From an uncultured Hyphomicrobiaceae bacterium (GTDB lineage: Bacteria > Pseudomonadota > Alphaproteobacteria > Rhizobiales > CAMYJA01): a stretch of DNA of 44,163 bases. The position numbers were made by a program, and so were the translations under genes. The notes under the pieces are model-generated. The model saw only the letters and a list, made by a program, of their open reading frames with translations, made no database searches and was not told the origin of the DNA. Location of the stretch: assembly GCA_947258705.1 (NCBI GenBank), contig CAMYJA010000022.1, positions 1,825 to 45,987 of the forward strand, given 5' to 3'. Positions 1 to 44,163 of this stretch are shown here, piece after piece (position 1 is the first letter of the stretch; each line of letters starts with the position of its first letter).

Positions 1-1487
1 TCGAGATAATCGGCGATCTTGTCGCCGAGCCCCTTGAGCTCGTCGCCGATTTCATCGCGCCCCAGCGCCGTCAGCCGTTGCAGCCTGAGATCGAGGATCG
101 CCCGCGCCTGCTCGTCCGACAAGCGGCACGTGCCCTCCTTCGAGACCTTGTGCCGCGGGTCCGCAATAAGCTCCACCAGCGGCCCGACATCCTTCGCCGG
201 CCAGTCGCGCGATTTAAGCTCGTCCCGCGCTGCGGACGGATTGGGCGCGGTGCGGATCAGCGCGATGACCTCGTCGATATTGGCGACGGCGATGGCCAGG
301 CCGACAAGAACATGCGCCCGGTCGCGCGCCTTATTGAGGAGATATTTCGTCCGCCGCGAGACCACTTCCTCGCGAAACGCGTTGAACGCCTGTATGAGAT
401 CCTTGAGATTGTGCGTTTCCGGCTTGCCGCCCGTCAGCGCCACCACATTGCAGCCGAACGACGTCTGCAGGGGCGTGAAACGGTAAAGCTGGTTGAGCAC
501 GACATCGGCAACCGCGCCGCGCTTGAGCTCAACGACGACGCGCATGCCGTCCCGGCTCGTCTCGTCCCAAATATTAGCGATGCCCTCGATTTTCTTCTCG
601 CGCACAAGCTCGGCGATCTTCTGGATCATGTTGAGCTTGTTCACCTGATAGGGGATCTCGGTGACGATGATCGCTTCCCGGTCCTTGCGTATTTCTTCCG
701 TATGCGCCCGCGCGCGCATCAGCACCGAGCCGCGCCCCTTGTGATAAGCGCTTTTGATCCCGGAGCGGCCGAGAATAAGCCCACCCGTTGGAAAGTCGGG
801 CCCCGGCACGATGTCGATCAGCTCATCGATGGTAATGTCCGGATTGTCGAGATGCGCAATCGCCGCATTCACCACCTCGACCAGATTGTGCGGCGGGATG
901 TTGGTGGCCATGCCGACGGCGATGCCGCCCGCGCCATTGACCAGAAGATTTGGAAAGCGCGCCGGCAGCACGCTCGGCTCCTGTTCGTGCCCGTCATAGT
1001 TCTCGCGGAAATCGACCGTTTCCTTGTCGAGATCGTCCAGCAGCGAATGAGCGACTTTTTCGAGACGGCATTCCGTATAGCGCATGGCCGCCGGCGGATC
1101 GCCGTCGACCGAGCCGAAATTGCCCTGCCCCTGGATCAGCGGCAGGCGCAGCGAAAAGTCCTGCGCCATGCGCACCAGCGCGTCGTAAATCGCCTGGTCG
1201 CCATGCGGGTGATATTTACCCATCACGTCGCCGACGACACGGGCGGATTTCTTGTAGGGCTTGTTCCACTCAAGCCCGTTTTCATGCATGGCATAGAGGA
1301 TGCGCCGGTGCACGGGTTTCAATCCGTCGCGCACATCTGGCAGGGCCCGGCTCACGATCACGCTCATGGCATAATCGAGATAGGACTTTTTCATTTCCTC
1401 CGTGATGGTGATCGGCTGGATGTCGAACGCATCACCGCCGTCGCCACCGGGATCGCCATCACCCGGAATGTCGTTATCGTCTGACAA
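1..1487 (-). CDS. gyrA: DNA gyrase subunit A, N-terminal part (gene runs off the left edge)
   Basis: This encodes the A subunit of DNA gyrase, which breaks and rejoins DNA to introduce negative supercoils. About 495 residues of the breakage-reunion domain are visible; the C-terminal pinwheel lies outside. Visible motifs are [20 protein letters not shown], the HPHGD helix and [20 protein letters not shown] with the catalytic tyrosine at residue 137. [14 protein letters not shown] and the [12 protein letters not shown] form favour GyrA over ParC. The likely start is a TTG at 1487, giving [12 protein letters not shown]; an in-frame stop lies upstream and no ATG precedes residue 32, where ATG at 1394 would cut into the conserved N-terminus. 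The residue equivalent to E. coli Ser83 is Gln98 (CAG at 1194-1196); the Asp87 equivalent is kept as Asp102. A 340-bp gap separates it from bioF upstream. Confidence 0.96.
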
Positions 1488-1826
1488 TGTATTGTTTCTG
1501 CCCGGTTTTACGCCTGTTTACGGCGTGTTTCCCCGCCCCTGAAGCGCATAATTATGAATGAATGAAATATGCTTTTGAATCAGCTCGAATTATAGCCCAT
1601 CGAGCGCTGAAATCACAGGGCAAAGAGCCAAAATAACGGGTAAAAAAAGAGAATAAAACGCCAATTTAGGGGAATCTTTCGCGGTTTCGCCAACGGCGCC
1701 TCTTCTGGCTGTAAAAGCCATCAAATTTCCCGGCATAAAGCTGCCGAATGCCCCCGGAAAACCGTCCCCCGGATCACGTTATCATGGATCAAATCACCCC
1801 CCCCCGCCTAAGGCGGCTAAGGCGGC
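1488..1826. other. intergenic region between bioF and gyrA
   Basis: No gene was found in these 339 bases. The stretch must carry the gyrA promoter on the minus strand and the bioF 3' end. Next to the bioF stop there are three 9-10 base direct repeats (ctaaggcgg-like, about 1806-1833) and a run of nine C at 1797-1805, which is an unusual homopolymer here. The middle (1540-1740) is A/T-richer than the surrounding genes. No convincing terminator with a T-run was seen. Confidence 0.5.
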
Positions 1827-3005
1827 TCAGGCCGCACTTTCGTGTTTGCGCCACCCTGCAATCGCAGAAAGAAGCCGATCGAGGTCTTCCCCGTCATGCG
1901 CCGCATTGATAGCAATCCTCAGCCGCGCCGTTCCATCGGGCACGGTCGGCGGACGGATCGGCGTCGCCCATATGCCGGCTTCGCGCAAAGCCGAAGCGAG
2001 ACCGAGCGCCGCCTCGGGCGCGCCGACGATCACCGGCACGATCTGGCTCTCGGATCGCCCCGTATCGACGCCCAGCTCCTTGAGGCCGGCGCGTAATTGG
2101 CCGGCACATTCCATCACCCGTTTGCGCTCCGCCCCCATGCCGGGCACCATATCGAGCGCCGCATCGATACTTCCCAGGACCGCAGGCGGCAGTCCGGTCG
2201 AATAGATCAGACCCGAGCAACGGTTGACGAGATAGTCCCGCACGGTCCGCGACGACGTCACATAGGCGCCAAAGCTTCCCATGCCCTTGCTGAACGTCCC
2301 GATCGCCACATCCGCGGCCGAGCTTAACCCCCTGCCCCCCGGCCCGAGTATTCCCGTCCCATGCGCATCGTCGAGTATGAGCATGCCGTCATGCCGGTCG
2401 GCAATCGCCCTGAGTTCCTCGACCGGCGCGATATCGCCGTCCATGCTGAACACGGTTTCCGACAGAATGAAGAGCGGCTGGCCGGTTTCCCGGTGCGTCT
2501 CGATGAGTTCGCTTAAATGCGCCATGTCCGAATGGCGATAGCTGCGATACGCCGCCCGCGCCGCCCAGCAGCCGAAATGCATGCTCGCATGGACAAGCTC
2601 ATCGACCAGAATCAACGGCGCCGCGCCCAGCACGGTTTTCGAAAAGAGAGCGTGAAGCACCGTCGCATTGGCCTGAAACCCCGATGCCATGATGAGCGCC
2701 GCCTCGGCGCACTTGAAGCGCGCCAGCTTGTCTTCCAGGGCGCCGAAGGGTTTGAGATTTCCGGTCACGAGCCGCGACGCCCCCGCGCCCGCGCCATAGC
2801 GCGCGCTCCATTCTCCGGCCTGCCGGGCAAGCGCCTCATGCCTGGACAATCCGAGATAATCATTACCGGAAAAATTCAGATATTCGCGCCCCTCGAACCT
2901 GAGCCGCTTTGCGTCAATATGCTCAAGCTCCATCAACTCCCGCCGCAATCCCTGGGATTGCCGGATATCCAGATAGTCCTGATATGCACTTTCTCTCTTG
3001 CTCAT
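1827..3005 (-). CDS. bioF: 8-amino-7-oxononanoate synthase
   Basis: This PLP enzyme condenses pimeloyl-ACP (or pimeloyl-CoA) with alanine to make 8-amino-7-oxononanoate, the first committed step of biotin ring assembly in the cytosol. It has 392 residues, a normal length. Seen motifs are NFSGNDYLGLS near the N-terminus, GAGASRLVTGN, ETVFSMDGDIAP, LDDAHGTGILGPGGRG (cofactor-binding Asp and His) and GTFSKGMGSFGAY, whose Lys forms the Schiff base. The start is ATG with AGGA just before it. The gene diverges from bioB across 88 bp, so both probably share a promoter region; I saw no obvious BirA or BioR operator there. bioA and bioD are not in the window. The related enzyme 2-amino-3-ketobutyrate CoA ligase is less likely given the biotin neighbour. 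Confidence 0.93.
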   Translation of the reverse strand: MSKRESAYQDYLDIRQSQGLRRELMELEHIDAKRLRFEGREYLNFSGNDYLGLSRHEALARQAGEWSARYGAGAGASRLVTGNLKPFGALEDKLARFKCAEAALIMASGFQANATVLHALFSKTVLGAAPLILVDELVHASMHFGCWAARAAYRSYRHSDMAHLSELIETHRETGQPLFILSETVFSMDGDIAPVEELRAIADRHDGMLILDDAHGTGILGPGGRGLSSAADVAIGTFSKGMGSFGAYVTSSRTVRDYLVNRCSGLIYSTGLPPAVLGSIDAALDMVPGMGAERKRVMECAGQLRAGLKELGVDTGRSESQIVPVIVGAPEAALGLASALREAGIWATPIRPPTVPDGTARLRIAINAAHDGEDLDRLLSAIAGWRKHESAA

Positions 3006-3093
3006 GTTCCTGTATTAAATGACCGCAATATTCTATTCAATCAAACTAATTTCCCATCGGCGCCGCGCAAACGAATTCAGCCAGCGAGACACA

Positions 3094-4143
3094 ATGCCCG
3101 AACACTCTTCAGCAAAGACCGAAGTCGCGTTTCAAACGGATGAGATCCGGCACGACTGGACAACGGCCGAGATACGCGCCCTGCTCGAAGCGCCGCTGAT
3201 GGACCTCCTTTACAGGGCGCAAACCGTCCACCGCGCCCATCACCAGGACAACGCCGTCCAGCTTGCCAGCCTGATGAGCATCAAGACCGGCGCCTGCCCC
3301 GAGGATTGCAAATATTGCCCGCAATCCGCCCATTACACGAAATCGACGGGCCTTGAACGAGAAAGCCTGATCGACCTCGATGACGTCATGGCCGCCGCAA
3401 GAACCGCCAGGGAAGAAGGTGCCACCCGCTTTTGCATGGGCGCCGCCTGGCGGCAGATCCGCGATGGAGAGGAATTCGACCGTGTTCTCGACATGGTTCG
3501 CGGCGTCCGCAAGCTCGGACTGGAGGCCTGCGTCACCCTCGGAATGCTCAATGAAAACCAGGCCGCGCGGCTCAAGGAGGCCGGCCTCAACGCCTATAAC
3601 CACAATCTCGACACGTCACCGGAATTTTACGGCGAGATCATAACGACGCGCAAATTCGAAGACAGGCTGGAAACGCTGGACCATGTCAGAAAGGCCGGGA
3701 TCGGGCTGTGCACGGGTGGCATCATCGGCATGGGCGAAAGCGTCACCGACCGCGCCCGCATGCTCGAAGTTCTGGCCGGTCTCGACCCTCATCCCGAGAG
3801 CGTGCCCATCAATGCCCTTGTGCCCGTCGAGGGAACCCCCCTCGAGAACAAGACCCCCGTATCGTCGCTCGAACTCGCCCGCATGATCGCCGCCGCGCGC
3901 ATCACCATGCCGAAAGCACGTGTCAGATTGTCGGCAGGCCGTAGCGAACTCAACCGCGAAGCGCAGCTTCTCTGCATCATGGCCGGCGCCAATTCGATCT
4001 TCTATGGCGAGAAGCTCCTCACGACAGGCAATAATGACGCCGCGGAAGATCGCCGGCTTCTGCGTGAAGCTGGTCTTGAAATGCTGGAGCCGGCGCCAGT
4101 GGAAGACGAGCGTTCTGAAATCGTCGAAGACACTCTAAAATAG
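3094..4143 (+). CDS. bioB: biotin synthase
   Basis: This radical-SAM enzyme inserts sulfur into dethiobiotin to make biotin, using a 4Fe-4S cluster for SAM cleavage and a 2Fe-2S cluster as sulfur source. The 349-residue product (E. coli 346) carries CxxxCxxC as Cys68, Cys72 and Cys75 in [37 protein letters not shown] and RLSAGR (the Arg ligand region of the second cluster) follow in family order. I chose ATG 3094 because it gives the family-like N-terminus; an in-frame ATG at 3019 would add 25 residues and run into the bioF promoter. The C-terminus SEIVEDTLK falls inside a 20-bp tandem repeat that continues past the stop. It converges with the phasin-like gene. Confidence 0.95.
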
Positions 4144-4194
4144 TCAAAGACACTCAGAGATTGTCAAAGCCGCACTGAAATAGTCGAAGACGCT
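4115..4194. repeat. four tandem copies of a 20-bp repeat at the bioB 3' end
   Basis: Units begin at 4115, 4135, 4155 and 4175 with an exact 20-base period. The first reads ctgaaatcgtcgaagacact and the fourth ctgaaatagtcgaagacgct; the second and third are more diverged. Twenty is not a multiple of three, so each unit shifts frame, and the bioB stop lies in the second copy. On the other strand the array meets the end of the phasin-like gene. Confidence 0.85.
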
Positions 4195-4212
4195 TCGGCG
4201 ACTTCAATGTCG

Positions 4213-4704
4213 TCAGTGTACTCTTCCGCGAACATCCGGACGGCCTTCGACATGTTCAGGAAAGCTGAAAACACCGCTGCCGTTCTGCGTCGTGCGCCGC
4301 CGCGTGGTCCGACGCGTCGATTTCTTGCGCGCCGGCGATTTGCGCTTGGCGGTCGCCTTTGCAGCGGCCCTTGGAGAGGCCTGACGCTTCTGCCCATCGA
4401 CCATTTCGGCCAGAATGGAGCGTTGCCCCAACCAGCACCGCTCGGCGAAACTTGTGTAGTGATCCTGTGCCGCGTTCCAGAAATCCATCTCGGCTTCGAA
4501 AACATCGTCCGGTGATTTGCAATTAGAGATTTCCTGGGGAAGATCCATATATGCCCGGCTTCGCCGCCCGACAAGATCGATTAATTCCCGGTTCATCTGC
4601 ATCAGCCCCTCATAGAAGTGGCTGATTTCTGGGCCGCCCTTTGCCGCTCCTGCTGGAAAGCCGAACCAGTCGATATTCTCACGTCTCCTTTTCGGTGTCG
4701 CCAT
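4213..4704 (-). CDS. phasin-like protein with basic histone-like tail; probable frame switch near its end
   Basis: The 163-residue product has a helical N-terminal part (residues 28-105) typical of phasins, the small amphipathic proteins coating polyhydroxyalkanoate granules: DVFEAEMDFWNAAQDHYTSF and similar helices. Residues 108-138 form a Lys/Arg/Ala/Ser tail (AKATAKRKSPARKKSTRR) reminiscent of the DNA-binding tails of PhaF-type phasins. ATG 4704 is preceded by GGAGGT at good spacing; an ATG 18 bases further up lacks this. The last 20 codons have poor third-position GC, while another frame, from about 4285 to the stop at 4164, has codon use like a real gene and reads FSAFLNMSKAVRMFAEEY. A one-base indel around 4262-4285 (mutation or sequencing error) is therefore likely. 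The family call is moderate and rests on pattern only. Confidence 0.6.
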   Translation of the reverse strand: MATPKRRRENIDWFGFPAGAAKGGPEISHFYEGLMQMNRELIDLVGRRSRAYMDLPQEISNCKSPDDVFEAEMDFWNAAQDHYTSFAERCWLGQRSILAEMVDGQKRQASPRAAAKATAKRKSPARKKSTRRTTRRRTTQNGSGVFSFPEHVEGRPDVRGRVH

Positions 4705-5134
4705 AACTACCTCCATTTGCATTCATGCAGTCTACGCCCACCCTGCGGCCAGGATCCGGGCTGCACGATCACTCTCAGTCTCCGTCGGATTGATACTTAT
4801 CCGACCAAATTGTTATTTGAACGAATTCGCATGATCATGCGCAGCGGTACCGGCCATTCTCACCCACTGACAAATATATTGTACATGCAATGATTTGAGG
4901 TTCAAGAACTTAAGTTGCCGCGAGCCGATTTGTCCGCAACTGTGGATAGAAAATCCATTTACCCTCAATAATTGCATTCAGCAGAACCATGGGTAGAAAA
5001 CAAGGAACAAACCATGAATACTTGTAATTATTTTGTTTTCATTCTTTCAATACATGAATTTATTCGACAAAGTAGTGAAAGGCCAAAAAACATATGTATA
5101 CAAAGAATAGTCAGAATTAAAAACGGGTATTGTT
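4705..5134. other. AT-rich intergenic region
   Basis: No supportable gene lies here. The first 30 bases are the ribosome-binding site and leader of the phasin-like gene on the minus strand. From about 4970 to 5130 the sequence is clearly A/T-richer than its surroundings. A 77-codon plus-strand frame at 4972-5205 overlaps the next gene and has no ribosome-binding site or domain, so it was not called. Confidence 0.4.
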
Positions 5135-5890
5135 TTGCGTCAGATATTGATAGTTTCGTTCGTTTTGCTTGCGCTCGGACAAGGCCATCTGACATCCCCT
5201 GTTAATCCGGCCGAAGCCGGCGAGCGAAATTCGAGCGATTTTCACAATAGCGAACATTGGTCGGGCTTTGCCGCCACGGAAAACTCTTTTTACATCTATT
5301 CGGGCGTGACCCTTGCCCCCTTTGACACGCTTGCGGCAACCGGCTTACGCCTGCGTGTGGCGGGCGGCTACGGGGCTTATTATTATGACGGTACACTGAA
5401 TATCGCCGGCGATATCCTGGCTCTGTCCTTTACTGGCGAGACCGTCTCCGCCGAGGCTCATCTCGGATATCAGTTCCGCTATGGCGAGTGGACGGGAAAG
5501 CTTTTTGCCGGCATCGATTATCAGGATCATGTCATCACGCCGAACGATCCATCCAACGCCGTTTCGGGTGCCGAGACCGGCTTTAAAGTCTTAAGCGAAA
5601 ACTGGATCAATCTCGGGCCGTTTGCCTGGGCGTCTCTCGACGGTTCCTATTCAACCGCCTTCCACGCCTATAATATTGCGCTGAAAGGCGGCCACCAGAT
5701 TTACGGCCCCTTCGACCTCGGCATTGAAATCGGCGCTTTCGGCAACAAAACGCTGCAAGCGGCGCGGGCCGGTCTTCTTGCGCGTTATCGCGGCGAGTTT
5801 GTGGAAATATCGCTGACCGGCGGCGTTTCGGGCGATTATGACAAGCCGGTCAATCCCTACGGCAACATCACGGCGCTGAGAAAATTTTAG
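5135..5890 (+). CDS. BcsS-like (cellulose biosynthesis) outer-membrane protein
   Basis: The 251-residue product starts with a signal peptide (RQILIVSFVLLALGQG, cleavage probably near residue 28). It continues with alternating hydrophobic/polar strands rich in Gly, Tyr and Phe, as in small beta-barrels. SGVTLAPF, LRLRVAGGYGAYYYDG and AHLGYQFRYGEW resemble the alphaproteobacterial BcsS family, which occurs with some cellulose synthase loci but has no established biochemical role. No bcs gene is near, so the link to cellulose is inferred from family resemblance only. The start is a TTG; an in-frame TAG lies nine codons upstream and no ATG is available. The weak start and AT-rich leader suggest low or regulated expression. 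It converges with the TPR gene. Confidence 0.65.
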   Translation: MRQILIVSFVLLALGQGHLTSPVNPAEAGERNSSDFHNSEHWSGFAATENSFYIYSGVTLAPFDTLAATGLRLRVAGGYGAYYYDGTLNIAGDILALSFTGETVSAEAHLGYQFRYGEWTGKLFAGIDYQDHVITPNDPSNAVSGAETGFKVLSENWINLGPFAWASLDGSYSTAFHAYNIALKGGHQIYGPFDLGIEIGAFGNKTLQAARAGLLARYRGEFVEISLTGGVSGDYDKPVNPYGNITALRKF

Positions 5891-5961
5891 CCCCCCGGTG
5901 GGGGCGCGTCTCGCCCGCGGAGTCCTCCGGCTGTCTCCGGCGGCGCGGCATGATCACAGGT

Positions 5962-7374
5962 CTAGTCGAGCGCCAAATTCTCGGACCAGTCCTTCTGCGG
6001 CGCGTTTTCGGCTTTTCTTCTGAACTCCTGCGCCTCATCCTTGCGGCCGAGCGACTCAAGCACAGCAGCCTTCAACCGCACCGAAGATACCGTGTCCTGT
6101 CCCAGATTCAGCGCTGTATCGATGGAGCTTAGCGCCTCATCGTGACGGCCGAGCAATTGCAGTACCAGCGCCTTGTTGTGATGCGCCTTCTGATAGCTCG
6201 GCTCAAGCCTGATGGTGGCATTGAAATGGGTAAGGGCCGCCTTGTAGTCCTTCCGCCGGGCGAGAATCACGCCAAGGTCGTCATTCGCTTCGGCATTTCT
6301 CGGATCGAGTTTGATCGCGTGCCTAAGGTCGATCTCTGCGCGCTTGAAATCGCCCTTCCAGATATAGCGAACCCCTCGTTTGGTATAGGCCAGGGAACTT
6401 AAGGGATTGCGCTTTATGAAAACACTGAGATCGGCGATACCCTCGTCGATCATGCGTATGCGGCCCCGGGCCATGCCGCGCCCGAAATAGGCATAGTCGA
6501 TACTGTTGTCGAGTTCGATACAGCGGGTGAAATCGGCAATGGCATTGTCGAAGTCGAGCATGCTGAGATAGGCATTGCCGCGATCGAGATAAAGACTGGC
6601 GCGCTTGGGCGAAAGACGCAGCTTCAAATTCAGCATCGCGATCATCATTTCCTTGTCGCCGCCGGATTGAATTTCGCCGGCGTCTTTTTGCAGCGATGCC
6701 TTGCGCAGAAGCGGATCGAGATATTTTCCGACCTGATCGGGAAGAAATCCGAAACAGGCCATATAGGCCTCGCTGCTCAACAACTCGTCCGGTGTTGCAA
6801 TAAGCGGCTCTTCCAGGCTGATGACGACGGGCTTGTCGAACCAGGTGCCACGGCAATGCTCGAAGATCCGGGTGCCCGAGGCATCAAACTGGCGCATGGC
6901 GGTAAGATCGCCATTATAGGAATAGAGGTTTACGAGCGTTTGGCGCGGCGCATTGCGGTAGCGCGCTAGAAAGCTGGCGCTGTATTCGCGTGAAAGCCGA
7001 CCCTTCTTGTCGTAATAAAAAAGCTCGATGTCATGCATCCTGTCCGGATTCTTCCGTTCCCAGCGGATGCGGCTGAGCAGCCGTCCGTTCTTTTCGTCGA
7101 AAGTCGACACTTCCCGGTAAAAATCGGGCAAACCGTAATAGCCTCCGATTTCCTCTTTCTGGCGCAGACCGTCCCCACGTACTATTTTATTATGAGTATC
7201 AAGCAAAATGCTCGCGAACCGGTTCCAGTCGCGAACCTGGACCTTGTCTTCCTTGCTCGATGCTATAGCAAAAACGGGGTGCGTGAGCGCGGTAAGTGCA
7301 AGGCCGAGCACGACAAACTGAAAAGCTGAGATGAAACACCGGCGGCAAACACCGGTTCCCTGATGTGTGATCAT
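5962..7374 (-). CDS. secreted tetratricopeptide-repeat protein
   Basis: The 470-residue product has an N-terminal signal sequence (about residues 13-36, hydrophobic core VVLGLALTALTHPVFA). A 200-residue domain I do not recognise follows; it contains YYDKKGRLSREYSASF and RGTWFDKPVVISLEEP. About six TPR units fill the C-terminal half, for example LDRGNAYLSMLDFDNAIADF, TKRGVRYIWKGDFKRAEIDL and DDLGVILARRKDYKAALTHF. TPRs mediate protein-protein contacts, so an envelope scaffold role is inferred. I chose ATG 7374 because GGGGAG sits eight bases before it; a GTG at 7383 is an alternative. It lies 184 bp downstream of the HAD-like gene on the same strand, which is too far to claim an operon. Confidence 0.75.
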   Translation of the reverse strand: MITHQGTGVCRRCFISAFQFVVLGLALTALTHPVFAIASSKEDKVQVRDWNRFASILLDTHNKIVRGDGLRQKEEIGGYYGLPDFYREVSTFDEKNGRLLSRIRWERKNPDRMHDIELFYYDKKGRLSREYSASFLARYRNAPRQTLVNLYSYNGDLTAMRQFDASGTRIFEHCRGTWFDKPVVISLEEPLIATPDELLSSEAYMACFGFLPDQVGKYLDPLLRKASLQKDAGEIQSGGDKEMMIAMLNLKLRLSPKRASLYLDRGNAYLSMLDFDNAIADFTRCIELDNSIDYAYFGRGMARGRIRMIDEGIADLSVFIKRNPLSSLAYTKRGVRYIWKGDFKRAEIDLRHAIKLDPRNAEANDDLGVILARRKDYKAALTHFNATIRLEPSYQKAHHNKALVLQLLGRHDEALSSIDTALNLGQDTVSSVRLKAAVLESLGRKDEAQEFRRKAENAPQKDWSENLALD

Positions 7375-7567
7375 GATGAACACTCCCCGATTCTGGTTTG
7401 CGAAAACTCCAAACTAATGAGGAACAGTATTAAAAGGAATACGCAATTTCCCATGGCTGTACAAGGGATTTCCCCGATATGTTACGCGGACGACACCGTC
7501 CCAACCGGACCCGCGCGCCTGCTAGCTCGAAACAATGCATTCATCTGCCCTTTTTGCACCGCAGCCG

Positions 7568-8338
7568 TCATTTTGGCGGAATTACGAAGCGTACAAGGTC
7601 TTCCATGTTTTTACCGACAACAGCGGGTTTGGCGCCGAGAACCTCGGGTTTGAAATTCAATCGATTGACCCAGACCGTTGGATAACCAAACCAGTTGGCT
7701 CCGGCGGCGTCCCATCCCGCAAATGCCGCGAACGCAATATTCTCTTTTGGCAGCGCAAAGGCATCCACCCCGAGTTGATAGGCTCGCGGATCCGGTTTGT
7801 ATGTCTTGACTGCATCGGTGCTCAACACGAAATCGAACATATTCTCCAGACCGGAATTGGCGATTCCCGCATTGAGCATTTTGGGCGTCATATTGGACAG
7901 AAAGGCGAGCTTGATGCCCCTGTCTTTCAAAATTTGCAGCGAGGGGGCGACATCGGGCCAGGCTTTGAGCTTCAAGAAAGCCCCGACAAACTGGGCGCGC
8001 TTGTCATCGGTGAGATCAAGATCGAGTTGACGTGTGGCAAAAACGAGAGCGTCATCGATGATGGAATAAAAGTCTTTATATTGCCCGGCGAGTGCCCGCA
8101 GCCATTGATATTCAAACAGGCGTGTTCGAAAGGCGATGCCGAGCGCGCCGCCTTTTTCGGGATAGAGTTTTTTCGCCAGCCCGAATATCGGACGGGGATC
8201 CAGTATAGGAAACCCGTCAAACGCAACGGCCTTAATGTCTCGGGTCTGCGCAGAAAGAACGGCAGGAGCCTCTATTGTAGCCCTGGCGGCAACCCCTGCG
8301 GCGATCAGAGCAAGAATTTCACGGCGATTAACGGGCAT
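7568..8338 (-). CDS. Tat-exported haloacid dehalogenase-like (HAD type II) protein
   Basis: The family (L-2-haloacid dehalogenase type) hydrolyses C-Cl bonds of short 2-haloacids through an aspartyl-ester intermediate. The 256-residue product begins PVNRREILALIAAG, a twin-arginine-like signal with cleavage likely near residue 30. Motif I is KAVAFDGFPILDPR (nucleophile Asp), motif II LAFLSNMTP, motif III TYKPDPRAYQLG and motif IV AGWDAAGANWFGYPTVWVNR. In classical enzymes motif I is usually FDxYGTLxD and the motif IV region has SS/SN before the WD. Here the GTL is PIL and AAFAG replaces the SSN, so substrate or activity may differ. ATG 8338 has GGAGG five bases upstream; ATG 8350 does not. It is divergent from a LysR regulator, its plausible controller. 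Confidence 0.82.
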   Translation of the reverse strand: MPVNRREILALIAAGVAARATIEAPAVLSAQTRDIKAVAFDGFPILDPRPIFGLAKKLYPEKGGALGIAFRTRLFEYQWLRALAGQYKDFYSIIDDALVFATRQLDLDLTDDKRAQFVGAFLKLKAWPDVAPSLQILKDRGIKLAFLSNMTPKMLNAGIANSGLENMFDFVLSTDAVKTYKPDPRAYQLGVDAFALPKENIAFAAFAGWDAAGANWFGYPTVWVNRLNFKPEVLGAKPAVVGKNMEDLVRFVIPPK

Positions 8339-8609
8339 TTCGACCTCCATGGACCGGTATTAAGGTAAGGCAAACTTGTTCATCTTACGGACATGGGACG
8401 GAATTCCATAGTTTGAGCCGAGCGTTCCATCCCGCAGCATTGCAACCTTTGAAAACTGGAAAAAACCCCATAAATACTGAGTCAAACTATAGGTCATGAT
8501 TTGTTTCCATGTTTGCACTTCTCTTGAATAGCCCCCCATTGAGCCTTTGACAAACCATATAAATTTAACATAAACATTAGAAATACTTGTCTGAAGGAGT
8601 GCAACGAAT
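8339..8609. promoter_or_regulatory. divergent promoter region between HAD-like gene and LysR regulator
   Basis: This 271-bp region should carry both promoters. It contains a 9-bp inverted repeat, atagtttga at 8408-8416 and tcaaactat at 8482-8490, with 65 bases between the arms. LysR-type regulators often bind paired distant sites in such regions, so these arms are candidates. TTCCAT also recurs three times (8404-8409, near 8425 and near 8505). The assignment to this regulator is inference. Confidence 0.4.
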
Positions 8610-9536
8610 ATGCAAAGGCCGCTTCCATCCCTGAAAGCATTGCGCGCATTCGAAACGGCGGCCCGCCATCTTAGTTTCAAGAAGGCGGGGCAGGAGCTGC
8701 ACGTTACGCCGGCAGCGATCAGCCAACAGATCAAGGCGCTGGAAGAAGAGTTCGGCGAGGCACTTTTCCTGCGTCAGAACCGCACGCTCGTGCTGACCCA
8801 TGCCGGGCGTCTTATCCTGCCGGAATTACGCGAGGGATTCGGAGGCATCGCGAGGGCCGTTCAACGGCTATACGATTTACAGAGTAGATGCGTATTAAAG
8901 GTGGCATCGGCGCCGGCCTTTGCCGCCAAGTGGCTGGTGCCCAATTTGGAGAGTTTTTCAGGATTACATCCCGGATATGACGTATACGTCGTCGCAGCAC
9001 ACGAGCTGATAGACTATGACCTGGAGCACATCGATATCGGTATCCGCTACGGCTACGGCGACTACCCGGGCCTGCTCAGCGAGAAGCTGTTGCCGGAGGC
9101 ACTGTTCCCGGTCTGCAGCCCGCGGCTCATTGAAACCAGAAGCGCATTGCGCACGCCGGACGATCTGCGCGGCCACACATTGCTGCACGATGACAGCCTG
9201 GGGTTCGATGATACGTTCCCGGACTGGGCCGCCTGGCTGGCTGCCGTCGGAGCAAACGACGTCGAAGCAATTGCCGGACCTCGATTCAACACGGCGTCGG
9301 ATGCCATTGAAGCAGCCATCCAGGGCGCCGGCATCCTGTTGGCGCGCCAGTCCGTCGCGAGCGCCGACATCTCTGCAGGAAAACTTGTCCGTCTGTTCGA
9401 ATTTGACTTTCCACTCAAGCAGAGTTTTCATGTCGTCTATAGTGAAGCGAATATCCGCCGTCCCGAGATCCAGGCCTTTCGCAACTGGCTTGTCAAAGAA
9501 ATGACAAATATTCCAGACGGAACGCCGCGTGCATGA
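8610..9536 (+). CDS. LysR-type transcriptional regulator (GcvA-like)
   Basis: The 308-residue product has an N-terminal winged helix-turn-helix (about residues 6-65: LKALRAFETAARHLSFKKAG, ELHVTPAAISQQIKALEEEF) followed by a periplasmic-binding-like effector domain (about 90-300). RPLPSLKALRAFETAARHLS and the substrate-domain motifs IDIGIRYGYGDYPGL and LLHDDS are typical of the GcvA/AmpR-like branch, but the effector cannot be read from sequence. AAGGAG lies ten bases before the ATG. Divergent placement from the HAD-like gene suggests control of that gene and of its own expression. Confidence 0.92.
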   Translation: MQRPLPSLKALRAFETAARHLSFKKAGQELHVTPAAISQQIKALEEEFGEALFLRQNRTLVLTHAGRLILPELREGFGGIARAVQRLYDLQSRCVLKVASAPAFAAKWLVPNLESFSGLHPGYDVYVVAAHELIDYDLEHIDIGIRYGYGDYPGLLSEKLLPEALFPVCSPRLIETRSALRTPDDLRGHTLLHDDSLGFDDTFPDWAAWLAAVGANDVEAIAGPRFNTASDAIEAAIQGAGILLARQSVASADISAGKLVRLFEFDFPLKQSFHVVYSEANIRRPEIQAFRNWLVKEMTNIPDGTPRA

Positions 9537-9595
9537 CGTGAAAAGCAGATCTTAACCGAATGACTTTTCCTCTATAGCAAACGGGAACCAAGTCG

Positions 9596-9609
9596 TTGAT
9601 CCAAATCAA
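9596..9609. promoter_or_regulatory. FNR/FixK-type palindrome upstream of the Arg-rich secreted protein
   Basis: TTGATCCAAATCAA is a perfect match to the TTGAT-N4-ATCAA consensus of FNR/FixK regulators. Its centre is about 124 bases before the ATG at 9726. Binding and the identity of the regulator are inferred; no fnr or fixK gene is in the window. Confidence 0.55.
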
Positions 9610-9631
9610 TTTAACACCTCTAACCTTGAGG

Positions 9632-9645
9632 TTAACATAGGTCAA
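9632..9645. promoter_or_regulatory. second FNR-like half-conserved palindrome
   Basis: TTAACATAGGTCAA fits TTRAY-N4-RTCAA and lies 22 bases after the first site, about 87 bases before the ATG. The sequence immediately before it (TAACCT-TG-AGGTTA, 9621-9634) is itself a short palindrome that overlaps its left arm. A role is inferred only from similarity to the consensus. Confidence 0.35.
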
Positions 9646-9672
9646 TTTCTCGTCTTTTTATGACGAGGAAAC

Positions 9673-9714
9673 ATCAATCCAGATTGATCAATCCAGATAG
9701 ATCAATCAAAATGG
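9673..9714. repeat. three 14-bp direct repeats in the leader
   Basis: The units are atcaatccagattg (9673-9686), atcaatccagatag (9687-9700) and atcaatcaaaatgg (9701-9714). They sit directly before the start region of the Arg-rich gene. A small hairpin, ctcgtc / gacgag (9649-9654 and 9662-9667), precedes them. Confidence 0.7.
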
Positions 9715-9725
9715 AGTACCTTGAA

Positions 9726-10061
9726 ATGAAAAGGTTTCATTTGTTCGCCGTCGCATTGACGGTTGCAATCTATGCATTGTTTGCCCCCTTCAGCGCTGCC
9801 CAGGCGGCGCCAATCGGCCCGGCAGCAAATATGAGCACGTTGCTGGCTCCAAACGCATCGAGCGATTTGCTCCAGCCGGTCCATTGGCGTCGTTACCGGC
9901 ATTGTCACACGCGCTGGGTCCGCCGATGCGGCTATCGCTGGCGACGCAGATGTGTACGCTGGCGTCGTGGCCGGTGTGTACGCCGGAGATACGTCCGCGT
10001 ATGGCGCTGCTGGAGAGCACCGAGGACTTTCTGCCATCGCCGTGGCCGAAGGATCCGGTAA
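9726..10061 (+). CDS. small secreted Arg/Trp/Cys-rich octad-repeat protein
   Basis: The 111-residue product has a clear signal peptide (KRFHLFAVALTVAIYALFAP, cleavage likely after AQA near residue 28). A linker of about 25 residues follows, then an extremely basic tail from residue 54. In the tail Cys occurs at 60, 68, 76, 84, 95 and 103, that is every eight residues with one 11-residue step. The units read HWRRYRHC, HTRWVRRC, GYRWRRRC, VRWRRGRC. Of the last 58 residues 26 are Arg, 6 Trp and 6 Cys. I do not know the function; periplasmic disulfide bonding and contact with lipid or polyanions are possible. ATG 9726 has GGAG nine bases upstream; an upstream ATG at 9660 would bury the signal. 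Two FNR-like palindromes precede it and a BA14K-like gene follows. Confidence 0.7.
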   Translation: MKRFHLFAVALTVAIYALFAPFSAAQAAPIGPAANMSTLLAPNASSDLLQPVHWRRYRHCHTRWVRRCGYRWRRRCVRWRRGRCVRRRYVRVWRCWRAPRTFCHRRGRRIR

Positions 10062-10277
10062 CAGCATCGGGAAAACCGACATGAGCAGGCCGCATTTGTC
10101 TGCTCATGTCTATCCCGCCTGCTCATGACAAAACCAAATCTATTTGCCCGATCAGATCCCGCTTCCTCCTGCTAATTGTTCTTTTGTATCGGATTTGGCC
10201 GGGCAATCGCGCAGCAACCGCACCATGAGAAGTTTGCTGTCGCAATCAACCGAACAAGAGAAATGGAAAACTGAGAG

Positions 10278-10790
10278 ATGAGACAATTCGTCATTGCAAC
10301 AACGCTCGTCCTGGGCATTTTCGCGAGCCTGGGCGGCACGGCGACACGGACGCACGCGGCAACGGCTGTCGATCGGTCCTTGATGCCCGCCAACACCATG
10401 TCATCCGTCATGAACCTGTCCCGGGCAGGCAATCTACTGCCCCTGCAAACCCCCGCCTCTGAGTCCCGGAGCCTGCAGAAGGCCGTCAAAGTGGCAAAAA
10501 GGGTGAAGAGACGCGGACGACGCGGGCGGCGCGGCTACAGGAAAAGGCGCAAGGGCGGCGGCATCCCCAAAGGCGTCGCCATCGGCCTGGGAATCGCCAT
10601 ACTCGGCATAATGGCTGAAGAGGCCGCACAATCGGGCGGTTATGGCGGTGATTATGGTTATGACAATGGTTATGAAAACGCCATGAGAGCATGCGCGCGC
10701 CGTTTCAGGTCGTTTGACTGGGACTCCGGCACATATGTCACTTATGGCGGCAGTGTCAGGCTGTGCCCTTACCTTAGACCTTATTGGTAA
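10278..10790 (+). CDS. BA14K-like secreted protein with basic region
   Basis: The 170-residue product has a signal peptide (residues 1 to about 28), a linker, a basic block at 68-95 (KVAKRVKRRGRRGRRGYRKR), a hydrophobic Gly-rich helix at 98-113 and a Gly/Tyr segment. A C-terminal BA14K-type motif at 139-163 (CARRFRSFDWDSGTYVTYGG, then LCP) resembles the small immunoreactive/lectin-like envelope proteins of Brucella and relatives. The function in this organism is unknown; surface or periplasmic location is inferred. The linker MPANTMSSVMNLSRAGNLLP looks like the PAANMSTLLAPNASSDLLQP linker of the gene before it, so the two may be related in their N-terminal halves. It lies 216 bp downstream on the same strand. 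Confidence 0.72.
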   Translation: MRQFVIATTLVLGIFASLGGTATRTHAATAVDRSLMPANTMSSVMNLSRAGNLLPLQTPASESRSLQKAVKVAKRVKRRGRRGRRGYRKRRKGGGIPKGVAIGLGIAILGIMAEEAAQSGGYGGDYGYDNGYENAMRACARRFRSFDWDSGTYVTYGGSVRLCPYLRPYW

Positions 10791-10882
10791 TGATTATCCG
10801 ATAGACGGGTCCCGTCCGGCCTGCTGGCCGGCCGGCATCATTCCATGTGCCGCTGTTTTGAGTGATGTCTGGTAAAAAAGAA

Positions 10883-10909
10883 CCGCCGCTGGCGCAAGGC
10901 CAGCGGCGG
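10883..10909 (-). terminator. rho-independent terminator for a minus-strand transcript
   Basis: An 11-bp perfect stem (ccgccgctggc / gccagcggcgg) with a 5-base loop is followed, on the minus strand, by ttcttttttacc. On the plus strand no T-run follows, so it does not serve the BA14K gene well. No intact minus-strand gene leads into it. Confidence 0.75.
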
Positions 10910-10922
10910 AACCCCCGCTAGA

Positions 10923-10943
10923 GGAACACATTTCATGTGTTCC
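10923..10943 (-). other. 9-bp perfect hairpin just upstream of the orphan terminator
   Basis: GGAACACAT and ATGTGTTCC are separated by three bases, giving a perfect 9-bp stem. It lies 13 bases before the terminator stem on the minus strand. Together they look like the 3' end of a small structured RNA, which is inference. Confidence 0.45.
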
Positions 10944-11621
10944 GCTTTACAACAAGTCCATCCCCAATCCGGTCACTCCAGCCCCCGCTGAGTTCCCCGC
11001 TCTACCGCACCCGGGATAGCAATGCGCCGTCTTTGCCGCCTTGAAAGGCCCTCTGCAAATCGGCGCTGACTTGCACATGCGGCGCAACATACAGTTCGTC
11101 TGAGGTTAGGCAAAGAGAAGATCGGCCCGGTCATGAGGATTTTGGTGAATTCAAGTCCTGCGGAGCCGGATGCGTATTTCCTTCGGCCCATCCCAATCCG
11201 CCAGCCGCACCGTAGCGAAGGCAATGTTCGAGCTGCCGAATGGCCACTAGAGTTCCCTATAATGTGTTGATTTATATGTATTTTTCATATCTTCCTCATC
11301 ACCGGTAAAGGAGCGCCGAAGTGCCGGTTGAGCCCCCGGCGCAGGCATGACGGACCTCAGGCACTGGAATGCAAATGTGTCAGATATGTAACATTCAAAT
11401 AGCGACCGGGAGGGATATCAACAAATTTCAATGGTGATCCTGCACTGCACAATAAGTGAAAAAAATCTTGATAAATCAAAGGCTGATCTCATAAGCCTCT
11501 GATAAATAGGATGATTGTTTTCGAGCCCCGATATGCGCACATCTGACGTTCGCTGCATCGGCCCGCGCCGCCGGGTATCATTGCATGAAATGCCGGGCTT
11601 TATGTCGGGTTGATCGTCGGA

Positions 11622-12815
11622 CTATTCGTCATCAGGCCCCGGCGCGGCGTCCTGGTCTTCGCCCTTGAGCCAGGCCTCGAAACGGCTTTTAAGCCGCTTC
11701 TCGTTGTCCGCCCACCATTTCGTATTGAGCCGCAGCGCATTTTCAAGGTGCGCCGGCCGCGTCGGCAGATAGCGCTGCATATCGACGTCGAGATGCGCAT
11801 GTTTGCCGACCAGCGCGATGGCCGATTTGCGCATCGGTCCATAAGGAAACAGACGCGCCTGAGCGGCCAGCCGTTCCGGCGCAAGAGCATAGCGCAGGAA
11901 TTGATGGGCATGCTCCTCATTGCGGACTTTTTTGGAAATCACCCAATATTCGACATCGTAAATCTGACCGTCCCAGATAATGTCGAAAGGATGCAGGCGC
12001 GATGTTATTTCGGTAAATGCCCGCCCGCTATAGGAAAGCGCCATCACCGCCTTGCCTTCTTCGAGGATGCGGATCGGCTCTCCTGCATGGTCCCACCAGA
12101 CAACGTGATCGCGGATCCTGTCGAGCTTGTCAAAGGCGCGGTTTTCGCCCTCCGGCGTCTCAAGCAGATCATAGACCTCGCTGGAGTCGGCCCCGTCCGC
12201 CAGTAACGCCATTTCAAGCAGATATTTGGGCCCGCGTGGTAGCGCCCGTTTGCCCTTAAAACGCGCGACGTTGAAAAAGTCCTTGATCGTTTGCGGTTTC
12301 CGTTTCGGAAATTTACGACGGTTGACGACAATCACCGACGACCACGCAACGCTGCCAATCCCGCATTTCGTGATGGCGCCGGGCAGAAAATCCTCTTCCC
12401 CCTCCCCGTCACTGTCCAGAATCTTCTCTACTTCGATGGGTTGTATCAACCCTTTGGAGCATGCCGCATCGACATCCCCGCTTGTCAGGTCGGCGACATC
12501 CCAGTCGATCCCGTTGGCCATCGAGCTGACCAGGCTTCCATTGGTCCCCTTTTTGTGAACAAGCGCCTTGACCTCGATTCCCGAACTCGAATGAAAAGGC
12601 TTGAAATAGGCTTTTTCCTGAGAGGTCTGATAGGCCCCGCCCCAGGAGGCAATGCGTAAAATGCCCCCCTCCTGCGCGCCGTCGCCATTATCGGTTTTTT
12701 CCCCTGCCGCAAGCGCCTCGCTTATCGGGCCCGATGCGAATGCCTGGATGAAAAACAGGCTGAAACAAAGGGGCAGCAGACAAACAAACACATATCCCGA
12801 AATCCGGTTTTGCAT
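11622..12815 (-). CDS. ABC transporter substrate-binding protein, PotD/spermidine-putrescine-like (orphan)
   Basis: The 397-residue product is a periplasmic type of extracellular solute-binding protein. It has a signal sequence (hydrophobic core FVCLLPLCFSLFFIQAFA, residues 10-27). GGILRIASWGGAYQTSQEKA opens the mature domain as in polyamine-type binding proteins, and GIDWDVADLTSGDVDAACSK, CGIGSVAWSSVIVVN and AVMALSYSGRAFTEI follow. Such proteins capture a ligand for an ABC importer, but no permease or ATPase gene is adjacent, so the partner is elsewhere or lost. The ligand cannot be assigned; polyamines, opines or similar are options. It lies 110 bp downstream of the AsmA-like gene on the same strand. 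Confidence 0.82.
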   Translation of the reverse strand: MQNRISGYVFVCLLPLCFSLFFIQAFASGPISEALAAGEKTDNGDGAQEGGILRIASWGGAYQTSQEKAYFKPFHSSSGIEVKALVHKKGTNGSLVSSMANGIDWDVADLTSGDVDAACSKGLIQPIEVEKILDSDGEGEEDFLPGAITKCGIGSVAWSSVIVVNRRKFPKRKPQTIKDFFNVARFKGKRALPRGPKYLLEMALLADGADSSEVYDLLETPEGENRAFDKLDRIRDHVVWWDHAGEPIRILEEGKAVMALSYSGRAFTEITSRLHPFDIIWDGQIYDVEYWVISKKVRNEEHAHQFLRYALAPERLAAQARLFPYGPMRKSAIALVGKHAHLDVDMQRYLPTRPAHLENALRLNTKWWADNEKRLKSRFEAWLKGEDQDAAPGPDDE

Positions 12816-12925
12816 GAACGTCGTTCCATCAATAATCTATTATCACAGCGCTAAAAATACCGTCCGAGAGCGGCAGAACCATGGTCCTGATATAAATGAT
12901 TAATCCATCGGTAGAAATATTAAAA

Positions 12926-14995
12926 TCACCCGCGCCCGGGCACCGCTTCAGGCGCCTTGGGCCTCTCCCCTTCAGTGGGAACGGTTTCCGGTGCCTTTTC
13001 CTGCTCCGGTGCCGCATCCTTCGCAGCCTCGGAAATTTCCGGCGCCAGCCGGAGCGCCTTCCACGGACCGTGCACCACGATTGAGCTTACGGAATTATCC
13101 TTGAAGCCCGCCTCGTATTCCGTGCCGAATTTGGCGCTGGCAACCCGCTGGAAGCTGTAAAAGAACCGCCGCGCGGGAATGTTGATCGATCCCGATGCCG
13201 CCAGGCCGAAATCGCGGCCCTGAATTAAAATCGAGCGGCTGATGGCCAGGCCGTCCTTGAATACGAAATCCGCCTTGAAATCTTCAAACCGGCTTGATTC
13301 CATCAGGCGTATCCACCAATGCAGTTTTTTGTAATCACCGGGTTCCCATTTGAGCTTGGCCGGATTGAATTTAAACTCCAGTCCGTTTTCGGTCGTCAGG
13401 CTGAGCTCGCCGGACAATGTTTTCATATGTGCCGCCAAGCTGGCGCCGTGTCCTGAAAGATCGGCCTTCAATTCCCCGGTGCCCGCGAATGGACTGTTCA
13501 GGTTAAAGGCCTCGACAAGCTGATCTATTTTTACGTTTTCAAGATTGGCGCGTATTTTCGACTGGCGTTCGCCCTCGATCGTTTTCAGGTCGAACTCGCC
13601 ATGAGCCAGCCCTCCGGCGATCTTGCTCTCGACCAGCCCGAAGAAAAGGTCGCCATATTTCAACGTCAGCGTAAAGGCGCAATCCCTGGCGATAAGCCCG
13701 CCGAGCGCCACTGTTTCCGCCGACAGCCTGATGCCGGCGTCAAAATCGTTCAGATAGCCAATATCGAGAGACGAGTCCCGGGCGATAATCGCGCTCAGGG
13801 GAAGCGCCGGACTTGACGCCTGCTGAGCGGTGGCGGAAAGGTTTTCCTCGCGCCCACCTCCGAACATCCAGCCGATGAACCGCTTGTCTATGTCAATGCG
13901 CTCGAGCGCCAGCGTTCCATCCATCCTTGGGCGCGCCCCGGCGAGGTCGATAGAAAACGCGCCCTTCGCCTGATTGCCGCCGGCATTGAATATGGCGTCG
14001 ACGAAGGAAAGAACGCTGCCTTTCCACGAAAAGGCGCCATTGGCCTGTAACTCGCCATAGCTGCGGTTCTTATCCAGCGGATAGCCCAGCCAGGCGCTGG
14101 CGAATTTCAGGTCCGGAAGAGACAGATTGAGCTTGCCTTCAAGCTCAAATCCGTCCTGAAGGCTTATGCTGCCCGCGAGATCGGCCCTGAGCTTTTCGCC
14201 CCTGAGCCTGATACTGACCGGTACCGGACCCTGCCCGTCCCCGGACCTGCCCTTGACGCTCGAAATATCGAATTTCAGCTCCTCGCCCCTGAAATTGAAA
14301 CTTCCCTTCGCGTTCGTGAGGGAAGCGTTATTGTCACCCGAAATGGTTGCATTGACACCGTAAATCGTCTGCGTGAAACCCGACGGCGTACGGATCACAA
14401 ATGTTCCGTTCTTGAGCTCAACGGTCTTGAAAGCCAGTTTTTGTATCATCGTCATGAGCGGCGTCATAGCCGGACCCGACGATACCGTGACCCGGGCAAC
14501 CCCGCCCTTTTCGGGCAGGTTGATGGTCAGGCGCGGGCTGTCGATGACAACTTCCCTGCTTTTCAGCATTCCGAGCATGGCCGGCCAGCCATTGGCAATT
14601 TTCGGAGCAATCCCCGCTCCGCCCTCCGAACCGGATTTCGGTCCTGCCTCAAGAGGTCCTGCCTCAAGAGGATCTGCCTCAAGAGGAGTTGCCTCAAGAG
14701 GCCCGGCCTCCTGAACCGGGTCTGGATCCAGATCCGATGCCGGAACTGGCGGCCTGATCGCTTTCGCGTCACCGGGCAAGGCCCGCGGCGTGCCCCCTGG
14801 CTGAACCCCATGCTGAATCATTGGTTGGTTGGCGGACGGTTGGTCCGTTCCCGCGCTGGGCGGTACGGCGGCATCGGTGGAGGGCGTTTCGTTTGCCGCG
14901 ATTGACAATCCGGCCGCAACCAGAATACTGCCCGTGACCAGCAACATGGTCATGACCGGGCGGTAAATAATCCTCTTGATCAATAGGCGCGGCAA
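12926..14995 (-). CDS. AsmA family protein with shortened N-terminus and Pro/Glu-rich repeat linker
   Basis: The 689-residue product matches the C-terminal half of AsmA-type envelope proteins (inner-membrane anchored, involved in outer-membrane homeostasis and probably lipid transport). Family-like signals include GELQANGAFSWKGSVLSF, GTLALERIDIDKRFIGWMFG, AFNLNSPFAGTGELKADLSG and TLSGELSLTTENGLEFKFN. One N-terminal membrane segment (about residues 14-33) is followed by about 100 residues of Pro/Ala/Glu-rich linker with five EAGPL-like repeats, in place of the usual first AsmA portion. The start is TTG 14995 because GAGGAG lies ten bases before it; internal ATGs at 14953 and 14947 lack such a site. 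It is divergent from the acetoacetyl-CoA synthetase gene. Confidence 0.78.
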   Translation of the reverse strand: MPRLLIKRIIYRPVMTMLLVTGSILVAAGLSIAANETPSTDAAVPPSAGTDQPSANQPMIQHGVQPGGTPRALPGDAKAIRPPVPASDLDPDPVQEAGPLEATPLEADPLEAGPLEAGPKSGSEGGAGIAPKIANGWPAMLGMLKSREVVIDSPRLTINLPEKGGVARVTVSSGPAMTPLMTMIQKLAFKTVELKNGTFVIRTPSGFTQTIYGVNATISGDNNASLTNAKGSFNFRGEELKFDISSVKGRSGDGQGPVPVSIRLRGEKLRADLAGSISLQDGFELEGKLNLSLPDLKFASAWLGYPLDKNRSYGELQANGAFSWKGSVLSFVDAIFNAGGNQAKGAFSIDLAGARPRMDGTLALERIDIDKRFIGWMFGGGREENLSATAQQASSPALPLSAIIARDSSLDIGYLNDFDAGIRLSAETVALGGLIARDCAFTLTLKYGDLFFGLVESKIAGGLAHGEFDLKTIEGERQSKIRANLENVKIDQLVEAFNLNSPFAGTGELKADLSGHGASLAAHMKTLSGELSLTTENGLEFKFNPAKLKWEPGDYKKLHWWIRLMESSRFEDFKADFVFKDGLAISRSILIQGRDFGLAASGSINIPARRFFYSFQRVASAKFGTEYEAGFKDNSVSSIVVHGPWKALRLAPEISEAAKDAAPEQEKAPETVPTEGERPKAPEAVPGRG
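14640..14714. repeat. five 15-bp in-frame tandem repeats inside the AsmA-like gene
   Basis: Units start at 14640, 14655, 14670, 14685 and 14700. The first two are identical (ggtcctgcctcaaga) and the others differ at a few bases. On the minus strand they encode pentapeptides of the type EAGPL, EATPL and EADPL. The 15-base period keeps frame, so copy number could vary without breaking the gene. Confidence 0.9.
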
Positions 14996-15363
14996 CGCTC
15001 GCTAACTCCTCGAGTTTGTTATCGGTCGTACGGGATCAGAATTGGAATCAATGCAGTATATGGCAATGCGGCACGAAGCGTGTGGAAACACAGCCTATCT
15101 GAGAGATTGTTCAAATTATCGTCTTTACGCATCACTGAATTGACGGAAGAATACGATTCTCACACACAGCAAAGCCTCGCATATGCTCTACTTGAACGAG
15201 AAAATTCCTGACTTATTCGATAACCAACAGAGCCGCCTTGGTCAATCAGGAAATCTGCCGAATGAAAGATTCACCCATCATTTATTCCATTGATCTTACA
15301 CCCTAAACCTCAACTGCGCACGGACTGAATAAGCGTGCGGAAAACCGGAATTCAGGATATTTC
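14996..15363. other. divergent intergenic region between AsmA-like gene and acetoacetyl-CoA synthetase
   Basis: No gene was found in 368 bases. It contains the GAGGAG site for the AsmA-like gene (about 15006-15011 on the minus strand) and presumably both promoters. The stretch 15110-15310 is A/T-richer. I saw no clear operator or riboswitch. Confidence 0.4.
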
Positions 15364-17322
15364 ATGACCAGGAAATTATGGAGCCCATCGGCGGAAAAGG
15401 CAACGGCGTCCAACATGCATCGCCTGATGCGTGTACTAAATGCCCGGCACGGCCTCGAACTCGAAGATTTCCGCGCGCTCCATCAATATTCCATTACCGA
15501 ACTCGAGGACTTCTGGAGTGAATTGTGGAACTTCTGCGGAATTAAGGGCCATATCGGCGCGGGCCCGTTTCTCCAAAATGAAAACGCCATGCCCGGCGCC
15601 AGTTTCTTTCCCGATGCAACCCTGAATTATGCCGAAAACCTACTGCGCAAATATGACGGCGGCGAGGCGCTTGTTTTCCGCTCGGAATCCGGCTTCGAAA
15701 CGCGCATGTCCTGGGCGGAACTGCACCATTTGGCCTCCCGTTATCAACAGGCCTTCAAGGCGGCCGGCGTCGTCCCCGGCGACCGCATCGCGGCCATCCT
15801 GCCGAATTGTCCCGACGCCCTGGCGGCGATGCTGGGGGCTGCGGCCATGGGCGCCATATGGTCGTCATGTTCGCCCGATTTCGGCGCCCAGGGAATTCTC
15901 GACCGGTTTTCGCAAATCGAGCCGAAAGTCCTCATCGCCTGTGACGGTTATGATTACAACGGCAAGGTCCACATGATCGCGGACCGGCTCAGGGAAATCA
16001 CCCACGACCTTCCGACACTGACAAAAATGATCATACTGCCCTTCAAGGGAAATGCCGAAAGCGTCACCGGCCACATTGATATCGCCGAGAGCACGGACGC
16101 CTGCGTTACGCCGAACCCGCCGCTTGATGTCGAATTCACGCCCCTGCCCTTTGCCCACCCTTTGTTTATCCTCTATTCGTCGGGCACCACCGGTGCGCCC
16201 AAATGCATCACCCATTCCCATGGCGGAACCCTGCTCCAGCACGTCAAGGAACAAGCCCTCCATTGCGATATAAGTCCGGGCGACCGCATCTATTGCTTCA
16301 CCACATGCGGCTGGATGATGTGGAACTGGGTGGTGAGCTGCCTCGCCTCGGGCGCCACATTGCTGCTATATGACGGCTCGCCCTTCTATCCGGAAAACAC
16401 AGCCATTCTCGATTATCTGGAGCGCGAGAAAGCCGATGTCGCCGTGTTCTCGGCGAAATATATCGATGCCTTGCGCACCGCAGGCCTCTCGCCGAAATCG
16501 ACCCATGACCTCTCCACTGTCAAATTGACGGCATCGACCGGATCGCCGCTCTCGCCGGAAGGCTTCGACTATATTGTCGACGAGCTCGTGCCCGGCTGCC
16601 AGTTCGCATCCATGTCCGGCGGCACCGATCTCATCGGCTGTTTTGTCCTGGGCAATCCATTGGAGCCCGTCTGGTCGGGCGAAATTCAGGGGCCGGGGCT
16701 GGGCATGGCGGTCGAGGTGTTCGATGACGACGGCAAGCCCATGCCGCGCGGCAAGGGCGAACTCGTCTGCACGAAGCCCTTCCCCTCGATGCCCGTCGGT
16801 TTTTGGGGCGATGAGGACGATAGAAAATATCACGCCGCCTATTTCGAGCGCTTTGAAAACATCTGGCACCACGGCGATTTTGCCGAATGGACCGAACATG
16901 GCGGCATGATCATCCATGGCCGGTCCGACGCCACACTCAATCCCGGCGGCGTCCGCATCGGAACGGCCGAGATCTACGCCCAGGTCGAACAGCTCAACGA
17001 GATCAACGAGGCCATCGTCATTGGCCAGAACTGGCATGACGACGTCCGCATCGTGCTTTTCGTGGTCCTGTCGGACGGCGTCGTCCTGGATGAGCAGCTC
17101 ATCGGCCGTATAAAAGATAAAATCCGCAAGGGCGCCTCGCCGCGTCACGTGCCGGCGAAAATCATCGCGGTCGGGGATATTCCCCGCACCAAAACGGGCA
17201 AGATCACCGAATTGGCCGTTCGCGACGTCATTCATGGTCGCAAGATCAAGAACCGCGAGGCCCTGGCCAATCCCGACGCCCTCGAGCTATTCATGGGCCT
17301 GTCCGAACTGACCGATGACTGA
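15364..17322 (+). CDS. acetoacetyl-CoA synthetase (acetoacetate--CoA ligase)
   Basis: This ATP-dependent ligase activates acetoacetate to acetoacetyl-CoA, letting the cell use ketone bodies or products of polyhydroxybutyrate breakdown. The 652-residue length is right for the family. The adenylate-forming signature is LYSSGTTGAPKCITHSHGG; CGWMMWNWVVSCLASGATLL, ASTGSPLSPEGFDYI, GGTDLIGCFV and the C-terminal hinge GRSDATLNPGGVRIGTAEIY follow. The catalytic Lys region is IPRTKTGKITELAVRD, and KNREALANPDALELF is a typical end for this subfamily, separating it from acetyl-CoA synthetase. It starts at ATG and ends 15 bp before the convergent aspS stop. No thiolase is adjacent. Confidence 0.93.
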   Translation: MTRKLWSPSAEKATASNMHRLMRVLNARHGLELEDFRALHQYSITELEDFWSELWNFCGIKGHIGAGPFLQNENAMPGASFFPDATLNYAENLLRKYDGGEALVFRSESGFETRMSWAELHHLASRYQQAFKAAGVVPGDRIAAILPNCPDALAAMLGAAAMGAIWSSCSPDFGAQGILDRFSQIEPKVLIACDGYDYNGKVHMIADRLREITHDLPTLTKMIILPFKGNAESVTGHIDIAESTDACVTPNPPLDVEFTPLPFAHPLFILYSSGTTGAPKCITHSHGGTLLQHVKEQALHCDISPGDRIYCFTTCGWMMWNWVVSCLASGATLLLYDGSPFYPENTAILDYLEREKADVAVFSAKYIDALRTAGLSPKSTHDLSTVKLTASTGSPLSPEGFDYIVDELVPGCQFASMSGGTDLIGCFVLGNPLEPVWSGEIQGPGLGMAVEVFDDDGKPMPRGKGELVCTKPFPSMPVGFWGDEDDRKYHAAYFERFENIWHHGDFAEWTEHGGMIIHGRSDATLNPGGVRIGTAEIYAQVEQLNEINEAIVIGQNWHDDVRIVLFVVLSDGVVLDEQLIGRIKDKIRKGASPRHVPAKIIAVGDIPRTKTGKITELAVRDVIHGRKIKNREALANPDALELFMGLSELTDD

Positions 17323-17337
17323 ATTCCCCGCTGGGGG

Positions 17338-19191
17338 TCACTCCTTCGGCAGGTTGAGCCGGATATGAAGCTCCCGAAGCTGCGCGGCGCTGACCGTGCT
17401 GGGCGCATTGATCATCAAATCCTGCGCCTGCTGGTTCATCGGAAACATCGTCACTTCCCGGATATTGGGTTCGCCGCAAAGAAGCATGACAATCCGGTCG
17501 ATACCCGGGGCGACGCCGCCATGGGGAGGGGCGCCGAAAGAAAGCGCCCGCAACATGCCGCCGAATTTTTCCTCGACCACTTCGGGCCCGTAGCCGGCAA
17601 TTTCGAAAGCCTTGTACATGATTTCCGGCTTGTGGTTCCGGATGGCGCCCGAAGAAAGCTCCACGCCATTGCAGACGATGTCATATTGCCAGCCCTTGAT
17701 GTCGCCGGGATCCATCGTTTCAAGCGCCTCGAGCCCGCCCTGGGGCATGGAGAATGGATTATGCGAAAAGTCCCAGCGGTTTTCTTCTTCATCCCATTCA
17801 TACATGGGGAAGTCTACGATCCAGCAGAACTTGAAGCCTTCTTTTTCGGTGAGCTCGAGCGCCTCGCCGATCCGGTCGCGGGCGCGGCCTGAAAATTCGG
17901 CGAAATTCTTCGGGTCGCCGGCGGTAAAGAACACGGCGTCGCCATCCTCGAGCTTGAGCTGTTTGCGCAGCGCCGCCGTTCGTTCCTCGCCGATATTTTT
18001 TGCCACCGGCCCCGATCCGCCGCCATCCTTGAAGAAGATATAGCCGAGCCCCGGCTGCCCCTCGCCCTGCGCCCATGAATTCATGCGGTCGCAAAAAGCC
18101 CGGCTGCCACCGGTACGGGCCGGAATCGCCCAGACCCGGTTGCGCGGGTCCTTTTCAAGCATTCCTGCGAAAATCTTGAAACCCGAGCCGCGGAAATGAT
18201 CAGACACGTCCTCCATCACGATCGGATTGCGCAGATCCGGTTTGTCGGACCCGTATTTCGACATCGCCTCGTCAAAGGGAATGCGCGGAAACTCCTCCAT
18301 CACCGGCCGCCCGTCGGCAAATTCCAGGAAGAGATCGCGAAGCACCGGCTCAACCGCCTGAAACACATCCTCCTGGGTGACGAAACTCATCTCGATGTCG
18401 AGTTGATAGAACTCCCCAGGACTGCGGTCCGCCCGGGCGTCTTCGTCCCTGAAGCAGGGGGCGATTTGAAAATAGCGGTCGAAACCAGCCATCATGATCA
18501 GCTGCTTGAACTGCTGCGGCGCTTGCGGCAGGGCGTAGAACTGACCCGGATGCATGCGCGATGGCACGAGAAAGTCCCGCGCCCCCTCGGGACTGGAGGC
18601 TGAAAGAATTGGCGTTTGAAATTCGAAAAACCCCTCCTCCGTCATCCGCCGCCTGAGCGAGGCGACGATCTCCGCCCGCTTCATGATATTGTTGTGAAGC
18701 GTTTCGCGCCTGAGATCGAGAAAGCGATATTTAAGCCTGATGTCTTCCGGATAATGCGGTTCGCCAAATACCGGCAAAGGCAACTCGTTCGCTTCCGACA
18801 GGATCTCCAGATCATCGATGTAAATTTCGATCTCACCCGTCGGCAGACCGGCATTGATGGTATCGTCGCTGCGCTTCCGGACCTCGCCGTCGACGCGGAT
18901 GACCCATTCGGACCGCACTTTCTCCGCCAGCGAAAACACCGGCGAATCCGGGTCGGCCACAATTTGCGTCAGGCCGTAATGATCCCTGAGGTCGATGAAC
19001 AACAGCCCGCCATGGTCGCGCACCCGGTGCACCCAGCCCGAAAGCCGCGCCACCGTGCCGACATTCTCGGCGCGAAGCTCGGCACAGGTCGCGGATCTGT
19101 ATTGATGCAGAGTGCCGGCGCCGGCCTTGTCCGTTTTGCGGGGCTTCGATGTCTTCTTTTTTGCCGCTTTTTTCAAATTTGTCTTTGCCAT
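17338..19191 (-). CDS. aspS: aspartyl-tRNA synthetase, probably non-discriminating (Asp/Asn)
   Basis: This class II synthetase charges tRNA-Asp with aspartate. The 617-residue product has the N-terminal OB fold ([21 protein letters not shown] region), motif 2 [19 protein letters not shown] and motif 3 [14 protein letters not shown], plus the bacterial GAD insertion domain. RDHGG in the anticodon-binding domain carries the His described for relaxed (non-discriminating) bacterial AspRS, which also forms Asp-tRNA-Asn for GatCAB to amidate; this reading is an inference. An unusual Lys-rich extension ([20 protein letters not shown]) precedes the normal HQYR start. An ATG nearer the usual start is not present, so the extension seems real. 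A 280-bp region separates it from divergent rnd. Confidence 0.96.
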
Positions 19192-19471
19192 GATTTCCGC
19201 AATCCATTGAGGCCGTGAATACCGGATGGGCGCCGGTGCCGCCTGTCATTTCCCGCTGCGCGATTGCCCATGTCACGCGCGCGGAAAAGCGCATGCTGCA
19301 TCTGATTTGTCAAGTATGCCCTTCGACCCGCCCTGTACGCCCTGTCCCACCTGTTCTCCGCACATGGCGCAAATGATCCCAAACGGCAACTTTCAGGAAA
19401 CTGAAAATAATATTGTAGCCTGTTTTTTTGAGGGGCGACAAATACGCGCCGTTGGTTTATACCCGCGCCCT

Positions 19472-20623
19472 ATGCAGATCATTACGACGACATCCGGCCT
19501 TGACGCTCTTTGCACCGACCTTGCCGCCAGCAATTTCGTCACCGTCGATACCGAATTCATGCGCGAGCATACCTTCTGGCCCGAACTCTGCCTGATCCAG
19601 CTCGCCGGTCATGGGCACGAAGCCATCGTCGATCCATTGAGCGACAAGCTTGATCTGGAGCCCTTCTTCGACCTCATGAACAACGAAACCATAACGAAGG
19701 TTTTTCACGCGGCCCGTCAGGATGTCGAAATCGTTCATCATCTCTCCGGCGCCATTCCCCACCCCCTTTTCGATACCCAGATCGCCGCCGCGGTCTGCAA
19801 CTTCGGCGAATCGGTCGGCTATTCCAATCTGGTCAAGAAAGTCCTCAACATCGATATCGACAAGAGCTCGCGTTTTACCGACTGGCGCAGACGCCCGCTC
19901 GACGACCGCCAGCTCAAATATGCCTTGGGCGACGTCACCCATCTGCGCGACCTCTACATCGATCTGACGAACAGGCTCGAGAAAAATGGACGTTCGCACT
20001 GGCTTCAGGAGGAAATGGAAATATTGACCGCGCCCCAGACCTACGAACAACATCCCGAGCACGCCTGGAAGCGCCTCAAGCAGCGGCCCCGGTCGAGCAA
20101 GTCCCTGGCGATCATCATGGAACTGGCGAAATGGCGCGAACTGACCGCCCAGAAAAAAAACGTACCGCGCAACCGGGTGATGAAGGACGACGCCATATTC
20201 GATGTCGCCAATCAGGCGCCGACCGATCTGAAGGCGCTTTCCAAGCTGAGATCAATTCATGCCTCAACCTTGAAAACGCCGAAAGCTGATGAAATTCTCG
20301 AGGCCGTGAAACGCGCTGGAAAAATCGATCCGGCCACATTGCCCGATTTGCCGAAACGGCGTCTCCCGACGCCTGAAAAAGCCGCCGTGGGCGATCTCCT
20401 CCGTGTTTTGCTGAAATCCAATGCGGCCAAACACGGCGTTGCGGCAAAAATTCTCGCAACCAGCGCGGATCTCGAAAAACTGGCCGATGACGACAACGCC
20501 GATATCCCGGCGCTCAGGGGCTGGAGGCGCGAACTTTTCGGTGCCGATGCCCTTGCGCTCAAGCATGGCGAACTGGGTCTGATCATGGAAAACGGCGTTA
20601 TTTCCGTGCGCCGTCTGCCCTGA
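19472..20623 (+). CDS. rnd: ribonuclease D
   Basis: This is a 3'-5' exoribonuclease that trims tRNA and other stable RNA precursors. The 383-residue product has the DEDDy exonuclease domain: DTEFMRE (Asp26, Glu28), FHAARQDVEI, TDWRRRPL and YALGDVTHL with the Tyr and Asp of the last motif. An HRDC domain follows (ELAKWRELTAQKKNVPRNRV), and a second HRDC-like helical region closes the protein. The open frame extends back to 19226, but ATG 19472 gives the family N-terminus. It is divergent from aspS and ends six bases before the convergent ppx stop. Confidence 0.93.
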   Translation: MQIITTTSGLDALCTDLAASNFVTVDTEFMREHTFWPELCLIQLAGHGHEAIVDPLSDKLDLEPFFDLMNNETITKVFHAARQDVEIVHHLSGAIPHPLFDTQIAAAVCNFGESVGYSNLVKKVLNIDIDKSSRFTDWRRRPLDDRQLKYALGDVTHLRDLYIDLTNRLEKNGRSHWLQEEMEILTAPQTYEQHPEHAWKRLKQRPRSSKSLAIIMELAKWRELTAQKKNVPRNRVMKDDAIFDVANQAPTDLKALSKLRSIHASTLKTPKADEILEAVKRAGKIDPATLPDLPKRRLPTPEKAAVGDLLRVLLKSNAAKHGVAAKILATSADLEKLADDDNADIPALRGWRRELFGADALALKHGELGLIMENGVISVRRLP

Positions 20624-20629
20624 GACGCC

Positions 20630-22150
20630 TCAGTTCTTAATCTGAAATTTCCGGTCGAACATGGACGACAATGTATTGAACCGGTTTCGCAACCGCTCGC
20701 CGTTGAGATTGGCCATGTCTCCCGGCAGTTCGAGGACGAACGTTTTGCCGGTGACCTTCAACTGCGTTTTTTCGAGCGATCCCGCCCGCCCGGCCGAAAT
20801 CATATGCGCCGCCCTGAGCGCCGCACCGAGATTCCGCGCCCGGCTATAAGCGCGTTCGGACATCAATCCTCTCAACTTTCGCGTGACTTCGCTTTTCTTG
20901 ATCCCCTCGTTCCTGAAAAAGAGCGTCAGAGCCATGAAAGCGCGCCCCGCATGGTCGACCCCCGCAAAGGCCGCGTTGTCGATGACATTGACGCTTTGCT
21001 CGCCGCGGTAATCCACATGGATCCGCCAGCCCACATCGGACACCAGACATGCCGCGTGGCGCAGCCTGCGCTCCTCAGCGCTTTCCTTGTCGAGCGCCTT
21101 GAAAATTTCGTCTGTCCATGAACAAAGCTCGAATGCATGGGTAACCGACCGCGACCTGTGCCGCGCCAGGCTTTCACAGGCGCATAAGAGCGGGTCGAGC
21201 TTCTTCACATTGTCGTCGAGCCCTTCAAAATGCAATCCCTCGCGAATGCCCGAGGCCGAGATGATGATCTCCCTCGGATCGAGCGCGTGAATAAGCTGCT
21301 CCAGCACAACCGCGCCATAGGGAAGAAGTTGCCGCCGCCCGCCCGAAATCCCGTCCACGCCATCGAAAAACTCGATCGGACGCTCCTGTACCGTTCGTGC
21401 CAGTTCGAGCGCCTCCCCGGCCGGTATCTGATAGGAATGCAGAATACGCAGCGGATAGTCGCGCCATCCCATATGGATTTTGGCAAAGGCGCGCCATGTG
21501 CCCCCGACCGCGTAAAAAGCCTGGCCGGAATAATTTTCCAGCCATTTGACTTTTTTGAACTGTTGTCTCGCGATTTGCCGCGCTTTCGGCAATTTGCCGC
21601 CGGATGTATCCATCAGCCGGAGCCCGCCAAGCTTGAGCGTCGCCCATTCCGATTTGACGTCTTTACCAACGCCGACAAGCTCTAAACTGCCGCCACCAAG
21701 GTCGCCGGCCACCCCCTTGGCGTTGTTAAAGGCCGAATAGACGCCTGAGAGCGCCAGCCTGGCTTCTTCCTTGCCCGTCAGAACCCTGATGGGGCCCCGG
21801 ACGCGCGCTTCAGCCTCTTCGATAAACTGCGCCCCGTCATCGGCCTCGCGCGCCGCGGCGGTGGCGATGACCTCAAGCTTGCCGATATTCAGTTGATCGG
21901 CGAGTGCGCGAAACCGTTGCAACGCTTCAAGTGCCTTCTTCACCGGCACTTTGCCAAGCACGCCTTTCGACACCAGGTTGCGCCCGAGCCCGCACAAAAC
22001 CTTTTCGTTAAAAAGACACGATGGGCACCGGCCAGGCCCGTCGAAGACGACGAGGCGGACGGAATTCGAACCAATATCGACAATTCCTTCCGGCGTCTCC
22101 TCGACAATCCCCTGCGGCTTCAAACGCTTTATTTTTGCCCCTCCGGCCAT
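20630..22150 (-). CDS. ppx: exopolyphosphatase (Ppx/GppA family)
   Basis: It removes phosphate from the ends of polyphosphate and, in some members, converts pppGpp to ppGpp. The 506-residue product has the actin-like ATPase fold motifs EGIVDIGSNSVRLVVFDG, VIATAAAREADDGAQF and VAGDLGGGSLELVGVG, followed by an HD-like C-terminal region (RLRHAACLVSDVGWRIHVDY). CPSCLFNEKVLCGLGRNL near residue 45 is normal for alphaproteobacterial members. It starts six bases after the ppk1 stop, so the two are almost surely co-transcribed, pairing polyphosphate synthesis and degradation. Confidence 0.92.
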   Translation of the reverse strand: MAGGAKIKRLKPQGIVEETPEGIVDIGSNSVRLVVFDGPGRCPSCLFNEKVLCGLGRNLVSKGVLGKVPVKKALEALQRFRALADQLNIGKLEVIATAAAREADDGAQFIEEAEARVRGPIRVLTGKEEARLALSGVYSAFNNAKGVAGDLGGGSLELVGVGKDVKSEWATLKLGGLRLMDTSGGKLPKARQIARQQFKKVKWLENYSGQAFYAVGGTWRAFAKIHMGWRDYPLRILHSYQIPAGEALELARTVQERPIEFFDGVDGISGGRRQLLPYGAVVLEQLIHALDPREIIISASGIREGLHFEGLDDNVKKLDPLLCACESLARHRSRSVTHAFELCSWTDEIFKALDKESAEERRLRHAACLVSDVGWRIHVDYRGEQSVNVIDNAAFAGVDHAGRAFMALTLFFRNEGIKKSEVTRKLRGLMSERAYSRARNLGAALRAAHMISAGRAGSLEKTQLKVTGKTFVLELPGDMANLNGERLRNRFNTLSSMFDRKFQIKN

Positions 22151-22156
22151 CAGGCT

Positions 22157-24364
22157 TCACTCCGTGGAGGGAATTGTGTCGCGTCTGGAAAACATTCGTG
22201 GTCCCTCATGTTTAAGGGCCTCCCCGCGCCCTGAAAGACTTGGATTGTTCATGAAATATTCATGGGCATTGAACGGCTCCTCGCCCTCGAGACACTTGAT
22301 CCTGCGCGAAGTCCCGTCCGGCAGCACCTGCCAGCTTTGTTGATTGTCCATCAAATTCGCGACCATGATCTGGTCGAGAACCTGCTCGAGCACCGTCGGG
22401 TTGATAATGGGCGTCATGGCCTCGACACGACGGTTGAGATTGCGCGGCATCATGTCGGCGGAGGAAATATAGACAGCGGCCGTATCCGAAGGCAGTGGCG
22501 CCCCGTTGCCGAAACAATAAATGCGTGAATGCTCGAGGAAACGGCCGATAATGCTTTTCACCCGGATATTTTCCGACAGGCCGGGGACGCCGGGCCTGAG
22601 GCAGCAGATCCCCCTGATAACCAGATCTATCTGAACGCCGGCGCCGCTGGCCTTGTAAAGCGCATCGATGATGTCGGGATCGACGAGCGCATTCATTTTC
22701 ATCCAGATCGCAGCCGGACGCCCCTTGGCGGCAAAACCGATTTCCTCGTCGATATGCTCTAATATCCGGTGCTTGATCCCATGAGGCGAAACGACCATTT
22801 TCTCCAGTTCCGCGGGTTCCGCATATCCGGTTATGAAATTGAAAATGCGCGCAACGTCGCCGGCGATGACGGGATCGGCGGTAAAATAGGAGAGGTCCGT
22901 ATATATCTTCGCGGTCTTCGGGTTGTAGTTACCCGTACCGATATGACAATAGGTTTTCAGCATGCCGTCTTCGGACCGGATGATCTGCGCGAGCTTCGTA
23001 TGCGTTTTCCATTTGAGAAAGCCATAGACGACATGGACGCCTGAATTTTCAAGATCGCGCGCCCATCTGATATTCGCCTCCTCGTCGAAACGCGCCTTGA
23101 GCTCGACCACCGCCGTCACCGATTTTCCCGCCTCGACCGCTTCCTTGAGCAGGCTCACGATCGGTGATTTCTTGCTGGTCCTGTAAAGCGTCCATTTGAT
23201 CGCCATGACGTCGGGATCGCGGGCGGCCTGTTTCAAAAACTGCAACACCACATCGAAACTTTCATAAGGATGATGAACGATAATATCCTTGTGTCCGATG
23301 GCTGCGAAGCAATCGCCCTCAAACTCGCGAATACGTTCGGGAAACCGCACATTGTAAGGTTTGAATTGCAGGTCTTTGCGTTCGGAAACAATCAGCTCCG
23401 AAGTGTTGGCCAGTCCCAGAAGGCCCTTTTGAACGAACACCTCGTCCTTGCCGACCTCGAGCTTCTTGATCACGAATTTCTGCAGCCGTTTCGGCATGGA
23501 AGCATCGATTTCGAGACGGATAACCGATCCGCGCCGGCGCCGCTTCAGTGCCGTTTCGAATTGCAGGACGAGATCCTCCGCCTCTTCCTCGATCTCGATA
23601 TCGCTGTCGCGCAGGATGCGGAACGCTCCGAGGCTGCGCGCCTTGTAACCGGGAAAGAGACGCGCAACAAAAAGACCGATGGCGATTTCGATTGGGATAA
23701 AGCGGATTTTTTTTGACATTCCAGACCCGCCCCTCCTCTTCGATGGCGGCAGGCGCAGGAAGCGGCTGAGCTGGGCCGGGATCGGCAGCAGAGCATGCAT
23801 GGTGTGCTTGCTTTTCTCGTTCACGAGCTCAAGCCCAAGCGTTAATCCCAGCGTCGGGATAAACGGAAAAGGATGCGCGGGATCGACCGCAATCGGTGTC
23901 AGCAAAGGAAAAATATGGGCCAGAAATTCACGCTCCAGCCATTCCAGTCCGGACTTGTTCACATCGCGCGCGTCCACCAGAGCAATGCCGTCATCGGCGA
24001 GATCCTTCTTGAGCGCTGACCAGCAGGTTTGCTGGGCTCTGGACAGGTCCGCCACCGCTGTATAGATCGCAGACAATTGTTCCGAAGGCGTCAGCCCTTC
24101 CTGGCTGAGCGTATTGATCCCGCTCAGCACCTGCGCCCTGATGCCCGCAACGCGAACCATGTAGAACTCGTCCAGGTTCGAGGCGGAAATCGATAAAAAA
24201 CGCAACCGTTCCAAACTCGGATAATCCATATTGCGGGCTTCCGCCAGAACGCGGTTGTTAAACTGAAGCCAGGACAGTTCGCGATTGTAATACCTGTCAG
24301 GTCCTTCAAAGCTCATATCTTCGAGCCTTGCCGGCGTTTTCTGCTTCAACTGGGTGACATTCAT
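22157..24364 (-). CDS. ppk1: polyphosphate kinase 1
   Basis: This membrane-associated enzyme makes inorganic polyphosphate from ATP through a phosphohistidine. The 735-residue length is usual. [19 protein letters not shown] opens the N domain, and [19 protein letters not shown] follows. The catalytic core has [33 protein letters not shown] and [20 protein letters not shown] with the active-site His. [17 protein letters not shown] is the second conserved histidine/arginine region. It is the first gene of a pair with ppx. ATGATCCGTGTCAA at 24433-24446, a one-mismatch FNR/FixK-like palindrome, lies about 70 bases before the ATG. Confidence 0.96.
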
Positions 24365-24521
24365 GTCGTCTGGTCTCTCTCATATGTCTCCCCGCCCGCG
24401 ATGCGGGACCGGAGACGGTATTCTCGCGTCAAATGATCCGTGTCAAATTAACACTGTCTCGTAAATTATCGGATAATGCTCTGGAACCAAAGCACTTTGC
24501 GCCTGCATTGCCGTTCCCGGA

Positions 24522-25223
24522 TCATCTTTCCTCATTGCCCATAAGCGACACCAGAACGTCTGAAACCATATCCCGCGATATCGTTTTCAGACGCTGCCCG
24601 CTGGCGCTCCATGCCGCCCGGTCCACGGCATCGGCGATCCTCACGGCCATCGTCATGGACCGGTCCATGTGCCGCGCCAGATATTTTATCGCGGCCGGAC
24701 TGACGGGCAGTTGACGGTCGTCAAAAAGTTTCACCAGCAAGGATTGCAGCAGCATTTCATCCGGCGGCATGATTTCCACAAGCGGCAATGCGCGCATGCG
24801 CGACCTGAGGTCCGGCAGGGTCAATGACCAGGATCCCGGCAACTGCCGCGCCGTGAACAGAATATGAAATTCACGTTCTTTCGCCAAATTCAGGAGATGA
24901 AACAAAGCCTTCTCGTTAATCTCGGATCGGTCCGCGCTCTCGATTACGAGCGGCGCTGCGCCCGAAAAATCACGCACCCAGTCATCGTCAAGTTCCGCGG
25001 CCGCGGGCACGAGCGCTCCGGAACGAAGCCGCCAGACATTACTGAGATGGCTCTTCCCCGCCCCTTCCGGCCCGCAAAGGACCAGGGCCTGATGGGGCCA
25101 GTCCGGCCAGGCATCTATCAACTCGACGGCGGCGGCATTGCTGTCCGTAACGATGAAATCCTCTGCCCCCAGGGCACAGCGGACCGGCAGATCGAGAACC
25201 AGTTGATGCGGATTGTCGTTCAT
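24522..25223 (-). CDS. hdaA: HdaA, DnaA-like regulator of replication initiation
   Basis: The 233-residue product is a DnaA/Hda-type AAA+ protein. In alphaproteobacteria HdaA, bound to the beta clamp, stimulates hydrolysis of DnaA-ATP and so limits re-initiation. NPHQLVLDLPVR at the N-terminus fits a clamp-binding QLxLxL-like motif. CGPEGAGKSHLSNVW is Walker A and the Walker B is degenerate (VIESADR). LRSRMRALPLVEIMPPD contains the box with the sensor and arginine-finger regions. Its ATG overlaps the stop of the PerM-like gene (ATGA), so the two are translationally coupled. A 157-bp gap follows before ppk1. Confidence 0.88.
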   Translation of the reverse strand: MNDNPHQLVLDLPVRCALGAEDFIVTDSNAAAVELIDAWPDWPHQALVLCGPEGAGKSHLSNVWRLRSGALVPAAAELDDDWVRDFSGAAPLVIESADRSEINEKALFHLLNLAKEREFHILFTARQLPGSWSLTLPDLRSRMRALPLVEIMPPDEMLLQSLLVKLFDDRQLPVSPAAIKYLARHMDRSMTMAVRIADAVDRAAWSASGQRLKTISRDMVSDVLVSLMGNEER

Positions 25224-26371
25224 GTGGTCTTCTGTTGTTTCCCGCTCTTTTCGAGCTGTTCTTCCGGTCCTGAACCGGCCGTCACTTCGCGAACTTCTTT
25301 CTTTCCGGGCACCTGCCCGCCGCCATCATTCTCTGACGCCGGCGCGGCGTCGTCACTGTCCGCCCTGTGTTTCGGCTTCGCGCGCGCAGCCTGTCCCATG
25401 TAAACCTCGCTTTCGAGATATTCGCTCAATCCGTAACGCGCCACAACCCCGATTGCCGCCGCCGTCGGGACGGCAACGAGGAGGCCGACAAAGCCGAACA
25501 GATAGCCAAATACGAAAAGCGCGAAAATCAGCCAGACCGGATGCAGCCGGACATGCCCGCCGACGATGCGCGGCGAGAGTATAGTGCCTTCAATGGCCTG
25601 GCCCGCAACCAGCACGACCAGCACTTTCGCAAGCGGCAGCCATTCCGGCAGGAACTGATGCAGCGCCACCGCCCCGGCCAGCAGGAAGGTCAAGGCCGCA
25701 CCCACATATGGAACGAAGGCGGCAAAGCCGGCGATGATGCCGATGAGCAGACTGTAATTGAGCCCCGTCCAGCTCAATCCAATCGCATAGAAAATCGCCA
25801 AAAGAAGACATACGGTCCCCTGCCCGCGGATAAATCCGGCCAGCACGTCGTTGATCTCCGCTGACAACCGGCGGATTGTCGGCGCATGGTCCCGCGGCAG
25901 CCAGCTGTCGATCTTGGCCGTCATTTTTTCCCAGTCCGCGAGCATGTAGAACGCCACGACCGGCGTAATCAAAACCAGCGAAAGGACATTCAGCACCGCC
26001 AGGCCGCCGCTGAGCAGCTTGACCACAATTTCACCGGCCAATGACCGCCAGCCCTTGGTCAGTTCGATAAACGCAGCATCGAGGCCCGTTTGCAATTCGG
26101 AAAATCCCTCTCCGAACCACGCCTTGCCCTGGGTTTCGATAAAGGCGCGCAGGGCCTGAAACTGATCCGGCAGCCCCGCCACCAGCGCTTTCAGCTGATT
26201 GGCCAGCAATGGCAGCAGGATCACCAGGGCCAGCGGCGGATCAAGAAAATATGCAATGCCGATGGCGACGATGAAGGGCAGCAGAATATCGTTCAGGAGC
26301 GCGATCAGGCCGACAAAGAGAATTGCCGCGCTCAACCAGAATAGAATTTGTCGTTTTGCGGCTTTTCTCAT
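25220..26371 (-). CDS. AI-2E/PerM family permease, apparently missing an N-terminal segment
   Basis: The 383-residue membrane protein belongs to the AI-2E exporter-like (UPF0118/PerM) family: two N-terminal helices, a soluble segment, then clustered helices with LLIGIIAGFAAFVPYVGAAL, GQAIEGTILSPRIVGGHVRL and LHPVWLIFALFVFGYLFGFV. The transported substrate is unknown. In the family the text after the LDP motif usually runs through about 25-30 further residues including part of a helix. Here AYFLDPP joins directly to LALVILLPLLANQLKAL, which looks like an in-frame deletion. I chose ATG 26371 because GGAGGG lies just upstream; a longer form from 26401 has no such site. The C-terminus is a charged Glu/Gly/Lys tail. 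The gene overlaps hdaA by 4 bp. Confidence 0.85.
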   Translation of the reverse strand: MRKAAKRQILFWLSAAILFVGLIALLNDILLPFIVAIGIAYFLDPPLALVILLPLLANQLKALVAGLPDQFQALRAFIETQGKAWFGEGFSELQTGLDAAFIELTKGWRSLAGEIVVKLLSGGLAVLNVLSLVLITPVVAFYMLADWEKMTAKIDSWLPRDHAPTIRRLSAEINDVLAGFIRGQGTVCLLLAIFYAIGLSWTGLNYSLLIGIIAGFAAFVPYVGAALTFLLAGAVALHQFLPEWLPLAKVLVVLVAGQAIEGTILSPRIVGGHVRLHPVWLIFALFVFGYLFGFVGLLVAVPTAAAIGVVARYGLSEYLESEVYMGQAARAKPKHRADSDDAAPASENDGGGQVPGKKEVREVTAGSGPEEQLEKSGKQQKTT

Positions 26372-26575
26372 TTCACCCTCCCTGTGACCGGGGCATCGCA
26401 CCGGCCGGATGCGCCGAAATGGCGCCTATGACGCGACCCGGCCCTGAACTTTGTCGCCGAAACGCCATCTGATACTGAAATTTCGGTCATGCCCCATGAT
26501 TCAGTCATGCCCCATAACATGACATGGCGCGTCACGGCGAGACTGGGCGAGACATCGCACGGCGCACCCGCCTTG
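26372..26575. repeat. intergenic 12-bp direct repeat upstream of the PerM-like gene
   Basis: GTCATGCCCCAT occurs at 26486-26497 and again at 26504-26515, an 18-base period. The 204-bp gap otherwise shows no gene. It may be an operator or a simple duplication. Confidence 0.5.
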
Positions 26576-27127
26576 TCATTTACCGCCATTCTCATAATCC
26601 GACATATGTCTGAGCCATGCCAAAAGATAGGCGCTCGCCGACAACAGCGTCAAAGCCCCCGTCATGAAAATCAAACCATTGCGTAAATTCGCCAGGCCGA
26701 GGTCGAAGCCCATATCCCCGAGCACCACGGCTGCGAGGACAATCTGAATGAATGTGTTGATCTTGCTGATCAGCGCCGGATCGACTTTCAGCGGATGATT
26801 CATCATCCAGGACAGCAGAAATCCCAGAATTATCAGTATATCCCGGCTGACGATCAGGATCACGAGCCAGGACGGAATTTCGCCCAGCACCCCGAGCGTC
26901 ACATATATGCTGACCAGAAGCAGCTTGTCGGCGATCGGATCGAGATAGGCGCCAAGCTCGGTTTTCATGCCGAACCGCTTGGCGATAAAACCGTCGACCG
27001 CATCGCTCAGCCCGGCCAGCGCGAAGATGTAAAATGCAAACTGCATGTGATTTGTCACGATCAGCCAGACAACCAGGGGCACCAGGCAGATGCGGATAAG
27101 GCTTATGGAATTCGGTATATTTAACAA
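26576..27127 (-). CDS. CDP-alcohol phosphatidyltransferase, resembling mitochondrial-type cardiolipin synthase
   Basis: The 183-residue membrane enzyme transfers a phosphatidyl group from CDP-diacylglycerol to an alcohol. The family signature is complete: DAVDGFIAKR, then G, D and D spaced as in LGAYLDPIADK. Several membrane helices fit. Beyond the signature, FALAGLSDAVDGFIAKR, LDPIADKLLLVSIYVTL, VSRDILII and ISKINTFIQIVLAA resemble eukaryotic CLS1 more than E. coli PgsA, which has an AREI-type motif at the ISRD position. I therefore favour cardiolipin synthase (phosphatidylglycerol acceptor) over PgsA, but pgsA-type activity cannot be excluded. The start is TTG 27127. The gene lies between DUF2066 and the PerM-like gene on the same strand. 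Confidence 0.8.
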   Translation of the reverse strand: MLNIPNSISLIRICLVPLVVWLIVTNHMQFAFYIFALAGLSDAVDGFIAKRFGMKTELGAYLDPIADKLLLVSIYVTLGVLGEIPSWLVILIVSRDILIILGFLLSWMMNHPLKVDPALISKINTFIQIVLAAVVLGDMGFDLGLANLRNGLIFMTGALTLLSASAYLLAWLRHMSDYENGGK

Positions 27128-27343
27128 ATCGATAGACCGCCGGAAATCAGCCAGAATAATATCTACCCGGGCCTAATAACACAGACCGTGGTTTCAATGC
27201 CAGCCCGTCCTGGGCCTGCCGGAAAACGGCGCCGCACCCGGCCATTTGCCCGCGTCCGGCTATTAAGGTGCGCCGTCCAGGAGCGTGCTTTTCTTGGCGT
27301 GGGCCTGTCAAGAAGATCGCATCGCGCCGAACGGCCTGTCCGG

Positions 27344-28501
27344 CTACCGGTTTCGCAATATGAAAACGCCGCCGCCCTCATAGAACTGCAATCCCCGCCC
27401 GGCGAGCGCCTTTTGCAGCGACTGCGGATCGCCTGAATAATTGAACGCAATATCGGCCCCCCGCGCCGAAAGCCTACCGATCTTCAGATCTTCCACTTCG
27501 GGCAATCCGGCGAGTTTGCGGCGGATTTCCTGCCATTCAGCAAGACCTGAGAATTCCACCTCAACGCGCATCGTCTCGCGCGCGCCCCATGAGGGAGTTT
27601 CGCTCGCAGCCGTCGCGGGTTGTGCCTTGTCCGCTTTCCACCGGCCTTCGAGCACGCCAAGCCCGACAATGGCCGCCAGTTCGGCCGAATAGAGAAAATC
27701 TCCGTCATAAATACGGTAGCGCCGCACAAGATCGACCTTCCCGACCCCGTCCGCGCCAAAGAAACGCACATTCATCTTGCCGTCGTCCGAATGTTCGGCG
27801 AGCGCAACCACCACATGCTTGTTGTTGTATTCCTCGGCGACGATGTCGAATGCCTCGTCCCGCCCCTCCTTCAGCGCCCGGATGCTGTCGGCATGGATCT
27901 TCTTGTGCATGGGCGCAAGCTTGACCGGCACCAGAGCATGGTCGAGGTCGAGCTCGCGCCATGCCTGCATCCATTCGCGCTGATAGCGCCTGGCGAGGCC
28001 GTCGTCACCGTCCTGATTTGAACCCCCGGAACTCAGATAATAGGGAATCACCAGTACACCGGGCCCCTGCCGGTCCACATAGCTCAAGCCGTAGCTTTTC
28101 AGAAGCTGCCTGATATTCCTGGAGCGGAATTTGTAATTCAGCGTCGCCACATACTCGGTTCCTGAATTGCGCTCGTTCAACACCGAAAAGCCCTCGATCA
28201 TATCATCGATCCTGTTGGGCTTGAGCTGCGGCAGACGCTTGTATGAAGTCACCGGCACGATGCGCTTGAGAAGCGAGCGAAAGGCCCGTTGCTGACCGTC
28301 ACGCATGGCGGCGCGCTTGGCCGTCACCGCGTCCTTTGCCTGCGCCTCGATGGGAAAGCGCGCAACCGTGTAGACCTTGCCCTCGGCACTCATGGCAAGG
28401 GGCGCCTGAGAAACGAGACCGATGATCGCCGCCACGGCTGCAAACCCGGCGGCGTTTCCGGTCACATGCCGGCGCATCTTGTTGGCGTGTGCGCGTTTCA
28501 T
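27344..28501 (-). CDS. DUF2066 domain secreted protein
   Basis: The 385-residue product has a signal peptide (hydrophobic core AAGFAAVAAIIGLVSQAPLA, cleavage near residue 39) and a DUF2066 domain over most of its length. The domain shows RDGQQRAFRSLLKRIVP, LNYKFRSRNIRQLLKSYGLS and GVLVIPYYLSSGG. The C-terminal region (EFSGLAEWQEIRRKLAGLPE) looks like a small ferredoxin-like fold found at the end of family members. No function is established. It sits divergent from purM and upstream of the CDP-alcohol phosphatidyltransferase, an order common in alphaproteobacteria. Confidence 0.82.
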   Translation of the reverse strand: MKRAHANKMRRHVTGNAAGFAAVAAIIGLVSQAPLAMSAEGKVYTVARFPIEAQAKDAVTAKRAAMRDGQQRAFRSLLKRIVPVTSYKRLPQLKPNRIDDMIEGFSVLNERNSGTEYVATLNYKFRSRNIRQLLKSYGLSYVDRQGPGVLVIPYYLSSGGSNQDGDDGLARRYQREWMQAWRELDLDHALVPVKLAPMHKKIHADSIRALKEGRDEAFDIVAEEYNNKHVVVALAEHSDDGKMNVRFFGADGVGKVDLVRRYRIYDGDFLYSAELAAIVGLGVLEGRWKADKAQPATAASETPSWGARETMRVEVEFSGLAEWQEIRRKLAGLPEVEDLKIGRLSARGADIAFNYSGDPQSLQKALAGRGLQFYEGGGVFILRNR

Positions 28502-28876
28502 TGCGGTTTCACTTCTCCCTGAACAGCTCCTTGAGCGGCTCCCTGAACAGCCCTTGAACGGCCCTTGAACGGCTCCCTGAGCACCACGGCCCCATATACG
28601 AAGACAGCGGGGAATCAGGCGCGTTAATCTAGGTCAAATGCGGCAAACTGGCCAGTACACAGGCCTGAAAGCCTGTGTCAGGACGGCTGAAAACGATTCT
28701 ACCGCCCCTTTGGGGTCTTCAGTGCCCCTTCAAAACATCAAAAGGAGACTTTAATGTGTAAAAAAATCACAAATAGCACCTAAATCGGCACCGGAATTCG
28801 CAATATACGCTATAAGCCCTTACCAGATCCGGCGCCGCATCGCAGCGCAAACCAGACAGCACGGCAGGGAACGAAA
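28502..28876. promoter_or_regulatory. divergent DUF2066/purM leader with repeats and hairpins
   Basis: This 375-bp gap has no gene. Positions 28511-28585 hold degenerate tandem copies of a CCCTGAACGGC-like 11-15 base unit. TTAATCTAGGTCAA at 28624-28637 is an FNR-like palindrome. An 8-bp hairpin, ACACAGGC / GCCTGTGT (28657-28678), is followed by CTGAA / TTCAG (28687-28691, 28718-28722) enclosing CCCC-TTT-GGGG. The folded stretch lies about 150-200 bases before purM and might be a structured leader; I do not match it to a known riboswitch. Confidence 0.4.
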
Positions 28877-29965
28877 ATGACGTCAAAAGGCAGCGGCGCA
28901 GACCGGCCATTGACATATCGCGATTCCGGCGTCGACATAGATGCCGGCAATGATTTCGTCAAATTGATCAAACCGCTGGCTGCGCGAACCGCCCGAAGCG
29001 GCGCCGACAGCGCGCTCGGCGGATTTGGCGGGCTGTTCGATCTCAAGGCCGCCGGCTACGAAGATCCCATTCTGGTCGCGGCCAATGATGGCGTCGGAAC
29101 CAAGCTCAAGATCGCCATCGCCACCGGCCGGCACGACACCATTGGCATCGACCTCGTCGCCATGTGCGTCAACGACCTCGTCGTTCAGGGCGCCGAACCC
29201 CTGTTCTTTCTCGACTATCTGGCGACGGCGAAGCTCGATCTCGACACCGGAAAATCTGTCATGGAAGGCATCGCCGAGGGATGCAGTCAGGCCGGCTGCG
29301 CGCTCATCGGCGGCGAGACGGCCGAGATGCCGGGGCTTTATCGGGGCGAGGACTATGATCTTGCCGGCTTTGCCGTGGGCGCCGCGGAGCGCGGCCGGCT
29401 GCTGCCGAGATCGGACATCGGTCCCGGCGATCATATCATCGGCCTGGCGTCGAACGGCATCCATTCCAACGGTTTTTCGCTGGTCAGGAAGCTTGTTGAA
29501 AAGGGCGGTTATGATCTCGCAGACAAGCCCCCCTTCGACACCGGTTGCGGCACATTCGGCGAGGCCCTGCTCGCGCCGACGCGCATATATGTCAAATCCC
29601 TCCTGACGGCGCTCGGGCAAACAAAAGGCCTCAAGGCCTTCGCGCATATTACCGGCGGCGGCCTCACGGAAAACATCCCGCGCGTTTTGCCCACAGGGCT
29701 CAAGGCCGAAATCGATCTGTCGGCATTCCCGCTGCCCCCCGTCATGCGCTGGATCAGGGCGGAGGCCGGGCTCGACGGCACGGAGATGCTCAAGACATTC
29801 AACTGCGGCATCGGCATGACGGCTGTCTGCGCGCCCGACGAGACGGACACCATCGTCAATCTTCTGAAGGAACATGGAGAAAATGCCATGCCGATCGGAA
29901 AGATATCGTCTCATGACGGCGCTCCCATCGTCGCCTATTCGGGCATGGAAGGATTTGTTTCTTGA
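28877..29965 (+). CDS. purM: phosphoribosylformylglycinamidine cyclo-ligase (AIR synthetase)
   Basis: This enzyme closes the imidazole ring in purine synthesis, converting FGAM to AIR with ATP. The 362-residue product has [51 protein letters not shown] and [11 protein letters not shown], all typical of PurM, with [18 protein letters not shown] and [15 protein letters not shown] further on. The start ATG is preceded by AGGGAA. Its stop overlaps the purN start by 4 bases, so the two are co-translated. The divergent leader may carry its promoter and structured elements. Confidence 0.96.
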
Positions 29966-30651
29966 CCGATCCGCGCAGCAATGGCCCGGGCCAAGGCCCA
30001 CGCAAGCGTGTCGGAATACTGATTTCGGGCCGGGGATCGAATATGCGCGCGCTCGTCGATGCCTGCAAGACGGATGGCTTCCCCGCAGAAATCGTCACTG
30101 TCATTTCAAACCGGCCGGACGCCGAAGGGCTTGAATATGCCCGCTCCGAAAACATCCCGACCGTGACCATCGACCACAAGCAGTTCGCCGACCGTCAGCC
30201 CTTCGAACGGGCCCTGCACCACGCCCTGCGCGACGCCAGGGTCGATCTCATCTGCAATGCCGGTTTCATGCGTCTTCTGACAGCCGAATTTGTCGAGCTC
30301 TGGCACAACCGCCAGCTCAACATCCACCCCTCTCTCCTGCCAGCATTCAAGGGATTGCGCACCCATGAGCGGGTCATCGAATCCGGCGGCAGGATCACCG
30401 GATGCACGGTCCACATTGTCCGAACTGAAATGGATTCGGGCCCGATCGTCGCCCAGGCGGCGGTGCCGGTCATGCCTGAGGACACGCCCGAGACGCTGGC
30501 TGCACGCGTCCTTGAGGCCGAGCACAAGCTCTATCCCATGGCCCTGAAACTGATCGCGTCGGGCGAGGCGCGCATCGTTGGGGAAAAAGTCGTAACGGAA
30601 AAGGACGGCGGACCGGTCGCGGTAATGTTTTCCCCGTCATTGGACCCGTAG
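29962..30651 (+). CDS. purN: phosphoribosylglycinamide formyltransferase
   Basis: It transfers a formyl group from 10-formyltetrahydrofolate to GAR, an early step of purine synthesis. The 229-residue product has [55 protein letters not shown] (Asn, His) and the catalytic Asp in [14 protein letters not shown]. It starts with TTG in a TTGA overlap with the purM stop, an alternative to the common ATGA overlap; ATG at 30044 would remove the glycine-rich motif. An N-terminal [15 protein letters not shown] tail precedes the fold. Confidence 0.95.
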
Positions 30652-30670
30652 GAGAATAAGCATTTCAAAA

Positions 30671-30684
30671 TTGACATAAGTCAA
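30671..30684. promoter_or_regulatory. FNR/FixK-like palindrome upstream of the P450 gene
   Basis: TTGACATAAGTCAA is a near-perfect palindrome fitting TTGAY-N4-RTCAA. Its centre is about 184 bases upstream of the P450 ATG and 26 bases after the purN stop. Function is inferred from the consensus. Confidence 0.45.
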
Positions 30685-30734
30685 TGCCGCTGAGACCTCA
30701 AAGGATCAGACAAAAAGCGCCGCTTTCCCAACCG

Positions 30735-30764
30735 GATCGGTGCTATCATTCATAGTGACCGATC
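30735..30764. promoter_or_regulatory. 30-base imperfect palindrome upstream of the P450 gene
   Basis: GATCGGT (30735-30741) pairs with ACCGATC (30758-30764), and inside it CTAT (30743-30746) pairs with ATAG (30752-30755), with a one-base asymmetry. It is about 100 bases before the P450 start. It could be a repressor operator or an RNA hairpin; no T-run follows, so a terminator for purN is unlikely. Confidence 0.5.
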
Positions 30765-30861
30765 ATGTAGACAGTACCTGACCGCGGATGTTACCAGAAC
30801 CTCGAAAGATTGAAGTCCCGGCCGAACGGCATAAATTGGCCGAATATTGGGAGTAAATGAC

Positions 30862-32235
30862 ATGGCAGCCAATCCGGCGCCCCAGATGATGAACGATCCC
30901 CATACACTTGGTGGCCAGGACAGCGTCTGGTTCAAGCTCACCCCGCTCCTCAAGGACACCGAGGATCCCATGGGGATGCTGATGCGCATGGCCGGCAAAT
31001 ATGGCGGCGCCATTCCGCTGACCATGCAGGATCAGCGCATCGTCTTTCTCACGAATCCCGAACATTTCAAACATGTCCTGGTCTCGAACGCGGAAAATTA
31101 CATTAAATACTTCAAGGGCTTGAAGCCGATCTTCGGCCGCAGCATGATCACCATCGACGGCGCTTTGTGGCAAAAGATCCGCACGCCCCAGCAGGCCGCG
31201 TTCCACCCGGCGAAATTCGAGGAATATCACCCATATCTGCTCGCCTCTCTGCGCAGCAAGGCCGATCGCTGGAATGGCCTGGCCGAATCCGGCGAGGCCG
31301 TCGAAATGGTGGAGGAAACCTGGACCCTCGCCGCGGACATGGTCTGCCGCGCGCTCTTCGACCGCGAAATGCCCTTCAATCCGCATTTTGTTTTCGGCAT
31401 GGTCAAGGCCTACACCAATGTCAACAATCACAAAATCATCCGCTCCAAGCAGATGGGCGGGCGCTATGTCGATCTCTCGGAAGAAAAAGCCGGACAGGCC
31501 ATGCAGGCCTGGGGCGCCGTGCCCGAAAGCGTCATCGGCGCCGATCAGGTCGATCACCGCATGGGCACACTGCTCACCATGCTTCAGGACGCCGAGGCCG
31601 ATCCCGAATTTCCCGAATTCGATCATCAGCAGGTGGTCGATGAAATGAAACAATATCTCTGGGCCGGAACGGAAACCACGGCGCTGACCCTGGCCTGGTG
31701 CCTCTACCTCCTGTCGCAAAATCCCGAGGTCAAGGAAAAGATCCGCGCCGAGGCCCATGCGGTCTGCGGTGACGGCGAGCCGGACTGGGAGCAGGCCCAG
31801 CAGCTCACCTATACCAAAATGGTCATCCAGGAGACCATGCGGATCTATCCGCCGATCTGGTCATTCATCAGGACCGCTGCGGCCGGCGATGAAATCGGCG
31901 GCGTCAAGGTCGAGCCGGGCGACACGATGGTCATGTGCGCCTATGCCGCCCATCACAATCCTGAATTCTGGTCCGATCCCGAAATTTTCCGCCCCGAGCG
32001 TTTTTCGCCGGACCGGATGAAAAAGAGGATCAAATACAGCTATCTGCCGTTTGGCGCCGGCCGGCGCTCCTGCATCGGCGGCGCGTTATCGCAGCTCGAA
32101 AACGGCCTTGCCCTGGCGCAGTTGTTGCGAAAGTTCGAACCCGAATATGTCGGCGAGGTCCCGGCCCGGATCAGCCCGACCGTCACCCTGACCCCCGGTG
32201 CCGACACTCTCAAATTCAGGATCCACAAGCTTTAA
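30862..32235 (+). CDS. cytochrome P450
   Basis: The 457-residue product is a soluble bacterial P450 monooxygenase without a membrane anchor. The I-helix oxygen-binding motif is AGTETT (residues 268-273), the K-helix is ETMR (Glu324, Arg327) and the heme-thiolate loop is [10 protein letters not shown] with Cys404. [16 protein letters not shown] and [18 protein letters not shown] are the usual K-helix and PERF regions. The long form and motifs resemble the CYP4/CYP102-like class of bacterial P450s, often acting on fatty acids or hydrocarbons, but the substrate cannot be read from sequence. Redox partners are not adjacent. ATG 30862 has GGAG eight bases upstream; the open frame starts at TTG 30847. 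Its stop overlaps the ndk stop. Confidence 0.94.
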
Positions 32236-32654
32236 CCGACGATCTCGGCCTCGTCGAAGCAAAGCGCGATTTCAATCGCCGCGTTTTCGGCGCTGTCCGA
32301 GCCATGGACCGAATTGCGCTCGATATTTTCCGCGAACTCCGCCCGCACCGTGCCGGGCGCCGCGTCTTCAGGGTTCGTCGCGCCCATGACCTCGCGGTTT
32401 TTAGCAATCGCGCCCTCGCCCTCGAGCACTTGTATGCTGATGGGCGCTTCCGTCATAAAGGCAACCAGATCGCCGTAAAACGGGCGCTCCTTGTGCACTT
32501 CATAAAATTTCTCGGCCTGTGCCTGGCTCCAGTGCACGCGTTTTTGCGCCACGACCCGAAGACCGGCATCCTCGAATTTCGAAATGATCTTGCCGGTGAT
32601 GTTGCGCGCCGTTGCATCCGGCTTGATGATGGAAAGAGTACGTTCGATTGTCAT
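32232..32654 (-). CDS. ndk: nucleoside diphosphate kinase
   Basis: It equilibrates nucleoside di- and triphosphates by a phosphohistidine ping-pong mechanism. The 140-residue product is standard length, with [13 protein letters not shown] at the N-terminus, [18 protein letters not shown] and the active His117 in [15 protein letters not shown] 32654 has GAGGAA upstream at good spacing; an ATG five codons earlier does not improve the match. The gene is convergent with the P450 gene and the two stop codons share TTAA. Confidence 0.97.
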
Positions 32655-32852
32655 TTGAATATTCCTCATTGGGCCGTTGCGGCCGTTTCAATTTCGGAGC
32701 CGCTTATAACCGCCGCATCTCGACACTGCAAGCAAATGAATGGGGCCGATTGAATTGCGCAAACTGAATTGAAATGCAATTGCCTTGCGCCAAAGCCTGC
32801 AAATGCTAATAACGGCGCGCGCAGAGTTCAATTTTCCCGACAGATCCCATCC

Positions 32853-34751
32853 ATGCTCCACATCAACAATCTGACATATTACATCGAAGGACGGCCGATC
32901 CTCGAAAATGCCACCGCAGGCATCCCGACCGGCCACAAGGTCGGCCTGGTCGGCCGCAACGGTTCGGGCAAGACGACCCTGTTGCGTCTGGTACTGAACG
33001 AAATTTCACCCGATGACGGTGAAATCCAGACCCCGCGCACGGCCCGTATCGGCACCGTCGCCCAGGAAGCGCCGGGTGGCGATGAAACGCTGATAGAAGT
33101 TGTATTGGCAGCCGATCTGGAGCGCGCCGCACTGTTGGCTGAGGCGGACCATGCGGCCGATCCCGACCGCATCTCCGAAATTCAACTGCGGCTCATAGAT
33201 ATCGACGCCCATAGCGCGCCCGCTCGCGCCGCCGGCATTCTCGCCGGGCTCGGTTTCGATGAAGCCGCGCAAAACCGTCCGTGCCACGAATTTTCCGGCG
33301 GATGGCGCATGCGCGTGGCACTCGCCGCGGCCCTCTTTGCAGCGCCCGAAATTCTCCTACTCGACGAACCGACCAACTATCTCGATCTTGAAGGCGCGTT
33401 GTGGCTTGAAAATTTCATCCGCCGCTATCCCCACACAGTCCTTATCGTCAGCCATGACCGCGATCTACTCAACCGTTCCGTATCGAGTATTCTCCATCTC
33501 AATAACGGCCAGCTCAAACTTTACACCGGCGGCTATGACAGGTTTGAAAAACAACGCCGCGAAGAACAGCGCAATCAACTCAAGCTCAAGAAGAAGCAGG
33601 ATGACGACCGGCGCCACATACAGGCATTTGTCGATCGTTTCCGCGCTCAGGCCAACAAGGCCCGTCAGGCGCAGTCACGCCTCAAGGTGCTCGAGCGCAT
33701 GAAGCCGATCGCCGCCGAGATCGACAATCAGGTTCCGCCGTTTCATTTCGAAGGCCCTGAAAAAGTGCTGGCCAACCCCCTTATCCGCATTGAAGAAGCG
33801 ACCATCGGCTACGAGCCGGACAATCCTGTCTTGCGCGACATTAATCTGCGCATCGATGTCGACGACCGGATTGCGCTTCTGGGTGAGAACGGCAACGGCA
33901 AGAGCACCTTCGCGAAATTCATTGCCGGCCGTCTTGAGCCGTTCCATGGCGCGCGCCTTGCGTCGAAAAAAATGCAAATTGGTTTTTTCGCCCAGCACCA
34001 GCTCGACGAACTCAACCCCAAACGCTCCGCCTATGATCATTTAAGCGATCTCATGGAGGATGCGACCATTGCCCAGAAGCGCGCCCGCCTGGGCGCCATC
34101 GGTTTTGGAGCCGACAAGGCCGACACCAGGGCGGAAAACCTGTCCGGCGGAGAAAAGGCGCGGCTTCTCTTCGCGCTTGCGGCCTTTTATGCTCCCCATC
34201 TCTTCATCCTCGATGAGCCGACAAACCATCTCGATGTGGACAGCCGTGAAAGCCTGATCCGCGCCATCAATGATTATCAGGGGGCCGTGATCCTCATCAG
34301 CCATGACCGCCACCTCATTCAGGCCTGCGCCGACCGCCTCTGGATCGTGCGCGATGGCGCGGTGACGGCCTATGACGGCGACCTTGAGAGCTATGGCGAG
34401 GAATGCCTGCGCCAGCGCGGCCTGCGCGCCAATGGACGCCAGGACGAGACGTCTGCGGCATCGCAACCCGCCGCCAAACCGAAGCTGAACCGCGCCGATC
34501 AGAGACGCCGGGCCGCCGAGGCCCGCGCCCGGATGGCGCCCCGGCAAAAACAGGCGCAAAAACTCGAAAACGAGGTCGAGCGCCATACCAAGCGAATCGC
34601 CCAGATCGACAACCGTCTGGCGGACGGAACGATATTCGAAAACGATCCCGGCCGCGCCGGCGAATTATCTCTCGAGCGCAAACAGCTTGAGCGCGAGCGG
34701 GAGACCGCGGAAAACGAATGGCTAAAAATTCTCGAAGAGTTGGAGCGCTGA
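32853..34751 (+). CDS. ABC-F family ATPase (YheS/Uup-like)
   Basis: The 632-residue cytosolic protein has two ATP-binding cassettes and no membrane domain. ABC-F proteins act on ribosomes to relieve stalling; some give antibiotic resistance. Cassette one has GLVGRNGSGKTTLLRL, EFSGGWRMRVALAAALF and LLLDEPTNYLDLEG. The inter-domain linker is charged (KQRREEQRNQLKLKKKQDDD). Cassette two has ALLGENGNGKSTFAKFI, NLSGGEKARLLFALAAF and LFILDEPTNHLDVDS. A C-terminal Arg/Gln/Glu-rich coiled coil (about residues 540-632) resembles YheS and Uup ends. ATG 32853 starts the first cassette properly; the frame extends to 32769 without support. Which substrate state it acts on is unknown. Confidence 0.9.
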   Translation: MLHINNLTYYIEGRPILENATAGIPTGHKVGLVGRNGSGKTTLLRLVLNEISPDDGEIQTPRTARIGTVAQEAPGGDETLIEVVLAADLERAALLAEADHAADPDRISEIQLRLIDIDAHSAPARAAGILAGLGFDEAAQNRPCHEFSGGWRMRVALAAALFAAPEILLLDEPTNYLDLEGALWLENFIRRYPHTVLIVSHDRDLLNRSVSSILHLNNGQLKLYTGGYDRFEKQRREEQRNQLKLKKKQDDDRRHIQAFVDRFRAQANKARQAQSRLKVLERMKPIAAEIDNQVPPFHFEGPEKVLANPLIRIEEATIGYEPDNPVLRDINLRIDVDDRIALLGENGNGKSTFAKFIAGRLEPFHGARLASKKMQIGFFAQHQLDELNPKRSAYDHLSDLMEDATIAQKRARLGAIGFGADKADTRAENLSGGEKARLLFALAAFYAPHLFILDEPTNHLDVDSRESLIRAINDYQGAVILISHDRHLIQACADRLWIVRDGAVTAYDGDLESYGEECLRQRGLRANGRQDETSAASQPAAKPKLNRADQRRRAAEARARMAPRQKQAQKLENEVERHTKRIAQIDNRLADGTIFENDPGRAGELSLERKQLERERETAENEWLKILEELER

Positions 34752-34755
34752 AGTC

Positions 34756-35556
34756 TTACTCAATATCTAATCTGTCGAGACGGAGCCGGTGCCGCTCATC
34801 CGTTAAGAGGTAAACGCCGCCAAACGAAGCCAGCATCACCCCCAGCCCCGTCCCGCCCGCGATCAGAAACATGATCAGGAGCTGGTATTTCGTCGCTTCA
34901 ACCGGATCGACGCCCGAAATGATCTGCCCGGTCATCATCCCCGGCAGCGACACGATGCCCGAAGCCGCCATGGCGTTGATGATCGGCATCATGCCCGTCT
35001 TGAGCGATTGCCGATGCGTGTTTCGCATAGCTTCGAAACGGCTCGCCCCCATAGCCAGATGGGCCTCGATGGCGTTTTGCTCCCTGTTCGCCATGGTCGT
35101 CAGGGTTTCCAGCGACAGCGCAATGCCCGACATGGTGTTGCCGAGCATCATGCCGAGCACTGGCAGCACGAAGCGCGGTGCGTACCACGGCTCCGGCCCG
35201 ATCAGAAAGCCGACGCCGATCACCGTTCCCACGAGACCGACGAAAAAAAGCGTCGTCGTGCCCAGCCCGTAATAGGCCCAGCCCTTGATGCCGATGGACT
35301 GGCGCGCAATGACCTCGCGCCCCGCGACCAGAACCATGACGATCGCCAGCATGATCGTCCAGAATGGCGAGGTCTGCGCAAAGATGAATTTGAGCACAAA
35401 TCCAATGGCGCCGAGCTGTACGATCATCCTCAGCCCGTTGAGCAGCAGCGTCCGTTCGATGCCGAGATTGAACGCCAGCGACGCACCGCCGTTAATAAGC
35501 AGAAACAGCGAGGCAATCACCAGGTCCCAATAGGAAAGTTCAATATAGGAAGTCAT
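34756..35556 (-). CDS. fetB: FetB-type ABC exporter permease
   Basis: The 266-residue permease has about seven hydrophobic segments and belongs to the FetB/UPF0014 family, which in E. coli exports iron and protects against peroxide. Family text includes GLRMIVQLGAIGFVLKFIF, VLPVLGMMLGNTMSGIALSL and SGIVSLPGMMTGQIISGVDP. Its ATG overlaps the fetA stop (ATGA), so the two are coupled. The metal specificity here is assumed from the family. Confidence 0.88.
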   Translation of the reverse strand: MTSYIELSYWDLVIASLFLLINGGASLAFNLGIERTLLLNGLRMIVQLGAIGFVLKFIFAQTSPFWTIMLAIVMVLVAGREVIARQSIGIKGWAYYGLGTTTLFFVGLVGTVIGVGFLIGPEPWYAPRFVLPVLGMMLGNTMSGIALSLETLTTMANREQNAIEAHLAMGASRFEAMRNTHRQSLKTGMMPIINAMAASGIVSLPGMMTGQIISGVDPVEATKYQLLIMFLIAGGTGLGVMLASFGGVYLLTDERHRLRLDRLDIE

Positions 35557-36149
35557 GCCGCCTCCGCTTCAAGACCCTGGCGCGTAAGCCTGTAGCGCCT
35601 GTCGCCAAGCCGCTTCGCCTGTTCTTCGTCATGGGTGACCATCAGTATGCCCCGGTCCGAGAGCACCTGAAAGCGAATGAGTTCCTCCACAAGGGCGGCG
35701 GTCTGAGCGTCGAGCGCTGACGTCGGCTCGTCCAGCAGCAGAAATTTGGGATTGTCCGAAATAGCCCGCACCAGGGAAAGCCTCTGGCGCTCTCCCGTCG
35801 ACAGCCGTGAAATTTTGCGGTCGAGCTGCACGTCTGAAAGCCCCAGTGCCTCGATCCAGCGCCGCGTCCGCTTGGTCGATGGAATATGTTGCCGCGCCGT
35901 TTCCTCCCACCAGCCCGATTCGGCCGCCACATAGCGCAATTGCCGCCGCCATTCCGGCCCGCTCATTTCCTGCCTTTCCGCACCATCGAGAAAGACCTGC
36001 CCCGAAGCCGGATCGAGATCCGCAATCGCCCGCAGGAGAAGCGATTTGCCCGTACCCGACGCCCCCTGTATCACCACGCATTCCCCCTTGGAAAGCTCAA
36101 GCGAGATCAGCGGCAGGCCCTTGGTTTTTAAATTATCCACACGCAGCAA
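35553..36149 (-). CDS. fetA: FetA-type ABC exporter ATP-binding protein
   Basis: The 198-residue ATPase partners FetB in a putative iron exporter. Walker A is IQGASGTGKSLLLRAIADLD, the signature is LSTGERQRLSL (Thr instead of the second Gly of LSGGE) and Walker B is FLLLDEPTSALD, followed by the switch His in VTHDEEQAKRLGDR. It is a little shorter than E. coli FetA because the first strand region is brief. The start is TTG 36149 with AGGGGG upstream; there is no in-frame ATG before it. It lies 21 bp after the methyltransferase stop, in one minus-strand series. Confidence 0.87.
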   Translation of the reverse strand: MLRVDNLKTKGLPLISLELSKGECVVIQGASGTGKSLLLRAIADLDPASGQVFLDGAERQEMSGPEWRRQLRYVAAESGWWEETARQHIPSTKRTRRWIEALGLSDVQLDRKISRLSTGERQRLSLVRAISDNPKFLLLDEPTSALDAQTAALVEELIRFQVLSDRGILMVTHDEEQAKRLGDRRYRLTRQGLEAEAA

Positions 36150-36170
36150 CGGACATTGCCCCCTTCGTCT

Positions 36171-36896
36171 CTATTCCGCATTTTTCCGGTACTCCGCCAG
36201 AAAATGCCGTATCGGGCGCTCGCCCTCGTCATAAAACTCTTCAAATTCAACAGGTTTCAGTCCCGATTTCTCAAATGACGACAATTGCTCCCGGCAAAGC
36301 GGCCGCGGCGGACCGTCGATCTCTTCATGCGCCTCGCGCCCGCGGGTCATGACCAGAAGAGTGCCGCCGGGCGCCACCAGTGACGCAATGGCTGCCGCGG
36401 CAGGCGCCACATATTCAGGCGGCATGGCCTGCAGATTGTAGGTCTCGTGCACGAGATCGAACCCGCCGAGCCAGCGCGCGGGCAGGTCGAAAATATCCGC
36501 CACTTCGAATGTGATCTGCGCCGTCGCGTTATTTTTCAGCGCCCAGGCCACCGCATGTTTCGAAATATCAAAACCGGTGACCTCATAACCCGCCTCGGCG
36601 AGACATTGCGCATTGTCGCCGAGCCCGCACCCCACATCCACGGCGCGGCGGCCGTCGCCCTTAGCACCTCGATGGTCCCGCGCGGCCAGCCATTCCTTGA
36701 GCTTGAAACGCGGCGCCGCCTCCGACCAGGGTATAAATCCGCGCCGGCCCGAGGCCTCGGCGTAAAGCGCGTCGAACCAGTCAAAATACGAACCGTTCTC
36801 ATCCTTGATATTCTGCTGTAATTCATCGGCCGCCGCCCGCCCGAGCGCCCTGAGGTCTTCCGGCTGACCGCCCTTTGGATCTTCCCTGCCGTTCAT
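36171..36896 (-). CDS. SAM-dependent class I methyltransferase
   Basis: The product has about 241 residues and contains the SAM-binding glycine motif AVDVGCGLGDNAQCLAEAGY followed by the acidic residue in VTGFDISKHAVAWA. Post-motif sequences include FDLVHETYNLQAMPPEY and LVAPGGTLLVMTRGRE. The fold is that of TehB/thiopurine-methyltransferase-like enzymes; the substrate is unknown. ATG 36896 overlaps the holC stop as ATGA, so coupling is likely; an ATG at 36911 would overlap by 19 bases. The gene sits between holC and fetA. Confidence 0.82.
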   Translation of the reverse strand: MNGREDPKGGQPEDLRALGRAAADELQQNIKDENGSYFDWFDALYAEASGRRGFIPWSEAAPRFKLKEWLAARDHRGAKGDGRRAVDVGCGLGDNAQCLAEAGYEVTGFDISKHAVAWALKNNATAQITFEVADIFDLPARWLGGFDLVHETYNLQAMPPEYVAPAAAAIASLVAPGGTLLVMTRGREAHEEIDGPPRPLCREQLSSFEKSGLKPVEFEEFYDEGERPIRHFLAEYRKNAE

Positions 36897-37339
36897 GCCT
36901 TTTTCACCCATTTTCCCGTGTCGTCCTGCTGCCAGTAGGTGACCTCGTGACCGGCCGCCGAGAGCGCCTTCCAGTCCTCTCGGGCGGTTTTCAGCCGTTC
37001 CTTGTCGCCGCCATCGAAAATATAGACCAGACGTTCATAGTCAGGCCCGTCTGTAATCCCCGCCCCATCCACCAGAAACAGAACCTGCGCCCCGTTGGGA
37101 TTTTCGTCTTCAAGCGTCAGATAGACCGGTTGCAATGCCGCATGGCCATTCTTCTCGGTGCCGTGCGGTAGAAAGCTCTCGCGCCCATAGGTCCACAGCA
37201 ATTGATCGAGCGCCTCGAGGCTTTCATTGTCGCCCGATTTCACAATCGCCCGCCAGTCCCGTTCAAGACAGCGTTCGAGAAGGTTGGGCAGAACCTTCTC
37301 CAGACCAACCTTTTCGAGGTGATAAAAAAGAACCTCCAT
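36893..37339 (-). CDS. holC: DNA polymerase III chi subunit
   Basis: HolC binds single-strand DNA-binding protein and the psi subunit within the clamp-loader complex. The 148-residue product has VLFYHLEKVGLEKVLPNLLE, SLEALDQLLWTYGRESFLPH and LVYIFDGGDKERLKTAREDW, all family-like; the C-terminus WQQDDTGKWVKKA is typical. ATG 37339 is used, with a GTG directly before it at 37342. It overlaps the methyltransferase start by 4 bp and lies 42 bp after der. Confidence 0.88.
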   Translation of the reverse strand: MEVLFYHLEKVGLEKVLPNLLERCLERDWRAIVKSGDNESLEALDQLLWTYGRESFLPHGTEKNGHAALQPVYLTLEDENPNGAQVLFLVDGAGITDGPDYERLVYIFDGGDKERLKTAREDWKALSAAGHEVTYWQQDDTGKWVKKA

Positions 37340-37381
37340 CACGAGATGCTTTCCGGGTTCATTCCAGCACGCCCTGTCAAT

Positions 37382-38743
37382 CTAGCCACCGGGCTTGTAC
37401 GGATTTTTGCCTTTGCGCAGATTGATCCGCAGCGGCACGCCGGGCCAGTTGAAAACGCTGCGCATTTCATTTTCAAGATAACGCACGTATGACCGCGGCA
37501 ACACGTCCGGCCGTGAGCAAAATACCGCGAAAGTGGGCGGCCGCGCATTCGCCTGCGTCATGAAACGCAGTCTGATCCGCCGTCCGCTCACCGCCGGCGG
37601 CGAATGCCGGTCCACCGCATCGAGCAGGAAGCGGTTGAGCTTTGCCGTCGATATCCGCCGGTTCCACAACGCGTAAATATCGAAGACCGCCTGCATCAGT
37701 TTGTCGAAACCCGAGCCCGACAGTGCCGAGATCGTCACCACGGGCACGCCCTTGACCTGCGGCAGTATGCTCTCGCAATGGGCGCGCAATTCCTTCAGCC
37801 GCGCCTGTTTGTCGGCAACCAGGTCCCATTTATTTACCGCGATGACCAGTGCCCGCCCCTCGTCGGCGACAAGCCCGCCAATTGCCAGGTCCTGCTTTTC
37901 GAAAGGATGCTCCGCATCCACCAATAGAATGACCACCTCGGCAAACCGGATGGCCCGCAATGCGTCGCCGACGGAGAGCTGTTCCGCGCGCGCCTTGATC
38001 TTCGCCTTTTTGCGCAGCCCCGCCGTATCAAAGAGCTTGAGCGCATGGTCCTTCCAGATAAAATCGACCGCGATGGAATCCCGCGTCAATCCGGCTTCCG
38101 GCCCTGTAATCATGCGTTCTTCGCCCAGAAGCGCGTTGACCAGTGTCGATTTCCCGGCATTCGGACGGCCGACAATCGCCACCCGGATCGGACGGTCCTC
38201 ACTGGCATCGTCATCGATAGCCTTATCACCGCCTTCGACCCCATCCATTCCGGCAAGAGCCGTCTCGACCGCATCGAACAGATCGCTCATGCCGATCCCG
38301 TGTTCGGCCGAAAGTGAAATGGGATCGCCGAGCCCCAGCGAAAACGCCTCGAAAAAGCCCGGCTCCGCAGCCCGCCCCTCGCTCTTGTTGGCGACAAGAA
38401 TAAGCGGCTTGCCCGAGCGCCGCGCGATTTCAGCGAATATTTCGTCGCCAGGCGTCACGCCCATGCGCGCATCGATCACGAACAGCGCCAGATCGCAATC
38501 ATGCAGGGCCGCCTCCGACTGTTGCCGCATGCGCTCGGAAATGGAAAAGCTTTCGCCTTCCTCAAGTCCCGCCGTATCGATGAGAACCGCATCCCTGTCT
38601 CCCAGGCGCACATCCGCCTCCCGGCGGTCTCGCGTCAGACCCGGCATGTCGTCCACAAGCGCAAGCCTTCGCCCTGCAAGACGATTGAACAGGGTCGATT
38701 TGCCGACATTCGGCCGGCCGATTATTGCAACACGATAAGCCAT
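37382..38743 (-). CDS. der: ribosome biogenesis GTPase Der (EngA)
   Basis: Der has two tandem GTPase domains and a KH-like C-terminal domain and is needed for 50S subunit maturation. The 453-residue product shows GRPNVGKSTLFNRLAG, DTAGLEEGE and ANKSEG in domain one. A short acidic linker (DGVEGGDKAIDDDASEDR) follows, then GRPNAGKSTLVNALLG, DTAGLRKKAKI and NKWDLV in domain two. The end RINLRKGKNPYKPGG is the conserved Der C-terminus. ATG 38743 is preceded by a TTG. It lies 118 bp downstream of bamB. Confidence 0.96.
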   Translation of the reverse strand: MAYRVAIIGRPNVGKSTLFNRLAGRRLALVDDMPGLTRDRREADVRLGDRDAVLIDTAGLEEGESFSISERMRQQSEAALHDCDLALFVIDARMGVTPGDEIFAEIARRSGKPLILVANKSEGRAAEPGFFEAFSLGLGDPISLSAEHGIGMSDLFDAVETALAGMDGVEGGDKAIDDDASEDRPIRVAIVGRPNAGKSTLVNALLGEERMITGPEAGLTRDSIAVDFIWKDHALKLFDTAGLRKKAKIKARAEQLSVGDALRAIRFAEVVILLVDAEHPFEKQDLAIGGLVADEGRALVIAVNKWDLVADKQARLKELRAHCESILPQVKGVPVVTISALSGSGFDKLMQAVFDIYALWNRRISTAKLNRFLLDAVDRHSPPAVSGRRIRLRFMTQANARPPTFAVFCSRPDVLPRSYVRYLENEMRSVFNWPGVPLRINLRKGKNPYKPGG

Positions 38744-38861
38744 CAAGCCCGGATTTCAAATCGGTGGACGGAAAGACTGGCACTCTTCATACATGAGATT
38801 TGCTCAGGCGCCAAAGCCAATACCTAAGCGGTATATTATTAAGTGTGGGATGGGTAGGGCG

Positions 38862-40238
38862 CTAGTTCAACGCCACAAGATTGGCATTGTCCGTCAGCAC
38901 GTACATGCGTCCCTCGGCGACGATCGGAGCTATGTAAACAGGATCGCCGATATCGCGTGTATTGGTCACCCTGCCCGTTTTCGCATCCACCGACGCCAGG
39001 GCGCCTTTTGACGATACCAGCCACAATTGACCGCCCGCGAGAACGGGACCGCTCCAAGTCTTGCCGCCCGGCAGTTTGGCCACCCAGAGAACCTCGCCGG
39101 TTTTTCTGGAAAGCGACATCACCCGGCCGATTTTGTCGACCACATAAACACTGCCGCCCGCGACCCATGGCTGCTGAGTGCCGCCGACGCTCTGCGACCA
39201 CAGGCGCTTGCCTGACTTCTGCGAGGTCGCGATCATCCGGCCCGAATGACCGACCGCAAACACCACGCCCTGATCGATGGCCGGGCGCGCTGAATCGTTC
39301 AGCCCCGCAAACGATGATGCCCGCGCCCGCGCGCGCACCAGCGACTCGCGCCATTGCGGCTGCCCGGTGCTGATTTTCAGCGCCACCACATCCCCGGAGG
39401 GATAAGGAGCCACGACGATATCCCCCGCCACGGCCGGGCTTGTATTGGAAAGCAGGCTGGCCCGTTCCGAAAGCCCCCGATAGGACCACAACTCGGTTCC
39501 GTCCTCCCCGCTCAGGCAGTAAAAGCGGCCATCCGTCGTCACCACGAATATTTTTCCCTGCGCCACCGTGGGCGATGCCCTGACCGGCACTTCAAGCGAT
39601 TTTTTCCATAAGGTCTTGCCGGATTGCGGATCGAGCGCCACCAGCGTACCGAAGCCCGTCGCTACATAGAGACGGCCGTTTTCAGCCGCGAGACCGCCGC
39701 CAAAACCATCCTCTTCATCCTCGTTTTCGGGCACCAGCGACGTCCGCCAGAGCCGCTTGCCGCCCGACGCGGAAAAAGCGGAAACCTGCCCTTCCGTATC
39801 GAGCGTGTAAATGCGTCCGCCGAGCGCGATCGGACTGGCGGTCAGCTTGCCGTCCGAACTCGAACCGCTGCCGGCATTCGACGACCAGGCCGTCTTCAGC
39901 GTACCCGAGAGCGCCAGATGTCCGGGCGCATTCGATGCCACCCCGCCCGGCTGGCTCCATTCCCGGTTGGCCCGCTCCGGCGGCAGCGAAAACGGTGTCG
40001 TGGCCGCTGCCAGATTAGTCGTCAGATTGTCGGATTTCTTCAGCACCGCCACCCGCTCGCCGGGGAGCGGTACTTCTTTTTCCGCAAATGGATTGAGTTC
40101 GTTCATGCTCGGCAGACTCAGGCCCCCCGAAGAGCATCCGCTCAGAACAGTCGCCAGCGCGATGATCAGGCTCGTTCGCACGGCTTTCGAAGCGCCACTG
40201 CAACCAGCTTCACCACTACCAGTATGCCAACCCCTCAT
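38862..40238 (-). CDS. bamB: outer-membrane assembly lipoprotein BamB
   Basis: BamB is the beta-propeller lipoprotein of the BAM complex that inserts outer-membrane beta-barrels. The 458-residue product has a lipobox ATVLSGC (Cys at residue 35) after a short basic leader and a low-complexity linker. PQQ-like propeller blades follow with repeated sequence such as GRIYTLDTEGQVSAFSASGG, GRLYVATGFGTLVALDPQSG and GRFYCLSGEDGTELWSYRG. ATG 40238 has GGAG seven bases upstream; a GTG at 40181 would also give a good lipoprotein signal. It follows the YfgM-like gene by 168 bp, as in many proteobacteria. Confidence 0.93.
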   Translation of the reverse strand: MRGWHTGSGEAGCSGASKAVRTSLIIALATVLSGCSSGGLSLPSMNELNPFAEKEVPLPGERVAVLKKSDNLTTNLAAATTPFSLPPERANREWSQPGGVASNAPGHLALSGTLKTAWSSNAGSGSSSDGKLTASPIALGGRIYTLDTEGQVSAFSASGGKRLWRTSLVPENEDEEDGFGGGLAAENGRLYVATGFGTLVALDPQSGKTLWKKSLEVPVRASPTVAQGKIFVVTTDGRFYCLSGEDGTELWSYRGLSERASLLSNTSPAVAGDIVVAPYPSGDVVALKISTGQPQWRESLVRARARASSFAGLNDSARPAIDQGVVFAVGHSGRMIATSQKSGKRLWSQSVGGTQQPWVAGGSVYVVDKIGRVMSLSRKTGEVLWVAKLPGGKTWSGPVLAGGQLWLVSSKGALASVDAKTGRVTNTRDIGDPVYIAPIVAEGRMYVLTDNANLVALN

Positions 40239-40406
40239 CTAGATACTCCGTTTGTATTCGCAGTTCGTGTTTGCATATATGCCCTGCCGATACACGTTTG
40301 CGCTGCCTGGACACCTTTGCCCTGCCGCTACACGGCTACAATCACGCACAATGGGGCGCAAAATATGTCGCGCCCGTTTATTTGCACCGCTGCCGCGGCC
40401 GGCGTT

Positions 40407-41144
40407 TTACGGAGCGTCTTTTTTAACCGCATCCGCGGCGCCCTTTTTGCCAGCATCAGAGGCTGCCGGCTTGATCTCCGTCTTGCCGCCGCCGACGATC
40501 AGCGACAGCATCATCTCGGCTCTGCGGCGAAGTCCCGGAGTGCTGGACACACTGCTCATCACGCTTTCAAACCGTGCCTGCGCCTTGTCCAGCTCTCCGG
40601 CCTTGTACAACGCCAGTCCGATCAGTTCCTGCGCCGTACCGCGCCATGGATTTTCGGACCCGGTTAAAGGATTGAGACGATTCTCGATTTCAGTCCAGCC
40701 TGTGCGATCCAAAAGCAGCATCGCCGCCATGATCCGTGCATAACCTTGCATAACTTCGCTAATGCCACGATCCCCGGCCAGCTTGTCGTAAGCGGCAACT
40801 GCGGCGGTAGTTTGACCGTCCTTGGCCGTCTTGAGCGCCAGCCGAAAGCGCGACAGGGTGCGATAGCCGTCAGGACCGTTTTCGACAAATCCCTCGAGGA
40901 TTTTCGCCGCTTCCGCCTGTTTGCCCTCACGGCCCGTCGTCAGGGCCGAAATATAGCTCTCACCCGCCTTGTTGGCCTGTTCAGCACTCCAGTACTGCCA
41001 GAACTTGTATCCCGAAACACCCGCAATGATTGCAAAGGCCCCAACCAGTACAATCACCCCATATCGGTCCCAAAGACGCTGATAGCGTTCACGCCGCAGA
41101 TCTTCTTCGACTTCCCTGATCAGGCTGTCGGTCTCATGTGCCAT
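40407..41144 (-). CDS. YfgM-like TPR membrane protein
   Basis: The 245-residue product has a charged N-terminus (DSLIREVEEDLRRERYQRLW), one transmembrane helix (residues 28-49) and a periplasmic TPR domain, with an Ala/Lys tail. E. coli YfgM (ancillary SecYEG subunit, associated with PpiD) has the same layout and lies next to bamB and der. GESYISALTTGREGKQAEAA and LIGLALYKAGELDKAQARFE are TPR-like. A role in secretion or chaperoning of exported proteins is inferred from this context. Confidence 0.83.
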   Translation of the reverse strand: MAHETDSLIREVEEDLRRERYQRLWDRYGVIVLVGAFAIIAGVSGYKFWQYWSAEQANKAGESYISALTTGREGKQAEAAKILEGFVENGPDGYRTLSRFRLALKTAKDGQTTAAVAAYDKLAGDRGISEVMQGYARIMAAMLLLDRTGWTEIENRLNPLTGSENPWRGTAQELIGLALYKAGELDKAQARFESVMSSVSSTPGLRRRAEMMLSLIVGGGKTEIKPAASDAGKKGAADAVKKDAP

Positions 41145-41327
41145 TTAACAAGTTCCCATATCACGATGAACCGCCGCGGATCATGCCCGCCCGCAAACCG
41201 TTCACAACACTAAATAATTACGGATGTGTCTAACAGAATTTCGCCGCCAGCACACCCCGCGGCTGCAAAAAATAACACAATGGCAGGACTTTGTGACCGG
41301 GCCTCGGAAACGGCAGGCGACGATCGG

Positions 41328-42239
41328 TTACTTGCTGACGATCTTGGGTTTTTTGGGCCGAGCCCCTGCCCGCTTGCGGTCTGCCGTGCGATTGCCGGAA
41401 ACCTTCGCGTCCGATTTCGCGATCTTGAGCGAATAGGTATGCTCGGGCGCCGGAAACCGCCGCTGCCGCACCTCTTCCGCATAATCGCTGATCGCCGTCT
41501 CGATCGCCTCTCCGACGGCGCCGAATTTTTTGACGAATTTGGGGACGCGCGGGCTCAATCCCAGCATATCCTCCATCACCAGGATCTGGCCGTCGCATTC
41601 CGCCGATGCGCCAATGCCGATGGTGGGTATGGATATGGCGCGCGTAATCCGCGCCGCCAGTGGTTCCGCAATGGCTTCCAGAACCACTGCAAAGGCGCCC
41701 GCTTCCTCGACAATTCGCGCATCTTCCTCGATATCCGCCCATTGATCCTTCGACCGGCCCTGCGCCTTGTAGCCGCCGAGAACATGAACCGATTGCGGCG
41801 TCAGCCCGATATGACCCATGACCGGAATGCCGCGGTCCACCAGATATCGGATTGTCTCCGCCATCCGCCGGCCGCCCTCGAGTTTCACCGCGCCGCAGGA
41901 CGTTTCCTTCATCAACAGGGCGGCGTTTCTGAACGCCATTTGCGGACTTTCCTCATAGGTCCCGAAGGGCATATCGACGACGACGAGCGCGGATTGAGAG
42001 CCCCGCACCACCGCGCGCCCGTGGATAACCATCAGCTCAAGCGGTACTGGCACCGTACTTTCATAACCATGCATGACCATGCCGAGCGAATCGCCCACCA
42101 GCAGAAAGTCCACATACTGGTCGGCAATCGCCGCCGTATGCGCGTGATAGGCCGTGAGCGAAACAATCGGCTCCACATTCTTCTTGGCGCGTATTTCAGG
42201 GACGGTTTTTCGTTGTGCGGGCGTTTTATGTGCTGACAC
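41328..42239 (-). CDS. panB: 3-methyl-2-oxobutanoate hydroxymethyltransferase
   Basis: This enzyme transfers a hydroxymethyl group from 5,10-methylene-THF to alpha-ketoisovalerate, the first step to pantothenate. The 303-residue product has [76 protein letters not shown] and [21 protein letters not shown] basic C-terminal tail ([18 protein letters not shown]) extends beyond the usual end. GTG 42239 has GGAG seven bases upstream and gives a family-like N-terminus; an ATG at 42308 would add 23 hydrophobic residues that do not fit PanB. panC is not adjacent. Confidence 0.93.
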
Positions 42240-42410
42240 GGATGACTCCGGATTTGGCGTTAAAACGATGAGAAGCGAGACGAGAACGAATTGCGGCAGG
42301 GCAGGCATTGACCTTGCGATGACCGATAATATTAAAATCCTTCCGCTCTACATATAGTTATAAAACCGGCCGCCGCAAAGCCCGCCGCCTTCATTGTGAA
42401 CAGGCCCGGC

Positions 42411-42989
42411 TCAGACCGGCACCGCCGCCAGCGGAACACCGATAAGCAGCCCGTGTCCGCCTCCGATCACGATATAGGCGTAAATTGCCAGACCGGCGGT
42501 CAGCGCAATCCAGTCATTGCGCTGCGGGCCGGAAATCACCGGGCGTCCCAGGGCGGCGTCGCGTTGTTTGAGAGAAACACGGACGTAGATTGCCCAGATG
42601 AGAAAACCGCCAAAGAGTATGGAGGACGCCAGATCGCCATTGGAGATCAAATGGGCAAAAGCCCATATTTTCACGCCGAGCAGCATCGGATGCGGAAATT
42701 TCGTCTTCAGCTGTCCGGGCAGATAGGCCTCGATCATGAGCGGAAACACCGGCAGCATGAACATCATCGTCACATGCCGCATCCAATAGGGCGGATGCCA
42801 TATTTCGATATCCGGCGCCCGCGCGTAACCGATGACGATCAGGATCAGCCCCGCCAGCGAAACGATGGAAAAAAGGGCCTTGTACGGACCCTCGCCATAT
42901 TGTCCGATAATCCGTGTGCGCCAGGTCGCCTGGCTTGGTAAAAAATGTGCGAGAAAGAAAAGTCCCATGCCGCCGATGAGATATTCCAT
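42411..42989 (-). CDS. NnrU family membrane protein
   Basis: The product has 192 residues from ATG 42989 and several membrane helices: YLIGGMGLFFLAHFLPS, ALFSIVSLAGLILIVIGYA, HVTMMFMLPVFPLMIEAY, LLGVKIWAFAHLISNGDLAS and SILFGGFLIWAIYVRVS. The NnrU domain is found in proteins near denitrification genes and in carotenoid isomerase relatives, but its role is poorly defined. WHPPYWMRHVTMMFMLPVFP and KFPHPMLLGVKIWAFAHLI are conserved family text. The frame runs back to 43088 without membrane-like sequence. It is separated from panB by 171 bp. Confidence 0.85.
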   Translation of the reverse strand: MEYLIGGMGLFFLAHFLPSQATWRTRIIGQYGEGPYKALFSIVSLAGLILIVIGYARAPDIEIWHPPYWMRHVTMMFMLPVFPLMIEAYLPGQLKTKFPHPMLLGVKIWAFAHLISNGDLASSILFGGFLIWAIYVRVSLKQRDAALGRPVISGPQRNDWIALTAGLAIYAYIVIGGGHGLLIGVPLAAVPV

Positions 42990-43127
42990 GCCAGCCCCTG
43001 CTTGATCCGTTATCTCAATGCATTCCCCGAAATGTGCCGCCACCGGTCTGCAACAATCAGCGTCCTGATTTGACGCCAACCGGCTCAAGGGCCATCATGA
43101 CATTTAATCCGGATTTTGGAAGCATAA

Positions 43128-43478
43128 ATGACGTTTGATGCAAAACTGGCCGAGACCCGGCTGAAAGCGCGGCGGGCCGAAATCGAACATTTGCGCGAGA
43201 TATCGACCGAGGCGCGCAAGACGGTCGCCCTCGATCAGCAATCGGTCGGGCGGTTGTCGCGCATGGATGCGCTCCAGGGCCAGGCCATGGCCCAGGCGAC
43301 AGAGCGCAAGCGCCTGGCCGAGCTGCAGCGGATTGAGCGTGCACTGAAGGCCCTCGATACGGGCGAGTACGGCCTATGCGTCACCTGCGGCGAGGAAATC
43401 GGCGACAAACGCCTCGAACTCGATCCGTCGGCGCTCGTTTGTATGAACTGCATGAAGGGTGGAAAACGCTCGGCATAA
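43128..43478 (+). CDS. DksA/TraR family zinc-finger protein
   Basis: The 116-residue product has an N-terminal helical coiled coil (residues 1-75) and a C4 zinc finger with Cys84, Cys87, Cys105 and Cys108 (CVTC, CMNC), as in DksA and TraR. Those proteins bind the RNA polymerase secondary channel; this short form lacks the longer DksA coiled coil, so it is a TraR/DksA-like accessory regulator rather than DksA itself. GEYGLCVTCGEEIGDKRLEL is the typical finger sequence. GGAAG precedes the ATG at good spacing. It diverges from the NnrU gene across 138 bp. Confidence 0.88.
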   Translation: MTFDAKLAETRLKARRAEIEHLREISTEARKTVALDQQSVGRLSRMDALQGQAMAQATERKRLAELQRIERALKALDTGEYGLCVTCGEEIGDKRLELDPSALVCMNCMKGGKRSA

Positions 43479-43619
43479 GAAGAACGCCGCGATCAACATA
43501 TCGCATGGCTTTGTGGCGGGCACCGGCGGAACGATGCCGGCCTGCTCCGCCGAGTTCCCACGTAGTGGTAAAGCCGATTGTTCTTGCCGTCATTTTTCAT
43601 CCCTCCCTAGCCGATTAGC
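43479..43619. other. short gap after the DksA-like gene
   Basis: Nothing convincing is seen in these 141 bases. At 43613-43628 a TTAGCCTAGGTCAC sequence partly resembles the FNR-like palindromes elsewhere in the window but has two mismatches to the consensus. GC content drops sharply after this point. Confidence 0.3.
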
Positions 43620-43868
43620 CTAGGTCACGCTGCAGCCAATTTGCAAAATTATTAGTATAAGTGGAAACAAGGTAAGCCACATTGACGCCAACCTTAAGGT
43701 CTTTGACTTGCAGTCAGAAAACCATATAAACAATCCTGGTTTTAGCTTTTTATTTTCTGTGTAATAGCAATACCTCAAAATCAAAACGGAAAGTATTATT
43801 GATGAGAATACTAAGTACACAGAATATTTTTCAAAAATAATGCTGTATTGAATGCAAGCTTTAGTCAT
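43620..43868 (-). CDS. small AT-rich hypothetical membrane protein
   Basis: The 82-residue frame has two hydrophobic segments, VYLVFSSIILSVLILRYCYY (about residues 17-36) and LTLFPLILIILQIGCSV (about 65-81), with a basic/aromatic middle. I do not recognise it. AAGGA lies about nine bases before the ATG, which makes translation plausible. Codon use is A/T-rich, unlike all genes to the left, which suggests acquisition from elsewhere or a rapidly evolving locus. It follows a 52-codon frame on the same strand, and both may form a small operon. It could be a chance frame. Confidence 0.35.
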   Translation of the reverse strand: MTKACIQYSIIFEKYSVYLVFSSIILSVLILRYCYYTENKKLKPGLFIWFSDCKSKTLRLASMWLTLFPLILIILQIGCSVT

Positions 43869-43925
43869 GGTTTACATTCCTTAGGATACGTAGTTGTGTC
43901 GCCTGAAACACCGCTCTTCAAAACG

Positions 43926-44084
43926 TCACCCCTTTACAAACCGTATCTGAAACGCGCCGGCATTTTCGTTGAGGCTGGCATCGATGGCGCCACCCAGGGG
44001 ACCGAGCAGCGCGCCGGGGCCAAAGCTAGCCGATCTTGGTGCCACTTCAACAGAAGTCGTGACACCAGTTGTTCGAGCTACCAT
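43926..44084 (-). CDS. 52-residue hypothetical protein
   Basis: A minus-strand frame encodes a 52-residue product starting VARTTGVTTSVEVAPRS, then GPGALLGPLGGAIDASLNEN, ending AFQIRFVKG. An AGG sits 10-12 bases before the ATG, giving a plausible ribosome-binding site. The Gly/Leu-rich middle could be a short membrane segment or glycine-zipper-like helix, but no family is recognised. It ends 58 bases before the start of the 82-residue frame, so the two may be co-expressed. Confidence 0.35.
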   Translation of the reverse strand: MVARTTGVTTSVEVAPRSASFGPGALLGPLGGAIDASLNENAGAFQIRFVKG

Positions 44085-44163
44085 GATTTAGTTACCTATT
44101 TGTTCTTTAATTACTAGGGCCGCAAAATAAAGACGAAAAAAAGTGTAAAGATACTGGTCCCAT
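44085..44163. other. right-hand end of the window
   Basis: This is AT-rich sequence with no recognisable feature. It should contain the promoter of the small minus-strand frames if they are real. Confidence 0.3.

Follow-up and report, generated by a model that had tools for sequence, protein, structure and literature searches.

The window, as we call the whole stretch of 44,163 nucleotides analysed here, carries on its forward strand a coding sequence at positions 9726..10061 that specifies 111 amino acids and a stop codon, as annotated from its translation and homologues. On the same strand, the gene is preceded by one encoding a GcvA-like LysR regulator (8610-9536) and followed directly by one encoding a BA14K-family exported protein (10278..10790, PF07886 E 1.3e-9), a possible functional partner. 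Residues 1-27 (9726..9806) form a signal peptide (AQA^AP), assigned from the sequence and from a layout common to every homologue read, with the cleavage site placed by eye. This is followed by a neutral linker of 24 residues (28-51, 9807..9878), predicted to be disordered in both AlphaFold2 models (pLDDT <50 for residues 24-51), and by a family core, VHWRRYRHCH (residues 52-61, 9879..9908), which harbors the first cysteine (C60) and in which V52, H59 and H61 are invariant in alignment A4. The tail, comprising the last 58 residues, contains 26 Arg together with six Trp and six Cys, but neither Asp nor Glu. The net charge of residues 52-111, essentially without acidic residues, is +26, and the mature part holds only four His (4.7%). 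Retranslation and recounting reproduce the original prediction of an exported open reading frame with cysteines at positions 60, 68, 76, 84, 95 and 103 and 26 Arg among its last 58 residues.

The frame is credibly coding, given the presence of a GGAG sequence 9 nt 5' of its ATG, its signal peptide, the existence of homologues with the same layout and the excess of synonymous changes between two Hyphomicrobium relatives (L054 and L055), whose 50 compared codons include 18 synonymous and 7 non-synonymous changes. At the level of codon comparison, this excess shows the relatives to be translated and under purifying selection. The gene is present in a single copy in its own genome. An antisense open reading frame (10082-9702; 126 aa, rich in Ala, Pro, Ser and Thr) was discarded because it mirrors the CGN codons for Arg; it has no signal peptide, and no homologue of it was seen.

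Upstream of the gene, a consensus scan located promoter-like hexamers (TTAACA and TAACAT, spacer 16; 9611..9638, forward strand), a weak hit with 9/12 matches that is not evidence of function. Inside this site lies a dyad, ACCTC-N7-GAGGT (9616..9632, assigned to neither strand), a possible operator on sequence grounds and the only exact copy of this dyad in the genome; a MerR/SoxR-like operator reading was set aside, as the spacing does not appear to suit such sites. The EcfG promoter motif GGAAC-N15-18-CGTT was not found upstream of the gene, and its count in the window is at chance. The forward-strand 5' leader (9639..9725), containing 14-bp repeats (9673-9707) and the GGAG ribosome-binding site, appears structured (RNA fold of 9636-9745, z-score -3.4), and this leader and start region could be a translational control element; it has no Rfam match. 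Of the three stems predicted, one involves base pairing of the region that contains the ribosome-binding site and the start.

The six cysteines of the tail are separated by steps of 8, 8, 8, 11 and 8 residues. In 20,000 composition shuffles of the tail, at least four Cys pairs at distance 8 were obtained with p=5e-5, a series of four Cys spaced by 8 with p=1.6e-3 and a series of this length at whatever step between 2 and 19 with p=1.8e-2; the octad spacing exceeds chance. To describe the tail as octads that each abound in Arg and Trp is broadly accurate, but their register is interrupted between C84 and C95 and Trp has no fixed place in it. At the DNA level, part of the tail coincides with a faint repeat of 24 nt (9946-9962 and 9970-9986, 82% identity), which is marginal, with p=0.007 at lag 24 and p=0.15 over all lags in codon-order shuffles.

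Database searches returned nothing credible for the protein in Pfam, NCBIfam, PHROGs or PADLOC, bearing out the earlier view that it fits no named family. Searches of plasmids and viral contigs found no relatives, and neither the PDB, by sequence or by fold, nor a viral fold library provided a significant match; pore-toxin stems among the weak fold matches were set aside as merely long hairpins. BLAST with the protein recovers Hyphomicrobium relatives. Single-sequence matches weaker than about E 1e-4 were excluded once their ORFs had been inspected, most of them lying in a wrong frame or in an Arg-rich frame open by chance. Profile searches from the relatives' alignments identified the family, often with several genes per genome, in 67 of the 103 Hyphomicrobiaceae genomes (E up to 1e-4). 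Only a minority of the order's other families carry it, and it was found in 1 of 384 additional genomes sampled throughout the class. These sequence searches assign the protein to a family without a name, whose small, exported, basic/aromatic members diverge quickly and are nearly confined to the order that includes Hyphomicrobium.

Against a family HMM built without it, the protein scores 27.2 bits (E 4.5e-7 for 2000 sequences), a value reached by none of 2000 shuffles of its mature part. When the linker was kept and the tail alone was shuffled, 78 of 2000 shuffles matched the HMM as well (7 of 2000 without composition correction). Much of the score rests on the signal peptide, linker and VHWRRYRHCH core, and the tail contributes modest evidence. 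By the same HMM, the protein displays the combination of signal peptide, AAPxGxA linker and V[HY][WY]R..RHxH core that marks the family. Relatives bearing a C-x4-G-x3-C motif (e.g., L054, L055, L096, L130 and L142) share with it a signal peptide, an AAPxGPA linker, a VHWRxYRHCH core and a basic/aromatic hairpin with cysteines symmetric about an x-Gly pair, the hairpin and its Cys symmetry being predictions in the case of the window protein. They differ from it in that their rings span 10 to 18 residues, versus a modelled 28 to 44, and in being His-rich (mean of 14.5% in the relatives' mature parts) where the window protein uses only Arg. Further relatives, such as L121, L122, L187 and L188, have the same N-terminal half joined to basic/aromatic tails without Cys.

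We assessed Cys symmetry on 61 unique, non-redundant tails that carry two or more Cys, from about 70 members read. The C-x4-G-x3-C motif is present in 54 of these 61 tails (e.g., CWWRHGHRHC, CWWRNGVRRC and CAVRHGHRHC), and places both Cys equidistant from the x-Gly bond, which is the arrangement of a ten-residue disulfide ring over a two-residue beta-turn. An odd-spaced Cys pair centred on x-Gly was detected in 57 tails, against 4.9 (sd 2.2, maximum 11) in 300 shuffles, although members were gathered by homology to ring-bearing seeds, so that the ring frequency cannot serve as an unbiased estimate. The second Cys pair, which varies, did not enter into the gathering of members in the same way. 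Eight members (P0001 included) carry two nested pairs on one x-Gly centre, versus 0.09 in shuffles, with the second symmetric pair following a C-x3-C-x8-C-x3-C pattern in L096, L125, L127, L130, L149 and L181 and a C-x5-C-x8-C-x5-C pattern in L174. The outermost Cys pair is flanked as RHCH...[FYWV]CH, a context that the window protein shares with L096, L125, L129 and L132. As read from these alignments, what the family shares is two Cys placed symmetrically around an x-Gly turn, and not the octad. The octad of the original prediction is thus not supported as a conserved design: C-x7-C, whose loss from all homologues was named there as a ground for rejection, is absent from every other family member sampled (about 70, none of them from the genus or family of the window protein). 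In terms of the structural model described below, the octad is best read as an idiosyncratic elongation of the symmetric Cys-pair design. The window protein, from which the C-x4-G-x3-C ring of the family is itself absent, is for this reason an aberrant, enlarged member of this unnamed Hyphomicrobium-order family.

AlphaFold2 was run twice on the protein, once with four sequences and once without alignment and without the signal peptide. Both runs predict one long beta-hairpin with a two-residue turn at R81-G82 (9966..9971), where MAFFT aligns G82 with the turn Gly of the relatives. The predicted first strand spans residues 53-80 (9882..9965; C60, C68 and C76) with four sequences and residues 59-80 without alignment, and the second spans residues 83-110 (9972..10055; C84, C95 and C103) and 83-105, respectively, all on the forward strand. 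With four sequences, pLDDT reaches 90-95 over residues 61-100, although the hairpin comes from just the top model of five (pTM 0.31 and 0.28) and the remaining models have pLDDT of 51-61. AlphaFold2 is unreliable for short repetitive peptides. The predicted register (i+j=163) sets C60 opposite C103 and C68 opposite C95, and an octad on both arms is what would be expected of a ladder with rungs eight residues apart in that register. On this model, the best reading of the octad is a ladder of disulfides along a hairpin that has been enlarged. C76 and C84 lie three residues out of register, and could bond each other across a distorted tip or stay free. The family HMM, however, puts C68/C76, and not C68/C95, onto the family Cys pair, and the x-Gly-centred ladder of the window protein taken alone gives p=0.012 by composition and 0.16 with Cys positions fixed. 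Together with the off-register C76/C84 pair and the option of local loops, these results lead us to hold the details of the modelled hairpin at somewhat under even odds. The disulfide-stapled cationic rod envisaged in the original prediction comes near this predicted long hairpin, and the genome encodes DsbB (E 1.4e-31); the disulfides themselves, as well as a polyanion or LPS ligand, an envelope role and a partnership with BA14K, are what we infer for this protein.

The reading we favor, with a probability of roughly 45%, is that of a DsbB-oxidised cationic hairpin with a C60-C103 and C68-C95 ladder that would bind polyanions of its own envelope, such as LPS. The protein would be exported and then oxidised in the periplasm, where the tail would fold into one long antiparallel beta-hairpin held by cross-strand disulfides between C60 and C103 and between C68 and C95, with C76 and C84 at the tip either bonded to each other or free. 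With a charge of about +26 and essentially no acidic residue, such a hairpin would be stable only against a polyanion and should seek one, the likeliest partner being the cell's own envelope, through lipid A and core phosphates of LPS or an anionic surface polysaccharide, which the hairpin would cross-link or shield.

Several other explanations bear on the same tail. Its cysteines might instead form local disulfides (C60-C68, C76-C84 and C95-C103), giving one C-x7-C loop apiece, with the octad arising by expansion of a 24-bp unit coding for RRCxxRW and the tail constituting a string of small cationic loops. The spacing of 8 is common to all three local pairs and the DNA repeat stands out at lag 24, but that repeat is not significant over all lags, both structure models return a single long hairpin and the Cys rings of the relatives are C-x8-C around x-Gly, never C-x7-C, so that we regard such an array as unlikely. 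It would be more surprising still if the Cys spacing were incidental, in an expressed and exported product selected only for positive charge and aromatic residues. The relatives that couple the same N-terminal half to Cys-free tails fit such weak constraint, as do the 4% of tail shuffles that, with the linker kept, equal the family-HMM score of the protein; the octad statistics and the x-Gly-centred symmetry in nearly all Cys-bearing relatives speak against it.

Metal-binding and antimicrobial roles are live rivals to the envelope-polyanion reading, with each given only a small chance. In the former, Cys/His pairs (RHCH...FCH) and Trp would bind or buffer Cu or Zn in the periplasm, as suggested by the RHCH and [FYWV]CH contexts around the outer Cys in several members and by the His-rich tails of the relatives. 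The window protein, however, has Arg in place of His, no metal transport or sensor gene lies within the flanks read, and with DsbB present periplasmic Cys would be oxidised. In the latter, the protein would be a bacterial analogue of beta-hairpin antimicrobial peptides, secreted and released against competitors. A strong preference for Arg over Lys, Trp in the strands, Gly, Arg or Asn at the turn and symmetric Cys pairs are all features listed for that class (PMC13001179). The class is nevertheless without His (PMC13001179), in which the relatives are rich, and the tail is more than twice as long as its peptides; no immunity gene, protease or exporter adjoins the gene, and both the several paralogues per genome in relatives and the presence of the family in most Hyphomicrobiaceae suit a housekeeping envelope role better.

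The envelope-polyanion hairpin nonetheless invites comparison with the tachyplesins, polyphemusins, arenicins and protegrins of animals, which are Arg/Trp-rich antiparallel hairpins with nested cross-strand disulfides, as predicted for the window protein. Exact matches to the tachyplesin turn are probable. These animal peptides are eukaryotic, 11-25 residues long and almost without His, and we claim no sequence relation to them. A 2026 review describes fewer than 30 families in the class, benchmarked against eukaryotic composition, and sets its limits at a mature length of 11-25 residues and a charge of 1 to 8 (PMC13001179). The window protein falls outside these limits with a tail of about 58 residues and a net charge of +26 and, by analogy, may work like such peptides while being a non-member, its length and charge being out of range. 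We consider it possible, though rather doubtful, that Hyphomicrobium-order bacteria encode a rapidly evolving set of exported cationic beta-hairpins with disulfide ladders, which would be convergent with the hairpin defence peptides of animals and serve the envelope of the producer, with the window protein as the longest known such ladder and the ring growing by symmetric extension of both arms. If the hairpin model is true, a family without a curated model and with several copies per genome in the Hyphomicrobiaceae would be a bacterial counterpart of beta-hairpin peptides, the envelope role of the order's many small basic exported proteins, BA14K among them, would become testable, and natural long-arm disulfide ladders would be on offer for structure work.

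The downstream BA14K protein, which has a signal peptide, is the only one detected in the genome. Like the window protein, members of the BA14K family (PF07886; Brucella 14-kDa lectin-like immunoreactive protein) are small and exported, and many carry a basic/aromatic repeat stretch before their C-terminal domain, in this order commonly between signal peptide and domain. That C-terminal domain is absent from the window protein, which has no PF07886 match and hence is not a BA14K protein. In Brucella, BA14K is secreted, is needed for normal spleen colonisation and is under the control of envelope and general stress regulators (PMC10592609, PMC12354254). One relative (L004) joins an N-terminal core like that of the window protein to a BA14K domain, and the presence of this core in the L085 / L004 BA14K protein suggests, at the sequence level, that tails have been shuffled between small exported proteins of the order. 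By association only, the adjoining BA14K gene, the joining of both parts in L004 and the envelope stress control of Brucella BA14K place the family in envelope biology. The gene order of GcvA-like regulator, window-type gene and BA14K was not seen within the 4-kb flanks of three Hyphomicrobium relatives.

Additional observations concern neighboring and similar proteins. The BA14K gene directly 3' of the window gene, on the same strand, encodes a Lys/Arg-rich KRRGRRGRRGYRKRRKGG stretch, and in the L085 / L004 BA14K protein the N-terminal half with the core of the window protein is followed by an RGPRY repeat. Near a family member, the minus strand of L145 (2345-2902) encodes a Gly/His-rich exported protein ending in DCYWRHGRRFCRY, in which a family-type Cys-ring hairpin would serve as the C-terminal module, although the protein otherwise looks unrelated. 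In a sister type of small exported proteins (L042, L050, L104, L106 and L184), a WG-rich turn is spanned by a C-x12/13-C spacing and the end is CxxRHGC-like (e.g., ECRVRWGWGWRYRRCMRRHGC); this is probably another Cys-closed basic hairpin.
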